Below, piece by piece: positions 1 through 64,000 of a stretch of DNA of 64,000 nucleotides. Both the position numbers and the translations under genes were made by a program. Source of the DNA: Acidobacteriota bacterium (GTDB lineage: Bacteria; Acidobacteriota; Terriglobia; Acidiferrales; UBA7541); assembly GCA_003225315.1 (NCBI GenBank), contig QHZD01000029.1, forward strand, positions 1-64,000, written 5' to 3'. Each line of letters opens with the position of its first letter. Positions within the stretch are counted from its first letter, which is position 1. Below the pieces are notes generated by a model that ran no database searches, had not been told where the DNA came from, and saw only the letters and a program-made list of their open reading frames with translations.

Positions 1-28
1 AGAAAGCTGTGGAAAAGACGCTGCGCTT

Positions 29-57
29 GGGAATCCCGCAAAAGACGCGGGATTCCC
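29..57. repeat. Perfect 11-bp inverted repeat (hairpin)
   Basis: GGGAATCCCGC (29-39) and GCGGGATTCCC (47-57) are perfect complements around a 7-base loop. The hairpin lies about 125 bases beyond the stop of the - strand amidohydrolase remnant, so it could have ended transcripts of that gene, although no clear T run follows on either strand. The rest of bases 1-183 shows nothing recognisable. Confidence 0.5.
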
Positions 58-183
58 ACTTTCCCACAGCTCCAACAACAGTCTTCCCTTCTCGATTCAG
101 GGGGAGGAAAAACCAAAGGCAAGCGGACACACCACGTGCTAACAAAAGCGGACATCTCGATTTGCTAACAACACAAGAAAATA

Positions 184-696
184 CTACGACTCGAACGTCC
201 AGCGGCCGTCGGCCATGGTGCGCTCGACGGGAATAGTGACGAGCGTCGAAGGGTTTTCCTTGAAGGGGTCGCGGCCGAGGACGACGAGGTCGGCGAGCTT
301 GCCGGTTTCGATGGAACTTTTCAGATTTTCTTCGTAGGAAGCATAAGCTCCGTTGATTGTTCCTACGCGAATCGCTTCTTCCAGCGTGATTTTTTGTTTC
401 GGTCCCCAAATGTTGCCCTTGGTATCGGTGCGCGTCACTTCCGATTGCAGCGCCATCATGGGAATGAATTCTCCTGGAGGATAGTCGGAGGCTTGCGTCG
501 CGCGGATGCCCGCATCGAGGAAGCTGCGCAACGCAAACATGTGGTTCAGGGGTTCGGCGCCGTGATAGCGCGTTTTTTCGCCGTGGTAGTAGACGTAGGT
601 TGAAAACGGCGTCGGAATGGCGCCGAGCGCTTTGATGCTCCGAAATCTCGGCGCGTCATCCCTTTTTGCCTCTTGCCGTGCAGTCGCTGGCGCGTG
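184..696 (-). pseudogene. C-terminal remnant of an amidohydrolase (YtcJ-like)
   Basis: The frame reads about 170 codons from just after an in-frame stop (697-699) to the stop at 184. The stretch around YVYYHGEKTRYHGAEPL, MFALRSFLDAG and ASDYPPGEF resembles the last third of YtcJ-type metal-dependent amidohydrolases, ending in the usual ADLVVLGRDPF beta-sandwich segment. These enzymes are normally 500-600 residues; the metal-binding N-terminal two thirds is absent and the upstream DNA is the infC promoter region. It is best read as a degraded 3' fragment. An internal ATG at 540 would give only 118 residues. Family assignment is from memory of motifs and fairly sure; loss of function is inferred from the truncation. 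Confidence 0.6.
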
Positions 697-703
697 CTAT
701 ACT
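673..703 (+). promoter_or_regulatory. Probable infC operon promoter
   Basis: TTGCCG (673-678) and TGCTATACT (695-703, an extended -10 hexamer TATACT with upstream TG) are 19 bases apart, a little wide, which the extended -10 could offset. It would give a leader of roughly 130 bases before infC. It is the only good -10 in the gap between the amidohydrolase remnant and infC. Confidence 0.4.
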
Positions 704-838
704 TTGAAGCCCGTCCTCGACCGTTTTTGTCCTGTGTGGGATGGGTAATGAATTCGGGGGCCGCCCCTGGATGTTCCGGGGAGTGGTACCGGCACGCCGC
801 ATCGCGGCCGCCAACAACGAAGTGCTTGAGGGGGACTT

Positions 839-1426
839 ATCGCAGAACGCAGCTTCCGGCAAAGCGACCGCATTCGCGTCAACGAACGAATCAGGGCTCG
901 CGAAATCCGGGTGATCGATGAAGAGGGTGGCCAGCTTGGCGTCATGCAGCCGTTTGAAGCCGTGAAGCTGGCCAAGGAGAAAGGGCTCGACCTGGTGGAA
1001 ATCTCGCCCACGGCTGATCCGCCCGTTTGCAAGATTACTGACTACGGCAAATATCTTTACCAGGCCAACAAAAAGGCTCACGAGCAGCGCAAGAGCAGCC
1101 GCGGCTCGCAGCTAAAGGAAGTCAAGTTTCGGCCCGCCACCGCGGAACACGACTATCAGGTTCGCAAGAACCAGATCCTACGGTTCCTCGGCGAGGGCCA
1201 CAAAGTCCGCGCGATGATTTTTCATCGCGGGCGCGAAATGGCCCACCAGGAAGTCGGCCGGGCCAAGATGAACCGCCTGTTGATGGAAATTGGCGACCAG
1301 GGCCAAATTGAAACCATGCCGCGCATGGAAGGCAACGTCCTGGTGGCCTTGCTGGCCCCGAAGAAAGGCGTAAGCGTCGCCAAGCCCGCGGGCCAGCAGT
1401 CGTCCAGCGCCCAGCAGACGCAGTAA
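839..1426 (+). CDS. infC: Translation initiation factor IF-3, ATC start
   Basis: IF-3 binds the 30S subunit, prevents premature 50S joining and checks the start codon. The frame has no ATG near the N-terminus. Reading back from the GTG at 911, the family's N-terminal sequence continues (DRIRVNERIRAREIRVIDEE) to an ATC at 839, ten bases after an in-frame TGA (827-829) and just behind a GAGGGG ribosome-binding site (828-833). The product would be 195 residues, with the linker and C-terminal IF3 domain (VKFRPATAEHDYQVRKN, HRGREMAHQEVG) intact. Rare AUU/AUC/AUA starts are characteristic of infC and underlie its autoregulation in enterobacteria. An ATT at 872 is the alternative start. It heads the infC-rpmI-rplT-pheS-pheT group. 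Confidence 0.9.
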   Translation: MAERSFRQSDRIRVNERIRAREIRVIDEEGGQLGVMQPFEAVKLAKEKGLDLVEISPTADPPVCKITDYGKYLYQANKKAHEQRKSSRGSQLKEVKFRPATAEHDYQVRKNQILRFLGEGHKVRAMIFHRGREMAHQEVGRAKMNRLLMEIGDQGQIETMPRMEGNVLVALLAPKKGVSVAKPAGQQSSSAQQTQ

Positions 1427-1470
1427 TTCGCGGTAAAGCGTCACGGTGGTTCGCACCGTTCCCCTTCTCC

Positions 1471-1517
1471 GTCATTTCGAACGGAGCGAAGCGGAGTGAG
1501 AAATCTCTCTTCGCTGG
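1471..1517 (+). repeat. Dispersed repeat A (GTCATTTCGA...AATCTCTCTTCGCT)
   Basis: The segment between infC and rpmI carries GTCATTTCGA, a run of GCGAAGCGGAG and AAATCTCTCTTCGCT. The same pattern recurs at 2585, inside pheT at 6407, twice reversed at 7339-7444, and in decayed form near 11025. It is a short interspersed repeat, REP-like in size and placement. Confidence 0.7.
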
Positions 1518-1585
1518 GGTGATTCGGCTGGATCGCCGGGTAAAACATTATTTGACAACAGGAATTCACGAGAGGATTTCCAGCA

Positions 1586-1807
1586 ATGCCGAGAAACGCA
1601 TCGAAGCCAAAATTGAAATTGAAAACCCATCGCGGCGCCAGGAAGCGCTTCAAGTTCACGGCCAACGGCAAGATCAAGCGCGGGCATTCCGGCAAGCGCC
1701 ACTTGATGGGTACCAAAGCGCCCGGCCGCATGCGCAAGCTGAAGAAGCTGACGCTGGTCAATAAAGCCGACGTCGCCAGCGTCAAGCAGATGCTTCCCTA
1801 CGGCTAG
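1586..1807 (+). CDS. rpmI: 50S ribosomal protein L35
   Basis: This 73-residue, very basic protein has the L35 pattern: MPRNASKPKLKLKTHRGARK at the N-terminus followed by RFKFTANGKIKRGHSGKRH and a C-terminal VASVKQMLPYG. L35 is a late-assembling 50S protein. It is about eight residues longer than the common 64-66 residue form, mainly at the start. It sits between infC and rplT as in most bacteria, although the 160-base gap after infC holds a dispersed repeat. Confidence 0.95.
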   Translation: MPRNASKPKLKLKTHRGARKRFKFTANGKIKRGHSGKRHLMGTKAPGRMRKLKKLTLVNKADVASVKQMLPYG

Positions 1808-2060
1808 AGCCGTTTCGAATTTCGTAGTTCGATTTTCGTGCCAGGCAGCGCTTCACGGGTGCCTGCCGGCCGATTCGCCTCAACTTTGTTGGGGCATGCA
1901 GGAGCGAATTTTAGTTCGCCCTTCTTCGCGGCTCCGTAATGGTTCCGCGAGGAGCATTCGCTGCAAGGCGAACGCTGCAAACGCATCACACCGGAGACAA
2001 ACCCGTTGCGGTACTCGCGTTCTTGCGTGTCCCCGCATCTATTTGTCTCCCGAAAATATT

Positions 2061-2154
2061 GTAGCTCAGGCCTTCAGGCTGAGGTTTTTCCGCCCCGATT
2101 TGGCAGTTCGATCCAGGCGCAGAAAGCCTCATCCCTAAAGGGATCAGCTACAGG
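2061..2154 (+). repeat. Dispersed repeat D, ~94 bp imperfect palindrome
   Basis: It starts GTAGCTCAGGCCTTCAGG and ends CCCTAAAGGGATCAGCTACA, so the two ends are inverted copies of each other and each end also contains a smaller hairpin. A second copy of the same architecture lies upstream of gyrA (34964-35060). Here it occupies the leader of rplT and ends 20 bases before the start codon, within the region where L20 autoregulatory structures lie in other bacteria. Confidence 0.7.
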
Positions 2155-2173
2155 AAAACCAAAGGAGAGACCC

Positions 2174-2554
2174 ATGGCACGCGTAAAACGCGGCACCAAG
2201 CGCCGGGCTCGGCGAAAGAAGTATCTCAGGAGGACAAAAGGCTTTTTCCTCACCAAGAGCAAGCTCTACCAATCCGCGCAGGAAGCCGCCAATCGCGCCG
2301 ACCGCTACGCCAAGCGCGACCGCCGCGTCAAAAAGCGCGAATATCGCAAACTGTGGATCCAGCGCGTCGGCGCCGCCGCCCGCAACAACGGCCTGACCTA
2401 CGGCCAGTTGATTCACGGTCTAAAAGTTGCCGGCGTGGCGCTGGACCGCAAGGTCCTCGCGGATATCGCAGTAAAGGACGCCGCGGCTTTCACGCAGCTT
2501 GTAGCCAAGGCCAAAGCCGCAGCTCCGCCGCCCGCCAAAGCGAAACACGCGTAG
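2174..2554 (+). CDS. rplT: 50S ribosomal protein L20
   Basis: L20 binds 23S rRNA early in 50S assembly and in several bacteria represses its own operon. The 126-residue product begins [20 protein letters not shown] and keeps the family core ([21 protein letters not shown]). The ATG at 2174 follows AAAGGAGA with good spacing; the longer frame upstream is only repeat D. It ends in an Ala/Lys-rich tail slightly longer than the usual 117-120 residues. It is the third gene of the infC-rpmI-rplT set. Confidence 0.96.
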
Positions 2555-2584
2555 CTTCCTTTGGTGGCGCGCAACCCTTAGACT

Positions 2585-2668
2585 GTCATTCCGAGCGGAG
2601 CGGCCGGTTTTTTCTTGCATTCGCGAAGCGAATGCCTGCCGCGCACTCGAGGAATCTCTCTTCGCTTC
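2585..2668 (+). repeat. Dispersed repeat A, longer copy
   Basis: GTCATTCCGAGCGGAGCGG at the left end and GGAATCTCTCTTCGCTTCGG at the right end match repeat A. Between them is an inserted hairpin CATTCGCGAAGCGAATG. It fills the gap between rplT and pheS. Confidence 0.65.
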
Positions 2669-2758
2669 GGAAACTCCTATGAGGCAAAGAGTGTGTGTCC
2701 GTTTTTCTGGAAATGATGATCGTGGGTATCGGTGAGTCGAATTTCAAAGGACAAACTG

Positions 2759-3865
2759 ATGTCGGGCATCCTCGAAAAAACGGAACTCACTTTTCAGCAG
2801 CTAGGAGCGTCTTCGGAAGCTGAGGTCGACCGCCTGTTTGCCGAAATAGAAGAGTTTTTGGAAAGCGAGCAAATCGGAGACAGGGAGACTTTTCGTGTGT
2901 TGTGGGCTAGTGACAAGAAGGGTGTCCTCACAAAGATTCGGAATAACTGGCTGAGGGCCGCTCCTCCGTCCACAAGGCGATGGATCGGACCTCGCCTCGA
3001 AAAACTGACCCACAGTGTTGCCTTCAAACTGAAAACATATGTTGAACGGCAGGTCGAAGGGGAAGGCTCAGGCGAGCGCGTCGACCTCTCTCTCCCCGGC
3101 GTCATTCGCTCCGTCGGCTCCCATCACCTGATCCGCCAGGTTTTTCAGGAAATCGAAGGCATCTTTTTCTCCATCGGTTTTTCCGTCGTCGAAGGCCCCG
3201 AAATCGAAACGCCTTACTACAATTTCGAGGCGCTGAATATTCCGGAATTTCATCCCGTCCGCGACGACATGGACACCTTCTATCTGGACCTGCCGAAAGA
3301 CGCGAAGACGCCGCTCCTTCTTCGCACCCACACTTCGCCCATGCAGATTCGCACCATGGAAAAGCAGAAGCCGCCCGTTCGCGTCATCGTTCCCGGCAAG
3401 GTCTATCGCCGCGACAATCCCGACGCCACGCATTCTTTCGCCTTCCACCAGATCGAAGGCCTCGCCGTTGACACCGACATTACCTTCTGCGATTTCACCG
3501 GCACCATCGAATATTTCGTAAAACAATTCTTCGGCCCCAGCGTCAAGACGCGCTTCCGCCCCAGCTATTTTCCGTTCACGGAGCCAAGCGTCGAGTTCGA
3601 CGTCTCCTGCCCCTTCTGCGGTGGAACCGGCACGTCCGCTGGTGGCGGAACCTGTTCCAAGTGCAAAGGTGCAGCTTGGATTGAACTCTTCGGCGCCGGC
3701 ATGGTCGATCCCGCCGTCTACGGCTTCGTCAACTACGACGCGAAAAAAGTCAGTGGCTTTGCCTTCGGCATCGGCATCGATCGTCTCGCCATGCTCAAGT
3801 ACGGCATCGACGATATCCAGGTCTTTTTCCAGAACGACGTCCGCTTCTTGCGGCAGTTCCCATGA
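2759..3865 (+). CDS. pheS: Phenylalanine--tRNA ligase alpha subunit
   Basis: PheS carries the catalytic site of the alpha2-beta2 enzyme that charges tRNA-Phe. The 368-residue product has the N-terminal coiled-coil arm (to about residue 90) and the class II core: TRFRPSYFPFTEPSVEFDV is motif 2-like and GFAFGIGIDRLAMLKYGI is motif 3. Four cysteines in a CPFC...CSKC arrangement before GAAWIELFGAGM form a small zinc-ribbon-like insert seen in a subset of PheS proteins. ATG 2759 is chosen because AAAGGA lies seven bases upstream; a GTG at 2732 would add nine residues. The first ~300 bases look less G/C-biased at third positions than the rest (by eye), so the N-terminal part may have a different history. 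Confidence 0.95.
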   Translation: MSGILEKTELTFQQLGASSEAEVDRLFAEIEEFLESEQIGDRETFRVLWASDKKGVLTKIRNNWLRAAPPSTRRWIGPRLEKLTHSVAFKLKTYVERQVEGEGSGERVDLSLPGVIRSVGSHHLIRQVFQEIEGIFFSIGFSVVEGPEIETPYYNFEALNIPEFHPVRDDMDTFYLDLPKDAKTPLLLRTHTSPMQIRTMEKQKPPVRVIVPGKVYRRDNPDATHSFAFHQIEGLAVDTDITFCDFTGTIEYFVKQFFGPSVKTRFRPSYFPFTEPSVEFDVSCPFCGGTGTSAGGGTCSKCKGAAWIELFGAGMVDPAVYGFVNYDAKKVSGFAFGIGIDRLAMLKYGIDDIQVFFQNDVRFLRQFP

Positions 3866-3923
3866 ACCAACTTTCGTTAATTGGAGGCTTTCGACTGTTG
3901 ACTGTCGACTGTCAACTTCCGAC

Positions 3924-4697
3924 ATGACTTTTGCCGACGCCAAACAGCGCTTCTCCAATCGTGTCGCGGACTATGTCCGCTACCGCCCGGGCTACCCCCC
4001 GGCCGTGCTCGATCTCTTGCGCGCGGAATGTAGCTTGCGCCCCGGCCACGTCATCGCGGACATTGGCTCCGGCACCGGGCTTCTCAGCGAGTTGTTCCTC
4101 AAGAACGGCAATCGCGTCTACGGCGTGGAACCGAATGCCGAAATGCGCCGCGCCGGCAAAGAATATCTCGCCTCCTACGACGGCTTCTGCAGCGTCGAAG
4201 GCTCCGCCGAATCCACCACGCTCGGTGATTCCACCATCGACTTTGTCACCGCCGGCCAGGCCTTCCATTGGTTCGAACCAAGTGCCGCCCGAAGCGAATT
4301 TGCCCGCATCCTGAAGCCCTCCGGCTGGGTCGTCATCGCGTGGAACGACCGGCGGATGGAAGAGAGAAACCTCACTCGTGAATACGAGGAATTGCTCGAA
4401 CGCTTCGGCATCGACTACAAGCGCGTGAAGGATGCTTACCCGGAGGTGGATCATATCCGCAGTTTCTTTGGCGGTGATCATTTCCACTTTCGCGACTTTC
4501 CCAACGAACAGGTTTTGGATTGGGATGGTCTGCGCGGGCGCCTCCGCAGCAGCTCTTTCGCTCCAACCGAAGGGCATCCAAATTACGCTCAGATGATGGC
4601 GGAGTTGGATCGCATTTTTCACACCCATCAAAAAGATGGCCGTGTGCGCATGGAATACTTCACGGGTATTTATTTCGGCCAGCTGATGGAAGGATGA
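3924..4697 (+). CDS. Class I SAM-dependent methyltransferase
   Basis: A 257-residue protein with the Rossmann methyltransferase signature: motif I VIADIGSGTGLLSELFL (about residues 46-62), an acidic residue after strand 2 (YGVEPNAEM), and AFHWFEP followed by ILKPSGWVVIAWN. This resembles the Methyltransf_11 / UbiE-like superfamily with an AFHWF motif common in uncharacterised members. The substrate cannot be told. It sits between pheS and pheT, which are usually adjacent, so it interrupts the pair. Short direct repeats of CGACTGT (3890-3915) lie just before the start. ATG 3924 is the first methionine that gives the conserved N-terminus. Confidence 0.8.
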   Translation: MTFADAKQRFSNRVADYVRYRPGYPPAVLDLLRAECSLRPGHVIADIGSGTGLLSELFLKNGNRVYGVEPNAEMRRAGKEYLASYDGFCSVEGSAESTTLGDSTIDFVTAGQAFHWFEPSAARSEFARILKPSGWVVIAWNDRRMEERNLTREYEELLERFGIDYKRVKDAYPEVDHIRSFFGGDHFHFRDFPNEQVLDWDGLRGRLRSSSFAPTEGHPNYAQMMAELDRIFHTHQKDGRVRMEYFTGIYFGQLMEG

Positions 4698-4759
4698 TTT
4701 GGGTGCCCCACCCTCGGTGTTTGAGGGTGGGTTCTCTCCAGAATGCTCAGGACAAATAG

Positions 4760-6871
4760 ATGAAGGTTGTTTACAACGGGCTGAAAGATTTCGTCGACGT
4801 GACCGCGTCGCCGCAGGAAGTCGCCTCGCGCCTCGCGCTTTCCGGAACAAACATCGCCGGAGTTGAAATCGGCCCGCACGGGCCCGTCATCGACGCCGAA
4901 GTCAGTTCCAATCGCCCGGACTGCCTGGGCCACTACGGCATCGCCCGTGAAGTCGGCGCCATTTACAAACTCCCGCTGAAACACGTTTCGCCGAAGCCTG
5001 CGGAAAGCGCCGCCAAAACCAGTGACGCTGTAAAAGTCGAAATTCAAGCCCCCGAACTCTGCGGCCGCTTCACCGCTCGCGTCATTCGAAACGTAAAGAT
5101 TCAGCCTTCGCCAAAATGGTTGAAGGACCGCCTCGAAGCCTCTGGCGTCGCCAGCATCAGCAACGTCGTCGATATTTCCAATTACGTGATGCTCGAGCTC
5201 GGCCATCCGCTCCACACTTTCGATTACGACAAAGTCCGCGACCACAAAATTGTCGTCCGCCGCGCAAAACAAAACGAAAAGATGAGGACGCTCGACGGCA
5301 TGGAGCGTCAATTCGACTCAAACCTGTGCATGATTAGCGATGGCGACGGTTCTCGCGCCATCGGCATCGGCGGAATCATGGGCGGAGTAGAAACGGAAAT
5401 TTCCTTTTCCACCAAGAACGTTTTGATCGAGTGCGCCTGGTTCGAGCCCGTCGCCATTCGCCGCGCCGCGCGTTTCCTGAAATTGCACACCGAAGCGTCC
5501 ACGCGCTTTGGCCGCGGTGCCGACCCGGAAATGGCCGAACTGGCTTCCCGGCGTGCCGCGGAATTAATTCTTCAGCTCGCGGGCGGCGAATTGCTCTCCG
5601 GCGTTGTTGATGTTTATCCCGGCAAGCGCGCGCCGAAAAAAATCCGCGTAACGCGCGCGGAGATTCTTCGCGTGATGGGCACGGACGTTCCCGACAAGCA
5701 AATTGAAGCCAGCCTCAGCGCGCTAGGTTTCGCGCCCGTTCGCATCGACCAGAACCGTGGCGCCGAAGGTTCGCTGCTTGCTGCGTGGGAATGCACGCAG
5801 CCTTCCTGGCGCGCCGAAGTCGAACGCGAAATCGATTTGATTGAAGAAATTGCGCGCATTTACGGCCTCGATAAATTTCCGCCGCGTCTGCCAGCCGCGC
5901 GGCAAGGCGCGGCACGCCTTCCGCACTACGAAGCAGAAACTCGTTTGCGCGAGCGCCTCATCGGTCTTGGCTATCGCGAAATCCTGACGATTCCGCACGT
6001 TGCCGAAGAGCGCGACGCGTTGTTTCGTCCTAGCGGCGTTTCACCTGCGCGCCTTTCGAATCCGCTTTCCGAAGAAGTAAATGTGCTGCGTGCGACCGGC
6101 ATCGTGACCATGGCTGCAGCGCTTGAATGGAATTTGAATCACGGGCAACGCAACGCGCGCCTGTTCGAAATCGGCCGTCACTATCGCTTGAATGGAAGCG
6201 AATCCGCCGAGACTCGCGTACTTACGATTGGTGCGACCGGCGAAGCTCGCGAAAAAGGTTTGTACGATGCGGCGCGCGATTTTTCTTTCGCCGACCTCAA
6301 AGGCGATCTCGATTCCATCGGCGAACTCGCTGGCGGCTTTCACTGGGACGATGGCGGCGCGGACTGGCTGCACGCTGCGCGTCGCAGCTCTGTCAAACTA
6401 AACTCCGTCATTTCGAGCGAAGCGAGAAATCTCTCTTCGCTTGGAGTTGCAGGGCAGCTTGCGAGGCGCGTTGCGGAAAAACTGAAATTGCGTCAGGACG
6501 TTTTCCTCGCGGAGCTGGAACTCGATCCGGTTTACGCCGCGATGCGCGCGGCGAAAGAGGCGCGGCGGTATGAACCGTTGCCGAGATTCCCGAGCGTCGA
6601 GCGCGATTTCTCTTTGCTGCTCGCCGATGGCACGAAGTTTTCCGACGTGACAAAAACGATTCAGTCGCTGGGCATCAAGGAAATTTCCGCGGTCGAAGCG
6701 ACGGATCTTTTCCGCGGGAAAAATGTTCCTGCCGGAAAATATTCGCTGCTGGTGCGCGTGACGTTCCAGAGCCGCGAGGCGACGCTGACCGAAGCGCAGA
6801 TCGGCGATTACAGCCGCAAAATCATTTCTGCACTCGAGAAACATCTTGGCGCGCAACTCCGCGCCAGTTAG
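4760..6871 (+). CDS. pheT: Phenylalanine--tRNA ligase beta subunit, short form
   Basis: PheT pairs with PheS; it binds tRNA and, through its B3/B4 domain, edits mischarged Tyr-tRNA-Phe. At 703 residues it lacks the EMAP-like tRNA-binding domain (normally residues ~40-150 of the ~790-residue form): SSNRPDCLGHYGIAREVG follows directly after the first 50 residues. B3/B4 lies at about 90-270, B5 at about 295-370, and the C-terminal anticodon-binding (FDX-ACB) domain at about 610-703 (PRFPSVERDFSLLL). Residues 550-560 (VISSEARNLSS) are the translation of a dispersed repeat A copy inserted without breaking the frame. Start ATG 4760. Confidence 0.95.
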   Translation: MKVVYNGLKDFVDVTASPQEVASRLALSGTNIAGVEIGPHGPVIDAEVSSNRPDCLGHYGIAREVGAIYKLPLKHVSPKPAESAAKTSDAVKVEIQAPELCGRFTARVIRNVKIQPSPKWLKDRLEASGVASISNVVDISNYVMLELGHPLHTFDYDKVRDHKIVVRRAKQNEKMRTLDGMERQFDSNLCMISDGDGSRAIGIGGIMGGVETEISFSTKNVLIECAWFEPVAIRRAARFLKLHTEASTRFGRGADPEMAELASRRAAELILQLAGGELLSGVVDVYPGKRAPKKIRVTRAEILRVMGTDVPDKQIEASLSALGFAPVRIDQNRGAEGSLLAAWECTQPSWRAEVEREIDLIEEIARIYGLDKFPPRLPAARQGAARLPHYEAETRLRERLIGLGYREILTIPHVAEERDALFRPSGVSPARLSNPLSEEVNVLRATGIVTMAAALEWNLNHGQRNARLFEIGRHYRLNGSESAETRVLTIGATGEAREKGLYDAARDFSFADLKGDLDSIGELAGGFHWDDGGADWLHAARRSSVKLNSVISSEARNLSSLGVAGQLARRVAEKLKLRQDVFLAELELDPVYAAMRAAKEARRYEPLPRFPSVERDFSLLLADGTKFSDVTKTIQSLGIKEISAVEATDLFRGKNVPAGKYSLLVRVTFQSREATLTEAQIGDYSRKIISALEKHLGAQLRAS
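6407..6441 (+). repeat. Dispersed repeat A inside the pheT coding sequence
   Basis: Bases 6407-6441 match the intergenic repeat A almost exactly: GTCATTTCGAGCGAAGCGAG followed by AAATCTCTCTTCGCT. They encode residues 550-561 of PheT in frame. Confidence 0.85.
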
Positions 6872-6913
6872 ATTTTCCTTTCGTCCGTTCATAAACAATA
6901 ACTTTGAAAACCG

Positions 6914-6939
6914 CAGGGGCACGATATATCGTGCCCCTG
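6914..6939. repeat. Dispersed palindrome B, perfect 26-bp copy
   Basis: A perfect 13+13 palindrome centred on GGGCACGATATATCGTGCCC, 42 bases after the pheT stop. Related palindromes occur at 11220, 11819 and 37774. It could form a terminator-like hairpin after pheT, though no T run follows. Confidence 0.75.
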
Positions 6940-7005
6940 CGACTGAAAGCCACTTGCGACATACTGGACTCACACGATTTATGTTATCTTCACGCATAGA
7001 GAACC

Positions 7006-7296
7006 ATGAGCGCGCCGATAAAAGTGCAGATTTTCGGGCAAGTGTATTCCATCCAGGGTGAACTGGATGGGAAGTACGTGCAGAGGCTCGCGAAGTACGT
7101 GGACGAAAAGATGCACGACATCGCGGACGTAACGAAAACCGTAGACACGCAAAAAGTCGCAGTGCTGGCGGCGCTGGCGATTGCCGACGAACTTCACAAC
7201 ATCCAACGCGATCGCGGCGATCATGAACAGTTGATGCGCGAACAAGCCGAGCGCTGCCTGACGCTCGTCGAGCGCGCACTGAAGCAAACCGCGTGA
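7006..7296 (+). CDS. zapA: Cell division protein ZapA-like
   Basis: ZapA is a small cytoplasmic protein that binds FtsZ and bundles its filaments at midcell. This 96-residue protein begins with the ZapA beta-hairpin (KVQIFGQVYSIQGELDGKYV), then the helix with LAKYVDEKM, and ends in a long alpha-helix rich in charged residues that forms the dimer coiled coil in known ZapA. Length matches the family (about 90-110). It follows pheT after palindrome B. A -10-like TATGTTAT lies at about 6980. Confidence 0.85.
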   Translation: MSAPIKVQIFGQVYSIQGELDGKYVQRLAKYVDEKMHDIADVTKTVDTQKVAVLAALAIADELHNIQRDRGDHEQLMREQAERCLTLVERALKQTA

Positions 7297-7338
7297 AGCA
7301 GTATTGTAATCGTTCAAAATAACTCCCAAAGAAATTGA

Positions 7339-7444
7339 AGAGAGATTCCTCGCTTCGCTCGGAATGACGGTGTGCGAGTTGGCTGAAAAGAGATTCCTCG
7401 CTCCAAAAATCCGAAGCGCAAAAATCGTGTTTCGCTCGGAATGA
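7339..7444 (-). repeat. Two tandem reversed copies of dispersed repeat A
   Basis: AGAGATTCCTCGCTTCGCTC (7341-7360) then GGAATGACGGTGTGCGAGTT, followed by a second AGAGATTCCTCGCTCC and CGCTCGGAATGACAGTGTGC. Both are repeat A on the - strand, with the trailing TGTGCGAGTTGG also duplicated. They fill the gap between zapA and the convergent reductase gene. Confidence 0.7.
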
Positions 7445-7468
7445 CAGTGTGCGAGTTGGTGCGGTTTT

Positions 7469-8440
7469 TCATTGGCTCCAACTTGTTGGGTTGCGGTCCC
7501 AGCGGTGGGCGCGGAGTTGTTTGTGGAGGACGGCGGGGAGAGGGCCCTGGTCGCTGGTGGCGATGTTGGCCTCGACGTTGGGGCGTTTGCGCATGCCGGG
7601 AATGATGGTGCTGACGTCGGGATTATTAAGGATGAAGCGCAGCGCCATTTGCGCCATGGTGTTGCCCGCGGGAACGAGCGGGCGGAGCGCTTCGGCGCGG
7701 GCCACGCTGTTTTTCAAATTGTCGGGGACAAAATACGTGTTGCGCCAATCACCTTTCGGCCATTTGCTGTCAACGGTCAGCGTGCCGGTGAGTGTGCCCT
7801 CATCGAAAGGAACGCGAGCGATTATGGCGACATTTTTCATGCGGCAAATGGGGAAGAGCGCGTCTTCGGGATTTTGGTCGAAAATGTTGTAGATGACCTG
7901 GACGGTATCGGCGACGCCTTCGAGCACGGCGCGAATACCGTTGCATGGCTCCCAGCGATTGACGCTGACGCCGACGGCTTGGGCTTTGCCGGCCGTGCGC
8001 AATTTTTCCACTGCGCGCGGAAGGCGTTCGTCGTTGAGCCAGCGGTCCTCCCAAGTGTGAAACTGGATGAGGTCGAGTTTTTCGACGCCGAGATTGGCGA
8101 GACTTTTGTTGACGTACTCCTCGATGTGCTCGGGCGGAAAGCAATCGTCAAGAGTGAAATCGCGGCGGCTGGGCCATTGGCGATTCTTGGGCGGAATTTT
8201 CGTGGCGACGTACAGTTTTTTTCCGGCGTTGGTGCGCAAAACTTTTCCGAGGATCTGTTCGCTGCGCCCGTCGCCGTAAGCCCACGCGGTGTCAAAGAAA
8301 TTGCAGCCGAGATCGACGGCGCGCTGGAGGGCGTCGAGGGATTCGGCGTCGTCGGAGCCGGTCCAGCCGGCGAGTCCCCACATGCCGTAACCAATTTCAC
8401 TGACGTTCCATCCGGTGCGGCCGAACTTGCGATAGCGCAT
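7469..8440 (-). CDS. Aldo/keto reductase
   Basis: A 323-residue NAD(P)H-dependent oxidoreductase of the aldo/keto reductase superfamily (TIM barrel). It opens MRYRKFGRTGWNVSEIGYGM and contains FFDTAWAYGDGRSEQILG (catalytic Asp and Tyr), LYVATKI (Lys) and LIQFHTW (His). The C-terminal cofactor segment STIIPGMRKRPNVEANI is present. The closest-looking relatives are YghZ/GSP69-like general stress reductases. ATG 8440 follows CAGGAG by eight bases; upstream sequence in the frame is repetitive non-coding DNA. It converges on zapA and has no obvious operon partner. Physiological substrate unknown. Confidence 0.9.
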   Translation of the reverse strand: MRYRKFGRTGWNVSEIGYGMWGLAGWTGSDDAESLDALQRAVDLGCNFFDTAWAYGDGRSEQILGKVLRTNAGKKLYVATKIPPKNRQWPSRRDFTLDDCFPPEHIEEYVNKSLANLGVEKLDLIQFHTWEDRWLNDERLPRAVEKLRTAGKAQAVGVSVNRWEPCNGIRAVLEGVADTVQVIYNIFDQNPEDALFPICRMKNVAIIARVPFDEGTLTGTLTVDSKWPKGDWRNTYFVPDNLKNSVARAEALRPLVPAGNTMAQMALRFILNNPDVSTIIPGMRKRPNVEANIATSDQGPLPAVLHKQLRAHRWDRNPTSWSQ

Positions 8441-8521
8441 CGTGTGCACTCCTGAAGTCGAGCGCACATTATACGGGGAGTGGCCGCGTTCCGTGCTCGG
8501 TGTCCCGTGACCAGCGGAGAA

Positions 8522-8543
8522 GCACAGCCAAGATTGGCTGTGC
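8522..8543. repeat. Dispersed palindrome C
   Basis: GCACAGCCAA / TTGGCTGTGC flank a two-base centre. A second copy with one change occurs at 11853-11874. Confidence 0.7.
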
Positions 8544-8707
8544 CACAAAACCCTTCCGTCGCCCAGTGCGGATTCGTCGCGATACAAATGCCTCTCGGAA
8601 CTTGAAGAGGGAGCCTTCGGCTCGGTGCAATCGCTTAGGACACAAATCCTCACGCGACAGAGACGTCCCTTCCAACAAGGTCGGAGCCTTCGGTCGGCTC
8701 GCGATGG

Positions 8708-8777
8708 TCCCGACCTGGTCGGGACTCGCAACAACGCTTGTCGCTCGGGACAGACACCCTTTCCGACAGGGTCGGAA
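8708..8777. repeat. Family F palindromes (two)
   Basis: TCCCGACC-T-GGTCGGGA (8708-8724) and TTCCGAC-AGG-GTCGGAA (8761-8777) are perfect short hairpins with related stems. Two similar ones follow at 9031-9077. Confidence 0.65.
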
Positions 8778-8814
8778 TGTTCCATCATGGGGTGTGTGGT
8801 TAACAATAACTGGA

Positions 8815-8959
8815 CCCCCCTCCCCCCATTTTTCATAACTGTTCATTCTAAACGTAGTTAAAACCATTTGTTTTGATACAGTTCTGTAAGTGTTGATTCT
8901 AAAGGGGCTTACGTGCCACGAAGATCGTGGAAAACAGACGTTGATTCTAAAGAGCTTAG
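8815..8959. repeat. C6TC6 tract followed by three family E hairpins
   Basis: CCCCCCTCCCCCC (8815-8827) is followed by AACT...AGTT around GTTCATTCTAAA (8837-8859), GTAAG...CTTAC around TGTTGATTCTAAAG (8886-8912) and GTTGATTCTAAAGAGCTTAG (8940-8959). The stems differ but the loop core GTTnATTCTAAA is kept. The same C tract plus element arrangement recurs at 39044-39159. Confidence 0.65.
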
Positions 8960-9030
8960 CGGGGAAGATTTTGCAGGAAATTGGATGTTCACGGTGAATG
9001 TTTGAGGGGAAACGGAGGGAAAAATATAAC

Positions 9031-9085
9031 GCCCCGAGATGCTCGGGGCAGGCGGCGTCGCCCCGACACGGTCGGGGTAGACGCC
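9031..9085. repeat. Family F palindromes (two more)
   Basis: GCCCCGAG-ATG-CTCGGGGC (9031-9049) and CCCCGAC-ACG-GTCGGGG (9061-9077); the latter is enclosed by an outer stem GGCGTC (9054-9059) / GACGCC (9080-9085). Confidence 0.65.
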
Positions 9086-9156
9086 GAGCGCTGAGGGTTT
9101 GACGGGAAGAATCGGACGGGGTGAATCGGGCGAATTGGCGATTGACTATCAAAGAC

Positions 9157-9207
9157 AATGGTAGCATAGACGTAATGCTTGTGTCAAGTACTAATTAGAC
9201 TACCATT
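9157..9207. promoter_or_regulatory. Separated inverted repeat, operator-like
   Basis: AATGGTAG (9157-9164) and CTACCATT (9200-9207) are perfect complements 35 bases apart, in a locally AT-rich stretch just beyond the stop of the coiled-coil membrane protein gene. Neither flanking gene starts here, so its role is unclear. Confidence 0.3.
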
Positions 9208-9259
9208 CGAATGAACTGTGGAAAACTTTGGCGATGACGGCGGTTTCTAAGAGCAAGAC

Positions 9260-10144
9260 TCAACCCTTTGGCCCCAGGACTATCTGTAGTTCATCTACCC
9301 GAGTCTGGTCTGTCTCTGGTATTTTGTCGGCTGGAATCGGTTTTTCAGCTAATCCTGCTTCGATAAGAGCGTTCGCGAGGAAATTCGCATCTCCGAATCT
9401 ATTTTTGCCAATCGAGAGCGAAATTCCGGGTTTCACGGTCCCGAAAATCATTCCAGGGCGAGTTTCAATTATCAATCCTGCCGTTTTCAAGGCGTTGCTC
9501 AATAGATCGGCGAACACGGCCGTTTCAGGATCGCCGCTTATAAAGAATACGACCACCTTCGTTCCACGAAGTGTCCTTAAGTCCTTAACCAATGTGGCGG
9601 TTTGGTCCCCATTTATCCGACGCGGAGCCAATCTTTCTTCAATTCTCAACCGAGCAAGGCGTTCTTCTTCGGCCTTCTTATTGGCCTCTGCCGCACGCTC
9701 GTTCGCCTTAGCTATATCGAGCCGAAACGACTCAGCATCACGTCGCGCTACTTCCGCATCTTTCGTGGCCTGGGCGGCTTGCTTAATGGCGTCGCCAGCT
9801 TCGCTTCGCGCATTCCCCGCCTCTTTATTCGCTTCTGCGGCCTGTTTGTTTAGTTGTGCTTCGATTTCATGACTGTTTGTGCGGAGTTCAGTTTCTACGT
9901 TGGACGCTCTGAATTGGACGAACAGTTCACCAGCGACACCAATGGTTATCAGTAGACCTCCAACCATCGTTCGTAGGAGTCTCCACTTGAACGGTCTTTC
10001 GGTTATCAGTTCTCTTAAGTCCTCTGCAAATTCGACTATTAGACCGACTACAACCAACGCAGTCCACACCAGTAGCCATGCGCCAAGTGAATCCAGTGAT
10101 TTTTCAAGCGCTTTGATTGCAGTTTCTAGTGTGGGTAAGTCCAT
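9260..10144 (-). CDS. Membrane protein with long coiled coil, unknown function
   Basis: I do not recognise this 294-residue protein. Two hydrophobic segments (about 20-42 and 55-75) flank a short charged loop and are followed by a long coiled coil (about 80-165) made of Ala/Glu/Lys-rich heptads. A C-terminal alpha/beta-looking domain (about 175-294) contains TKVVVFFISGDPETAVFADL and a repeated Gly/Pro pattern. The topology suggests an inner-membrane anchor with a cytoplasmic sensor-like or scaffold domain. The gene is visibly less GC-rich than its neighbours and lies alone among repeats, which suggests acquisition. The C-terminal part may resemble periplasmic-binding or TIR-like folds, but this cannot be shown here. 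Confidence 0.65.
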   Translation of the reverse strand: MDLPTLETAIKALEKSLDSLGAWLLVWTALVVVGLIVEFAEDLRELITERPFKWRLLRTMVGGLLITIGVAGELFVQFRASNVETELRTNSHEIEAQLNKQAAEANKEAGNARSEAGDAIKQAAQATKDAEVARRDAESFRLDIAKANERAAEANKKAEEERLARLRIEERLAPRRINGDQTATLVKDLRTLRGTKVVVFFISGDPETAVFADLLSNALKTAGLIIETRPGMIFGTVKPGISLSIGKNRFGDANFLANALIEAGLAEKPIPADKIPETDQTRVDELQIVLGPKG

Positions 10145-10377
10145 ATCTTTGATGAGTAGAACAAGGCTGCGGCGGAGTCAATCCCATAATCGCCGAGTTG
10201 GTTATTCGAGGCTCAGGGTGAACAGGAACGACACAGTGAGCCAAGAGCGGAGGAGAGCGGGTCTTTCTTCAGGCTCGCTCACCGCGAGACGAAAAGGCGT
10301 TTTGCCGTACACCGGGGAATGCTAACGTCACAATTTGCGGGGAGTCATACTGCTTTGTTGGGAAAGGGGCTACGGCA

Positions 10378-10998
10378 GTGATGAAAAGAAGGAAATTGTT
10401 GCTGTTTGGGCTGATGTGCGCGCTGGCCTTGGTGTTTGCGGCGCAGGTGCGCGGGGACGCGGCGGAGGAGATCAAGCGGCTGGCGGAGTTGATGGGATGG
10501 AAGGCGGGAACGGTGGCCGCGGACATTGGGGCGGGAGACGGGAAGTACACGTTTGCGGCGGTGGAACACGTGGGGGCGGCGGGAAAAGTGTTTGCGACGG
10601 AGATTGATACGAAGAAGGTGGCGGAGCTGAAGGACGAGGTTGCGAAACGGAAGCTGGCGAACGTGGTGGTGGTGGAGAGCAAAGAGGCGGACACGAATCT
10701 GGCGACGGCGTGCTGCGACGCGATTTTCCTGAGGCGCGTATACCATCACCTGACCAAGCCGGCGGAGTTTGACGCGAACCTGGCGCGGTCGCTGAAGCCG
10801 GGAGGGCGACTGGCTATTATTGATTTCCCGGCGCGCGCGGGGCTCGATCCGGTGGAAGGGGTTCCGAGCAACCGGGGAGGGCATGGCATCCCGCAGAAGA
10901 TCGTGGTCGAGGAGCTGAGCGCGGCGGGATTGCAGGTAGAGAAAATAGTGAATGACTGGCCGGAGGGCGATTATTGCGTTTTGTTTGTGAAGAGGTGA
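10378..10998 (+). CDS. Exported SAM-dependent methyltransferase-like protein
   Basis: A 206-residue protein with a signal peptide (basic MMKRRK, hydrophobic core to about residue 24, cleavage near VRG-D). It is followed by a complete class I methyltransferase core: VAADIGAGDGKYTFAAVEHV (motif I), VFATEIDTKKV (motif II) and LKPGGRLAIIDF. The first two codons are GTG ATG; GTG 10378 sits about ten bases after AAAGGGG, ATG 10381 is equally possible. Similar exported proteins occur in Acidobacteriota and Bacteroidota. SAM is cytoplasmic, so the role outside the membrane is puzzling. It stands alone, followed by a decayed repeat A. Confidence 0.8.
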   Translation: MMKRRKLLLFGLMCALALVFAAQVRGDAAEEIKRLAELMGWKAGTVAADIGAGDGKYTFAAVEHVGAAGKVFATEIDTKKVAELKDEVAKRKLANVVVVESKEADTNLATACCDAIFLRRVYHHLTKPAEFDANLARSLKPGGRLAIIDFPARAGLDPVEGVPSNRGGHGIPQKIVVEELSAAGLQVEKIVNDWPEGDYCVLFVKR

Positions 10999-11024
10999 AA
11001 AGTCCGTGGAGAGAGGAAAGAGGA

Positions 11025-11144
11025 AGAGAGATTTCTCCTCGCAAAAAACGCTCGGAGGGGCGGAGGTCTCTCTGCGCAGGCCAAACGCTTCGCAGGAGCG
11101 AAGCGGGAAGAAAAAAGTCAGCCTACTGCGTTCGTAATGACAGG
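11025..11144 (-). repeat. Decayed copy of dispersed repeat A
   Basis: AGAGAGATTTCTCCTCGC at the left and TTCGTAATGACAGG at the right fit the ends of repeat A on the - strand, with a GC-rich filler containing AACGCTTCGCAGGAGCGAAG between them. Confidence 0.45.
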
Positions 11145-11219
11145 CTAGGGAAACCGCACGAAGAACGGCGGTACAGAAGACTCGCCAGCAAGGATGACAG
11201 CGCTACACGGGGAAAGGAA

Positions 11220-11239
11220 GGGCACGATGTATCGTGCCC
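11220..11239. repeat. Dispersed palindrome B
   Basis: GGGCACGATGTATCGTGCCC, one base off a perfect palindrome. Its right edge abuts the stop codon of the DinB-like gene at 11240-11242, so it can form the hairpin at the end of that - strand transcript. Confidence 0.75.
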
Positions 11240-11761
11240 CTACTTGGACCAGGGCGGGACGACGCCGGACATGCGGGCGTAAGCGACGAGCTGGCCCATG
11301 TGCTCGTTGGCATGAACGATGATGCGCAAGTACATGCCGTCGACAGTGGCATCGCGATCGACGATGTGAACCTTGCGCTCGAGGTCTTTCGGCGTGACCG
11401 CCAAATGGGCCTGCTTGACGGCGTCCAGCGAGCGCCGAAGCCAGTTGATGACCTCAGCTTTTGCGGTGACCGACTTTTCCATCCCCTCTTTTGCGTCGGC
11501 GGGCATTTTGGGTCCGGTGACGCTGAGAAGATAAAAATTCGCGAGAGCAATGTGCATGAAGACTTCGCTGGTGGAGCGCACGCCCGGGGCGGGACGCCAG
11601 GAGAATTTTTCCTCGGGTGTGGCTTCGGCGAGCGCGAGCAATTGGCTGGACACGTGGCGCCACTCGCCGTCGTAGCCTTGCCAGATTCCTTCGGGGGCGG
11701 TTTGCGCGAACGCGGGGCGCGCGGCGAATACCAACAGAAGGACAAAAAGCACTTTTCTCAT
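11240..11761 (-). CDS. Exported DinB-superfamily protein
   Basis: A 173-residue protein with a signal peptide (MRKVLFVLLLVFAARPAFAQ) and a four-helix DinB-like body. The metal-site histidines typical of the fold appear in MHIALANFYLL, VHIVD and IIVHANEHMGQLVAYARM. DinB/DUF664 proteins bind a divalent metal at the helix bundle; the exported ones common in Acidobacteriota have no assigned role. It resembles the protein at 14986-15585 in layout. It lies downstream of the decarboxylase-cyclase genes on the same strand, separated by palindromes B and C. Confidence 0.75.
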   Translation of the reverse strand: MRKVLFVLLLVFAARPAFAQTAPEGIWQGYDGEWRHVSSQLLALAEATPEEKFSWRPAPGVRSTSEVFMHIALANFYLLSVTGPKMPADAKEGMEKSVTAKAEVINWLRRSLDAVKQAHLAVTPKDLERKVHIVDRDATVDGMYLRIIVHANEHMGQLVAYARMSGVVPPWSK

Positions 11762-11818
11762 GAATCTTCTCCAGTCTGGCTCTCTGGGCCCCATTCTATA
11801 TCGTGAAGGCGAGAAGAA

Positions 11819-11874
11819 GGGCACGATGTATCGTGCCCCTACAAAAGCAAGCGCACAGCCAAGAGTGGCTGTGC
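11819..11874. repeat. Adjacent palindromes B and C
   Basis: Palindrome B (GGGCACGATGTATCGTGCCC, 11819-11838) is followed 14 bases later by palindrome C (GCACAGCCAA-GA-GTGGCTGTGC, 11853-11874). Both have other copies in the window. Confidence 0.75.
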
Positions 11875-11900
11875 CACGATGCCGGCGTTCCAGGAAATGC

Positions 11901-12677
11901 CTACGGGGTGATGGCGATGACGCGAAGGGGGCTACCGGAGCCGCCGACGATTTTGAGCGGCGCGGCGATAACGACGGCGCCGGTGGGCGGCAACTGATCC
12001 AGATTGCAAAGGCTGGCGAGGCCGAACTTTCCACTGCCGTGCATGACGAAGTGATTGGAGAAGGGTGGGTCAAACTTGGCGGCCTGGCCCGCGTCGGTTC
12101 CGACCGTCTCGACTCCGACTCCCAAAACGTCGCGGTCGCCGGCAAGGAATTGCGAGCACTCTTTGGCCCAGCCCGGAGTGTGCGGGCCGTCGTCCCTGAG
12201 GTTGATGTATTGCGCGGGATCGGTGCGCTTCGACCAGCCGGTGCGAAGGAGCACCCAGGCCCCGCGCGGGACTCTTCCGTGAGCGGATTCCCATTGGAGG
12301 ATATGCGCGGAGGTCAGGAGAAAATCGGGATTCGCCGCGACTTCTTTCGTGACGTCGATGACGCAGGCCGGACCAATGAATTTGCGCGGCGGAATGCGGT
12401 CGACGGTCGAATCCGGCAAATCCTTGCCGCTGACCCAGTGCACGGGGGCGTCGAAATGAGTGCCAGTGTGCTCGCCGGTTTCGAAGGCGTTCCAATGCCA
12501 GGCGGGGCCGCGTGCGTCGTAGCGGGACAATTCGCGGAGGGTGAAGGGCGGAGAGTTGTTCCATTGGGGAGGAAGAGGGATCAGCGGCGTGGCGTGACTC
12601 AGCGGCAGGGTGAGGTCCACGACGCGCAAGCGGCCGGCGTTGAGTTCGTCAACGAGCCGCAGAAGAATTTCAGACAT
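11901..12677 (-). CDS. Cyclase family protein (kynurenine formamidase-like)
   Basis: A 258-residue member of the metal-dependent cyclase / KynB-like hydrolase family. It has the core VDLTLPLSHATPLIP and the metal site HTGTHFDAPVHW (compare HxGTHxDxPxH), then ETVGTDAG and NHFVMHGSGKFGLASLCNLDQLP. These enzymes hydrolyse amide bonds such as N-formylkynurenine, though many members act on unrelated cyclic substrates. ATG 12677 is preceded by GAGGGGG; an upstream start would add 18 residues of poor quality. It is 66 bases downstream of the TPP-enzyme beta subunit, so the three genes probably form one transcript. Confidence 0.85.
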   Translation of the reverse strand: MSEILLRLVDELNAGRLRVVDLTLPLSHATPLIPLPPQWNNSPPFTLRELSRYDARGPAWHWNAFETGEHTGTHFDAPVHWVSGKDLPDSTVDRIPPRKFIGPACVIDVTKEVAANPDFLLTSAHILQWESAHGRVPRGAWVLLRTGWSKRTDPAQYINLRDDGPHTPGWAKECSQFLAGDRDVLGVGVETVGTDAGQAAKFDPPFSNHFVMHGSGKFGLASLCNLDQLPPTGAVVIAAPLKIVGGSGSPLRVIAITP

Positions 12678-12743
12678 GACGACCCCCTCAACCAAGCAAC
12701 GGAGAGTATCTGCAGAACTGCGAAAAAACAAACTTGTATTGCA

Positions 12744-13322
12744 TCAGTGAGATTTGGCCGCGAGCGATTGGATGTGGCGGCGGAACTGGAAACGGTTTTC
12801 GAGCAGACCCAGATCGGTGACGAAGGCCTTTGGGCCTGTGGCTTCGACCTTGGCGACGATGGTCTGCAAACCTTCGCCGGAGATGGCGCGGCGAGCAGCG
12901 GCGGCGAAATTGTCGACGGTGCGAACGGTGCAGGTTTGCGGGATGCCGGCGGCGCGCGCGATGCCTTCGAGATCAGTGCCGGTGCTCGTGGCCGTGGGAA
13001 ATCCACCGACGGAGAGGAGGCTCTCGTTGTCAAAAACAATGTGAACGAGATTCTTCGGTTTGTAGCGCGCGAGGGTACTCAAGGAGCCGAGGTTCATGAG
13101 AAGCGAGCCGTCGCCGTCGAGGACTGCGATTTTCTGCTGCGGCAGACAGAGAGCGAGACCGAGACCGGTCGATGAAGCGAGACCCATGGCGTGTTGCAAA
13201 TAGAAAAAATTGGGACGATGGCCAAGGGATTGCAGCTCGGCCGGGAGCGCACCCATGATAGTGACGACCAGACACTTTTCAAGGTCGAGGTAAATGGCGC
13301 GAAGGCAATCGATGCGCAGCAT
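12744..13322 (-). CDS. TPP-dependent decarboxylase, beta (ComE-like) subunit
   Basis: A 192-residue TPP-binding half-enzyme. The motif IAVLDGDGSLLMNLGSLSTL matches the TPP/Mg-binding GDG...N signature, followed by LVHIVFDNESLLSVGG. It corresponds to the C-terminal (PP) domain of sulfopyruvate or phosphonopyruvate decarboxylases, split as in ComE. Its start overlaps the stop of the alpha-subunit gene (ATGATG at the TGA); the second ATG (13322) is four bases from GGAGG and preferred. Substrate could be sulfopyruvate, phosphonopyruvate or another 2-oxo acid; no coenzyme M or phosphonate genes are nearby to decide. Confidence 0.8.
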   Translation of the reverse strand: MLRIDCLRAIYLDLEKCLVVTIMGALPAELQSLGHRPNFFYLQHAMGLASSTGLGLALCLPQQKIAVLDGDGSLLMNLGSLSTLARYKPKNLVHIVFDNESLLSVGGFPTATSTGTDLEGIARAAGIPQTCTVRTVDNFAAAARRAISGEGLQTIVAKVEATGPKAFVTDLGLLENRFQFRRHIQSLAAKSH

Positions 13323-13834
13323 CATTCCTCCCACATCAAATCGCGCGTGAGAAGCAGGGCGACGGGCTGAAGGCTGCTTTCGGCAAGGGTATGGGCCTGC
13401 GCGATGCGCTTTTCAACATATGAGGAGGCTTCGAGGAAGGAGTACGGGATGTTCATGGCGCGAAGGAGCGGCTCGGTGACGTTGCCGCCTTGCGTTTGCC
13501 AGGGATCCCGCTCGCCAAACGCGCCGCGATAGCTGATCAGCATCAGCAGCGGGATTTTGTAAAGGTGGGCGAAGGAGACGATGCCATTGATCGCGGCGAG
13601 AAAGCCGTGGTTCTGCATGAGCATGGCGGACTTGACGCCGGCAAAGTGCGCGCCCGCGGAGAGGCCGACGCCTTCTTCTTCCTTGGCCAGGCGGACGAGG
13701 GTCATTTGCGGATCGTCTTCGGCAATTTGGATGAGGTGGACGAGCCAGGTTTCCGGAAGAGCAGAGAGCAGCCGGATGCCGCATGCTTTGAGGGCACGGT
13801 AGATGAGCTTCGAGTTTTCAAGAGAAACGGGCAT
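13322..13834 (-). CDS. TPP-dependent decarboxylase, alpha (ComD-like) subunit
   Basis: A 170-residue protein matching the N-terminal (PYR) domain of TPP decarboxylases: LSALPETWL, then LVRLAKEEEGVGLSAGAHFAG with the catalytic Glu region, then MQNHGFLAAINGIVSFAHLY and RGAFGERDPWQ. Together with the downstream beta subunit it should form a ComDE-type heteromer with the active site at the subunit interface. It is the first gene of the set comD-like, comE-like, cyclase. The two subunit genes overlap by a few bases, which implies translational coupling. Confidence 0.8.
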   Translation of the reverse strand: MPVSLENSKLIYRALKACGIRLLSALPETWLVHLIQIAEDDPQMTLVRLAKEEEGVGLSAGAHFAGVKSAMLMQNHGFLAAINGIVSFAHLYKIPLLMLISYRGAFGERDPWQTQGGNVTEPLLRAMNIPYSFLEASSYVEKRIAQAHTLAESSLQPVALLLTRDLMWEE

Positions 13835-13969
13835 GGTTTACGTTGCGATGCGCCATTCGAACGTTGCACGCGGGGAGATTCTATGTCAGGGACGGCGAGG
13901 ACTCAAATTGCGGCGGACGTAGTTGAGTTTGTGGCAGGCGGCGGAGCGGTCTGCTAGACTGGCGCGGCT

Positions 13970-14938
13970 TTGACGATCAAGACGCGAAGGCGATTTCTGG
14001 CGGAGGCTGCGGGTGCAGCGAGCGCAGGTGTGTGTGCAGGAGTGTGGCCGGAGCTGTCCGCGGGAATGGAGACGGCACTTGCGGCGGATGCGCGACCGAG
14101 CTTGAAGTTTCCGGCGGCAGCGCGGGAGCGAATTGCGATTGCGTCCTACCCGTTCCGGGACTTCATCGCGGGGCGAGAAGACAGCGCCGACAGCGGCAAG
14201 ATGGAGTTGAAAGAGTTCGCGGCGCACGTCAGCGCGAAATTTAACATCAAGAAGATCGAGCCGTGGAGCGCGCATTTCCGTTCGCTGGAGAAGGCGTACC
14301 TCGAGGAGTTGCGCGCGGCAGTGGCGAAGGCGGGAGGAGCGATCGTGAACATTGCAGTGGACGGCGAGCACAGCCCATATGCGGCTGACAGCGCGGAACG
14401 GGAGAGCGCTATCGCGTTCAGCAAGGAATGGATTGATGCGGCTGTGGCGATTGGCTCGCCGAGCGTGCGGACGAACATTCCACAAGCAAGAGATTCGAAA
14501 CCGGATGTGGAGCACACGGCGGAGAGCTTGCGGCACGTGGCGGAATATGGCGCGGCGAAGAACGTGGTGGTGAATCTGGAGAACGACAACCCGGTCAGCG
14601 AAGATCCTTATTTTCTGGTGAAGGTCATTGAGAAAGTGAGCAGCAAATGGCTGCACGCGCTGCCGGATTTCGGGAACACGCTGGCGGCGCGCGACGACGA
14701 GTACGCGTACAAAGGAATCGATGGAATGTTCGGACTTGCATACAACATTTCCCACGTGAAGGAAACGGAAGTGGGCGATGGAAAAGATAAAATCGCGCAC
14801 GTAGATTTGGCGAAGACGTTTGGGATTGCCAAGCAGCACGGCTATAGGGGATATTTTTCGATGGAATGGGACAGCCCGGGCGATCCTTATGCGGGGACGG
14901 CCGGGCTGATCGAGAAGACGCTGAAGAATCTTTCCTAG
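13970..14938 (+). CDS. Tat-exported sugar phosphate isomerase/epimerase-like protein
   Basis: A 322-residue TIM-barrel protein of the AP-endonuclease-2 / xylose isomerase superfamily. It starts with a twin-arginine signal (TRRRFLAEAAGAASAG) and the barrel contains IAIASYPFRDFI, VNIAVDGEH, VNLENDNPVSEDP and YFSMEWDSPGDPY, with acidic and His residues placed as in metal-dependent isomerases. The frame opens at a TAG (13955-13957), so a TTG at 13970 is the only practical start; no clear ribosome-binding site precedes it. It is divergent from the decarboxylase operon across 135 bases, so the two may share control. Substrate unknown. Confidence 0.8.
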   Translation: MTIKTRRRFLAEAAGAASAGVCAGVWPELSAGMETALAADARPSLKFPAAARERIAIASYPFRDFIAGREDSADSGKMELKEFAAHVSAKFNIKKIEPWSAHFRSLEKAYLEELRAAVAKAGGAIVNIAVDGEHSPYAADSAERESAIAFSKEWIDAAVAIGSPSVRTNIPQARDSKPDVEHTAESLRHVAEYGAAKNVVVNLENDNPVSEDPYFLVKVIEKVSSKWLHALPDFGNTLAARDDEYAYKGIDGMFGLAYNISHVKETEVGDGKDKIAHVDLAKTFGIAKQHGYRGYFSMEWDSPGDPYAGTAGLIEKTLKNLS

Positions 14939-14985
14939 AAACGTGGCGGGGAGTATTCTTTGCGTGAGTTTCCTTGGAGGAGGAA

Positions 14986-15585
14986 ATGACGATGAAAATA
15001 CGAATGAGTTTGTTGGTGGCTGGGATGACAGTGTTGATGGTGGCGAGCAGTGCGTTTGCACAACAGGCGGCACCGGCGGCAAACGGGGCGCCGGCGGCGG
15101 GCACTGCGCCAGACATGTCGCCGGTAGCGAATCCGGTGAGCGGATTTGTGAAGGCGGGAGTGGCGCGCTACGAGAAGAACATGGTGGCCGCGGCGGAGGC
15201 CATGCCGGCGGAGAAGTATGTGTTTAAACCGTCGCCGGAGATGAATTCGTTTGGGCATTTGATGATGCACATCGCGCAGTCGAACAATACGTTTTGCTCG
15301 AAGATTTCCGGGCAAGCGGCGCCGGACGTGAAAATTGCGGAGACGGATTCGAAGGACAAGCTAGTGGCTGCTGTGAAAGATTCCTTTGCGTTTTGCACGA
15401 CGGCGCTGGCGAAGGTAGACGATTCGAAGCTGGGTGAGCAGTTTGTGATGTTCGGCAACCGGCCGATGTCGCGGGGAGGCGCGCTGGTGGCGCTGGGCGG
15501 GAGCTGGACCGATCATTACGCGACACAGGCGATTTATTTGCGGCTGAACGGGATTTTGCCGCCGACGGCACAGCCAGCAAAGTAG
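14986..15585 (+). CDS. Exported DinB-superfamily protein
   Basis: A 199-residue protein with a signal peptide ending near SSAFAQ, an Ala/Pro-rich linker, then a DinB-like helical bundle: FGHLMMHIAQSNN and GGSWTDHYATQAIYLRLNG hold the histidines expected at the metal site. GGAGG lies five bases before ATG 14986 (14992 is an alternative). It follows the sugar isomerase-like gene by 47 bases on the same strand and may be co-transcribed. It parallels the DinB-like protein at 11240-11761. Confidence 0.75.
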   Translation: MTMKIRMSLLVAGMTVLMVASSAFAQQAAPAANGAPAAGTAPDMSPVANPVSGFVKAGVARYEKNMVAAAEAMPAEKYVFKPSPEMNSFGHLMMHIAQSNNTFCSKISGQAAPDVKIAETDSKDKLVAAVKDSFAFCTTALAKVDDSKLGEQFVMFGNRPMSRGGALVALGGSWTDHYATQAIYLRLNGILPPTAQPAK

Positions 15586-15647
15586 GATTAAGCGGACCTT
15601 ACCCGCACCGGTAGTTCAAGCGTCCACAACCTGGCTGTTTTAAGGCA

Positions 15648-16544
15648 CTATGCCTGCCGCGTGGAGGGAGAAACCGTTTCCAGTTCCCTGCGAGCGGAGG
15701 CGGAGCCTTCCAGTTCATGGGCGGAGCGGCCGTGGTGCACGATCAGGTGCAGGAAGAACATCAGCACGAGGATGCCACCGAAGGTGACGACAATGGTGGC
15801 TCCCGTGGGCGTATCGAGCTGCACGCTGAGGTAGCAGCCAAGCGCCGAAACCAGCGTGCCCATGGTCCAGCCAATCGCGAGACGCGTGCCGATGCGGTCG
15901 GCAAAAAGCATGGCCCCGACGCTGGGAACGATCAGGTAACAGAAGACCAGCAAAACGCCGGCGATAGCCACGGAAGACGTCACAACAAAACCAAAAGAAG
16001 CGTAGAAGAGGAAGTCCCAAAAGCGTACGTTGAGGCCCGACTTTTCCGCCTTACCGTGGTTCATCGAGATGGTCAGAAACTTCTTGCGAAAGATAAAGTG
16101 AAAGATGCCGATGGCGCCATAAAGAAAAGCCGTCTTGCGAACTTCGGGCCAGGAGACGGCGAGGATGTTGCCAACGAGCATGTCCTTGAGGTGCTCGGTC
16201 TCGCCGGTGGCTTTGCTCATGAGGAGGATGGCGGTGGCGGAAGCAACGGCGTAAGCGATACCGATGAAAGCTTCCTGGGGAATGTGGCCTCTGCTCGAGC
16301 GAGCAAAGGCGAAGACTCCAGCGCCTAGGAACGTAAACGCGAGGCTGATCCAGTACGCGGCGCGGCCATGCGGGTCCATGCCGACGACGACAGCAACGGT
16401 GGCGCCAAGCGCGGCGATTTGCGCGAGGGCGAGGTCCACAAAAATGACGCCGCGCTCGACAACGTGCACGCCAAGATAAGCGTGGATCCCGGTCAAAATG
16501 AGGCTCGCGACGAAAGGTGCGAGCAAAAACGGCAGAATTTCCAT
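15648..16544 (-). CDS. Metal ABC transporter permease (ZnuB/TroC type)
   Basis: A 298-residue inner-membrane protein with eight or nine predicted membrane segments, of the ABC-3 family that passes Zn2+, Mn2+ or Fe2+ across the membrane. Family hallmarks are GIHAYLGVHVVERGVIFVDLALAQIAALG cut here to its start GIHAYLGVHVVERGV, and VGNILAVSW. The cytoplasmic tail is Ser/Arg-rich. It starts 18 bases after the stop of the binding protein gene. No ATPase gene (znuC-like) is found anywhere in the cluster, so the ATPase must be encoded elsewhere. Confidence 0.9.
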   Translation of the reverse strand: MEILPFLLAPFVASLILTGIHAYLGVHVVERGVIFVDLALAQIAALGATVAVVVGMDPHGRAAYWISLAFTFLGAGVFAFARSSRGHIPQEAFIGIAYAVASATAILLMSKATGETEHLKDMLVGNILAVSWPEVRKTAFLYGAIGIFHFIFRKKFLTISMNHGKAEKSGLNVRFWDFLFYASFGFVVTSSVAIAGVLLVFCYLIVPSVGAMLFADRIGTRLAIGWTMGTLVSALGCYLSVQLDTPTGATIVVTFGGILVLMFFLHLIVHHGRSAHELEGSASARRELETVSPSTRQA

Positions 16545-16562
16545 TCGGCGATCTCCTGAATG

Positions 16563-17513
16563 TTACTTCGTTGCGTCGAAGGCCTGCTTCAGTTTGGCGA
16601 TATCGTAATCAAACAGCTTGAAATAATCGGTGATTTCTTTTTCCCCGCCGACCGAAGGCATGAGGACGACGACCTGCGCGCCGTTGTCGCGGGCGATGGC
16701 GTTGGGAGTTTTGAGGTCGAAGTACGGCTCAACAAGAATAAGCTTTACGCCGTCGCGCTTCATCTGGCCAATCAACTCGACGGTGTGCTGCGGGCTCGGG
16801 GGGATGCCGGGGCGGGGTTCGACGTAGCCGACAACGTCGAGATGGAAGTGTTCGGCGAAATTGGGCCAGGAGCGGTGATAGGTGACGACCTTGCGGCCGG
16901 CGTACGGTTTCATTTCGGCGAGCCATTTTTCGTCGGCCTGCTTGAGGCGCTGCTCGAAGGAATCGTAGCGCTGTGCGAAATAGGCGGCGTCACTCGAGCG
17001 CATTTCGGAAAGCTTGTTTTGAATGCCCTTGGCGATGCGCAGGCCGTTCTCGGGATCAAGCCAATAGTGCGGGTTGCCGAGCGGGTGAACGTCGCCCTCG
17101 GCGCGGGTCACTTGGCCCGTGGGAATCTCGAGAATCTTTGCAAAGCGAGAAGCGTCAAAGTAGCCCGGCGCGCCAACTTGAATCTTCGGATTAGTGGATT
17201 GGGTGATGAGCGGAGGAAGCCAGCCGATTTCCAGCTCGAGTCCGACAACGATAAGAAGATCGGCGTGACGGAGTTTTAGAAGGAAGCTGGGTTTGGCCTC
17301 AACGAAATGGGGATCCTGGTACCCGCGAGCGACGGATTCGACTTCGACTTTTTCGCCGCCAATTTCCTGCGCGAGGGCGGCGAGGTCGGTGGTGGCGGTC
17401 ATGATACGCAGTTTGCTGTCCGCTCGGCTCGCCGGAGGATTGACGAGAGTGAAGATGAGGGCGCAAATAACAAGAAGCGCGCCGATTCGAGTAGTCATTT
17501 TTGTGCGTCGCAT
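16563..17513 (-). CDS. Metal ABC transporter substrate-binding protein (ZnuA-like)
   Basis: A 316-residue periplasmic cluster A-I binding protein. A signal peptide covers about residues 1-31. Metal ligands expected for the family are visible: His in YQDPHFVEAKPS, His in GNPHYWLDPENG, His in VTYHRSWPNF, and an acidic residue in LVEPYFDLKTP. The His-rich loop of enterobacterial ZnuA is missing, so zinc is not certain; manganese or iron are possible. It lies between the porin-like gene and the permease on the same strand, 30 bases after the porin gene. Confidence 0.9.
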   Translation of the reverse strand: MRRTKMTTRIGALLVICALIFTLVNPPASRADSKLRIMTATTDLAALAQEIGGEKVEVESVARGYQDPHFVEAKPSFLLKLRHADLLIVVGLELEIGWLPPLITQSTNPKIQVGAPGYFDASRFAKILEIPTGQVTRAEGDVHPLGNPHYWLDPENGLRIAKGIQNKLSEMRSSDAAYFAQRYDSFEQRLKQADEKWLAEMKPYAGRKVVTYHRSWPNFAEHFHLDVVGYVEPRPGIPPSPQHTVELIGQMKRDGVKLILVEPYFDLKTPNAIARDNGAQVVVLMPSVGGEKEITDYFKLFDYDIAKLKQAFDATK

Positions 17514-17543
17514 GATATCTCAGAAACCTTTCTTAAAACGGGC

Positions 17544-18944
17544 CTAGAACGGATGGGCACCGTGCGCTCCCATCACGAATAAGAACTGGAACAGAAACTC
17601 GTTGGCGTTGGTGAAGCGATCGTTGGGCACGTCCCACAAATGGCCATAACGATACTGGCCACGGATCTGGCTAAACTCGCTGGGCCAATAGGTGAGAATA
17701 CCGGAAAAACCAGTGTCCGTCAGGCTGGCGTTGGTGGCGCGGCCGCTGCGGTCGAAGCGGCCACCGACGGTCCAGCGTCGGTTGACGCGATATTCGGAAT
17801 CGGAATAGAAGCCGAAAGCATGCTGGGTCTGGAAAACGTTTAGCGGAGAAAGCTGGTCGCGGGCGCTCCAGAACAGTTCTGTGCGGAAAAGGAAAGAATG
17901 GTAGATGGCGCGGCGGAGGGGCTTCCAACGGAGAGTGGCGTCAGCAGAATAAAGGTTGGTCAAAAAATTCGCGGGGTCAAAAATCGCGCTGCCGACGCCG
18001 GCAGTGTTGTGGCCGCGAGCGTAGGAACCGCCGAGGTCGATGTTGGTCGATTCGCCGAGGTCGCGGTAGAGGCGAAGATGGCCGACAACGCTGGCGTCCT
18101 GGCGGCGGTTGGCGGTGAAAACGTCACTCGAATCGCCGCGGAAAACCTGGGCCGTTCCCTGGAGGAACCAGTTTTTCGGGGCGGGCAGGAAGCGCGAAAG
18201 GGAAATGCCGGCGTCGTCGATGCCGTCTTCGCCGCCGACGAGATTGTTGGTCACCAGCGGCCGGTCGATGAACGGCAAGGCGTGATTGTGGATGGTGTTG
18301 ACCTTGCCGAATTCGGCGCGCATCTTGCCGACTTTCAAAAGGAGTCCGGCAGGGAGAGAAGTAAAGGTGACGTAACCTTCCTCGACATTTACGCCGGTTT
18401 CGCCAAAGGAGATGAAGGCATCGGCGCGCGCGTAGGGATCGATGATCGCCTGCATGCCGACTTCGGACTCGTGGAGTTCGAGCGAGCGCGATGGCGAAAC
18501 CGTGTTCCGCCCGGCAGTGCCGATGAAATCGCCGATAAGGCTGATGTCCGGATTGAGGAGCTTAGCGTTGGAAGTGGCGCCGCCATAAGTCTGCGTTTGC
18601 GCCACCTGCGCGGCAGGCACAGGCTCCGGCGCGGCTGTCGAGGGTGTGGAGCTGGGAATCACGCCAGGCTCCATTCGCGTGGAGGCCAGCAACAGGTGAT
18701 CCCCGGCTGTGGGATCAGCCAGCTTTGTGTCGCGGATTGTCTTCAATTCCCCACGGAGCAAGGCCACTTCCTCGGCGAGCGTGCGCACCTGTTCCTCAAG
18801 AGCGCGTATGCGAACTTCTTCGGGAGCAGGACTGGCCGCTCCTGGAGAGGGAGTATCGTGCTTTCCAGAGATAGACGATGTCTCTTGCGCATAGGCAGAC
18901 ACCGAGAAAAGAACGACCAGGGAGACGGCAGAAAATCGTTTCAT
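17544..18944 (-). CDS. Outer-membrane porin-like protein of the metal operon
   Basis: A 466-residue protein with a signal peptide (to about residue 19, SAYAQ), a short coiled coil (about 45-65, RALEEQVRTLAEEVALLRGE) and a Pro-rich linker. A long C-terminal beta-barrel follows, with alternating hydrophobic strands and aromatic girdles (SEYRVNRRWTVGGRFDRSG). This coiled-coil plus barrel layout resembles oligomeric porins. ATG 18944 follows AGGAG by eight bases. It precedes the binding protein and permease genes, so it probably admits the metal or its complex through the outer membrane; that is inference from context. Confidence 0.75.
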   Translation of the reverse strand: MKRFSAVSLVVLFSVSAYAQETSSISGKHDTPSPGAASPAPEEVRIRALEEQVRTLAEEVALLRGELKTIRDTKLADPTAGDHLLLASTRMEPGVIPSSTPSTAAPEPVPAAQVAQTQTYGGATSNAKLLNPDISLIGDFIGTAGRNTVSPSRSLELHESEVGMQAIIDPYARADAFISFGETGVNVEEGYVTFTSLPAGLLLKVGKMRAEFGKVNTIHNHALPFIDRPLVTNNLVGGEDGIDDAGISLSRFLPAPKNWFLQGTAQVFRGDSSDVFTANRRQDASVVGHLRLYRDLGESTNIDLGGSYARGHNTAGVGSAIFDPANFLTNLYSADATLRWKPLRRAIYHSFLFRTELFWSARDQLSPLNVFQTQHAFGFYSDSEYRVNRRWTVGGRFDRSGRATNASLTDTGFSGILTYWPSEFSQIRGQYRYGHLWDVPNDRFTNANEFLFQFLFVMGAHGAHPF

Positions 18945-19009
18945 GGCACCACTCCTAGCTAAGAAATGTGAATTTTCCAACCCGGATACGGACCGGAACT
19001 ACGACTTGG

Positions 19010-19285
19010 CTAAAGGGAGGGAGGCGCGCGCGGAGACGTGGCACGCTCGACTGCCGAGGATACCGAAATAATCAAAGGGGTGAATTCGAGCCGATTAATG
19101 ACCGGCACAACGGCGATTACCGGCGACTGCGTCGCGACCACAGAGGCTGCTGTCGAGCAAACCGGGCATATATGCGAGGCGGATGGTGAGGCCGTCAAAT
19201 CGGCGCAAAAGTGGAACTGCGCCCCAAGAAAGATAACCCCGAGGAGCAGCGCCAAAATGCGGATATGCCGAGCCTTGGCCTGCAT
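19010..19285 (-). CDS. Small exported CxxC protein with C-terminal RAPP (DUF2946-like)
   Basis: About 91 residues from ATG 19285: a hydrophobic N-terminal signal/anchor (IRILALLLGVIFLGAQ), then FHFCADL, SHICPVC and a C-terminal ATSPRAPPSL. The layout (signal, CxxC near residue 45, closing RAPP) fits the DUF2946 type of small metal-associated secreted proteins. A longer start at 19420 exists but lacks a signal sequence. The gene is 65 bases upstream of the porin gene on the same strand, apparently the first gene of the metal operon. Function is unknown; metal binding or sensing is inferred from cysteines and context. Confidence 0.6.
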   Translation of the reverse strand: MQAKARHIRILALLLGVIFLGAQFHFCADLTASPSASHICPVCSTAASVVATQSPVIAVVPVINRLEFTPLIISVSSAVERATSPRAPPSL

Positions 19286-19450
19286 GTGCTTACTAAGACG
19301 AAGCTTAGGTTGGAATGGTTGCAGGGTCAAGCAAAGCAATTTGGTTCCGGAGCAACCCAGCTGCAACCAACCTGCACACTCAAACGTCCAAAATGGTAAA
19401 CTAAAGTGTCGCTTATGCATGGGGGAATACGCATTTTCGGGGGAACGATT

Positions 19451-19714
19451 GTGCGCCGCGCGCTCGCTCTAATAGCTTGCAGCGCGTTGCTGTACTTTGC
19501 GCTTGGCGCCACTTTGCCCCACGGGCATGCCCAGGGTCCCGACAATGCCTGCCACGTCTGCCAGGCGCTGCACATGCCCGCGCTGGCGGCCGCCCGCCTG
19601 GACCTCAGCAGCACACCTCAGATCGTCACCTGGTATTCTTCGGCGCCGCAGCACTCGGCGCCAAGCGATTCCTTTTCCCTGCATCGCGCTGGGCGCGCAC
19701 CTCCCACCGCCTGA
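19451..19714 (+). CDS. Small exported CxxC protein with C-terminal RAPP, second copy
   Basis: About 87 residues from GTG 19451, placed six bases after GGGGGA; an ATG at 19415 is possible. It has a hydrophobic N-terminus (RALALIACSALLYFALG), then LPHGHAQG, NACHVCQALHMPALAA and a C-terminal HRAGRAPPTA. The order signal, His/Cys cluster, ~45 residues, RAPP is the same as in the divergent protein at 19010-19285 although overall identity is low. It directly precedes the TonB-dependent receptor. A hairpin with T run (19771-19797) follows it. Confidence 0.6.
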   Translation: MRRALALIACSALLYFALGATLPHGHAQGPDNACHVCQALHMPALAAARLDLSSTPQIVTWYSSAPQHSAPSDSFSLHRAGRAPPTA

Positions 19715-19770
19715 TTCTCCCGTGACTCGAAGTGTACTTCCGTGCGCCGGCCTTCTTGAAGGCTAGCGTC

Positions 19771-19797
19771 GCCGCCTTTCTTTTCCGGCGGTTTCTA
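19771..19797 (+). terminator. Hairpin with T run between CxxC gene and TonB receptor
   Basis: CCGCC (19772-19776) pairs with GGCGG (19787-19791) around TTTCTTTTCC, followed by TTTCTAT. It could partly terminate transcription of the small CxxC gene before the receptor gene. Confidence 0.4.
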
Positions 19798-19839
19798 TCC
19801 ACACAAGCACAATTAACTCTCAAAAGGGATGGAGAAAAA

Positions 19840-22503
19840 ATGTTAAAGAGTTTACGTATCAGCGTCGCGTTTGTTTTGGGGTTGGTGCTGTTTTTAGCGG
19901 CTGGGCCAGCAAAAGCGCAGCTAGGGAATTCCGGATCGATTGAAGGAGTGGTCAAAGATCCATCCGGCGGAGTGGTGGCAGGCGCAACGGTAGAAATCTC
20001 GCACGCGGTGAGCGGTTTTCATAGGGAAACCGCGACGGGAAGCGATGGAAGCTTCAAGTTCACGAACGTCCCCTTCAATTCCTATCACTTGGCGGTGACG
20101 GCGGGGGGCTTCGAGAACTACACCCAGGATGTAGACGTGCGCTCGGCGGTTCCCACGGCAGTACAAATCAGCTTGAAGATTGGGACGGCGGTACAGACTG
20201 TGAACGTGGAAGCCAAGGATCTGGTGGAGAATGAATCCACGTTTCACACGGACATCGACCGTGGCTTGTTCGACAGGCTCCCGCTGGAGAGCGCGTCATC
20301 GTCAGTGAGCTCGCTCGTGACGCTGGCCGCACCGGGCGCGGTAGCGGATTCCAACGGCTTGGTTCACGCCATCGGCGACCATGCGGAAAGTTCGTTTTCG
20401 GTCGATGGCCAGCCAGTTACGGACCAGACGAGCAAAGTCTTCTCCAACCAAATCCCGATCGATTCGATTCAATCGCTGGAAGTGATCTCCGGCGCGCCAC
20501 CCGCTGAATTCGGAGACAAGACCAGCCTGGTCATCAAGGTAACGACGCGCTCCGGTCTTGGTCAAACAAAACCTGTCGGCAGTGTGCGAGCTTCTTACGG
20601 AAGTTTCGGGTCAGCGAACGGGGGCTTTGATGTGGCGTTTGGAGGCCCGAAGTGGGGCAATTTCCTTGCGGCGAATGGCTTGAATACAGGCCGTTTCCTC
20701 GATCCACAGGAATTCCAAGTCATCCATTCCAAAGGCAACGAGCAAAACATATTCGACCGCGTGGATTTGCAGCTCAGCGGTTCCGATTCTGTTCATTTGA
20801 ACGGCGGCTATACGCGTTCCTGGTTCCAGGATCCGAACTCTTTCGATGCCGTGGCATCCGGCCAGGATCAGCGCGCGCAGATCAAAACGTACAACATCGC
20901 ACCGACCTGGACTCACTTGTTCAGCACCAGCACGTTGCTCAACGTCGGCTTCTTCACGCGCCACGACCAGTTCAACTACTACCCAAGCGCAAATCCTCTT
21001 GCAGACGTTTCCGAGACAGCCACTCAACAACGCAAGCTGACGAACATAGGCCTGCGCAGCGATCTGTCCTACGTCAAGGGCATTCATAACATAAAGTTGG
21101 GAGCGACCTTCGAGCACACCTTGCTCACGGAAAATTTCAGCCTGGGACTCACAGACTCCACAATCAATTCGCCGTGCATTACGCAAAATGCCGCCGGGGA
21201 CTTCGTCGGAGTGGGCGATACCAGCTTGACGGATCCATCGCAGTGCACGGCCGCTGGATTTGAGCAAAACGTGGCAACTAACCCAGATGCAACGGCGCCG
21301 TTCATCCCGCTCCTGGGGTGCATCGACCTTACGAGACCCACGCCCGCAGCAGGCGATGGCTGTGCGACGCCGCAAAGCACGTTGTTCGGGTTCCGCGGCC
21401 GTGGGGACGTTCGCGAGATCGCGCTCTACTTGCAGGATACCATCACCAAAGGCAATTGGTCCTTCAATGTGGGTGTGCGCGGGGACTTATACCGAGGCCT
21501 CACCAAAGAGTCGCAGATCGAACCGCGCGCCGGCATTTCCTACAACATAAAGCCGAGCAACACGGTTATGCGCGTTTCCTACGCTCGCATCCTCGAGACC
21601 CCTTTCAACGAAAACCTGGTGGTCGCGAGCGTGAGGAGTAATCCTTTCCTGGACGCGATTTTTGGCGGGTCCTCCGGGCCGATTCGCGCCGGTCAACGCA
21701 ACGAATTCCATGCAGGACTCCAGCAGGCGTTCGGAAGATACCTCGTCGTTGATGGGGACTACCTCTGGAAGTACACGCACAACGCGTACGACTTCAGCGA
21801 CCTGCTGAATACGCCCATCTTCTTCCCGATCGGGTGGCACAATTCGAAGATCAGCGGGTTCAATGCGCGCGTCAGCGTGCCCAACTTCCACGGCTTCACG
21901 GTCTTGACCGTCATGGGCCATGCCTCCGCTCGCTACTTTCAACCGCAGGTCGGCGGGTTGGGCACCAGCGATGGACCTGTTTTCCGCATCGATCACGACC
22001 AAAACTTCCAGCAAACCACGCATGCGCAATATCAGCCGTGGAAGCGCGGTCCGTGGGTGGCGTTCAACTGGCGCTATGACAGCGGGCTTGTAGCCGGTGC
22101 GGTACCTTTTGCGACGGACACGACGACACCAGTGGATCTCACGGGTCTTAGCGCAGACCAGCAGATGCAGGCTGGGCTCTTCTGCGGAAGCGTTTTCCCG
22201 ACGCTGAGCGCTCCCTTGGTGACGTGCGCCCCGTCACTCTACGGCTCGACGCGGCTCAGAATACACGCTCCGGGAACGGAAAATGACGATCACAATCCGC
22301 CACGCGTGGCTCCACGCAACCTGTTTGATATGAGCGTGGGCGATGACGACCTATTCCACAGTGACCACTACAAGTGGAGCCTGCGCCTTACCGCCATCAA
22401 CCTGACGAATAAGACCGCGCTTTACAATTTCTTGTCGACGTTCAGCGGAACGCACTTTGTGACGCCGCGGAGCTACACAGCGGAATTGGGCTTCCACTTC
22501 TAG
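19840..22503 (+). CDS. TonB-dependent outer-membrane receptor (metal locus)
   Basis: An 887-residue outer-membrane receptor. Order: signal peptide to about residue 27 (GPAKAQ), a carboxypeptidase-regulatory-like beta domain (about 33-115, GSIEGVVKDPSGGVVAGATV), plug (about 125-245, HAESSFSVDGQPV and VISGAPPAEFGDKT), then a beta-barrel ending in the terminal aromatic signature ELGFHF. The type is common in Acidobacteriota for polymer or chelate uptake. GGAG lies five bases before ATG 19840. Divergent orientation from the binding protein/permease operon suggests uptake of a metal or metal complex. Confidence 0.9.
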   Translation: MLKSLRISVAFVLGLVLFLAAGPAKAQLGNSGSIEGVVKDPSGGVVAGATVEISHAVSGFHRETATGSDGSFKFTNVPFNSYHLAVTAGGFENYTQDVDVRSAVPTAVQISLKIGTAVQTVNVEAKDLVENESTFHTDIDRGLFDRLPLESASSSVSSLVTLAAPGAVADSNGLVHAIGDHAESSFSVDGQPVTDQTSKVFSNQIPIDSIQSLEVISGAPPAEFGDKTSLVIKVTTRSGLGQTKPVGSVRASYGSFGSANGGFDVAFGGPKWGNFLAANGLNTGRFLDPQEFQVIHSKGNEQNIFDRVDLQLSGSDSVHLNGGYTRSWFQDPNSFDAVASGQDQRAQIKTYNIAPTWTHLFSTSTLLNVGFFTRHDQFNYYPSANPLADVSETATQQRKLTNIGLRSDLSYVKGIHNIKLGATFEHTLLTENFSLGLTDSTINSPCITQNAAGDFVGVGDTSLTDPSQCTAAGFEQNVATNPDATAPFIPLLGCIDLTRPTPAAGDGCATPQSTLFGFRGRGDVREIALYLQDTITKGNWSFNVGVRGDLYRGLTKESQIEPRAGISYNIKPSNTVMRVSYARILETPFNENLVVASVRSNPFLDAIFGGSSGPIRAGQRNEFHAGLQQAFGRYLVVDGDYLWKYTHNAYDFSDLLNTPIFFPIGWHNSKISGFNARVSVPNFHGFTVLTVMGHASARYFQPQVGGLGTSDGPVFRIDHDQNFQQTTHAQYQPWKRGPWVAFNWRYDSGLVAGAVPFATDTTTPVDLTGLSADQQMQAGLFCGSVFPTLSAPLVTCAPSLYGSTRLRIHAPGTENDDHNPPRVAPRNLFDMSVGDDDLFHSDHYKWSLRLTAINLTNKTALYNFLSTFSGTHFVTPRSYTAELGFHF

Positions 22504-22520
22504 TCATTATCACGAAGAAT

Positions 22521-22560
22521 GGGCGGGGCCGGAGGCTCCAGCTTCCCCCGTTTTTATTTT
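22521..22560. terminator. Terminator after the TonB receptor
   Basis: GGCGGGG...CCCCCG with an inner GGAG-G-CTCC hairpin is followed by TTTTTATTTT. It lies between two convergent genes. Confidence 0.65.
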
Positions 22561-22590
22561 CAGGAAGCGTTCCTACGGGAGAGGTTTGAA

Positions 22591-23826
22591 TTACTTCTGC
22601 GCGAGATAGGTTTTTGCTTCGGTGAGCTCCGGCCGATCGGCTCCTGGGCCGCAGATTTCGGCGAGCTTGGCGTAAAACGACTGCGCGTCGCCGGTGGCTT
22701 GCGCGGAGCGAGCGGCGCCAAGCAAACCGTCGAAGCGGTTCGGCGAATTCTTCAGAACGATCTTGTATTCGGCAAGGGCCTCGGCGGGACGCTTGAGTTC
22801 GAGGAGCATGTCCGCGAGCATTTCGCGCGCGGGGACGCTAACGGATTCGCCGCCATTCTTGTCCTGACGGTCGGCAGCGGCGCGCAATTCCTGAAGAGCT
22901 TCGTCAGGGTTCCCCTTCGCGAAGGCCAGCCAGGCTTCGGCTTCGCGGAGGTCCGTGGCTTTTTCGTTCGAGACACCGTAGCCCTCTTTGCGCGCGCGCT
23001 TCTCACGGCCGGCAACGAGCTGCGTCAATTCTTTGACGTCAGTTTCCGCGCCGGTGACATCTCCGCTGCGCGCCGCGCCGATGGCACGCGCCCAATAGAC
23101 GGTGTCCAGCCATTCTTTGCGAGTCGCCGGAACCGGCAAAGCGGCTGCTTCTTTCCAGCGGTGCAATTCCAAAGCAGTTCGCGCGGTGAAATAAGCGCGA
23201 TGTTCGGCCTTACTTTCTTCGCTTGCTCCCACCACATGATCGGTGTGCTCGATCACTTCGCGCGCTTTGGCTTCTTGGCCGCTCTGCAAATAGGAGTAGC
23301 TCAGGAAGTCCATGGCGTGGGTTTGATAGTGCGATTCGGCGAGGTGCATTTCCGCGGCGTGCGCGCCGGAAGTGTTTGCGGCGATGTTCGAATTGATGGA
23401 ATCCTGCCATAGTCCAAGGCGCACAAAGATGTGCGAAGGCATGTGCAGGGCGTGGGCTGAATCCGGGGCGATGGCCGCGTAGTGGCGGGCAGCTTCAAGA
23501 CCCTCGGCTGCGAGTTCGGGGCGGTCGGTTGCGTGAATCATGGCCTTGCCCCAGTAAGCCATGGCGCATTTTGGGTCGCGCTTCGCGGCTTCGGTGAACA
23601 TCTGTTCGGACTCCTTGTATTGGAAGGAGTGGAGGAGCGCGACGCCTTTTTCGATTGTGGGTTGCACGTCTGCCACGCAGCTCGTGGGGAAATTCACTTT
23701 GCCGAGCTGGTCGGGCGGCGCGACGGACACCGTGTGTGCCCGCAGAGCTGCGGGACGAATCGCGAGAACCACGAGAACAAAGAAGAGCAGCCCGAGAGCT
23801 GGGGCGATCCGTCGTGGATGGCGCAT
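22591..23826 (-). CDS. Exported tetratricopeptide-repeat protein
   Basis: A 411-residue protein with an N-terminal signal/anchor (LGLLFFVLVVLAIRPAALRA) followed by TPR-like helical repeats: SFQYKESEQMFTEAAKRDPK is a clear unit, and further pairs of helices run to the C-terminus (AEALAEYKIVLKNSPNRFDG). The stretch ALHMPSHIFVRLGLW is a recurring motif in TPR proteins of Acidobacteriota. TPR modules mediate protein contacts; no enzyme domain is seen. ATG 23826 follows CAGGAGGAAGG. It converges with the TonB receptor. Confidence 0.8.
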   Translation of the reverse strand: MRHPRRIAPALGLLFFVLVVLAIRPAALRAHTVSVAPPDQLGKVNFPTSCVADVQPTIEKGVALLHSFQYKESEQMFTEAAKRDPKCAMAYWGKAMIHATDRPELAAEGLEAARHYAAIAPDSAHALHMPSHIFVRLGLWQDSINSNIAANTSGAHAAEMHLAESHYQTHAMDFLSYSYLQSGQEAKAREVIEHTDHVVGASEESKAEHRAYFTARTALELHRWKEAAALPVPATRKEWLDTVYWARAIGAARSGDVTGAETDVKELTQLVAGREKRARKEGYGVSNEKATDLREAEAWLAFAKGNPDEALQELRAAADRQDKNGGESVSVPAREMLADMLLELKRPAEALAEYKIVLKNSPNRFDGLLGAARSAQATGDAQSFYAKLAEICGPGADRPELTEAKTYLAQK

Positions 23827-23915
23827 GATCCTTCCTCCTGTTGACTGCAGAGATTTTACTCCCGGCAATTGCCTTTCGCGGAGATAAACCTTTTGGCGAT
23901 GGAGCGCCGCGGATG

Positions 23916-23946
23916 TTGGACTCCGCTTTGGCGCGGAGGATACAAT
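23916..23946 (+). promoter_or_regulatory. Possible promoter of the 6S-like RNA
   Basis: TTGGAC (23916-23921) and TACAAT (23941-23946) are 19 bases apart; the -10 is good and transcription would begin close to 23953, exactly where the closing stem of the RNA candidate starts. Confidence 0.4.
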
Positions 23947-23952
23947 GGGGCG

Positions 23953-24188
23953 TGGAGCGGTACTTCGAAGCAAGTGAGGGTGCGAAAGCTGTTTGAACCA
24001 ATGCAGAATCTCTGAGGTGCTGCGGATAGACAGCCCGTGTGCACGGCCTGTCCCGCTGGCGGGTCACAGCAACTGGCAAGGATGACGCGCGAGCGGGGCA
24101 GGAAAGCCTAACGGTTGGCTCGTGGCGCCCACTTTATTCAGAGGTTCACAGCCTAGTTCCCCACGGCCAAGCGGTCCGCTCCATTTTT
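23953..24188 (+). ncRNA. ssrS: 6S RNA candidate (ends paired, U-run terminator)
   Basis: TGGAGCGG (23953-23960) is a perfect complement of CCGCTCCA (24176-24183), which is followed by TTTTTGTG, so a transcript of about 230 bases would fold with joined ends. Inside, GGTTCACAGCCTAG (24143-24156) resembles the GGGUUACAGCCU stretch of E. coli 6S RNA, and GGAAAGCCTAACGG resembles its GAGAAGCCUUAAAAC; an apical hairpin GACAGCCCGTG-TG-CACGGCCTGTC is also present. No coding frame spans it. 6S RNA binds RNA polymerase holoenzyme and is often near zapA. It is rather long for 6S (usually 180-200), so another structured RNA is possible. Confidence 0.5.
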
Positions 24189-24213
24189 GTGTTTCTGCTG
24201 TATGAAAGATTGC

Positions 24214-25017
24214 ATGCGCGTACTTTTCGTAGGAGACATTGTCGGCTCGCCTGGGCGGCAGATCGTTCGCGATCGCCTGGCGGACGTCGTTGCGCAGCGG
24301 CAGATCGATCTGGTGATCGCCAACGGGGAGAATTCGGCGTCGGGATTCGGGATCACGCCTCGGCTGGCGGAAGAGCTCTTGAAAATGGGAATCGATGTGC
24401 TCACCGGAGGAAATCACAGCTGGGACCGCAAAGAGATTCTGGAGTTCCTGCCGCATGAACCGCGGCTGCTGCGGCCGGCGAATTTTCCCGAAGGCAATGC
24501 GGGCAGCGGGCTCTATCTGGGGACAGCGAAGAATGGCGTGAAGTATGCCGTGCTGAATCTGCAGGGGCGCGTGTTCATGACGCCGATTGACGATCCATTT
24601 CGGAAAGCCGACAGCGAGTTGGCGAAAATCCCAGAAGATGTCGCCCTTGTGTTCGTGGATATGCACGCGGAAACAACTAGCGAAAAGATCGGCATGGGCT
24701 GGTACCTCGACGGCCGGGTGACCGCGGTCGTCGGAACGCACACGCATGTGACTACCGCCGACGAACATGTCTTGCCACAGGGCACGGCCTATATCACGGA
24801 CGTGGGAATGACCGGGCCACATGGCGGTGTGATTGGAATGGACCGCAACGGCATCATCGGGAAGTTTCTCAACGGGCTGCCCGCGCGGTTCGAGGTGGCT
24901 TCCGGCGACGTGCAGATGAATTGCGTTTTGATTGAAACCGATGGCGGCGGGCCGCGCAACGCCGCCGGCCGGCTCCGCGCGCGCTCCATCGAGCGCCTGC
25001 GCTTCTGTATTGACTAA
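24214..25017 (+). CDS. ymdB: YmdB/TIGR00282-family metallophosphoesterase
   Basis: A 267-residue cytoplasmic calcineurin-like phosphoesterase. It opens MRVLFVGDIVGSPGRQ and shows the metal ligands in order: the Asp of GDIVG, IANGENSASGFGIT, GGNHSWDRKEI, VVGTHTHVTTAD and DVGMTGPHGG. B. subtilis YmdB hydrolyses 2',3'-cyclic nucleotides and influences biofilm and sporulation choices. In many bacteria ymdB follows rny; no rny is present here. Start ATG 24214 matches the family start; an ATG at 24202 would add four residues. Confidence 0.92.
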   Translation: MRVLFVGDIVGSPGRQIVRDRLADVVAQRQIDLVIANGENSASGFGITPRLAEELLKMGIDVLTGGNHSWDRKEILEFLPHEPRLLRPANFPEGNAGSGLYLGTAKNGVKYAVLNLQGRVFMTPIDDPFRKADSELAKIPEDVALVFVDMHAETTSEKIGMGWYLDGRVTAVVGTHTHVTTADEHVLPQGTAYITDVGMTGPHGGVIGMDRNGIIGKFLNGLPARFEVASGDVQMNCVLIETDGGGPRNAAGRLRARSIERLRFCID

Positions 25018-25080
25018 TCGTTTCGGCGTGCCGTTGAAGCGCGGGGCAACCTGCGTGCGTCCGTAGTAATCTGAAGATTC

Positions 25081-26100
25081 ATGCGAAAGAGGGTGGGCCC
25101 AATCGTGAGAGTTCTTACGGCGATGTGTCTGTTGGTGTGCGCGGCAGGAATTGCGGCTGCTCAAGACGAGGACGACCTTACTGCCAGGCAGAGGATTTTC
25201 CCGGGGGTGGGTCCCGGGCTGCGCGCCGTGAAGCGTGGCGGAGATGGACGGCTGTACATTCTAGCTTCGCCATCGCCGGGCTTGCTGGTATTTGATACGC
25301 AGGGAAAGCAGGTTCTCTCCATCGGCGAACTTCCCGGCGCTGACACCGGCACCAAGTCCGGCCGCCCATTGATCACCTTCGGGGAAGACTGCGACGGCGC
25401 TGCCGACGGCAAAATTTACGTGGCGGATCGCGGCGCGAATCTCATTCAAGTATTTAGCTCGGATGGCGCGCCTCTACGTTCCATTCCGGTGAATGCGCCC
25501 GTCGCCGTTGCGGCGCTACCCGAAAGCGAAGTTGCCGTCGCGACGCTGCGCGACCCGCACCTAGTGATCGTCTTCGACAAGAATGGAAGGGATGTGCGCG
25601 AGTTCGGCGATCCGGAGCCGTTGGCGGAGCGTGCGGAACTGAACCGTTATCTGAACATCGGCCAGCTTGCCACGGACGCCCAGGGCCACCTCTACTACGC
25701 GTTTGCTTACCTTCCGGAGCCGACGGTGCGGCAATATGACCACCTGGGCTACGCGGCACAGGATATTCAGTACACCGCGCTGGAGGCCATGCCGGCAGCT
25801 CAGGCCGCGCGCAAGGAGATCGTGCGCCAGGAGAGCAAAGGGAAGGACCCCTCGTTCAAACGCATCCTCACGGCAGTGGGTGTGGACCGTACGAACGGCG
25901 AAGTCTGGGTCGCGCTGTACAACACGCTGCTGCATTTCGACAAAGAAGGGAACCGGCGCGCCACCTATAAGATCTACACGCCACAAGGATCGCGCCTCGA
26001 AGCCAATACCATTCTCGTGGAGCAAGATCGCTTGATCATCGGAAGCGATCCACTGGGCATCTATGAGTTCGAGCGGCCCGACAAAAAAATCTTGAAATAG
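25081..26100 (+). CDS. Exported beta-propeller (NHL-like) protein
   Basis: A 339-residue protein with a signal peptide (to about residue 28, IAAAQD) and repeated blades of the NHL/SMP-30 type: DGRLYILASPSPGLLVFDTQ, GKIYVADRGANLIQVFSSDG, EVAVATLRDPHLVIVFDKNG and GEVWVALYNTLLHFDKEG. Each blade ends in an F-x-x-x-G turn. Such propellers bind proteins or sugars or act as lactonases; no catalytic residues were recognised. It follows ymdB by 63 bases and may share its transcript. It was the last gene before the dnaA upstream region. Confidence 0.7.
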   Translation: MRKRVGPIVRVLTAMCLLVCAAGIAAAQDEDDLTARQRIFPGVGPGLRAVKRGGDGRLYILASPSPGLLVFDTQGKQVLSIGELPGADTGTKSGRPLITFGEDCDGAADGKIYVADRGANLIQVFSSDGAPLRSIPVNAPVAVAALPESEVAVATLRDPHLVIVFDKNGRDVREFGDPEPLAERAELNRYLNIGQLATDAQGHLYYAFAYLPEPTVRQYDHLGYAAQDIQYTALEAMPAAQAARKEIVRQESKGKDPSFKRILTAVGVDRTNGEVWVALYNTLLHFDKEGNRRATYKIYTPQGSRLEANTILVEQDRLIIGSDPLGIYEFERPDKKILK

Positions 26101-26502
26101 GGGAAGTTTTCCTCAGGGACTCCCGTACTAATCCTGTACATAAATCGCGCGCAGTGAGGAAAATATATTCGCAAATACCGTGAAAATCGGCATCTACTGG
26201 GCAGCTCGAAGCGAATTTGTGCTTGTGGAAAAACTGTGCATGGGGTGTGAAAGCCGGTGAATGTCTTCTCCTATTTTTCTCTTGCTCCGTGCGCTCCAAT
26301 CAGAGACAATCCCGCGCTGACTCATAGCGGCGGTACGTGGGCCGACTAATTCTAGATGGGCCGCGCGCGGAGCGACAGGGGCATATCGGAGCGTTCCGGC
26401 GCGGGCAAGAATCCCGAAGCCTGTAGAAAGACGCGAATGGACCTGCTTTCCACAGTTTTTTCACATCTGTGGAAATAGCACGAGTTTCTCTTTTCTCTTC
26501 CA
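26101..26502. other. 402-bp dnaA upstream region
   Basis: No gene is seen. The region holds TGTGGAAAA at 26224-26232 and the inverted pair at 26447-26475, near-matches to the DnaA box. The rest is unstructured by eye. It must contain the dnaA promoter; no unambiguous hexamers were picked. Confidence 0.6.
26447..26475. promoter_or_regulatory. Inverted DnaA-box-like pair before dnaA
   Basis: TTTCCACAG (26447-26455) and CTGTGGAAA (26467-26475) are perfect complements 11 bases apart, ending 27 bases before the dnaA start. Each is close to, but not identical with, TTATCCACA. Position suggests binding of DnaA to its own promoter or leader. Confidence 0.5.
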
Positions 26503-27861
26503 ATGACGACGGCAACCAAAACGGAGCGTGAGCGCGAAGCCGTGAATTCCTGGGATAAGTTCCTGGACCGGGTGAAGTCCAGGGTCAGCATCAATACGTT
26601 TACCACCTGGTTCCAGCCAACGAGGCTGAACCGGGCTGAGGGCGAAACCCTCTTTATCCAGATCCCCAGCGCCGTCTTCCGGCAGGTTCTGACCCGCACT
26701 TACGGCGATATCGTCAAGGCCGTCTTTCATGAAGTCGGCACGCCGAACATGAAGGTGCAGTACGTGTGCACCGAAGAGGAGCCGGCCCAGGCACCGCTGG
26801 CGGTTGCCGGCGTGAAACAGTCAAAATTGGATTTTGAGAGCAGCGACCACCAGCTCAACACGCGCTATACCTTCGATTCGTTTGTCGTCGGCAAGTCCAA
26901 TGAGTTCGCGCATGCGGCTTCGCGCGCCGTTGCCGAGCAGCCTTCGAAAGCCTACAACCCGCTGTTCCTGTATGGCGGCGTGGGCATGGGCAAGACGCAC
27001 TTGATGCATGCCATCGGTCACACCATCAAGAAGCGTAATCCGGCGATGCGGCTGAGTTACGTCAGCGCTGAAAAATTCACGATTGAAGTGATCAATTCGC
27101 TGCGCTTTGACCGCATGATCAGTTTCCGCGACCGTTTCCACACCGTGGATGTCCTGCTGGTCGACGATATCCAGTTCATCGCGGGAAAAGAGCGCACCCA
27201 GGAAGAATTTTTTCATACTTTCAACGCGCTCTACGAATTGCAGAAACAGATTGTGATTTCCTCGGACTGCCTGCCGAAGGACATCAACTCCATCGAGGAA
27301 CGGCTGCGCTCGCGGTTTGAATGGGGGCTGATTGCGGACATTCAGCCGCCGGACCTCGAAACCAAGATTGCCATTCTGCAGAAAAAGGCCGAAAACGACC
27401 GCTTCAGCCTGCCAGACGACGTTGCGGAGTACATCGCGCGGGCCATCAAGTCCAACGTGCGCGAGCTCGAAGGCGCGTTGACGCGGCTGATGGCTTACGC
27501 TTCACTGACGGGCGCGACGATTTCACTGGGGACCGCGCAGCAAGTGCTGCGGAACATCATTGCATCGCAGGAAAAGCGCGTCACCATCGACCTGATCCAG
27601 AAGCGCGTGAGCGAACACTTCAATCTGCGCGAGCAGGACTTGAAAGTGCGCAGCAACACGCGCGCGATTGCTTTCCCGCGCCAGGTGGCGATGTACATCG
27701 TCAAGCAGCTCACCACCGCCTCGCTTCCGGAGATTGGCCGTCAGTTCGGCGGCAAGCACCACACCACGGTGTTGCATTCCATCAACAAGATCGAAGAATT
27801 GCGCCGGTCCGACAAAGACTTGAACCGAACGATCACTCGTTTGATGGACGCATTGCAGTAA
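26503..27861 (+). CDS. dnaA: Chromosomal replication initiator DnaA
   Basis: DnaA binds DnaA boxes at oriC and melts the origin when loaded with ATP. The 452-residue protein has domain I (about 15-90), a short linker, the AAA+ domain with Walker A GGVGMGKTHL (about 158-167), Walker B VLLVDDIQFI, sensor regions RLRSRFEWGL, and the C-terminal DNA-binding domain with the signature GGKHHTTVLHSINKI (canonical GRDHTTVLHA...). Start ATG 26503 gives the usual N-terminus (SWDKFLDRVKSRVSINTFTTWF cut here to NSWDKFLDRVKS). dnaN follows after 611 bases. Confidence 0.98.
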   Translation: MTTATKTEREREAVNSWDKFLDRVKSRVSINTFTTWFQPTRLNRAEGETLFIQIPSAVFRQVLTRTYGDIVKAVFHEVGTPNMKVQYVCTEEEPAQAPLAVAGVKQSKLDFESSDHQLNTRYTFDSFVVGKSNEFAHAASRAVAEQPSKAYNPLFLYGGVGMGKTHLMHAIGHTIKKRNPAMRLSYVSAEKFTIEVINSLRFDRMISFRDRFHTVDVLLVDDIQFIAGKERTQEEFFHTFNALYELQKQIVISSDCLPKDINSIEERLRSRFEWGLIADIQPPDLETKIAILQKKAENDRFSLPDDVAEYIARAIKSNVRELEGALTRLMAYASLTGATISLGTAQQVLRNIIASQEKRVTIDLIQKRVSEHFNLREQDLKVRSNTRAIAFPRQVAMYIVKQLTTASLPEIGRQFGGKHHTTVLHSINKIEELRRSDKDLNRTITRLMDALQ

Positions 27862-28472
27862 GCCACTCACTCTTCCCTCTCACCTTAATGCGGAACGTAG
27901 GCCGCTTTCGCCCTGCGTTTCCGTTTTTACTTCTACAACAATCTGTGCGCCTAGGACTATTTCGAGACTGAGTGCAATCACTCAGTCAAGTGCTGTGGAG
28001 AAGGCTTGAGAAACGTGCGGAAAATATGTTGATGGGAGTGGATCAATTCTCGGATTTCGTGACACCCTAGCTGGCAAGCCGCCAGTTTTCCGAGATTCTC
28101 ACAAATTGCCACTCGCAAAGCAGTTCTATAAATCCATTGTGTGGTTGGAGTTTCCGACGTATCCACAGATTCACAGCGATCATCACAACAACAAGCTTTA
28201 TAACTCTCCAAAATCCGAAAAGGACTCTGTTGTATTGGTGGTGCTTGTGGATTGTTGCTGCGTTTGGTGTTTAAGGCAAAGCCAGCCAAGTGGAAGAGGC
28301 TTTCCCACCTATTTCCACAGAGCGGTGCCGCGCGGCGGGCTTTATACTTTGGCAAAAAGCGAGTAGAGTACGGCAGCGGTAGAAATGAGCAACGGAGGCC
28401 TCGTCCCAGGCCTAATCGAGGGTAAACTTCACAATGACCGCACCCGGAACGGCACGCGAGGAACACCAATCG
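27862..28472. other. dnaA-dnaN gap, candidate oriC
   Basis: This gap is unusually long and contains GTATCCACA (28159-28167, one base off TTATCCACA), TTGTGGATT (28245-28253) and ATTTCCACA (28311-28319), together with a locally AT-richer stretch around 28180-28220. The dnaA-dnaN interval is a common oriC site. The number of boxes is modest and none is a perfect match, and the rpmH end of the origin cluster lies elsewhere in the window, so the call is tentative. Confidence 0.4.
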
Positions 28473-29585
28473 ATGGAATTCAGCGTCACAAAGTCCGCGC
28501 TGTTGAACGAACTCTCGACCACGCAGGGCGTCGTCGAACGCAAGACCACGATTCCTATTTTGTCGAATCTACTGGTCGAGGCTAAGGGAAGCCAGTTGAC
28601 GATCACGGCGACTGACCTTGAGCTGAGCATTCGCACGTCATGCGAAGCCAAGATCAAGAAAGAAGGCGCCGGAACCATCCCTGCCAAGAAGCTGCTGGAG
28701 CTCGTTCGTTTGCTGCCGGAAGGCGAGATTAAGGTCAAGCTTCTTGAAAACCACTGGGTGGAGATCGTCAGCGACAAGAAAAAATACAAACTGGTGGGCA
28801 TGGCGAAAGAGAATTTCCCCGCGCTGCCGGTGATGCCGCATACGCTGGTAAAGATTCCCGCTCCCATCATTGAGAACCTCATTCGAAAAACAAAGTTTGC
28901 GATTTCCATGGAAGAGTCGCGCTACACGCTGAATGGCGGCCTGCTCATCTTGAAGCCGGACACGCTGGCGATGGTGGCGACAGACGGCCACCGTCTGGCG
29001 CTCGCGGAGACGGATCACAAACTTACGGGGCTGAACGGCGAAGTAAAGGTGCTGATCCCGAAAAAAGCTATGGACGAAGTCGAGAAACTTTCGAGCGCCG
29101 CCGGCTCCGACGCGCACATCGAGTTTGCAAAGGATGAGAGTCACCTCTTTTTCCAGGTCGGTCACCGGCTGCTGATTTCACGCATCCTCACCGGCCAGTT
29201 CCCGAACTACGAAGCAGTGCTGCCGCGGGACAATAACAAAAATGTGGTTATCGAGCGCGGGGAATTGAGCGATGCCGTGCGCCGCGTCTCGCAGCTTGCC
29301 GACCAACGCTCCCACGCCGTGAAGTTGGCAGTTTCGAAAGAGGGCATCGAGATTTCCGCCTCCAGCCCGGAATACGGCGAAGCCAAAGAAAGTATCGAGA
29401 AAGAATTTAAGGGCGATCCCATCGCCATCGGATTCAATTCCAGCTACATGCTGGATTTTCTCGGCGCCGCGGCGGATGGCCCGATCAGCATCGAGCTGAA
29501 GGACGAGCAGTCCGCCGGGCAGATGCGCCCGCTAGCCGACGAATCCTATCGCTACCGCTACATCATCATGCCCATGCGCATCTGA
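28473..29585 (+). CDS. dnaN: DNA polymerase III beta sliding clamp
   Basis: The 370-residue clamp dimerises around DNA and tethers polymerase III and other partners. MEFSVTKSALLNELSTTQGV is the standard N-terminus, the three clamp folds follow at about 1-120, 130-250 and 255-370, and the C-terminus ends YRYIIMPMRI as usual. ATG 28473 gives the family N-terminus, with GAGGA about ten bases upstream; an ATG at 28434 behind GAGGG would add 13 residues. Its stop directly abuts the stop of the small gene on the other strand (29586). Confidence 0.97.
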   Translation: MEFSVTKSALLNELSTTQGVVERKTTIPILSNLLVEAKGSQLTITATDLELSIRTSCEAKIKKEGAGTIPAKKLLELVRLLPEGEIKVKLLENHWVEIVSDKKKYKLVGMAKENFPALPVMPHTLVKIPAPIIENLIRKTKFAISMEESRYTLNGGLLILKPDTLAMVATDGHRLALAETDHKLTGLNGEVKVLIPKKAMDEVEKLSSAAGSDAHIEFAKDESHLFFQVGHRLLISRILTGQFPNYEAVLPRDNNKNVVIERGELSDAVRRVSQLADQRSHAVKLAVSKEGIEISASSPEYGEAKESIEKEFKGDPIAIGFNSSYMLDFLGAAADGPISIELKDEQSAGQMRPLADESYRYRYIIMPMRI

Positions 29586-29873
29586 TCATGCTCCTCGACC
29601 GCCGCGTGGTTTTTTGGGGAATCTCGCTATCGTTCCAGTTTGGGTCTGTTGCTGCTTCCATTGAGCTGTTTTCTTTTCAATTTGGGAAACATCTATTCCC
29701 TGAATCTTCAGGAAATCCTCGACTGCTTCTATAAAGAGTTCATTTTGACCAGTTTTGCGCCCAGTCTCCTCCCATCTATTCAACGCAAGCCGTTGGAGAC
29801 CAATGTGCAACGCAGTGGGCAGCTTCGCTGACACAGCTTTTGCGCCTTTCGGAGTTGTCGGTGGACGGCCCAT
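29586..29873 (-). CDS. Small protein, possibly regulator/partner of the R-M locus
   Basis: A 95-residue basic protein beginning MGRPPTTPKGAKAVSAKLPT, then a helical stretch (LHIGLQRLALNRWEETGRKT, ELFIEAVEDFLKIQGIDVSQ) and a Gln/Thr/Arg-rich tail. The first half has the look of a ribbon-helix-helix or similar small DNA-binding fold, but no family is certain. It is divergent from the methyltransferase gene across about 110 bases, so it could control that promoter. ATG 29873 is preferred over a TTG at 29894. Base composition is lower in GC than dnaN and gyrB. Confidence 0.55.
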   Translation of the reverse strand: MGRPPTTPKGAKAVSAKLPTALHIGLQRLALNRWEETGRKTGQNELFIEAVEDFLKIQGIDVSQIEKKTAQWKQQQTQTGTIARFPKKPRGGRGA

Positions 29874-29920
29874 GATCCACACAGAATATTGCAAAGTGTG
29901 GAAAAAGGTTCACTTTTCTT

Positions 29921-29948
29921 TTGACATTCACATAGAAATATTTATATA
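29921..29948 (+). promoter_or_regulatory. Strong promoter before the methyltransferase
   Basis: TTGACA (29921-29926) and TATATA (29943-29948) are 16 bases apart in an AT-rich stretch. The -10 overlaps the first possible ATG (29948), so transcription would start near 29955, inside that longest reading frame; the true start codon must be downstream. Confidence 0.6.
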
Positions 29949-29986
29949 TGGAAATAGCAAAACACTTCAAGGAATCGGCTCAGCAA

Positions 29987-31054
29987 ATGCAGTTGGGTTG
30001 CGCACGCGAATATGATGTACGCGATGATCTTCAAGCGAATGCGACAGAGATGATGAGCCAAACCAAATACAGCATCCATCTGTCAGATGCCTTTACATGG
30101 CTCGAGGCGAGAGAAGAAAACTCAATCCATGCGATTGTGACAGACCCTCCCTACGGACTCAAAGAGTATACGGACATCGAGAAAAAGAAGCTGCGCAACG
30201 GGCGCGGAGGAGTTTGGCGCATCCCCCCATCATTTGACGGCTGCAAGCGAAGTCCTCTTCCAAGATTCACGATCTTGGATGATACGGACATTGCCGCGCT
30301 GTCTTCCTTCTTTACCAAGTTCGCCATGCACGCCATGCGTGTCCTTGTGCCGGGCAGCCACGTCATGATTGCTACTAATCCGCTGCTATCCCAATACGTA
30401 TATATGTCTTTTATGACCGCGGGATTCGAGAAGCGCGGGGAAATAATTCGTCTCGTACAGACGTTGCGCGGTGGAGATCGCCCCAAAAACGCACATGAAG
30501 AATTTCAGGACGTATCGGTTATGCCGCGTTCCGCTTGGGAGCCGTGGGGCTTATTTCGGAAACCATGTGAGGGTCGGGTGCAAGACAATCTACGTAAGTG
30601 GGGAACGGGCGGCTTGCGTCGAGTTTCTGGCAAGAATCCGTTCGTAGATGTGATCCAGTCGGCACCTGCGCGTCGCGAAGAGCGTAAGATTGCGCCGCAT
30701 CCGTCACTAAAGCCCCAAGCCTTCATGCGTCAACTAGTTCGCGCTGCCCTTCCATTAGGTTGCGGCATAATCCTTGACCCGTTCATGGGTTCGGGTTCTA
30801 CCGTCGCGGCTGCCGAGGCGATTGGCTACGTGAGTATTGGGATCGAGAAGGATTCGGCGTACTATTCTGTCGCTAGGAAGGCTATCCCAGCGCTAGCTCG
30901 ATTCACGCCGAACGGAGCTAATGGAAGGTCCGGGGGAGCACTTGCCGCTGCCAAGAGACCTAAAACCGATTCACATCAAGAAAGCGGTCGCATACGTCGA
31001 GAAGCAAACGGCAGACCTGATAGACCTGTATCTGGAGCAAGCCAATGTGTTTAG
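29987..31054 (+). CDS. DNA methyltransferase (N4-cytosine/N6-adenine type)
   Basis: A roughly 355-residue amino-methyltransferase. The catalytic motif DPPYGLKEY (about residue 53) precedes the SAM-binding motif DPFMGSGSTVAAAEAIGY (about 264-281), which is the beta-class order. The middle holds a target-recognition-like region (about 120-240). Start is uncertain: the promoter's -10 overlaps ATG 29948, so 29987 or 30050 (MMSQTKYSIHLSDAFTWL, with a good family-like N-terminus) are likelier. The C-terminus overlaps the next gene by 134 bases in another frame. It probably protects DNA from the nuclease encoded next; target site unknown. Confidence 0.85.
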   Translation: MQLGCAREYDVRDDLQANATEMMSQTKYSIHLSDAFTWLEAREENSIHAIVTDPPYGLKEYTDIEKKKLRNGRGGVWRIPPSFDGCKRSPLPRFTILDDTDIAALSSFFTKFAMHAMRVLVPGSHVMIATNPLLSQYVYMSFMTAGFEKRGEIIRLVQTLRGGDRPKNAHEEFQDVSVMPRSAWEPWGLFRKPCEGRVQDNLRKWGTGGLRRVSGKNPFVDVIQSAPARREERKIAPHPSLKPQAFMRQLVRAALPLGCGIILDPFMGSGSTVAAAEAIGYVSIGIEKDSAYYSVARKAIPALARFTPNGANGRSGGALAAAKRPKTDSHQESGRIRREANGRPDRPVSGASQCV

Positions 31055-31514
31055 CGCCATTGTTGGCATCTTGGGAGTGAAGGCATTGCATGCGGTCAGC
31101 CCATACAAAAAGCACAAACACCCGGACGTTGCGCAGCAGCGATTTCCTGATTTGTCCTTAGAGGGCAAGCTTAATCCGGCACCAGAACAGGCCTTGGAGT
31201 CTAAGGGCAGCACGCGGCCCTGGGCGATACAATCTCATTACAATCATCCCGGGTGGTACGTCGTATGGCGCTACCTTGTGGACACCACAGAATCAATTAA
31301 GCCAGGCTGCCCAGTAGTTATCTGGCGTGTAGACGTTGTCTTCTTGACGGCTAACGACTGGAAGTATGAGGGTAGTAAGGCGGCGGAGGGCAAGGGTGGC
31401 CGCACACATACATTCGGAGTATCAAATCCCTCAAAAAAGCTGGCTGGCGCCGCTGCCTATCTTTTACCCGGAATTGCGATCAAAAACGGAAAACCTGTTC
31501 TTGCCGAAAACTAG
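30921..31514 (+). CDS. Probable restriction endonuclease, PD-(D/E)xK type
   Basis: A 197-residue protein of no family I can name. It contains RFPDLSLEGKL and, 16 residues after Asp77, ALESKGS (Glu93-Ser-Lys95), which is the spacing and order of the PD-(D/E)xK nuclease core. WAIQSHYNHPGWYVVWRYLVD and VVIWRVDVVFL supply beta strands after it. ATG 30921 sits just behind CGGAG. It overlaps the methyltransferase by 134 bases, so the two are co-transcribed and probably form a type II restriction-modification pair. The enzyme identity is inference from motif plus position. Confidence 0.6.
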   Translation: MEGPGEHLPLPRDLKPIHIKKAVAYVEKQTADLIDLYLEQANVFSAIVGILGVKALHAVSPYKKHKHPDVAQQRFPDLSLEGKLNPAPEQALESKGSTRPWAIQSHYNHPGWYVVWRYLVDTTESIKPGCPVVIWRVDVVFLTANDWKYEGSKAAEGKGGRTHTFGVSNPSKKLAGAAAYLLPGIAIKNGKPVLAEN

Positions 31515-34444
<2,930 letters not shown>

Positions 34445-34447
34445 CGC

Positions 34448-34720
34448 GTGGCGGGCGAATCCCAGGCTGACGGCGGGTCCATTCGCAGCGCGATTCGCTG
34501 GGGTCTGGTTCTCGCGGCAGTGGCTACATTTGGATTTCGACTGCCGCGGCTGGTGCACGAAATTCGGGCATGGCGCGGGGCCGTTCAATTGGGCGACACA
34601 TCCGGAGCCGAAGGCTTGCGAACTTTTGTGGTCGCCGACTCGATCGGCCTCTTGGTTGTTTTGGCTTTCGGTGTGGTGATCTATTTCGTTTTGCGGCCGC
34701 GCAGCACGAGCCAGCCATGA
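34448..34720 (+). CDS. Small two-helix membrane protein
   Basis: A 90-residue protein starting at GTG 34448, three bases after the gyrB stop. Two hydrophobic segments are seen (about 15-33 IRWGLVLAAVATFGF and about 63-83 SIGLLVVLAFGVVIYFVL) joined by a charged loop. No family recognised. Its stop overlaps the next start (ATGA at 34717), so the two small genes are translationally coupled and belong to the gyrB transcript. Confidence 0.6.
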   Translation: MAGESQADGGSIRSAIRWGLVLAAVATFGFRLPRLVHEIRAWRGAVQLGDTSGAEGLRTFVVADSIGLLVVLAFGVVIYFVLRPRSTSQP

Positions 34721-34968
34721 TGTATCAGTTGGGATGGGCTACGCTGCCGGGACTGCGGGGACTAAGCGTCAGCGAGTTTCGCGCGACGCCGACGAATACG
34801 CCTGACAACGATCGGGGCGTAGCGATCGAATTTGCAAGCGAGGCAGAGCGTGAAGCATTTTTGCGTGAGATCGAAGCTGCATTCGCGGCGCGGCGCTTCA
34901 CGAATTCCGCGGATGCATTCGATACGGTGAAGGCTTGGGTCATAGAACGGGCGGCAAAGAAGTTGTAG
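34717..34968 (+). CDS. Small conserved-looking protein between gyrB and gyrA
   Basis: An 83-residue soluble protein beginning MMYQLGWATLPGLRGLSVSE. It contains DRGVAIEFASEAEREAFLRE, suggesting a ferredoxin-like alpha/beta fold, and ends in a helix with WVIERAAKKL. Its ATG overlaps the stop of the preceding membrane protein gene, which supports both being real. No function can be assigned. It ends just where dispersed repeat D begins. Confidence 0.55.
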   Translation: MMYQLGWATLPGLRGLSVSEFRATPTNTPDNDRGVAIEFASEAEREAFLREIEAAFAARRFTNSADAFDTVKAWVIERAAKKL

Positions 34969-35060
34969 CTCAGGCCTTTAGGCCTGAGGAATTTCCGCCC
35001 AATTGGCGCGGAGCAAATGAAAAGAGTAAGACCCTCACCCCTGAAGGGGTGAGCTACAGG
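34964..35060 (+). repeat. Dispersed repeat D, second copy
   Basis: GTAGCTCAGGCCTTTAGGCC at the left end and CCCTGAAGGGGTGAGCTACA at the right end reproduce the architecture of the copy before rplT (2061-2154): about 95 bases, inverted ends and a small hairpin inside each end. It ends 34 bases before gyrA. Confidence 0.75.
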
Positions 35061-35093
35061 AATTCGTAACGCATTCGTAGGACACGAGGACAC

Positions 35094-37751
35094 ATGGCGG
35101 ACGAACAAAACCTATCGGTAATGATTCCGGTCGACATTGAAGCCGAGATGAGGAAGTCGTACCTCGACTACTCGATGAGCGTGATCATCGGGCGGGCGCT
35201 GCCGGACGTGCGCGACGGCCTGAAGCCCGTGCACCGCCGGATTCTTTTTGGCATGTACGAGCTGGGGCTTACGTCGACGAGGCCGTACCGCAAATGCGCG
35301 AAGATCGTCGGCGAAGTCCTCGGCAAATATCACCCGCACGGAGACACGCCGGTCTATGACGCGCTGGTGCGCATGGCGCAGGACTTCAACATGCGCTATC
35401 CGCTGGTGGACGGGCAGGGCAACTTTGGCTCCGTGGACGGCGACATGCCGGCGGCGATGCGGTATACGGAAGCGCGGCTATCGAAAATCGCGGAAGAATT
35501 GCTCGCCGACATCGAGAAGGAAACCGTCGAATTCACGCCGAACTTCGACGAAACGGAAAAGGAACCCACGGTTCTCCCCACGCGCGTGCCGAATCTGCTT
35601 GTCAATGGCGCGAGCGGCATCGCGGTCGGCATGGCCACAAACATTCCGCCGCACAACCTGCGCGAAATTATTGACGCCACCATGCTGCTGATCGAGAAGC
35701 CGGAAACGACTTTGAAAGAAGTGATGAAGCTCGTGCCTGGTCCGGACTTTCCGACCGGCGGCTACATTGCCGGTCGCGAAGGCATCGAAGCGGCCTACAA
35801 GTCCGGCCGCGGCAGCTTTACGATGCGCGCCAAAGCCGCAATCGAAGACGCCGGCAAAGACCGCGAAAACATCGTCATCACGGAAATTCCGTACCAGGTC
35901 AACAAGGCCACGCTCATCAAGCGCATCGCCGAGCTGGCGCAAAACAAGAAGATCGACGGCATTGCGGACGTGCGCGATGAAAGCGACCGCGACGGCATGC
36001 GCGTCGTGGTGGAGCTGAAACGCGGAGAGGAATCGCAACTCGTCCTGAACAACCTGTTCAAGCACACCCAGATGCAGGAATCGTTCGGCATGATCATGCT
36101 GGCGATTGCCGGCGGACAGCCGAAAGAGATGGGGCTGCTGGAATTCATCCGGCTCTTCATCGACCACCGCCGCGACGTGGTGGTGCGGCGCACGCGCTTC
36201 GAGCTGCGCAAAGCGCGCGAGCGCGAACACATTCTGACCGGCTACCAGGTGGCGCTCGATCACCTGGACGATGTAATCCGCATCATCCGCGGATCCTCGG
36301 GCCGTGCCGAGGCCAAAGAAAACTTGCTCAAGTTTTTCTCCGAGCAGGAAGTCACGATCACAGAAAACGGAAAATCCAGGAAGGTCGAAGGCGTCAAGCT
36401 GGATGGTAGAAAGTACAAGCTCGGCGGAATCGAAGGAGAGACGGCGCGCGCGATTACCGGAGGCCTGACGCCCGTTCAAGTGGATGCGATCCTCGAATTG
36501 CAACTGCACCGCCTGACGCAGCTTTCCGTCGACGAAATCCTCAAGGAATTGAAATCCATCCGCGAACGCATTACGGAGCTGGAAGAGATTCTCGCGAGCG
36601 AGAAGAAACTGAAATCCGTCATCATCGGCGAACTGAAGGAAATCCAGAAGGATTACGGCGACGACCGGCGGACGCAGATCGTCGACAAGGTCGATGAAAT
36701 CAAGCTTGAAGACCTGATTGCCGACACGGAGATGCTCATTACCGTGAGCCATGCGGGCTACATCAAGCGCACGGCGGCGGACACCTACCGGCACCAGTCG
36801 CGCGGCGGCAAGGGGCGCATCGGCGCCAAGACGAAGGAAGAAGATTTCGTCGAGCACCTGTTCATCGCATCGGCGCACAGCTACATTTTGCTGTTTACAT
36901 CGAAGGGCCGCGTTTACTGGCTGAAAGTGTACGAGTTGCCGGAAGCGGCAGCGGCCACGCGCGGCAAGGCAATTTCCAGCCTGGTGAAGTTCCAGGAAGA
37001 TGAAAAACTCACCGCGCTTGTCTCGGCGCGCAACCTGGAAGAAGCGGACAAGTTTGTTTTCATGGCCACGAAAAGCGGCACGGTGAAAAAATCGGCGCTG
37101 ACGGAATTTTCCAACCCGCGTTCGACCGGCATCATCGCCATCACCCTCGACGGCAAGGACGAACTGATCGGCGCGAAACTGACCGACGGCAAGAAAATGA
37201 TTTTCCTGGCCAGCCACGACGGCCAGGCGATCCTCTTCCGCGAAACGGAAGTGCGTCCGATGGGGCGCAACGCTGGCGGCGTGAACGGCATGGACCTTGC
37301 CAAGGACGACTACGTTGTGAGCATGGATGCGGTTCAGCCGGACTTCGAGATCATCGCCAAAGAGCACAAGACCACGACGCAGAATCTTGAGGAGCTTGAG
37401 AACGAACAGATCAAGGACTCTCTGGTGACGCTGATGCTGACCGTCTCCGAGAAGGGCTACGGGAAGCGCACGCCGCTGGCGGAATACCGCATCACGTCAC
37501 GCGGGGGCAAGGGCGTGGTCAACATGAAGACGACGGACCGAAACGGGTACGTCGTGGCCACGCTGCAAGTGACCGAAGAATCGGACGTCATGATCATCGC
37601 GCACAACGGCAAAGTGATTCGCGTGCATGCGAACGAAATCCGCGAGGCCGGCCGCTCGACGCAGGGCGTTCGCCTACTGAGGCTCGAAGCGGACGATTCC
37701 GTGGCCGCCGCCGCCGTCTTGCAGGAAGAAAACGAGGAAGAGAAGAAGTAA
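35094..37751 (+). CDS. gyrA: DNA gyrase subunit A
   Basis: GyrA holds the cleavage-religation site of gyrase. The 885-residue protein has the winged-helix breakage-reunion domain with the catalytic tyrosine Tyr124 in [11 protein letters not shown] and the coiled-coil tower. A six-blade C-terminal DNA-wrapping propeller contains a GyrA-box-like [12 protein letters not shown] and a second [12 protein letters not shown]. In the quinolone region the sequence is [10 protein letters not shown], so Thr85 and Pro86 occupy the positions of E. coli Ser83 and Ala84. It follows repeat D and ends with an acidic EENEEEKK tail. A palindrome B terminator follows. Confidence 0.98.
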
Positions 37752-37773
37752 ATCCGCAACTCTGAAAATAAAT

Positions 37774-37797
37774 GGGGCACGATGTTTCGTGCCCCTT
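37774..37797 (+). terminator. Palindrome B acting as gyrA terminator
   Basis: GGGGCACGA-TGTT-TCGTGCCCC (37774-37795) is followed by TTTTC. It is a member of the dispersed palindrome B family placed 22 bases after the gyrA stop. Confidence 0.65.
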
Positions 37798-37829
37798 TTC
37801 TGTTTAGGCTTGCGTTACACTACTTCCCC

Positions 37830-38993
37830 ATGAAAATCACACGCCGAATTTTTTCCTTCGTTTTTCTCCTTGGTCTCTTTGTTTTTCCAGTTGCAGGCGG
37901 ATCGGCGGACAAGCCTGCTGCAAGTCGTAAATATCTTGTTTTCGTTGGGACGTACACGACCAAAACGGAGAGCAAAGGAATTTACTCGTACGAGTTTGAT
38001 TCGGAAATTGGGAAGCTAACGCCGAAGGGCCTCGCGGCGGAGACAAGGGACCCGTCGTGGGTGGTGGTGCATCCCAGCGGAAAGTTTTTGTACGCGGCGA
38101 ACGAAGCGGGCAAGGCCAGCACCGTAAGCGCGTTTGCGATTGATGCGAAGAGCGGGAAGCTTACGCTGCTGAATCAACTTCCGGCGCTGGGCGAGGATCC
38201 GTGCTATCTGTCGTTCGACAAAACCGGCAAATACGTATTCGTCGCGAATTACAGCTCCGGCAACGTCGTGGTGTTTCCGATTGGTGCCGACGGCAAGCTC
38301 GCGGCAGCCACCGCGAATGTCCGCGACGAGGGCAAGCCCGGCCCCAACAAGGAACGCCAGGACGGCCCGCACGCGCACTGGATTGAGACTTCACCAGACA
38401 ATCGCTTCGCGTTGGTTGCCGACCTTGGCCTGGATGAAGTGCTGGTCTACAAGTTCGATGTTGGGAATGGCTTACTAACGCCGAATGATCCTGCTTATGC
38501 GAAGATTGAGGCCGGCTCCGGTCCCCGGCACTTGGCTTTCTCACCAAACGAAAAGTTTGTTTACGTCACGAATGAGCTTTCCTCCACAGTGACGGCATTC
38601 TCCTACAATTCCGAAAAAGGAGCGCTGAGCAAAATTCACACCAACCAAACCCTGCCTGCAGGATTCGTGGGGGAGAACGACACGGCCGAGATCGTCGTCC
38701 ATCCCTCGGGTAGGTTTCTTTATGTCTCAAATCGCGGCCACGACAGCGTCGCTGAATTCTCTCTTGATCGAGCCAACGGCAAGATGGCGCATCTTGGAAT
38801 CAGTCATACCGGAGGAAAGACACCACGGAATTTTGCCATCGACCCGAGCGGCAAATACATGCTGGCGGAGAACCAACTGTCGAACAACATTGTCGTTTTC
38901 AAGATCGATCCCGCAACTGGGGGGCTGACGCCTACGGGGCAGGTTGTCGAAGTTCCCTCGCCCGTTAATATTGCCTTCTTGCCTGAGGATTGA
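37830..38993 (+). CDS. Exported lactonase / 6-phosphogluconolactonase-like propeller
   Basis: A 387-residue seven-bladed beta-propeller of the YbhE/Pgl lactonase family. A signal peptide covers about residues 1-25 (FLLGLFVFPVAGGSA), then LVFVGTYTTKTESKGIYSYE opens blade 1. Blades recur with GKFLYAANE, GKYVFVANYSSGNVVVF, GPHAHWIETSPDNRFALVAD (family signature with HxH), and FLYVSNRGHDSVAEFSLD. Cytoplasmic members hydrolyse 6-phosphogluconolactone; this one is exported, so its lactone substrate is different or unknown. ATG 37830 is the first that gives a signal peptide. It stands alone. Confidence 0.85.
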   Translation: MKITRRIFSFVFLLGLFVFPVAGGSADKPAASRKYLVFVGTYTTKTESKGIYSYEFDSEIGKLTPKGLAAETRDPSWVVVHPSGKFLYAANEAGKASTVSAFAIDAKSGKLTLLNQLPALGEDPCYLSFDKTGKYVFVANYSSGNVVVFPIGADGKLAAATANVRDEGKPGPNKERQDGPHAHWIETSPDNRFALVADLGLDEVLVYKFDVGNGLLTPNDPAYAKIEAGSGPRHLAFSPNEKFVYVTNELSSTVTAFSYNSEKGALSKIHTNQTLPAGFVGENDTAEIVVHPSGRFLYVSNRGHDSVAEFSLDRANGKMAHLGISHTGGKTPRNFAIDPSGKYMLAENQLSNNIVVFKIDPATGGLTPTGQVVEVPSPVNIAFLPED

Positions 38994-39043
38994 GTTCGGC
39001 TCGCGGTCCGGCTTGGATCGAACGAGGTTCAAAGTGGAAAAAG

Positions 39044-39159
39044 CCCCCACCCCCCAGTTTTTGGTAAGTGTTGCATCTAAAGGGCTTGGTTATTGTGCAA
39101 GTCCTTTGTTTGCAAATACATACGAGTTGGCTACGTAAGTGTTGCATTTAAAGAACTTA
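39044..39159. repeat. C5AC6 tract followed by two family E hairpins
   Basis: CCCCCACCCCCC (39044-39055) is followed by GTAAGTGTTGCATCTAAAGG (39064-39083) and then TAAGT (39136-39140)...ACTTA (39155-39159) enclosing GTTGCATTTAAAG. The arrangement matches the one at 8815-8959. Confidence 0.65.
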
Positions 39160-39300
39160 GGGGTTAACAGAATCTTGAGTTTGGGCCGACTCTGCCTACC
39201 ATAAAAGGCAAAACCCCAGATGAATTGAATCCTTCCCCGGCTTAAAGAGTAGGACCCGCGAGAAGGCCCCATCAGGAATCTGCGCACGCCAAATAAGAAA

Positions 39301-39318
39301 CGGCAGCCGAGGCTGCCG
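39301..39318. terminator. Perfect 8-bp GC hairpin
   Basis: CGGCAGCC-GA-GGCTGCCG. On the - strand it is followed by TTTCTTATTT, so it looks like a terminator for leftward transcription, though no - strand gene ends here. Confidence 0.4.
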
Positions 39319-39460
39319 CTTCTTAAACCAAGTCATAGCTTGACCCGGACGCATTATACCACATCCACTCTGATCGCCCCGGGAAGAGTCATTGGTTTGC
39401 GTGGCTGGCAAAGTGGAAGTCCTTGCACCTCGGGAAATTTACGTTACAATCCCCGCCAAC

Positions 39461-39841
39461 ATGGCGAAGCGCAAAGCAAGAAAAGCGGCGGCGAGAAGAC
39501 CGAAACGCAGCGGACGCAAAGGGCGAGCGGCGACCGGCGGGAGACTGCCGAAGGACGCCGTGACGTTAATTGTTATCCTGCAGGCGCGCGAGGGGCAGGA
39601 AACGCTGCTGGAGGCGGAATTGCGCGCGCTGGTAGGTCCCTCACGAAAAGAAGAGGGCTGCTTGACGTACAACCTTCATCGGTCCATCGATACGCCAGGC
39701 GCGCTGCTGCTGCACGAAGTGTGGACGAGCCGCGAGGCGCACACCGAACACACGAATACGCCACATTTCCTGCGCTGGAACGCCCGCAAGGACGCGCTGC
39801 TCGCGTCTCGCGACGCCACCTTCTGGACACAGGTTGCCTAA
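39461..39841 (+). CDS. Antibiotic biosynthesis monooxygenase (ABM) domain protein
   Basis: A 126-residue protein. The first ~35 residues are very rich in Lys and Arg (MAKRKARKAAARRPKRSGRK). The ABM dimeric alpha/beta-barrel follows (about 37-126): TLIVILQAREGQETLLEAEL, then GCLTYNLHRSIDTPGALLLH, EVWTSREAHTEH and NTPHFLRW. ABM proteins include cofactor-free monooxygenases, haem-degrading enzymes and quinol monooxygenase YgiN. The basic extension is unusual and might bind nucleic acid or be an artefact of a too-early start, but no better start exists. The gene stands alone. Confidence 0.8.
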   Translation: MAKRKARKAAARRPKRSGRKGRAATGGRLPKDAVTLIVILQAREGQETLLEAELRALVGPSRKEEGCLTYNLHRSIDTPGALLLHEVWTSREAHTEHTNTPHFLRWNARKDALLASRDATFWTQVA

Positions 39842-39855
39842 GCAGAACTTCCTGG

Positions 39856-41010
39856 TCAGCCTTCTGGTGCAGCGAGGTAATAGCCCGGGCGGGCGCGGAC
39901 CTTCAAGTTTTTTGCGTCGTTGCGAGCGATACTCACTTTAATTTCGTGATAGCCGGGAGTATCGGCGCCCGTTGGGGTGTAGCTGATGTTGTATTGTGAG
40001 TGCAGCTCGCCGCCCATTTCGTCGATGGCTTTTTCGATAGAGTGGTCCTTGAAGGTAGAGAGGTGTGCGCCTCCCGTGGCGGTGGCGGCGACTTCCAGCG
40101 CGTGATCCTTCACTTGATCGTGAATGTGCTGGACGATCCAGACCGCCGCGGCCATCAGGTCAATATTGCCATAGCGGTTTTCCTCGCTGGTGGGCGTTTG
40201 CGGGACGCCGGGCTGCGGAGGCAGCGGAAATGTGCCCGGAGGAGTGATTTGCGGCCGCGTGTTTTTGGGCTTGGCTTGCAGCTCCGCGCGAGTGGTGGAG
40301 AGCCCGACACTGTAAATGGTGACGTTAGCCAATTGCGCCTGCCGCAGGACCTCGCCGAGCTTGGCTTCGCTTCCGGCGTCAGTAGCTTCGGAGACGATCA
40401 TCAGCACACGGCGGCGGCCGGGCTTATCCGCAGTGACCTCGGGACGGCCCGAAAGCATTTCCACACCGAGGGCCATAGCGTCGTAGAGCTTCGAGCCCGA
40501 TGTGCCCTCCCGTAGATGGGCAAAGGTGTTCTCGATCCGGTCGCTGTTCGTGGTGAAATCCTGCAGCTTGTCGACGGAGTCGTTGAAGCCCACAACGGCG
40601 GCTTCTCCGGTTGACCCCATAACGGTTTGCGTGAACAGAATGCCAGTCTTGCGCACCTGCGGCAGGAGCGGTTCGATGCGGGAACTGGTTTCGAGCAGGA
40701 TCACCAGAGAGAGCGGGTCACCGCCAAGATCGAAGTGAGAAATCCGTTGAGCCACGCCATTGTCGGTAATCTGAAAATCGCGCGCCTCCAAGTTGTGAAC
40801 CATTTCGCCGCGGCCATCGCGCACCGTCACAGGCGTGTTTACGAGCGCAACCTGCACTTTGACTTTGGCTTGCGTGTCCTTGGGAGGCAACTGGACTTCC
40901 ACGCCGGGTTTGGGAGGGATGGGGCCGGAGGGAGCCTGCGCGCGGCCGGCAACGGCAGCGAAAGCTGCAAGAAGTGTTAGAGCGAGGGCTGCGGAAGCGG
41001 GTCGGATCAT
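39856..41010 (-). CDS. Exported VWA-domain protein (acidobacterial VWFA-related)
   Basis: A 384-residue protein with a signal peptide (to about residue 25) and a von Willebrand factor A-like domain of the acidobacterial VWFA-related type. It starts VKVQVALVNTPVTVRDGRGE and HNLEARDFQITDNGVAQRIS, then SLVILLETSSRIEPL, where the canonical MIDAS DxSxS has become ETSSR. VGFNDSVDKLQDFT and LYDAMALGVEML follow, and the C-terminus ends VRARPGYYLA. The changed MIDAS suggests metal binding may be weakened. Function unknown; such genes are abundant in Acidobacteriota. Confidence 0.85.
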   Translation of the reverse strand: MIRPASAALALTLLAAFAAVAGRAQAPSGPIPPKPGVEVQLPPKDTQAKVKVQVALVNTPVTVRDGRGEMVHNLEARDFQITDNGVAQRISHFDLGGDPLSLVILLETSSRIEPLLPQVRKTGILFTQTVMGSTGEAAVVGFNDSVDKLQDFTTNSDRIENTFAHLREGTSGSKLYDAMALGVEMLSGRPEVTADKPGRRRVLMIVSEATDAGSEAKLGEVLRQAQLANVTIYSVGLSTTRAELQAKPKNTRPQITPPGTFPLPPQPGVPQTPTSEENRYGNIDLMAAAVWIVQHIHDQVKDHALEVAATATGGAHLSTFKDHSIEKAIDEMGGELHSQYNISYTPTGADTPGYHEIKVSIARNDAKNLKVRARPGYYLAAPEG

Positions 41011-41184
41011 GCGGATTTCCTGGTACGACGGGATTTGGCCTCGGCCAGATTAGTGCTCCCTCATACACGAATCAAACTTCCTGCACTACACTGTACTTGA
41101 TTCGACGCAGGTACAGCGGAAGACGTTGCCGCGAGGCGCTGCGATTCCTACAATCAGAGTTCGTCTCAATGGGAGAAAAGACCG

Positions 41185-42060
41185 ATGTCCGACGGGAAAA
41201 AACTGAAGCCCCAGCACGCGCCGAAAGCGCCGCACGAAGACACGAAGTTTTTGGCGAGCACTCCAGCGCGGCCCATCCGCATCCTGGGCGAATACATTCA
41301 CCCGCTGGTGCAGCTCAAAAGAGAGGGCATTGGGGACACCATCGTAATGTTCGGTTCGGCGCGCATCGAATCCCACGAAACGGCGCAAGCGCGATGCACG
41401 CGGTTGAAAAATGTGAAGACCTCGAAGCTCTCGGCAGCCAAGCTGGCCAAGCACCGCGCGGACGTGAGACATGCACGGAGCCTGCTGGAGATGTCCCGCT
41501 ATTACGAAGAAGCGCGGCAGCTTTCGCACAAGCTGACCACCTGGTCGCTCACGCTAGGGCCCAGGCCGCGGCGCTTTGTGGTCTGTTCGGGCGGCGGCCC
41601 GGGAATCATGGAAGCGGCGAACCGCGGAGCGTATGAGGCGGACGGAAAATCCGTGGGGCTTTCCATCGAGCTGCCACACGAACAATTTGCCAACCCCTAC
41701 ATCAGCCCGGAGCTGAGCTTCAATTTCAAATACTTTTTCATGCGCAAACTGTGGTTCGCGCAGATCGCCAAAGCACTGATTGTGTTTCCCGGCGGCTTCG
41801 GAACGATGGATGAACTCTGGGAAATGTTGACGCTGCTGCAAACGGGGAAGCTGGCGAAGCATAACCTCATTTTGATTTATGGCCGCAAATATTGGGACGA
41901 GGTGCTGAACTGGAAGGCCATGGTGCGCTGGGGCATGATCAATGAAGAAGAGTACAAGATGCTGCAGTTCGCCGACACCGTGGATGAAGCGTTCGACCGC
42001 ATCCGAGCGGGGCTTGAGAAATACCACATGGAAGGCGACCAGTTCTTGCAGGCGTACTAG
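41185..42060 (+). CDS. LOG-family / TIGR00730-type protein
   Basis: A 291-residue protein related to cytokinin riboside 5'-monophosphate phosphoribohydrolases (LOG), once annotated lysine decarboxylases. Core motifs are IVMFGSARI, CSGGGPGIMEAANRGAYEA (about 130-148) and FPGGFGTMDELWEML (about 200-214, the PGGxGTxxE signature). It is longer than plant LOG because of a helical N-terminal segment (about 60-120), placing it in the large LOG subgroup. Likely activity is hydrolysis of a nucleoside 5'-monophosphate to base and ribose phosphate. Divergent from the VWA gene. Confidence 0.88.
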   Translation: MSDGKKLKPQHAPKAPHEDTKFLASTPARPIRILGEYIHPLVQLKREGIGDTIVMFGSARIESHETAQARCTRLKNVKTSKLSAAKLAKHRADVRHARSLLEMSRYYEEARQLSHKLTTWSLTLGPRPRRFVVCSGGGPGIMEAANRGAYEADGKSVGLSIELPHEQFANPYISPELSFNFKYFFMRKLWFAQIAKALIVFPGGFGTMDELWEMLTLLQTGKLAKHNLILIYGRKYWDEVLNWKAMVRWGMINEEEYKMLQFADTVDEAFDRIRAGLEKYHMEGDQFLQAY

Positions 42061-42197
42061 CCGATCTCAAACAAATCCTAAATGACTTTGTTTCAACCGG
42101 TTGTACAGTTTCTTGCGACATTCCATGCCACGGCGTGTTTTATGAATCAGATGTCACCCCATCCCAGTCGGGGCCGAATAGGGAGGATGGAGAGACC

Positions 42198-42527
42198 ATG
42201 ACGTTTCAAACAGGAGAGAGGAAGTCTCGATCAAGGGCCCTGTTGGTGTCAGCAGTAGTACTTGGCATGCTGGCGTTTGCGGGAACACCCCGGGCATCTG
42301 CCGAGGACTACGATCGTTGTCAGCGCCGCATCGCCAAGGCGGACCACAAACTCCACGAAGCCGTGGAACATCACGGCTGGAATAGCCGGCAAGCCGAGCG
42401 CCGGCGTCATGAACTGCACGAGGCTCGCGAACAATGCTGGAGAGAGCGGCATCGCTGGTGGGATGAAGACGGCCATCGTTGGCATTCCGATCGCGATTGG
42501 GATGACCACGATCACGATCGTCACTAA
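42198..42527 (+). CDS. Small exported His/Asp-rich protein
   Basis: A 109-residue protein with a signal peptide (to about residue 36, PRASAED). The mature part is very rich in His, Arg, Glu and Asp: KADHKLHEAVEHHGWN, RRRHELHEAREQCWRERH and a tail of HSDRDWDDHDHDRH. GGAG lies eight bases before ATG 42198. It resembles small periplasmic proteins of unknown role; the His/Asp tail could bind metal ions. A GC-rich terminator follows. Confidence 0.7.
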   Translation: MTFQTGERKSRSRALLVSAVVLGMLAFAGTPRASAEDYDRCQRRIAKADHKLHEAVEHHGWNSRQAERRRHELHEAREQCWRERHRWWDEDGHRWHSDRDWDDHDHDRH

Positions 42528-42558
42528 ACCATCACGGTAGCTAGCCCTGGAAAAACGG

Positions 42559-42594
42559 AACGGGGCGCCCCGGACTAAACCGGAGCGCCCCGTT
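42559..42594. terminator. Terminator between convergent genes
   Basis: AACGGGGCGCCCCGG (42559-42573) and CCGGAGCGCCCCGTT (42580-42594) pair with one mismatch around ACTAAA, followed by CTTGTCTT. Its symmetry suits the convergent genes on both sides. Confidence 0.75.
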
Positions 42595-42621
42595 CTTGTC
42601 TTACCATGATGAAGCTCAGAA

Positions 42622-42936
42622 TTAGCGCGAATTCACCAGCTCTTCATCGGAAAAAACAGCTTCAAAGCGCCGAGTTTCATCTTGATCGTGCAACATCACG
42701 ATCGGAACGACCCGCAGATATTGCTTGCAGGCATGGCATTGCGTGACTTCACCCTGCAAGTCCTGCAAGAAGCCATCCGTGAAATGATAAAGCGCGCGCT
42801 CGCGCCGGGCATTCTTCTTGTCCCGCGCGCCGCAGTGCGGACAGATAAATTCCACCATGTCCTTCTGCGGATCGCGGTCCAGAGCAGCCCAGCCGGTGCG
42901 GCGCACACCTACAGTTTCGAGATTGTGCCGGCCCAT
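42622..42936 (-). CDS. Small zinc-ribbon protein
   Basis: A 104-residue protein beginning MGRHNLETVGVRRTGWAALD. Two cysteine pairs, ICPHCGARDKK and QCHACKQYLRV, make a four-Cys zinc ribbon; a short helical region lies between them and an acidic tail (DQDETRRFEAVFSDEELV) follows. AGGAGG is seven bases before ATG 42936, which argues for this start over one at 42981. No family name recognised; RNA, DNA or protein binding are all possible. Confidence 0.65.
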   Translation of the reverse strand: MGRHNLETVGVRRTGWAALDRDPQKDMVEFICPHCGARDKKNARRERALYHFTDGFLQDLQGEVTQCHACKQYLRVVPIVMLHDQDETRRFEAVFSDEELVNSR

Positions 42937-43293
42937 GGGGCATTCCTCCTTAGATCCACGTCCACAATGGATAAGATGCACAATAATGTCATCCAGATAC
43001 CGTTTTCTGTAACATGCTCATTCTACGCTATTTATATCATTATCCGCACGTCCAAGGTACTTCTTTTCTCCGCCAAACTCGTCCCTTTCGCTGAAGCCGA
43101 CGGGAACTTGTCGCTACCCTTGGTGTCCAAGGCAGGGAGGACGCGCGCAACCTCACATCCCTGCGAGCGCGGCGCCGGTCTCCTGGAGATCTAGAGCAAC
43201 CCCCAGGAAATCGGCGCCGCAAAAATTTTGTGGCTTCGTTCCGCGAGACCGCGGAACGGCCCATGTTCGCAGAAAAAAATGTGGAGGTGTGTG
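42937..43293. other. 357-bp intergenic region
   Basis: No gene seen. The left half is AT-rich (promoter-like for both divergent genes). Near the right end, GTTCCGCG-AGAC-CGCGGAAC (43238-43257) is a perfect 8-bp hairpin 36 bases before the TonB-family gene, probably within its leader. Confidence 0.5.
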
Positions 43294-44082
43294 ATGGTGT
43301 CCGAGCCCGAAAAAGTTTCCGGCAAAGTTCCTGAAGACAGTCTTGGATCACTTAGCAGTTGCCTGGTAGACGGCGACGCGGAACAGCGCACGCGTGAACG
43401 ACGCGTCCGCCACCGCGCGCTGGCTGTTTCCATAGCTTTGCAAAGTGCGGTCTTAACTATTCTCGTTCTCATTCCCTTGTTCGCGAAGACAGAGCGGATC
43501 GTGGCAAAAGCATACGTTCCGCTTCCACCCTATGGCCATCGAGGCAGTCCACAACGCGCCAAGACGAAGCCTACACTTGTCAGGCCAGAGAATCCTCGCT
43601 CGGATTACCCAGTGTTCAACGCGCCATCCACCAAGCCGCATTTGCCCGACGGCGCATCAACGGGCCCGGTTGGTAATCCGGAAGATCCGATCGGAAATCA
43701 ACCGTTTGGTCCGGGCTGTGATTCGTGCATCGATATTGGTGACAGGAACGTAGGACTTCGTTCGCCGCAACCTGTAGAAACGCATGCTAAGCCTCAGATC
43801 GTTAACATCGGCACGATTAATCCTGCGATGCTGATTCACCGCGTCGAACCGAGGTATCCACCCTTGGCGATACAAACGCATCGCGACGGCCACGTGGAAT
43901 TGCGCGCCATCATCGGGACGGATGGAACGATTCAGTCTTTGCAAATTGTTGTGAGTGATCCGCTTTTTGACCGGTCCGCTTTGGAAGCGGTCAGCCAGTG
44001 GCGCTATAGACCGACAATTCTAAATGGACAACCGGTGGAGATTGATACCTACATCACGGTGATTTACACGTCGCAGCACTGA
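43294..44082 (+). CDS. TonB-family energy-transducing protein
   Basis: A 262-residue protein with a cytoplasmic N-terminus (about 1-45), one membrane helix (SIALQSAVLTILVLIPLFA), a long periplasmic Pro-rich linker (LPPYGHRGSPQRAKTKPTLV) and a C-terminal TonB domain (about 185-262): INPAMLIHRVEPRYPPLAIQ, GHVELRAIIGTDGTIQSLQI and AVSQWRYRPTILNGQPVEID. TonB proteins link ExbBD to outer-membrane receptors such as the one at 19840-22503. A CDSC pair in the linker is unusual. GGAGGT lies five bases before ATG 43294. Confidence 0.88.
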   Translation: MVSEPEKVSGKVPEDSLGSLSSCLVDGDAEQRTRERRVRHRALAVSIALQSAVLTILVLIPLFAKTERIVAKAYVPLPPYGHRGSPQRAKTKPTLVRPENPRSDYPVFNAPSTKPHLPDGASTGPVGNPEDPIGNQPFGPGCDSCIDIGDRNVGLRSPQPVETHAKPQIVNIGTINPAMLIHRVEPRYPPLAIQTHRDGHVELRAIIGTDGTIQSLQIVVSDPLFDRSALEAVSQWRYRPTILNGQPVEIDTYITVIYTSQH

Positions 44083-44096
44083 GAGCGAGTTCAAAC

Positions 44097-44144
44097 GGTG
44101 CAAGGGGCCACCCGCTTCAAGTGGCTGGCCCCTCTGCCTGCACC
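44097..44144. terminator. Bidirectional terminator
   Basis: GGTGCAAGGGGCCA (44097-44110) pairs with TGGCCCCT and TGCACC (44126-44144) in a long hairpin between two convergent genes. No strong T run is visible. Confidence 0.6.
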
Positions 44145-44178
44145 GGGCAACCGAGTTTTGGTAGTTCCGCCGGAAGAA

Positions 44179-44745
44179 TTATTTGAAGTGGAAAACGATT
44201 CCGGTGGAAACGCGCAGATTGTTCTGCGTTTGATTGTTACCGTTGGTGACTTCCGGCAAATGGGTCAAGAGATAGTCGAATTGCAACGGGCGGATTGACC
44301 AACGATCGCGCACGTGCCAATCGACGCCGACGCCAAACGCCGTCGCGAACGCCGTGTGGGAGTTCGATGTGGCGAACACACCCGAACCCGCACGCGCCCC
44401 GCCGACCAAAACATGGCCGAAGGGCGAGATCCGGCGATAGCCCCGATACGTGAGTCGCGGGCCAAAAAGATACGTAAGCATGTGATTGTTCACGCTCACG
44501 CCGTTGGCGCTACCCACGCTGTAGCCACCGAAATCGGCGACACCGCTCAGCCAGTCCCGGAGATTATAGGACGCCGAAGCGCTGCCACCGTTGAGACTGA
44601 AGCCGCTAAATCCCGAAGTTGCAGGATTGGCGCGGAAATAAGAATAGCTAACCGATGCATCCAACTTCGGGAGCTCCTGCGCTTTAGCCGATAGGCCAAA
44701 AACAGTCGCAAGAGCAACTAAAGACACAATGAATCTGAACTTCAT
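44179..44745 (-). CDS. Outer-membrane beta-barrel protein (OmpA/OmpW-like size)
   Basis: A 188-residue protein with a signal peptide (to about residue 22, GLSAKAQE) and an eight-strand barrel pattern: LDASVSYSYFRAN, SFNGGSASASYNL-type strands, RLTYRGYRRISPFGHVLVGG, and a terminal STGIVFHFK with the aromatic near the end. This fits the outer membrane protein beta-barrel (OMP_b-brl) family, often adhesion- or integrity-related. ATG 44745 follows CGGAGG. It converges with the TonB-family gene. Confidence 0.75.
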   Translation of the reverse strand: MKFRFIVSLVALATVFGLSAKAQELPKLDASVSYSYFRANPATSGFSGFSLNGGSASASYNLRDWLSGVADFGGYSVGSANGVSVNNHMLTYLFGPRLTYRGYRRISPFGHVLVGGARAGSGVFATSNSHTAFATAFGVGVDWHVRDRWSIRPLQFDYLLTHLPEVTNGNNQTQNNLRVSTGIVFHFK

Positions 44746-44932
44746 GGAACCTCCGCAATTATCAGATTTAGCTCGTGGGCCGGGCAACGGCTTGTATGAC
44801 CCCCGAGTTTGCGGGCATGCCCAAGGCAGGTAGGCACAAATCCGCATTTTTTCTCGTTTGGGATTCAGATGCAGGGAGGGCACCGAGGGTTGCAAAGAAA
44901 ATTGTTGCAGAGGCTTGTGCCCCCGGCAATTT

Positions 44933-47887
44933 TCAGAGCAGGGGTTCACCAGCGTGACGCACAATGGCTTCTCGCGTAGCGTCGCGCAAACGAATCAGTT
45001 CGTGCCATTCGGATGAACTGACGGAGCTACTTGAGTCCTTTGCGGTGTTCGGATAAATCGGTGGGTGAAGGGTGATGGTGACGCTGGTTGGCCGAGGGAT
45101 GTACGTTCCATCGCGCAGGAATTTACGCGTACCCTTTAGCGAGATCGGGACAATCGGCGCGCCGCTTGCGACCGCGGCCTTGAACGCGCCCAGCTGGAAC
45201 GGCCGCACGCCATCCTCCGCGGTAAATGTGCCTTCCGGAAAAATAAAAACAGATTCACCATCGCGCAAAAATTCTTCCATCCGCTGCGCTTGCCGTAGCC
45301 GCGATTCCGGATCGGTGCGGTCAAACTTGAAATGTCCCATGCGGTCCAGGAAAGTGCCGATGAAGGGCATGTTGCCGACTTCCATTTTCGAGACGAAGCG
45401 GTACGCCACGCCCAGCCCCAGCATCAGCGGCAGCACGTCGAAATAACTGGTGTGGTTCGAAGCGTAGATTTTTGCGCCCGGCGTTTCCATGTACTCCTTG
45501 CCGATGACGCGCACGCGGCAGCCGATGAGCGCAAACAAAACTTTGAGAGCCGAGGAAGTGAAGTGTCCCGCTTTCTTATGATCGCTGATGAGCTGCACCA
45601 TCGCCCACGTGGGGACAATCCAAAGGAAGAACACCACACCGAAATACAATCCATACAAGATCTCGAGCCCGCGCTTCACGCCCGCAAGAACTTCTCGCGC
45701 GAAGTTGCGCAAGGTGCTCGCTGTTCCCAGGCGCACGATTTGCAACCAGGCTGGCGCGCGTGTGGCCGAAAGAGTTCCCGCCAAATAGAGCTGTTTGGTT
45801 TCTTCGCGGCGCAATTTGCCGCTGGACGTTTTTGGGATGCTGCCCGGCGGGATTAGCTCGATGCGATCCGGCGGAAGACCCAATCCGCGCGAGACAAGAT
45901 CCGTCACTGCGGAAGCGAGAGCCAAACGCCGCGCCGCATCGCTTTCACGAGTCTCGGCGACCACCACCAACTTTTCCGTACCGGTGGCTTCGTCCGTCAA
46001 GCCGAAGGCGACGATGCATCCCTTACGAATTCCCTCGGCGCGCGCAGCAAGTTCCTCGACTTCGTGCGGATACAAATTGCGTCCGCCCTTGATGATGATG
46101 TCCTTCACGCGGCCAGTGACGTAGATTTCGCCATCGGCGCGGTACGCGCGGTCGCCGGAATTCACCCACGCGAATTCGCCCGGATCAGCGGTGGGACCAC
46201 ACGGGAACAGAGCTTCGGTCGCCTTGGGATTACGATAGTAGCCAGCGGTCGCTGACGGGCCGCGAAACCACAAGAAGCCTTCCGTGCGGTCTGGAACTTC
46301 GCTGCCGCGTTCATCCACGATGCGGACTTCGTGATTAGGGAGCGTTTTTCCCGAAGAGACAAACGCAATTGCGGTTTCATCGTCAGGCGCCGCCGGCACC
46401 GCGCGCTCCTTAGCCGTAAACGTCTCACGCTCCACGCGATCCACCAGCGGGCCGCGATTCAGCGGCGGGATGGTGACTCCCAGAGCCGACTCCGCCAAGC
46501 CGTAGACAGGAAGCTGCGCTTCGCGGCGGAAGCCGTAACTTGCGAAACGCTCCGCGAAACGATCAAGTGTCTCCGGATTCACCGGTTCGGCGCCATTCAA
46601 CGCCGCGCGCCAGGGGCTAAGGTCAATGCCCTTAATATCCTTGTCCGCGATTTTGCGCACGCAGAGTTCATAGGCAAAATTTGGCGCGGCAGCGATGGTT
46701 CCGCGGTGTTTGTGAAACGCTTGCAGCCAGCGCTCCGGGCGCGTCAAGAAAGCCAGCGGCGACATCACCGCCAGTGGCGTGCCGAAATGCAACAGCGTTA
46801 GCCACGCGCCAATCAAACCCATGTCGTGGTACAGCGGGAGCCAGCTGATGCCGACGTCGTCCGGTGTGATCTGGACCGCTTCGCCAATGGCGCGCATGTT
46901 GGCGAGCAGATTTGCGTGCGTCAGGATGACCCCTTTGGGGTCGCCCGTGGAACCGGATGTATACTGCAGCAGCGCAATGTCGCTGCCTTGGCGCGCGCGG
47001 CTTCCGGTAACATGCAACGGCAAAGCGCCGGGCGATAGGGGCGGAGCTTTATCCGCTGCGTCGATCAATTTTTCCGCGTCTACGACTCCCTCAAGCGAAC
47101 GCACACGGGGCCGCAGCAATTTGGCAACGGATTCCGCGCGGCGGAACGTCAGCAGCATGCAAACTTCCGCATTGTTCAGAATTGCCGATTGCCTGGCGGC
47201 GTACTCCTCGATGCGGTCGGCGCGAAACGGCGGGTAAATGGGGACGGGAATCGCTCCAGCGAGAAGAATTCCGGCGTAAGACACGAAGAACGCGCTCGAC
47301 GTCGGCAGCATCAGCGCGACTCGTCCGCCGGCGGGCACACCACGCCGCGCCAACTCCGCAGCGCAGCGGTTCCCCGCGGCATAAAGCTCGCCAAACGTCA
47401 ACGTAAAGCTGCGTTCCCCGGCGTCGCCGTCCTCACTGATTAAAAGGTGGTTGCGCTGGGCGTCGTGCGCTGCGCGATAGCGCAGAACATCGATGAGAGT
47501 TTCGGCGGAGAAGACGCCCGTGTCGGTTGCGGCGCGGTGCAGTTTTTGAACGGTTACGGAAGCTCGCAACGCCGAGCTTTCTTCCTCATCTTCTACAATT
47601 GACCCGGGCGCGCTCAGAATGGCACGCGCCAATTCCTCCGGCGTGTTCGCTTCGGAAGCGACGCGGTCCGGCAAACGCATGCCGAATGCCGTTTCCAGCC
47701 GCGCCAGCAGTTCCACACGCTCCAGGCTGCCGAGGCCTAGATCGCGGTCGAGTTGCGAGTGGACGTTGAGAATCGGCAGCGCGCCCTGGCTGCCCAATTC
47801 CTCAAGCAGGCCACGGATCACTTCCAGCACGCGTTCGCGCGCGGCCGAGCGGTCGAGTTGGGCGGCGGGCGTAGCCACGGGATTCAC
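44933..47887 (-). CDS. ACP - fatty acyl-AMP ligase - PlsC acyltransferase fusion
   Basis: A 984-residue multidomain enzyme. N-terminal acyl carrier domain (about 15-95) with the phosphopantetheine serine in DLGLGSLERVEL (Ser54); AMP-binding adenylation domain (about 130-700) with LQYTSGSTGDPKGVILTHAN near residue 307 and the fatty acyl-AMP ligase style; C-terminal 1-acylglycerol-3-phosphate acyltransferase domain (about 780-984) with NHTSYFDVLP near 812 and FPEGTF near 880. A hydrophobic stretch (about 745-770) may anchor it to the membrane. It could activate a free fatty acid, load it on its own ACP and transfer it to a lysophospholipid or similar acceptor. GTG start. It stands alone. Confidence 0.9.
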   Translation of the reverse strand: MNPVATPAAQLDRSAARERVLEVIRGLLEELGSQGALPILNVHSQLDRDLGLGSLERVELLARLETAFGMRLPDRVASEANTPEELARAILSAPGSIVEDEEESSALRASVTVQKLHRAATDTGVFSAETLIDVLRYRAAHDAQRNHLLISEDGDAGERSFTLTFGELYAAGNRCAAELARRGVPAGGRVALMLPTSSAFFVSYAGILLAGAIPVPIYPPFRADRIEEYAARQSAILNNAEVCMLLTFRRAESVAKLLRPRVRSLEGVVDAEKLIDAADKAPPLSPGALPLHVTGSRARQGSDIALLQYTSGSTGDPKGVILTHANLLANMRAIGEAVQITPDDVGISWLPLYHDMGLIGAWLTLLHFGTPLAVMSPLAFLTRPERWLQAFHKHRGTIAAAPNFAYELCVRKIADKDIKGIDLSPWRAALNGAEPVNPETLDRFAERFASYGFRREAQLPVYGLAESALGVTIPPLNRGPLVDRVERETFTAKERAVPAAPDDETAIAFVSSGKTLPNHEVRIVDERGSEVPDRTEGFLWFRGPSATAGYYRNPKATEALFPCGPTADPGEFAWVNSGDRAYRADGEIYVTGRVKDIIIKGGRNLYPHEVEELAARAEGIRKGCIVAFGLTDEATGTEKLVVVAETRESDAARRLALASAVTDLVSRGLGLPPDRIELIPPGSIPKTSSGKLRREETKQLYLAGTLSATRAPAWLQIVRLGTASTLRNFAREVLAGVKRGLEILYGLYFGVVFFLWIVPTWAMVQLISDHKKAGHFTSSALKVLFALIGCRVRVIGKEYMETPGAKIYASNHTSYFDVLPLMLGLGVAYRFVSKMEVGNMPFIGTFLDRMGHFKFDRTDPESRLRQAQRMEEFLRDGESVFIFPEGTFTAEDGVRPFQLGAFKAAVASGAPIVPISLKGTRKFLRDGTYIPRPTSVTITLHPPIYPNTAKDSSSSVSSSEWHELIRLRDATREAIVRHAGEPLL

Positions 47888-48015
47888 GACGAGGTTTGTA
47901 TTCTTCCGCGTGAGGCTACCACGCCAAAGCGCGGATTGCCATCCATGAACGATTAAAATCCGCTCAGTGCGCTTTTTTTAGCGGCTTGCCATCCAAGACC
48001 GTTCGAATGCCATCT

Positions 48016-48579
48016 CTATGCGCTCTTCTTCGCAGCTTGCGGCGCCGAAAAACCTTTCGGCAAAAGTGCTGTGGAAAGATCGACGCCCGAAAGATCCGCT
48101 CCCGTCAAATCCGTCTCTCGCAAAATGGCTACGCCCATGTCAGCGCCCGAAAATCTTGCGCCGGTCACGTTCGCCAACCGCAAATTCACATTGCGCAATT
48201 GAGCGCGCTGGAAATTTACGTTCGAAAGGTCGCAGCGAAAAAATTCCACGCCGCTGGCCTGCGCTTCGGTCAAGTCCGCTCCGGGAAGAATCGCTTCCGT
48301 CATGTCCGTGTTGCGGAGGTCCGCCCTGTGCAAATTTGCATTCGAAAGATCGGCGCCGGGAAGTTTCGCTTTGCGCAAGTCGCTTCCCTCCAAATTCGAA
48401 TTGCGAAGGATCGCGCCGCTGAGGTTGACTCCACTGAGGTCTGCGTGGGAAAGATCCGCGCCGGTCAGGTCAGCGCGTGCCCCACCGTCCTTGCCCGTAA
48501 AAAAGCGCTCGTGCGCTTCCAGAATTTCCACCAGCGACTTGCCGTTGTGCTTGATACTTTTTGGTTTTCTGAGTCCCAT
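48016..48579 (-). CDS. Pentapeptide-repeat protein
   Basis: A 187-residue protein. After a short N-terminal segment (MGLRKPKSIKHNGKSLVEIL) about 25 tandem pentapeptides follow, with the A(D/N)Lxx pattern: ADLTGADLSHADLSGVNLSG, ADLSNANLHRADLRNTDMTE and so on, which form a right-handed beta-helix. Such proteins can mimic DNA (for example those protecting gyrase) but most have no known role; here gyrase genes are 10 kb away. The C-terminus is basic (APQAAKKSA). ATG 48579 chosen because upstream frame is not repeat-like. Confidence 0.85.
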   Translation of the reverse strand: MGLRKPKSIKHNGKSLVEILEAHERFFTGKDGGARADLTGADLSHADLSGVNLSGAILRNSNLEGSDLRKAKLPGADLSNANLHRADLRNTDMTEAILPGADLTEAQASGVEFFRCDLSNVNFQRAQLRNVNLRLANVTGARFSGADMGVAILRETDLTGADLSGVDLSTALLPKGFSAPQAAKKSA

Positions 48580-48649
48580 GTTTTGCTCGCCATCGATGAT
48601 ATTTGACCAATAGTTTACTCGATGTGGCGGTCGCGCGGAACTCGCACTC

Positions 48650-48997
48650 TCAGGTCTTGGGAGTTGCCGGGGAGGCGGCTTGCGCCCGCAGTGAATTGAC
48701 CACGGATTGCGTAACGTCTTTTCCGCCGCGCGAATTGTTGTAGACGGACTGAATCGTGTAAATCGGCCCCCACGGGATGCCCCACCAACCGGCAACCAGC
48801 GACAGCAAAGTAAAGGGCAGGCCCTTCACCACGGAATTTTCGCCTTGCCGGAGAAAGTAAATATCCGATGGCCGCCGGAAGGTGAGGACGATGATGGAAA
48901 TGCAGTATTGGAAAAGGACGAACTTTGCTCCGCGCTGAATCTCGAAGTCCAGCTCGCCGTGCTTCATTCCTTCGATGCCGCGAATCTTGTTAGCCAT
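48650..48997 (-). CDS. Conserved hypothetical membrane protein
   Basis: A 115-residue protein with a central hydrophobic region: FVLFQYCISIIVLTFRRPSD, then LPFTLLSLVAGWWGIPWGPI, and a polar C-terminus (YNNSRGGKDVTQSVVNSLRA). The composition suggests two membrane-associated segments. I have seen this sequence type (GELDFEIQRGAKFV...RRPSDIYF) as an uncharacterised family but cannot name it. It is adjacent to the pentapeptide-repeat gene on the same strand, 70 bases upstream of its start, so the two may be co-transcribed. Confidence 0.65.
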   Translation of the reverse strand: MANKIRGIEGMKHGELDFEIQRGAKFVLFQYCISIIVLTFRRPSDIYFLRQGENSVVKGLPFTLLSLVAGWWGIPWGPIYTIQSVYNNSRGGKDVTQSVVNSLRAQAASPATPKT

Positions 48998-49221
48998 GGT
49001 AGGGGAGCCTCGCAGAATGTTCAAACACGCTATGTTGTCATTGCAACGTGAAGTGAATTGCGCGGTCAAGCGCGATTTTCCCGCGTGTTAACGAATCGCC
49101 AGTCCCATCCGTCCCATCCAGGTGTGATAGTGTGAGGTTTACGGTTTCCCATTGCCCGGATGGGGTCGCGCGGCGTGAAGCTGCTTGCGAAACTTTCCTT
49201 TGAGCTGGAGACCAACCTGTC

Positions 49222-50238
49222 ATGGCGGGACGCGGCGCAATATTTTCACGATTTTTTCGAGCACCATCTGTGTGCCGAATTACGCTCGTCCTTTTCGCCG
49301 TAGTCCTCTGCGCGTTTCCGCTTGACGCCCTGGCGCAGGACCAGCGCGAAGACGAAATCATCGCTAACCTCGCCGGCGGCCGGGCTATCGTTCACGTGGC
49401 CAAGGACGCCATCATCTTTGCGGCCATCAATCAGCCGGTGGAGCGGAATTCGATTCCCCCGCGCGTCATGGACCTGGATGCAACGCACATCGGCATCCTA
49501 TTTGGAGCTTCGGAATGGCGCATTCCGGCCGACCCTAAGCCCTTCCGCCTCGACCGCAATTTCCAACGTGTCAGCCGTGGCGATACCCGCTATCAAGCTC
49601 CCGGTGAGGGCGAGACGGACTTGGAAACGATCGGAGTCGCTTTCCTTGAGAAGCTTCGTCCTTTCGTCGCTCAACTGCATCACAAAGTTGATTTCTCTCC
49701 CGATGACCCCATTTTCCAGCTCGTGATCATTGGCTACGCTCCCAACGAGTACGGACCTGAGGTGTGGGTCGTGGAGTATCATATGGAGCAGTCGCAAATT
49801 GCCACGCGTGGCGACTATTGGCAGACGCGTATTCAGCGCCCGCGCTTCACGCAGCTCTACCCGCCGGAAAAACATGCTCCTCGCACGATTGTGGAAAGCC
49901 GTTACCCTCCGAACGCGAAAGGGCCCACATTGGCCGAGCTGATCCAGGGCAACGACCCGAACATCACGCACCTTGGCTCCGGCGATCCACGGTTTGTAAA
50001 GGTGCTCGATAGTATCCGTGGCGGCCAGGCGCAAAAGGCTGCCCCGATCGATTCCGCCGATTTCATGCGCGCCGTGCTGCCCCTGATTGCCGGGAATTCC
50101 ACGTTTGTTCTGGGCACGATGGACGAGCGCCGTGGATTCGAATGGATGGTTCCGCCCGAGGAGCCTGTCGAGAAGGCCCAGGACGACAAGAACCGCCCGC
50201 CCGATGCGCCCACACTGCGGCGCACGCCCAAACCCTAG
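49222..50238 (+). CDS. Exported protein of unknown function
   Basis: A 338-residue protein with a signal peptide (VLFAVVLCAFPLDALAQD, to about residue 39). The mature part contains HVAKDAIIFAAINQPVERNS, LFGASEWRIPAD, FQLVIIGYAPNEYGPEVWVV and a C-terminal Pro-rich tail. No domain was recognised; beta-strand-rich stretches suggest a periplasmic globular protein. It is flanked by a divergent hypothetical gene and a decayed gene, so context gives no help. Confidence 0.65.
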   Translation: MAGRGAIFSRFFRAPSVCRITLVLFAVVLCAFPLDALAQDQREDEIIANLAGGRAIVHVAKDAIIFAAINQPVERNSIPPRVMDLDATHIGILFGASEWRIPADPKPFRLDRNFQRVSRGDTRYQAPGEGETDLETIGVAFLEKLRPFVAQLHHKVDFSPDDPIFQLVIIGYAPNEYGPEVWVVEYHMEQSQIATRGDYWQTRIQRPRFTQLYPPEKHAPRTIVESRYPPNAKGPTLAELIQGNDPNITHLGSGDPRFVKVLDSIRGGQAQKAAPIDSADFMRAVLPLIAGNSTFVLGTMDERRGFEWMVPPEEPVEKAQDDKNRPPDAPTLRRTPKP

Positions 50239-50403
50239 AATTTCACCCAATCTTCTGATACACGAGCTCGCGGCTAAGTGTTAGCCCAACCCACCGATGG
50301 TAACTTCCGGCTTGGCGACTAACCGGGGACTTAAAACATTTACGACACGAGATGAAGACTGCAGCAGGCGAATGGAGTAAGCTTGCCGGGCGCGGAGGTT
50401 GCG

Positions 50404-50563
50404 ATGAATCGACGAAACTTCATGAGGCACAGTCTGGCCGCAGGAGTGGCCGCGTCTGGCGCTGCGTCTCGACGCTGGCAAGGCGTTCGCTGCGGATGCT
50501 CCTACGGGCCACGGGCGCAGTGTTGCCCTTGCGGCGAAACCGGCTCGCCGGCTTGCTCCTTGA
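50404..50563 (+). pseudogene. Decayed Tat-signal gene fragment
   Basis: ATG 50404 opens MNRRNFMRHSLAAGVAASGA, a twin-arginine signal. Shifting by one base at about 50466 continues it as LDAGKAFAADAPTGHGR, which looks like the natural end of the signal with an AFA cleavage site, and then stops at TGA 50561. The original frame runs on into composition-biased sequence. It looks like a Tat-exported protein gene that lost its body and gained a frameshift. The identity of the original protein cannot be told. Confidence 0.45.
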
Positions 50564-50629
50564 CCACGCTTGGAGGATTTCTTGTCCTCGCGCAAACCCG
50601 GTGGAAAGCCGTCGACCGGCCAGCGTTCC

Positions 50630-51049
50630 TTACGAGAGTTTTTCGATGGCGTCGCCGCGCCGGATCAGTCCACCGTCCAACACGCGGCACAACATGCCCC
50701 GGCGTCCCCACAGCTCTTTGCGGAGTCCAGGCCGGATAGCTTCCATCTGATCGCACGGCGTGCAAACCGAGGTGACTTCCAAACGCGCCTGGCCGACGCG
50801 CAGGAGCTGGCCGATCTGCAGGCTATTCACATTCAAGCCATCCGTGGTGATGTTCTCGCGAATAATTCCCGGCCGAAGGTCCATGGCCTCTAAGGTCTCG
50901 CGATCCACCAGCAAGACTTGACGCTTGCTTGCCGCTCGCGCATGCGCGCAGCCCTCAAAGCCGGCGTCGGTTACTACCTGGACTTCGGCAAGCTCCTCCA
51001 TCGGCAGGCGCTTCCTCGGAGCACGGAAGAGATTGTGCACCCTCGCCAT
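50630..51049 (-). CDS. MOSC-domain protein
   Basis: A 139-residue stand-alone MOSC domain (molybdenum cofactor sulfurase C-terminal type): GFEGCAHARAASKRQVLLVD, GIIRENITTDGLNVNSLQIG, LEVTSVCTPCDQMEAIRPGL and MLCRVLDGGLIRRGD. The conserved cysteine of the family is in VCTPC. MOSC proteins take part in sulfur or molybdenum cofactor chemistry or detoxify N-hydroxylated compounds. It starts two bases after the purD stop, so it is in the purD transcript. ATG 51049. Confidence 0.85.
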   Translation of the reverse strand: MARVHNLFRAPRKRLPMEELAEVQVVTDAGFEGCAHARAASKRQVLLVDRETLEAMDLRPGIIRENITTDGLNVNSLQIGQLLRVGQARLEVTSVCTPCDQMEAIRPGLRKELWGRRGMLCRVLDGGLIRRGDAIEKLS

Positions 51050-51051
51050 GG

Positions 51052-52341
51052 CTAATCTCCCGCAGCCCTTAGTCCCGTTGCGTGAGCTCCGATATCCTTG
51101 CGGTAGTGCATTCCCTCGAAGTGGATTTTCGAGGCGGCTTCGTAGGCAGAAGCCAACGCGGCCTTGAGCGATGCCGCCGCTGCCGTAACGCCGAGCACTC
51201 TGCCGCCGCTTGTGACGACGCTACTTCCTGCAAGCTTTGTACCGGCGTGCAAGACCTTCACACCGGTAATCCGCTCCGCAGCGGTTAGGCCATCAATCTT
51301 CTTGCCCGCCTCGAATCTTCCCGGATAGCCGCCCGACGTCAGCACTACGCAAGCGCTGGCATCAGTCTTCCAGCACAACTTGGGGGGGGCGAGGCGCCCA
51401 GCACCCACATCGCTCAAGACTTCAGCCAAGTCGAAATCGATCCTCGCCAGAATCGCCTGGGCTTCTGGGTCCCCTAGCCGGCAATTGAACTCCAGAACTT
51501 TGGGACCAGACTTGGTCAGCATCAGGCCAATATAAAGGAAGCCCTGGTAAGGGATGCCGTCTGCCGCCAGCCCTTGCAGAGTGGGCTCGACAATAGCCGA
51601 GCGGACGGTTTCACGAAGACGCTCCGGTAACAATTCATCGGTGGAGTACGCCCCCATTCCCCCCGTGTTTGGCCCCTGGTTTCCGTCGAAGACACGCTTA
51701 TGATCGCGTGTCGGCACGAGCGGCGCATAGCGCTTTCCATCAGTGAGAATGATGAATGAGAGCTCTTCCCCTTCGAGAGCTTCTTCAAGAAGGATTCGGT
51801 TTCCGCCGGGACCGAGTTCGTTCTTTTCCATCGCGCGTTCCACGAAGTCCTTCGCGGCGGCAAAGTCCGGCGCCAAAAAAACTCCCTTGCCGGCACACAA
51901 TCCATCGGCCTTAATCACCACGGGGAATTTTACAGAGTTCAGCGCTTTATAGACTTCTTGCGGAGAATCAAATGCGCCATACATCCTTGCCGTGGGAATG
52001 CGATGGCGTTGCAATAACTCCTTAGAGAAAACTTTGCTGCCTTCCAGTTGCGCGGCTTTTTGAGAAGGACCAACAACAGCCCAATTCTGATGGCGGAACG
52101 CATCCGTCAGCCCGTTCACGAGAGGGAGTTCCGGGCCCACGACGGTCAGATCGGGCTGAATCTTTTCGGCTAGCGCAACGACGGCGGCGACGTCGCCCGC
52201 ATCAATGGCCATGCATTCGGCGTCCGCGGCAATGCCGCCATTGCCGGGGGCGCACCAGATTTTTTCCACGCGGGGACTCTGCTTTAGCTTCCACACCAGC
52301 GCGTGTTCGCGCCCGCCGCCGCCCAGCACGAGAATCCTCAT
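51052..52341 (-). CDS. purD: Phosphoribosylamine--glycine ligase
   Basis: PurD (GARS) makes glycinamide ribonucleotide from phosphoribosylamine, glycine and ATP in purine synthesis. The 429-residue protein begins MRILVLGGGGREHALVWKLK and shows the ATP-grasp motifs: VVIKADGLCAGKGVFLAPD, LEEALEGEELSFIILTDGKR, FDGNQGPNTGGMGAYSTDE and LEFNCRLGDPEAQAIL. GAGGGA lies six bases before ATG 52341. An eight-base C run (G8 on the + strand, 51382-51389) lies in the codons for APPKL and might slip. Followed immediately by the MOSC gene. Confidence 0.97.
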   Translation of the reverse strand: MRILVLGGGGREHALVWKLKQSPRVEKIWCAPGNGGIAADAECMAIDAGDVAAVVALAEKIQPDLTVVGPELPLVNGLTDAFRHQNWAVVGPSQKAAQLEGSKVFSKELLQRHRIPTARMYGAFDSPQEVYKALNSVKFPVVIKADGLCAGKGVFLAPDFAAAKDFVERAMEKNELGPGGNRILLEEALEGEELSFIILTDGKRYAPLVPTRDHKRVFDGNQGPNTGGMGAYSTDELLPERLRETVRSAIVEPTLQGLAADGIPYQGFLYIGLMLTKSGPKVLEFNCRLGDPEAQAILARIDFDLAEVLSDVGAGRLAPPKLCWKTDASACVVLTSGGYPGRFEAGKKIDGLTAAERITGVKVLHAGTKLAGSSVVTSGGRVLGVTAAAASLKAALASAYEAASKIHFEGMHYRKDIGAHATGLRAAGD

Positions 52342-52509
52342 CCGCAATCCCTCGATAACGACTCTTCCGAACGATAGACGGGCCTATGAAGCGTGTCAAC
52401 CTGGGATGCGAACTCGATGAGATTGATCGGGTTTGAAGAGCGCAGATTTATGGGATGATCGAAGGTGAATGCTATATACGAAGTTATATAATTATAGAGT
52501 AAGTTAAGA

Positions 52510-52923
52510 TTAACCGTTGCCGACGGCACGAATGGGAATCGTCACCGTCGCAGCGGCTTCCGAAGATCCCAGCATGTGGCAGCGCCCGTCGAAAATTCCG
52601 CCCGGGTCGATGACCATGCACGGGGAGTGCACTTCTCCCGTCACCACGCCCTTGGCTTCAATCTCCACGCGGCCCTTGGCGAAAATCACGCCGTCGAAAC
52701 GGCCGGAGATCACCACGCGATTGCCCTCTATTTGACCTTCGACTTTCGCGCCATCGCCGAGGATCACTGTCTGCTCGGAAATAATATTGCCCTTCACGTT
52801 GCCGTCGATTCGGAACGTGCCGGTGACCGTCAGCGTGCCTTCGAGAGACACTCCCTGATCGATGAATCCTGTCCATTCTTCGCTTGCGCCATCTTTGGCA
52901 GCGCTGGGCCACTTCCACGCCAT
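52510..52923 (-). CDS. Bactofilin (polymer-forming cytoskeletal protein)
   Basis: A 137-residue bactofilin. The central beta-helix has regular six-residue turns: GTLTVTGTFRIDGNVKGNII, TVILGDGAKVEGQIEGNRVV, SGRFDGVIFAKGRVEIEAKG and VTGEVHSPCMVIDPGGIFDG. Bactofilins polymerise without nucleotide and serve in cell shape, polarity or chromosome organisation; in Myxococcus one bactofilin scaffolds the ParABS system. The gene lies between purD and parB on the same strand, which makes a link to chromosome segregation worth considering. Confidence 0.88.
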   Translation of the reverse strand: MAWKWPSAAKDGASEEWTGFIDQGVSLEGTLTVTGTFRIDGNVKGNIISEQTVILGDGAKVEGQIEGNRVVISGRFDGVIFAKGRVEIEAKGVVTGEVHSPCMVIDPGGIFDGRCHMLGSSEAAATVTIPIRAVGNG

Positions 52924-53051
52924 TGCAAAACCCCCGTAGAGATTGTTCTACTTTAGCCGCGCACGCAGATAAGTCAACGCAACTCACGAAGTGTGTTGTC
53001 GAATGTGCGACTGAACGAACGGGCAGTAAGCCGTCGGCGGAACTCGCAAAG

Positions 53052-53975
53052 CTATTTCATCAAGCGATCGTAAAGACCCATTAGCTGATCGTCGTCGTAA
53101 AACTCGAGGACGAGTTGCCCCGGACGCATTTTCGTTTTCTGATGCAAAAGCACCTTCGTGCCGAGGTGCCGCTGAAGTTCATCCAGAGCGGAGCGGATGT
53201 TCGCGTCCAGATGAACTTCCACCGGCGCGCGCCCGCCAGACGCCCGCCGCGACGCCAGCTTCTCAATCTGGCGGACTGTCAATCCACCACGCGCAGCCCG
53301 CGTAGCGTAACGCATGCGCAATTGCGAATCCGACAAGGCGAGCAGTGCGCGACCGTGGCCTGCCGTCAATTTCCCTTCCTCGATCCAATCCTGAATCTTC
53401 TGTTCCAGCTTTAACAGACGAATCGAATTCGCGATCGTGGCGCGATCCTTGCCGGTTCGTTCAGCGACGGATTCCTGGGTCAACCGAGCTTCGTCCATTA
53501 AGCGCTCGAATGCACGCGCGGCTTCGATAGCATTGAGGTCTTCGCGCTGGATGTTTTCGACCAGCGTCATTTCCAACGCCAGGTCGTCAGAAACCTGCCG
53601 AACAATAACCGGAACTTTGGAGAGGCTTGCGCGCTGAGCTGCGCGCCAACGGCGCTCGCCGGCGATTAACTGATATCGCGAGCCGATTGGGCGAACAACC
53701 AATGGCTGGATAATCCCGCTGGCTTTGATCGATCGCGCCAGCTCGTCGAGGGCTTCTTCGCGAAAACGCGTCCGCGGCTGGAAAGGACTTGGTTCAATCA
53801 GGTCGATGTCGATCTGCTGAGGCCCGGCGTATGCAGCTTCACGGGCGGGAGTGGCGGCAGCGCCGCTGGCGCTCGTCGCGTGTGGTTGGATGGTTGCGGC
53901 GACTTCTGGAGAATCCTTAGGCTGAAGCTCCCGAATGAGCGCTCCGAGCCCCCGTCCCAGTGCGTTTCTTGGCAT
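53052..53975 (-). CDS. parB: Chromosome-partitioning protein ParB
   Basis: ParB binds parS, spreads as a CTP-dependent clamp, and activates ParA. The 307-residue protein opens MPRNALGRGLGALIRELQ, then a variable linker, the clamp domain (IEPSPFQPRTRFREEALDEL, LIAGERRWRAAQRASLSKVP, with the GERRWRA CTP motif and ENIQREDLNAIEAA), the helix-turn-helix (LTQESVAERTGKDRATIANS) and a C-terminal dimerisation helix region. It overlaps the 3' end of parA by 59 bases; AGGAGG is eight bases upstream of ATG 53975. Two parS sites lie upstream of parA. Confidence 0.96.
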   Translation of the reverse strand: MPRNALGRGLGALIRELQPKDSPEVAATIQPHATSASGAAATPAREAAYAGPQQIDIDLIEPSPFQPRTRFREEALDELARSIKASGIIQPLVVRPIGSRYQLIAGERRWRAAQRASLSKVPVIVRQVSDDLALEMTLVENIQREDLNAIEAARAFERLMDEARLTQESVAERTGKDRATIANSIRLLKLEQKIQDWIEEGKLTAGHGRALLALSDSQLRMRYATRAARGGLTVRQIEKLASRRASGGRAPVEVHLDANIRSALDELQRHLGTKVLLHQKTKMRPGQLVLEFYDDDQLMGLYDRLMK

Positions 53976-54729
53976 TGGCAATGACCTCCTGGGCGAGCTG
54001 TGTATAGCCTTCTGCGCCCTTGCTGTGAACATCGTAAAAAATGATCGGTTTGCCGAAACTTGGCGCTTCCGCGAGCCGCACGTTGCGCGGAATCACGCTT
54101 TTGAAGATTTGCGTTCCAAAGAAGCTGCGCAAATCCGTAGCTACTTGGCGCGAGAGCGAAGTCCGCTCGTCATACATGGTAAGCAGGATTCCTTCGATTT
54201 CGAGGCTGGGATTCAGCGTGCGCCGGATGCGCATCAGGGTGTCGAGCAATTCGGAAACGCCCTCTAGCGCCAAGTATTCACACTGAATAGGAACCAGCAC
54301 GGCGTTTGCACCCACGAGTGCATTCAGGGTGAGAAGATCCAAGGCGGGAGGGCAGTCCAAGATAATGAATCGGTATTTATCGTCCAGCGCTTTTAGCGCC
54401 GCTTGCAGCAAATACTCGCGATTCTCGGTATTTACGAGCTCAACTGCCGCGCCAGCGAGGTTTTTATCGGCCGGAACAACATCCAGGTTATCCACTTGCG
54501 ATTTTTGGATGATCCTGTCGAATGGCTCGTTGAGAATCAAAATGTGGTAGAGCGTCCGCCGAGAGGGGTCCTTCGCAAAGCCAATCGCAGCAGTAGCATT
54601 TGCCTGGGAATCACAATCGATGAGAAGAGTGGGCTGTTCGGCGGAAGCAAGACACGCGGCAAGATTGACGGCAGTTGTCGTCTTGCCTACTCCACCCTTT
54701 TGGTTTGCAACGGCGATAATTCGAGCCAA
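53917..54729 (-). CDS. parA: Chromosome-partitioning ATPase ParA (Soj)
   Basis: ParA is the deviant Walker-A ATPase that moves ParB-parS complexes. The 270-residue chromosomal-type protein (no N-terminal HTH) has ANQKGGVGKTTTAVNLAACL (residues 8-27, P-loop with the signature lysine), TLLIDCDSQANATAA, the Walker B region FIILDCPPALDLLTLNALVG and the C-terminal RLAEAPSFGKPIIFYD. It overlaps parB by 59 bases and is followed upstream by two parS sites and rsmG on the same strand, the usual origin-proximal arrangement. Confidence 0.97.
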   Translation of the reverse strand: MARIIAVANQKGGVGKTTTAVNLAACLASAEQPTLLIDCDSQANATAAIGFAKDPSRRTLYHILILNEPFDRIIQKSQVDNLDVVPADKNLAGAAVELVNTENREYLLQAALKALDDKYRFIILDCPPALDLLTLNALVGANAVLVPIQCEYLALEGVSELLDTLMRIRRTLNPSLEIEGILLTMYDERTSLSRQVATDLRSFFGTQIFKSVIPRNVRLAEAPSFGKPIIFYDVHSKGAEGYTQLAQEVIANAKKRTGTGARSAHSGASA

Positions 54730-54778
54730 TGTTCCCCGCCCTGCGAGAATCTAGCAAACGATGGGCAAGGATGCAAGA

Positions 54779-54794
54779 TGTTTCACGTGGAACA
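54779..54794. other. parS site
   Basis: TGTTTCACGTGGAACA: 15 of 16 bases match the bacterial parS consensus TGTTTCACGTGAAACA. It lies between parA and rsmG. Confidence 0.9.
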
Positions 54795-54831
54795 CCGTCG
54801 GTGTGTGTAAATCGACGTGTGAAAGCCGGGA

Positions 54832-54847
54832 TGTTCCACGTGGAACA
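54832..54847. other. parS site, perfect palindrome
   Basis: TGTTCCACGTGGAACA, a perfect 16-base palindrome with two changes from the parS consensus, 37 bases after the first site and just downstream of the rsmG stop. Confidence 0.88.
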
Positions 54848-54854
54848 CAAATCA

Positions 54855-55529
54855 TCACACTATCGCGGGGAGCGAAGTGCTAGCAGAAGAAGACTTCTTA
54901 TTGCCCACTAACAGGAGCCTTCGCAGGGAATGGGGTACCGGAATAGGCTCTTGCCACTCCCATGTATTGATGCTCTGGATTTCAGAGAGATCCCGGGCTC
55001 CAATCCACAGAATAACTCGTTTCGCGGCAATCTGTTCTGACCTGGCCCACTCGAGAAAACCGGGAAATTCGCCCAGAGCACGAGAACAGATGTACTCCAG
55101 AGGCGCTATCTCCTCGCCAAGCTCCTCGTAACGCCGTGCCAGCACCTGTGCGCCCTTAAGTCCCAATTCACGAATGACTTCCGCCAGAAATGTGACCTTC
55201 TTAATGTTCGATTCGACCAGAAAAACCTGCAAACCAGGCCGGATAATCTTCAGCGCCAGACCAGGAAAACCGCCCCCAGAACCCACGTCGGCGAGCCGAC
55301 CCTTTTCAAGGGAAATGGCCTCGGCGGCGTACATACATTCACAAAAATGCCGGTGAAGGATCTCCAGCGGGTCGCGAATCGCCGTTAGGTTGACCTTTTC
55401 ATTCCAAGTCAGCAAAATCTTCATATATTGTTGAATTTGAAGCAGTTGATCGTCGTACGCAGGGAGACTGAATTCCGTCAGAGCACGGCGTATTACGGCA
55501 ACTGAGGGGACTGAGATAGCTGTTGTCAT
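54855..55529 (-). CDS. rsmG: 16S rRNA (guanine527-N7)-methyltransferase
   Basis: RsmG (GidB) methylates G527 of 16S rRNA; loss gives low-level streptomycin resistance. The 224-residue protein has the family N-terminus (YMKILLTWNEKVNLTAIRDP), motif I ADVGSGGGFPGLALKIIRP, LVESNIKKVTFLAEVIRELG and CSRALGEFPGFLEWA. It is in its usual place next to parA with the parS sites between them; mnmG, which normally precedes it, is missing and a CPBP protease gene is there instead. Confidence 0.96.
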   Translation of the reverse strand: MTTAISVPSVAVIRRALTEFSLPAYDDQLLQIQQYMKILLTWNEKVNLTAIRDPLEILHRHFCECMYAAEAISLEKGRLADVGSGGGFPGLALKIIRPGLQVFLVESNIKKVTFLAEVIRELGLKGAQVLARRYEELGEEIAPLEYICSRALGEFPGFLEWARSEQIAAKRVILWIGARDLSEIQSINTWEWQEPIPVPHSLRRLLLVGNKKSSSASTSLPAIV

Positions 55530-55547
55530 AGTAGTAACTGTTTAGTT

Positions 55548-56273
55548 CTAGTGTATCACATTTTCCCTTTCTTGGCTACTAGCTCCCCTCGGCGTCAAGT
55601 ATCGTGGTCCAGCCGTTCCGGCGACCACATCCACGCCGCTGTGCCAGAAAATCGCAGGCATCAGGCTGCCGTACGCGAGTCGGCTCGTCCCGAGAATGAG
55701 GCCAATCAAGAGCGTCATCACAATCCCACCGCGTCCTTGGTAGCTGTGCGCCAGCCCAAAAAGGACGGAAGACAGCAGCACTACGGCCCATGCTGGTAAT
55801 CCAACGTGGAGGAGCACGGCCATGGCGAATCCGCGATAAAGAAACTCCTCGCAGAGGCCCGCGGTCATCGCCAGCGCGAGGTAAGGAAGCAACTCTACCG
55901 TGGATTGCGGCAAAATGCGTTCCGCGATGGCTTGAAGGGATCCCCGTGCTTCGACAGGAATTCTCCCGAGGCGTCGCAGGTTCAGCCACTGAAGAGACGC
56001 GATCGCCGCGGTGCCAACAACTGCTGCGATGAGAATCTTGCTTCTATCAGGGACTATCAGACCAAACTGGGAGGCCGTGAAACCGTGCGCCCACGCGCGC
56101 CATGCTACAGCGGCAACGGCCAGCCATTGAAAGGCAATGGTTGAGGCGTAAAGGGAGAGGCGCTCCATCGTGCTGACGCGTGGCATCGCCAGCAATTTCT
56201 TCATGCGTGCTCGTCCGCGCCAAGGCAGAACGACGCCAAGCACCAGGAAGATCAGCCAAATGTCCCAGGGCAT
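55548..56273 (-). CDS. CPBP-family intramembrane protease
   Basis: A 241-residue integral membrane protein with about seven hydrophobic segments and the CPBP (Rce1-like) motifs: EEFLYRGFAM (motif 1, di-glutamate and Arg), SVLFGLAHSYQGR (motif 2 His) and AIFWHSGVDVVAG (motif 3 His/Asp). Rce1 cleaves prenylated proteins in eukaryotes; bacterial members act as self-immunity or membrane proteases. Substrate unknown. ATG 56273 is the start that begins the first membrane segment; 56330 is possible. It is divergent from selD across about 115 bases. Confidence 0.85.
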   Translation of the reverse strand: MPWDIWLIFLVLGVVLPWRGRARMKKLLAMPRVSTMERLSLYASTIAFQWLAVAAVAWRAWAHGFTASQFGLIVPDRSKILIAAVVGTAAIASLQWLNLRRLGRIPVEARGSLQAIAERILPQSTVELLPYLALAMTAGLCEEFLYRGFAMAVLLHVGLPAWAVVLLSSVLFGLAHSYQGRGGIVMTLLIGLILGTSRLAYGSLMPAIFWHSGVDVVAGTAGPRYLTPRGASSQERENVIH

Positions 56274-56387
56274 CCGCGAATCAGAACACTTTCCCCATGC
56301 GCAGCGCAAGTACGCAAAGGCGCACTGCACGCGAGCACGAAAGGCGGCACATCGCTATAATCGAAGCGCACTACAGCGAGGTGCGGC

Positions 56388-57467
56388 TTGACCCCATCCG
56401 TGAAACTCACGGCCATGGTCAAGGCAGCGGGTTGAGCGGCGAAGCTGAGTCCAGGGTTGCTGGATTCCGTTTTGCGCCGTTTGCCGCGGCCAACTGATCC
56501 CAACGTGCTCGTTGGTTTTGACACCAACGACGACGCTGGGGTGTATCTGCTGAGCCCGGAAATGGCCATGGTTCAGACCGTGGATTTCTTTACACCGATC
56601 GTGGATGACCCGCACACCTTCGGGCAGATTGCGGCGGCAAATTCGCTGAGTGATGTTTATGCCATGGGCGGGAGGCCGGTTTCCGCGCTTTCGATCGTCG
56701 GGTTTCCGGAAAAGGGCGAGCCGGAGATCCTGGAGCAGATTATTCGTGGCGGGCTTTCGAAGATGATGGAAGCAAAGTGCAGCGTTATCGGCGGCCACTC
56801 GATTCGCAATGACGATATTCAGTTTGGGTACGCGGTTACCGGTATCATTCATCCGCAGCGCGTGTGGAGAAATGTCGGCGCGCAAGCGGGGGATGTTCTG
56901 CTATTGACGAAGGCTCTCGGAACGGGAGTGCTCTCCACGGCGCTCAAAAAAGATCGCGCGATAGCGGCGGATTTGGACGCGGCGATCGCCTCCATGACAC
57001 AGTTGAATCGCGCGGCTTCTGAGGCATTGCGAGAAATGCAAGAACAGGCCGGAACGTCGCAGCCGATTCATGCGGTGACGGATATTACAGGATTCGGCCT
57101 GCTAGGCCACGCGCGCGAGATGGCGCTGGGCAGCCCAGAACGAGGAATCGAAGCTGTTTCTCTGGAGGTCGATCATGCTGCGATTTCCTTCTTTCCTGGC
57201 GCCCTCGAAGCCGCGCGCGGAGGATTTCTCCCTGGCGGGCTGAAGAATAACCGCGATTTCATTGGCGATTGTGTTGGTTTCGCTGAGAGCGTTTCACAGG
57301 AATATCGCGACCTGCTCTTCGACCCGCAAACGTCCGGCGGCCTGCTGATTGCCATCTCGCCAGAATCTGCGGATGCCGCGGTCGCCACTCTCGACCGCCA
57401 CGGCGTCGCCGCGCAGCGCATTGGCAAAGTCATCCCAAAGACGAATCCGCTCTTATCCGTCCGCTAG
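56388..57467 (+). CDS. selD: Selenide, water dikinase with in-frame TGA at the catalytic Cys (selenoprotein)
   Basis: SelD makes selenophosphate from selenide and ATP, the selenium donor for selenocysteine and 2-selenouridine. A standard caller would begin at TTG 56457, but the family N-terminus lies upstream in the same frame: TTG 56388 behind GAGGTG, then VKLTAMVKAAG, TGA (56433-56435), AAKLSPGLLDSVLRRLP. The TGA is exactly where E. coli SelD has catalytic Cys17 (GAGCGCK), so it reads as Sec16, followed by the conserved Lys. The rest of the enzyme is complete: FDTNDDAGVYLL, DFFTPIVDD, SDVYAMGGRP, VIGGHSI, DITGFGLLGHAREMA and FDPQTSGGLLIA. Product 359 residues. A SECIS-like hairpin follows the TGA. 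selA, selB and selC are not in the window. Confidence 0.92.
56437..56479 (+). promoter_or_regulatory. SECIS-like hairpin in selD
   Basis: Inside the coding sequence just after the TGA, CGGCG (56437-56441) pairs with CGCCG (56475-56479) and TCCAG (56450-56454) pairs with CTGGA (56460-56464) around the loop GGTTG. The loop begins 19 bases after the TGA and starts with G, which fits the bacterial SECIS rules (short stem, apical loop with an early G, about 16-37 bases from the codon). Confidence 0.65.
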
Positions 57468-57504
57468 AATGTCGCCCCAAGATCTCATCGGATAGACGCT
57501 AACA

Positions 57505-58698
57505 ATGGACACGATTACACACGGCATCGCTGGGGCGCTGATTGGAAAGGCCGTCTTCCGCGGCGAGGACATGTTCGCCTCGCATCCGATGAACCGCGGC
57601 CGCATCATCACTTGGTCGCTAATGCTCGGCGCGATCTTTCCCGACTCCGATGTGCTCCGCGATATTTTCTCCCACGATCGACTCCTTGTAATTACTTGGC
57701 ACCGCAGCATCACGCATTCGTTGGTCCTGCTTCCACTTTGGGCGTTGCTTCTCGCGGGGATCACGCGCGCGTTTGCCAATCCGCGGAAGTGGGAAGCGCC
57801 GTCATTCCTGGCGCTGACGGGAATTTATGCCGTGGGCGTCCTGAGCCACATCCTGCTCGATCTGGTGACTTCTTTTGGGACGATGATTTGGTCTCCGCTG
57901 CAATGGTCGCGCCCTGCGTGGGACATTATTTTCATTGTGGATTTCACGCTGACCGCGATTCTCCTTGTTCCGCAGTTGCTCGCCTGGGTGTATGCGCATC
58001 CGGAAAAGGAGAAGCGCCGCGCCATTGGGATGTGGCTGGTGTTCCTGCCCACGCCGTTCCTCATCGCGAAAATTGGTGAACGCGTTGGCGCGCCGGTTTC
58101 CGGGCGTGTTGTTCTGGGTGCCATACTTATTTTTGCCGGGCTCTTTCTTTTGCCTGCACTCCTCGGATGGGGCGTGAAGATCCGTCACGACACGTGGAAT
58201 CGGGCCGGTTTCGCCGCGGCGCTGATCTATGTCGCGTGCGCCGCCTACGCGCACCACGTCGCGCTCGTGCGTATTCAGAAATTTGCTGAGCTGTATCCGT
58301 TGCGAGTCGAATCCATCGGCGCGTTACCCCTTCCGCCATCGCTCTGGCACTGGGACGGGCTGGTTCGAACCGAGCGCGGCGTCTACGAGCTGCGCATGGA
58401 CCTTGCCGACAAGCCCGCAAGCGACGGGGAATTGCTTACGCTGGAGCACCACTATTTCCCCGACGCCCCGCCGAATTCGTACATCGAGGTCGCCAAACGC
58501 CTGCCCGAAGTGCAGAAGGTTCTGTGGTTCTCGCGATTTCCCGTAACGCGTTTCCACAAGGAAGGCGATGTCGCCGTCGTGGAAATTGCCGACGTCCGTT
58601 TTGTTCAAGTACGCCGCGACCGCCCTGCAGCCTTCACGTATCGGGTGCGATTCGGCCCAGACGGGAACGTGCTGTCGCAAGGCTGGGCCACGCGGTAA
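57505..58698 (+). CDS. YdjM-like metal-dependent membrane hydrolase (DUF457)
   Basis: A 397-residue protein of the YdjM/YfhO-type inner-membrane family: MDTITHGIAGALIGKAVFRG, LGAIFPDSDVLRDI, WHRSITHSLVLLPL and LSHILLDLVTSFGTMI carry the His/Asp metal-site residues between membrane segments. The first ~260 residues hold about seven hydrophobic segments; the C-terminal ~140 residues form a soluble, probably periplasmic or cytoplasmic beta-rich domain that is an unusual addition. YdjM of E. coli is under LexA control. It begins 37 bases after selD and is likely co-transcribed. Confidence 0.82.
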   Translation: MDTITHGIAGALIGKAVFRGEDMFASHPMNRGRIITWSLMLGAIFPDSDVLRDIFSHDRLLVITWHRSITHSLVLLPLWALLLAGITRAFANPRKWEAPSFLALTGIYAVGVLSHILLDLVTSFGTMIWSPLQWSRPAWDIIFIVDFTLTAILLVPQLLAWVYAHPEKEKRRAIGMWLVFLPTPFLIAKIGERVGAPVSGRVVLGAILIFAGLFLLPALLGWGVKIRHDTWNRAGFAAALIYVACAAYAHHVALVRIQKFAELYPLRVESIGALPLPPSLWHWDGLVRTERGVYELRMDLADKPASDGELLTLEHHYFPDAPPNSYIEVAKRLPEVQKVLWFSRFPVTRFHKEGDVAVVEIADVRFVQVRRDRPAAFTYRVRFGPDGNVLSQGWATR

Positions 58699-58741
58699 GA
58701 CAGGCATTCGTGCCTGTCATTCTTCCTGTAGTGAAGTGGAA

Positions 58742-59272
58742 CTACCGGGAGGGCTTGCTGTCCGCGGGATGAATGACGACCTGGCGTTCTTCCCCGACGC
58801 CCACGCTTTCGGTGCGAATTCCGGCAACATCCTTCAGCGCCAGATGCACGATGCGGCGCTCGCGCGAAGACATAGGATTCAGCCGGAAGGGCTGGCGAGA
58901 ACTTTGCACGCGCTCCGCGGCCACGCGCGCCGTCATGCGCAATTCTTCAAACCGCAGCGCCCGGTAGCCGCCGCAATCGATGTGTATCTTTTCATGATAG
59001 GCCGGTTCCATCCGCAGCGCGCGCAAGGCGAGGTGTTCGAACGCTTTCAAGACTTCGCCGCCGTGCTCCAGGAGAATTTCTTTGTCTTTGCCGTCAATGT
59101 CGGCGAGGACTTCCGCGTTGCCTCCCGAGCCTTCTCCCTCGGCAGCAATTGGCCGCACGTTCACCTTTAGCTCGAGCCCGGAGACGCGGACGATGTTCTC
59201 CAGAAACTGGCGCAGGGCATCGGCAGCGGCCTGGCGGTCTAACTTCCCATCGCGGATGAGTACTTGAGCCAT
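58742..59272 (-). CDS. khpB: KhpB/Jag RNA-binding protein
   Basis: A 176-residue RNA-binding protein with a KH domain (about 20-100, AAADALRQFLENIVRVSGLE, EVLADIDGKDKEILLEHGGE) and an R3H domain (about 115-172, NPMSSRERRIVHLALKDVAG). It is found next to yidC in most bacteria, with a role in RNA metabolism and envelope or division control. The Jag_N domain is absent. ATG 59272 is used because the longer frame would overlap yidC. It is 47 bases downstream of yidC. Confidence 0.88.
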   Translation of the reverse strand: MAQVLIRDGKLDRQAAADALRQFLENIVRVSGLELKVNVRPIAAEGEGSGGNAEVLADIDGKDKEILLEHGGEVLKAFEHLALRALRMEPAYHEKIHIDCGGYRALRFEELRMTARVAAERVQSSRQPFRLNPMSSRERRIVHLALKDVAGIRTESVGVGEERQVVIHPADSKPSR

Positions 59273-59319
59273 CGGTCGTTCGAACGTTGCGAACCGCTTC
59301 TGCCTCTCTGAAATGTTTC

Positions 59320-61143
59320 CTAAGACTTTTTCCCGCGCACGGGCTTCGCGGGAGCCGGCACCGGATGGGTGCGGTTCAAATACCACTGCTGCGCGATGCC
59401 AACCACGCTGCTGGTGAGAATATACACTGCCAGCCCGCTCGAAATCGGCGAAATCATGAAAATGCCCGCCATGGTGATGGGCATGATCTTCATCATGGCC
59501 TGCTGCTGCGGGTCCGTCGCAGTCATCGGCGTCATTTTCGAGACGAGGTACATGGACACACCCATCAGCACCGGCAAAATGTAATAGGGGTCTTTTGCAG
59601 AAAGGTCCAGAACCCACAGCCAAGTCGCGTGGCGCATCTCGATGGCGTAGCGCAGCGCGGTATTCAATCCGAACCACACCGGCATTTGCAGGAACATCTG
59701 GAAGCAGCCGCCCACCGGATTGATGCCCTCGCGGCTGTAGATGGCCATCACTTCCTTGTTCATCTCCGCTTTGCGCGGATCACGCATCGAATATTTCTTG
59801 TACTTCTCCTGGATGGCTTTGATTTCCGGTGCTACACGCTGCATTTTTAGCGTCGTTTTGTAGCTCGAAATGCGCAGCGGAAACAGGAGCATATTGATGA
59901 CCAGCGTCAGGACAACGATGGCCCATCCCCAGTTGGGAATGTAGGTGTGCAGCCATTTCAGGCCGTGGAAAAGAGGCTCGGCGATAAACTCCAGCCAACC
60001 GAAATTGATCAGCCCGTGCAGCGGTGGATTCATCTTCTTCAAATCGTCGTAATCTTTTGGACCAACGTAGACGCGCAGGGCCAGCGGCTGCGTCGCTGCT
60101 GCTACTTGCGGGACCGGTTCCAGCGTGTCTTGTCCATTCACCTTGACGGTGCGCGACGCCTTCCAGTAGCGAGTTTCGAGCGTGCCCATCGGCACCGGGA
60201 CGGCGTCACCGCGGCCAATGATTGGCGGCAGAAACGCCGCTGTGAAGTAGCGATCCTCAATGCCGACGAAATCTTTTCCACCTTGCCACAGGCCGGGCCC
60301 CCACTTGTCCAGACCGTCCAACTTCTTGTGCGGAAAATTCGCGATCTTCCCGCCCTCGCTGTAGTACGTCGTGACCGTTTCCACAGGCGCGGGGTTCGTT
60401 ACCGTCAAATCACCGAAGCCGCCGAGCCAGCCAAGACCGGCCTTAATAGGATTGCCGTTGAACTTGGCGGAGGTTTCCACACGAACCACATACGTGTGAT
60501 CAAATTGAAAGTGCTTAGTGACTTCCAGGTGGCCGTCGCTCCAGACGAAATCCAGTCCAGAAGGAGCCTTGATCGGATTCGCGGGAAGAATCGAGTAATC
60601 CTGGCCGTGAGTTTCCGCTGCAGGACCGGGCTCACTTACCCAGGCTCTGTATAGTCCGCCGTTTGCCGCATTCTGCAACTGCTCATCATCGAGCACCACG
60701 GCGAAAGGCCAGTCGCCGGTTTGTTGCGATGCCTCGGGATGCACTACGTCGAGCACACGCTGCGGCTTGGCGTCATCCATGTAACCTTTCAACTGCCAAC
60801 TCTTCACCACCGCGCCACGATTCGAAATCTCCACGCGGTAGAGATTATTCTCGACGATGATGGTGCGCTCCTGCGAATCGTTCTTTGCCGCAACGTTCAC
60901 CTGCTTTGCAGGAGCGATGGTTGCCGACGCCGCAGCGGGCTGCGATGGATTCGCCGCCGGTGATGTCGCCGGACCTGGAGTGGCCGGAGCAGTCTGCGCC
61001 GGGCGATTGGTTTGTGTGGGCGGGATTTGCGGCTTCGGTCCGAAAAACCTTGCCCAGAGAATGATCACGCCAAAGGACAACAGCGAAGCCACCAGAATCC
61101 GCAGCTCCGGCGTGAACTTATCTTTTTGTCCCGGAGCGTTCAT
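59320..61143 (-). CDS. yidC: Membrane protein insertase YidC
   Basis: YidC inserts proteins into the inner membrane alone or with SecYEG. The 607-residue Gram-negative type has an N-terminal helix (LRILVASLLSFGVIILWARF), a Pro/Ala-rich linker, the periplasmic P1 beta domain (about 100-360) and the C-terminal 60KD insertase domain with five segments: WGWAIVVLTLVINMLLFPLR (with the groove Arg), QMFLQMPVWFGLNTALRYAI, PYYILPVLMGVSMYLVSKM and a basic tail RGKKS. Its start overlaps the yidD stop (ATGA). Genes on both sides are the usual origin-region partners. Confidence 0.97.
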   Translation of the reverse strand: MNAPGQKDKFTPELRILVASLLSFGVIILWARFFGPKPQIPPTQTNRPAQTAPATPGPATSPAANPSQPAAASATIAPAKQVNVAAKNDSQERTIIVENNLYRVEISNRGAVVKSWQLKGYMDDAKPQRVLDVVHPEASQQTGDWPFAVVLDDEQLQNAANGGLYRAWVSEPGPAAETHGQDYSILPANPIKAPSGLDFVWSDGHLEVTKHFQFDHTYVVRVETSAKFNGNPIKAGLGWLGGFGDLTVTNPAPVETVTTYYSEGGKIANFPHKKLDGLDKWGPGLWQGGKDFVGIEDRYFTAAFLPPIIGRGDAVPVPMGTLETRYWKASRTVKVNGQDTLEPVPQVAAATQPLALRVYVGPKDYDDLKKMNPPLHGLINFGWLEFIAEPLFHGLKWLHTYIPNWGWAIVVLTLVINMLLFPLRISSYKTTLKMQRVAPEIKAIQEKYKKYSMRDPRKAEMNKEVMAIYSREGINPVGGCFQMFLQMPVWFGLNTALRYAIEMRHATWLWVLDLSAKDPYYILPVLMGVSMYLVSKMTPMTATDPQQQAMMKIMPITMAGIFMISPISSGLAVYILTSSVVGIAQQWYLNRTHPVPAPAKPVRGKKS

Positions 61144-61592
61144 GAGTGCGACTCAGGATGTAAAACTTCTGATGAGGTTGAACTCGTTGGCATCTCTTCC
61201 CATTTCTCCGGAACCGGGTCGTAACCAAATCTGCGCGAAAGAGGGTGGCAGCGCAGCAGCCGCTTCAGCCCGAGCCATATTCCGCGCGCCACGCCAAATC
61301 GTTCAATGGCCTCGTAGGCATAGCGCGAACACGTCGGCTCAAAGCGGCAGCTTCCCGCAAACAGAATTGACAAATAGGCTTTGTAGAATCGCACCGCAAA
61401 CAGCGCCGCCCTGACGCCTGTGCTTGTCCTCTCCTGCGTCGGTACGGTGTCGAGGGACGAATCCGGAGAAGTCCCAGACGCTACCTCACAGGAATGTATT
61501 ACACGTTCTTCAGCACACGCAGCAAATCCGCGGTCAGCGCCGCAAACTCCGCGCACGCCACCGAACTCTTCGGGTGAATGACGATGTCCCAT
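61140..61592 (-). CDS. yidD: Membrane protein insertion efficiency factor YidD
   Basis: YidD is a small membrane-associated helper of YidC. The family core is clear: FYKAYLSILFAGSCRFEPTC, SRYAYEAIERFGVARGIWLG and LKRLLRCHPLSRRFGYDPVP, with the conserved cysteines. The start is unresolved: the frame runs back to 61592, overlapping rnpA by 94 bases, but the usual YidD would begin only about 10 residues before RFYKAY, near 61395-61440, where a GGAGAGGA is seen without a good ATG/GTG. Coordinates given are the maximum. Its TGA overlaps the yidC ATG. Confidence 0.85.
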   Translation of the reverse strand: MGHRHSPEEFGGVRGVCGADRGFAACAEERVIHSCEVASGTSPDSSLDTVPTQERTSTGVRAALFAVRFYKAYLSILFAGSCRFEPTCSRYAYEAIERFGVARGIWLGLKRLLRCHPLSRRFGYDPVPEKWEEMPTSSTSSEVLHPESHS

Positions 61593-61837
61593 CCTGCGGG
61601 TATCTCCAGCCGGTGGCAGCGCACCATCTCGCGCAAGCGCCGCCGGATCCGATTGCGCACTACCGCGCCGCCCAGGGCTTTTTTGATGCTGAAGCCAAAA
61701 CGGCTTTGCGGCAGTTCGTTGGCGCGAAAGAAAACTGTGAAGTGGGAACTCGAACGGCGCTTCCCTGCGCGGTAGACGGCATCAAACTCTCCGCGCCGCA
61801 CCAGCCGCGCTTCGCGCGGGAACCGATTCCCGCGCAC
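61499..61837 (-). CDS. rnpA: Ribonuclease P protein component
   Basis: RnpA supports RNase P RNA in 5' processing of pre-tRNA. The 112-residue basic protein has RLVRRGEFDAVYRAGKRRSS, HFTVFFRANELPQSRFGFSI and the RNR motif AVVRNRIRRRLREMVRCHR. The start is GTG 61837. It follows rpmH by 34 bases, as nearly everywhere in bacteria. Confidence 0.95.
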   Translation of the reverse strand: MRGNRFPREARLVRRGEFDAVYRAGKRRSSSHFTVFFRANELPQSRFGFSIKKALGGAVVRNRIRRRLREMVRCHRLEIPAGWDIVIHPKSSVACAEFAALTADLLRVLKNV

Positions 61838-61871
61838 ATTCGAAACGGCGCTGTGCGACAGGTTCGCCGCA

Positions 61872-62012
61872 TTATTCGGGGGTGAGCCGATGGCGTCCCT
61901 TCTTGCGGCGCGCCGCCAGCACCTTGCGGCCGCCCTTGGTCTTCATGCGAACGCGGAAGCCGTGCGTCTTGGCGCGCCGGCGGCGTCGCGGTTGAAATGT
62001 GCGCTTTGGCAA
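61872..62012 (-). CDS. rpmH: 50S ribosomal protein L34, TTG start
   Basis: A 46-residue, very basic protein: start, then [40 protein letters not shown] and RLTPE. It matches L34 over its whole length. No ATG is available; TTG 62012 is preceded five bases upstream by AGGGGGA, so it is the start. First gene of rpmH-rnpA-yidD-yidC-khpB. Confidence 0.95.
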
Positions 62013-62120
62013 AACAATCCCCCTTTGTTATTTGCGATAGGTAATACGCAATCGCAGAGCGGTCTCTTTCACCCGCAGAACACCAACCCACCATTGTCAG
62101 CGGCTGATTCCGAATTTAGT

Positions 62121-62150
62121 AGTGTATTCGACCCTTGCGCGCAGGGTCAA
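62121..62150 (-). promoter_or_regulatory. Probable rpmH promoter
   Basis: On the - strand TTGACC (62150-62145) and TACACT (62126-62121) are 18 bases apart, about 110 bases upstream of rpmH. Confidence 0.5.
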
Positions 62151-62206
62151 GAAATGCGCTAAAGCTCTTACCAGCATCAGGTCGGCGGCCCCGGCGTTTC
62201 GGCTTT

Positions 62207-64000
62207 TTATACGAAGTTAATTCCGTCCGCGTCCAGAACCTCGCGGACCTTTGACGTGAGCGTAACCGCGGAGAACGGCTTCTGCAGAAATTCGAACTCC
62301 CCCTCGAAACCATGACTGTGGGCCAACGCCTCATCCGTGTAACCCGACATAAAAAGTATTTTGACGTCCGGCCGCAACGCACCGACGTGCTTGGCGATCT
62401 CGCGCCCGCTCATCCCCGGCAGGACCATATCCGTGAGCAGAAGGTGAATGCGTCCGGAATGCCGCTCGCAAATCGTTCCCACATCTTGAGGTTGTTGCGA
62501 AACCAGCACGTTGTACCCCTTCGCAGTCAGCATCGCGCTTACAAGCTCTCGCACCGCGGCGTCGTCCTCTACCAGCAGGATGGTCTCCGAGCCTTGCTTG
62601 CGATCTTGTTGCGGTTTCTTCGATACGGCATTCTCTGCCGTCTCGGTCACCTGCGGCAGATAAATTTTGAACGTAGTGCCTTTCCCCACCTCGCTGTATA
62701 CCCCGATGTACCCGCCGCTCTGTTTCACCACGCCATAGACCATCGCCAATCCCAGGCCTGTTCCATGCCCGGGCCCTTTGGTCGTGAAGAACGGTTCAAA
62801 GATGCGCGCCAGTGTCGCCGCGTCCATGCCCATCCCGGTGTCCGAAACTGTAAGCATCGTGTGCGGCCCTGACGAAGACCCCAGGTGGAGCCGCAGGAAA
62901 TCCTCGTCCAGTTCTACGTTTCGCGTCTCTAGGGTAAGTTTCCCGCCCTCGCGCATGGCATCTCGCGCGTTGACGCTCAGATTCATCAACACCTGTTCGA
63001 GCTGCCCGGCATCCGCCTTTACCGGTGCCAGATCTTCCGCCAGCGCCATCTTGATCTCGATGTGTTCCCCGATGACCCTCTGTAGCATCTTCAGCAAGTT
63101 TCGGATGATGTCGTTGAGATTCACGACGCGCAACTGAAACACCTGCTTCCGGCTGAAGGCCAGCATCTGGCTGGTCAGGGCGGCCCCGCGTTCCGCGGCC
63201 ACGTGGACTTGCTCCGCGGCGCGGCGGTGTCTCGAATCTTTTGGGAGTTCTTCAGAAAGGGAACTGCTGTAGCTCAGGATGACCGTCAATAGGTTATTGA
63301 AATCGTGCGCGATCCCTCCCGCCAGCGTCCCGATGGACTCCATTTTTTGTGCTTGCCGGAACTGCTGCTCCAGTTTCCGCCGCTCGGTCAGATCCCGGAT
63401 CGCTGCGCACCCCCACAAGCCCTCTTCGGTTTCCAACAGGCTCAACTTGATCTCCACGGGGAACTCGGTGCCATCCCTGCGCACTGCGTAGATCTCCAGG
63501 GTTGCACCCATGGAAGCCCTGCGCGGCTCTCCCAGGAACTTGGCTTGATATTCCAAACACTTTTCCCGAAGCCTCTCGGGGACCAAGATGTCCATCGGCT
63601 GCCCCAACATATCTTCTCGCCGGTACCCAAACGTCTCTTCTGCTTGCGCGTTCACCAGCACGATTCTACCTTCTCGATTCACCACCACCATGGGGTCCGG
63701 CGCGGACTCCAGCAGGCCCCGGAACTTTGCCTCTGCTGTTCTCAAGGATTCCGCCGAGCGTTTCTGTTGCGCAAGCAGTTCACTCTGCGCACGTTGGCTC
63801 AGCAGCAATCGCACGCTGGAACAACCGAACGATGCCAACACCGCCACCGCCGCAAGCTTCAACTGTTGGCCGATTGCTGACGTCGCCATCGCCAGAACGA
63901 CAAGCGGGAACGCGATATGCGCAAATTGCGCGAGCAGCAAGGACTCCGATGAGCTTTCTTTGAGTGCGGGTTCCGGCTCTTTCGGTGGAACCCAGGTGGT
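62207..64000 (-). CDS. Sensor histidine kinase with PAS and receiver domains (5' end outside window)
   Basis: A hybrid sensor kinase whose frame stays open to the window's right edge, so the N-terminus is missing. Visible order: hydrophobic segments ([18 protein letters not shown] and following), a coiled stretch, a PAS domain ([20 protein letters not shown] ... [15 protein letters not shown]), HisKA with the H-box [20 protein letters not shown] (His phosphorylation site), HATPase ([31 protein letters not shown]) and a C-terminal receiver domain ([32 protein letters not shown] with the Asp). The type is common for slow two-component phosphorelays. A TTG at 63940 is only the first in-frame start codon inside the window. 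Confidence 0.9.

Follow-up and report, generated by a model that had tools for sequence, protein, structure and literature searches.

This locus raises the question of whether an in-frame TGA close to the start of a selD gene is read as selenocysteine (Sec), and whether the RNA around that codon is under selection beyond what such a reading needs. The window, the whole 64,000-nt stretch of acidobacterial DNA that we analysed, yields under the standard code only a forward-strand selD frame of 336 aa at 56457-57467, starting with TTG 56457. With TGA translated as Sec, the same frame (selD, selenide water dikinase) is open for 359 aa from TTG 56388 to its end at 57467, with the TGA at 56433-56435 as codon 16 and a ribosome-binding site, GAGGTG, at 56378-56383; all of these elements lie where a preliminary description of the window had placed them. 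That description had also held that the conserved SelD N-terminus continues upstream of TTG 56457 in the same frame, and the curated model TIGR00476 (cut-off 125 bits) agrees, since the extended protein scores 355.5 bits from profile position 1 and the short one 331.3 bits from position 20. The alignment to the SelD family that it had recommended, made by phmmer against E. coli SelD (3u0o), puts residue 16 on Cys17, as it had proposed, and Lys19 on Lys20. A score above the curated cut-off and an N-terminal loop that holds both catalytic residues, Cys/Sec and Lys, identify the product by its sequence as a probable SelD. Full-length homology and the catalytic Lys are shared with the E. coli (3u0o) and Aquifex (2yye, 2zod) proteins; however, those chains have Cys where the window protein would have Sec, and the second Cys of the E. 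coli enzyme (Cys19) is replaced by Ala18.

Upstream of the gene, a possible −10 element of its promoter, TATAAT (56356-56361), lies about 32 nt before the start and recurs at a similar position in many of the printed relatives. A promoter scan found no full sigma-70-type site. GAGGTG, GAGGAGG or a similar motif precedes the start in most printed relatives, and four of the six bases of the window's own site are predicted to be paired. The neighbouring genes, with matches to an Rce1-like CAAX protease (55548-56330, reverse strand) and to YdjM (57505-58698, forward strand), have no known link to selenium. An antisense open reading frame (56252-56569) overlaps the start region of selD.

Were the TGA an ordinary stop, the working protein would start at TTG 56457, and the match of the 336-aa frame to TIGR00476 might be taken to favour this. 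Such a protein would nevertheless lack the residues aligned to E. coli Cys17 and Lys20, which is the loss of the active site that had been foreseen for any gene caller treating TGA as a stop. In addition, nine of ten close Sec relatives show only synonymous differences in the codons that precede the TGA, and a TGA or a Cys codon occupies the site in all 109 of the SelD loci that could be scored. We consider the probability of an ordinary stop to be negligible.

The genome (4,975,678 bases in 57 contigs, 97.64% complete) was searched as a whole for selA, selB and selC, as the preliminary description had suggested, and all three were present above cut-off. The match to selA scored 567.3 bits (cut-off 267.9) and that to selB, which has GTPase and SelB winged-helix domains, 364.1 bits (cut-off 242.25); the tRNA-Sec scored 69.1 bits (gathering score 47) and was called tRNA-SeC, anticodon TCA, by ARAGORN. 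These genes lie on three contigs other than that of selD. A fourth contig carries a gene for formate dehydrogenase-N alpha (fdhN; L130, 196-3366, reverse strand; TIGR01553, 1335.3 bits) with an in-frame UGA at codon 194 in the context ARVUHGPTV. Because the fold after this UGA is not more stable than that of synonymous draws (476 of 1000 were as low), an unusually stable Sec insertion sequence (SECIS) was rejected for fdhN and its UGA rests on homology. Inspection by eye of the sequence downstream of fdhN suggested frames for two further subunits, a ferredoxin-like beta and a membrane gamma subunit, and for an FdhE-like protein. Taken together, selA, selB, tRNA-Sec and a second gene with a UGA mark the organism as a probable Sec decoder, with a selenoproteome that would comprise at the least FdhA and SelD. 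The idea that SelD is the sole selenoprotein, kept for its own sake, was accordingly rejected in view of the formate dehydrogenase. A role of SelD in supplying selenouridine or a selenium cofactor found no backing either, as the genome has no match to mnmH (TIGR03167) or yqeB (TIGR03309) at the completeness given above. A second SelD was rejected as well: one protein in the genome scores above the cut-off, and three weaker relatives reach 69.9, 37.5 and 22.8 bits.

To place the TGA among relatives, 110 SelD loci were compiled, 30 from 396 genomes of the phylum (the window's own included) and 80 from named genomes. Codon 16 was TGA in 53 of them and Cys in 56, and one had no N-terminus to score. 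With so many loci sharing it, the TGA is due neither to chance nor to a base error. The preliminary description had named an independent assembly with a Cys codon here as a possible refutation; assemblies from relatives show TGA at this codon, although Cys versions exist within the genus. Among the genomes behind the named loci, selA was above cut-off in 39 of 43, including all 14 with a TGA SelD. The tRNA-Sec was above cut-off in 37 of 44 genomes, own included, and was missed by a stricter-filter search in two of the 15 with a TGA SelD (those behind L050 and L073). To judge by these genes, many genomes with a Cys SelD appear to have retained Sec decoding. FdhN may be the reason: a match to it at E 1e-80 or better was found in 56 of 89 family genomes, and all 57 matches covering residue 194, among the 66 listed, show one TGA in a by-eye count that took no account of its place in each row.

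In a SelD tree of 88 rows, the distribution of Sec and Cys needs 11 changes. We infer that Sec may be the older state, repeatedly lost to Cys; this fits the neighbouring Sec clades in a tree whose root was not inferred. Repeated loss of Sec to Cys in SelD has been reported (Zhang et al., PMC1794560). A reversal from Cys to Sec in L201 and L202, two Sec rows that stand among Cys rows, was unsupported, since a tree holding the 11 Cys rows together was not rejected (AU p 0.355). Seven genomes have two SelD-like matches, both with TGA in G026, G113, G250 and G467 and one with and one without in G016, G069 and G258. The SelD proteins of L061 (titled Betaproteobacteria bacterium) and L074 (Nevskia soli) fall inside acidobacterial clades, and mislabelled or mixed bins are likely. 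In two family assemblies (L066, L205) selD lacks a readable N-terminus, through either decay or assembly error.

Directly after the UGA, the RNA can form a SECIS stem-loop (56434-56482, forward strand) with GGUUG in its apical loop (56455-56459). Folding of the 71 nt that surround the UGA gives −35.9 kcal/mol (z −3.57), and none of 200 shuffles was as low. A 51-nt window at the UGA (−27.2 kcal/mol) is the most stable among the 342 in-frame windows of selD, and 12 of 2000 synonymous draws were as low. Bacterial SECIS elements are described as having an upper stem of 4-16 bp, a loop of 3-9 nt with G in one of the first two places, a spacing of 16-37 nt and an energy of −7.5 kcal/mol or lower (PMC13188914). 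The window element, with an upper stem of 8 bp, a 5-nt loop that begins with G, a UGA-to-loop distance of 19 nt and an energy far below that limit, falls within all of these constraints and is predicted to bind SelB; it departs from the consensus model in its long paired stem and in having two further selected hairpins, one on each side. Over the 109 loci with the site, the mean SECIS fold z was −1.9 in the 53 Sec rows vs. −0.22 in the 56 Cys rows. SECIS elements of Sec-SelD genes have also been recovered by RNAz (PMC4561486). In two Cys-SelD genes, L054 (z −2.13) and L089 (z −3.34), the Cys codon is followed by a SECIS-like hairpin, perhaps a fossil.

Homology across the UGA, the presence of selA, selB and selC, TGA at the same codon in relatives and the SECIS together support what had been claimed at the outset, namely that the organism decodes UGA as Sec and makes SelD with Sec16. 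On these grounds, selD at 56388-57467 is almost certainly a selenoprotein gene, with decoding in the cell and enzyme activity as expected consequences. Ribosomes would initiate at UUG 56388 and arrive at the UGA, where SelB bound to the SECIS would bring Sec-tRNA-Sec; the product would be a selenophosphate synthetase of 359 aa whose catalytic position holds Sec, and failure to insert Sec would release a 15-residue peptide. This is the ordinary part of the finding, as Sec-SelD is common in Acidobacteriota, long known and already on record (PMC13188914). Our search of the open-access literature, to which this statement is confined, found nothing on Acidoferrales with selenocysteine.

The less ordinary part emerged from the close relatives. 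Among seven close Sec rows, none of the 16 synonymous codons after the UGA varies, vs. 221 of 277 later in the gene; among seven Cys rows, all 16 vary after the site and 252 of 278 later. This synonymous freeze in the close Sec relatives extends beyond the SECIS. For a wider view, 89 genomes of the family were searched and 40 further stretches taken, giving 96 scored loci, of which four (L066, L152, L159 and L205) were dropped for want of the site. The remaining 92 loci comprised 71 unique rows: 39 family Sec rows, 30 family Cys rows and two Sec rows from an outgroup order (L072 and L073). The 39 Sec rows give a gap-free alignment of 165 columns. In bins of five codons, their synonymous difference was 0.24-0.31 at codons 0 to +9, within the SECIS, and 0.22 at codons +30 to +39, vs. 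0.60-0.61 and 0.47-0.63, respectively, in Cys rows. The bins between and before these minima were also lower in Sec than in Cys rows, and from codon +50 on the ratio of the two groups was 0.75-1.09. Folding windows in 37 Sec rows gave two peaks that match these minima, with a mean z of −2.2 at 0-6 and of −2.0 to −2.3 at 60-66, whereas 30 Cys rows gave −0.3 to −0.4.

Two further hairpins, both on the forward strand, flank the SECIS. Hairpin A (56387-56423) has a 7-bp outer stem, in which CUUGACC, holding the UUG start, pairs with GGUCAAG, and a 6-bp inner stem of CCGUGA with UCACGG; the start codon has a predicted unpaired probability of 0.04 or less. Hairpin B (56497-56543, that is, UGA+64 to +110) consists of three stems, of 8 bp (inner), 3 bp (middle) and 4 bp (outer), and a loop at 56517-56522. 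Because all three structures derive from the sequence of the window itself, the comparisons of pairing that follow favour its close kin. In the 39 Sec rows 82.6% of hairpin A cells were paired, with a covariation of 0.208 vs. 0.104 in shuffled alignments (0 of 500 as high) and 0.091 for the best slide; in the 30 Cys rows 58.8% were paired and the covariation was at the shuffled level (0.093 vs. 0.096). The paired cells of the SECIS were 81.3% in Sec and 47.8% in Cys rows, although its covariation was weak, with slides −2 and +1 scoring higher. Hairpin B was paired in 89.4% of cells in Sec and 73.1% in Cys rows, with a covariation of 0.133 vs. 0.105 shuffled and 0.113 for slide −3. Because this covariation is modest, the case for hairpin B rests on a synonymous null and the folding profile. 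Without given structures, RNAalifold recovered parts of A, the SECIS and B in the Sec alignment (25 pairs) and three pairs in the Cys alignment; in a set of 21 Sec rows spanning two orders it gave eight pairs, six of which are the apical SECIS stem. No part of the window, these three elements included, matched any of 4227 Rfam families at the gathering score.

In the synonymous null, codons were redrawn from those that the same gene uses beyond this region, with the protein, leader and start codon fixed. Over 300 draws, the 39 Sec rows exceeded it for A (observed pairing 0.826, null 0.728), the SECIS (0.813, 0.577) and B (0.894, 0.707); the corresponding values in 29 Cys rows, with the gapped L067 left out, were 0.589 and 0.603, 0.476 and 0.494, and 0.726 and 0.665. 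Placement in the top 5% of a row's own null was found for A, the SECIS and B in 10, 33 and 31 of 39 Sec rows and in 1, 0 and 5 of 29 Cys rows. We then thinned the alignment to ten Sec and ten Cys rows with a synonymous difference of 0.5 or more, indels disregarded in counting. None of 2000 redraws reached the pairing of A, the SECIS or B in the diverged Sec rows, vs. 1417, 1299 and 40 in the Cys rows. With own-genus rows left out (17 Sec rows; the genus of L059 and L070 is not stated, and their identity to the window is 72% and 64%), the counts were 2, 0 and 0 of 2000, and with one row per distant lineage (10 rows) 10, 0 and 0. Statistically, three stem-loops in the first 160 nt of the family's Sec-type selD are under selection at the RNA level. 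Within the window's family, to judge by the null in the two kinds of row, selection on A and the SECIS is confined to Sec rows, and B is strong there with a small remainder in Cys rows.

The null also bears on the possibility that the UGA is read in some other way, by near-cognate readthrough or by genome-wide reassignment. Readthrough of UGA without Sec has been argued for insect SPS1 (PMC4561486). Here, however, tRNA-Sec, selA and selB are present, the sole alternative at the codon in relatives is Cys, and the SECIS shows selection in TGA rows but none in Cys rows, so that this explanation appears very improbable.

A more substantial objection is that hairpins A and B might be by-products, whether of protein sequence, codon usage or shared ancestry or of an overlapping gene or a DNA site. 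Around B the protein motifs are conserved, the pairing of B in Cys rows exceeds its own null, its covariation is modest as noted, related rows are not independent, and the antisense frame mentioned above overlaps the region. Yet neither the protein nor the codon usage of a gene changes in the null, and the thinned rows and those outside the genus are still above it. An overlapping gene fits poorly with a freeze that is uneven across the region and deepest at two places, and a DNA dyad, which would not favour G-U pairs, with the 53 of 555 B cells that are G-U in Sec rows. In hairpin A, moreover, a base of the untranslated leader covaries with a synonymous lysine position (C-G 21, U-A 8, U-G 6, other 4). 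We regard a by-product as improbable and hairpins A and B as very probably real RNA-level features.

The association with Sec has exceptions. The Sec rows L201 and L202 pair poorly (A 0.54 and 0.46, SECIS 0.50 and 0.40, B 0.47 and 0.47), L070 reaches only 0.55 for the drawn SECIS, and the outgroup Sec rows L072 and L073, at 0.15 and 0.46, do not form hairpin A. The Cys row L158_C, sister of the Sec row L154_U, keeps all of A, 93% of B and 60% of the SECIS, which would fit either a recent change from Sec to Cys or hairpins that are independent of Sec; the two genes form a natural before-and-after pair. Well-supported branches provide three independent contrasts between Sec and Cys, too few to reach significance; in 200 pairings A and the SECIS never reversed direction and B did in a few. 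Hairpins A and B were not seen in Sec-SelD outside the window's family, and at the place of B nothing consistent appeared in other Sec groups. In Terriglobales (L019-L022, L024, L026, L072 and L073) a GUCGGC/GCCGAC-type hairpin was noticed by eye at codons of about +26 to +33, near the place of B and in another register, with little support (mean z −0.57 over nine rows).

Sec-containing bacterial SelD, of which that of Haemophilus influenzae is an example, shares with the window a UGA at the catalytic position soon after the start, a SECIS directly downstream and selA, selB and selC in the genome. The window differs in the UUG start buried in a hairpin and in a second hairpin 3′ of the SECIS, here in one family only. 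The E. coli selAB mRNA carries a SECIS-like regulatory element, which also places an RNA structure close to where a selenium gene begins; there the genes are selA and selB, whereas in the window the stem includes the start codon of selD, and binding of SelB to it would be hypothetical. We found no description of flanking hairpins such as A and B in the open-access literature, a weak absence confined to that literature.

What the flanking hairpins do can be proposed tentatively. When ribosomes load fast, a SECIS may lack the time to refold from one ribosome to the next, and in vitro initiation at the native fdhF start region is poor (PMC4513850). With the UGA at codon 16, a hairpin at the start codon would space ribosomes in selD; A would keep initiation slow, so that the SECIS could refold and reload SelB between ribosomes, and B would guard the SECIS fold from downstream sequence or space ribosomes past it. 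We put forward this role, with A as an initiation throttle, as a possibility a little short of even. The main alternative is that the hairpins regulate SelD otherwise than through SECIS refolding, for example through repression by SelB or another regulator at A. The pairing of the start codon would suit such repression, an E. coli SelB autoregulation system is named in PMC8124441, and L158_C keeps A in full and most of B without Sec. However, the remaining Cys rows show no more than background pairing for either A or the SECIS, and L158_C, next to its sister L154_U, looks like a very recent change; we view this alternative as plausible but rather doubtful. More broadly, the three hairpins might form a control unit that matches ribosome loading to SECIS refolding or to selenium supply, so that SelD would meter its own UGA recoding, and the unit would decay when Cys replaces Sec; our confidence in this picture is likewise somewhat under one half.

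In summary, the Sec reading repairs an annotation that would drop the active site of SelD and adds little to existing knowledge, and the flanking hairpins matter more. The Cys-type sisters serve as a natural control that reveals selection at the RNA level beyond the SECIS, including a hairpin at the start codon. If the hairpins act in recoding, the standing idea that slow initiation aids UGA recoding by giving the SECIS time to refold would become testable in a native gene.
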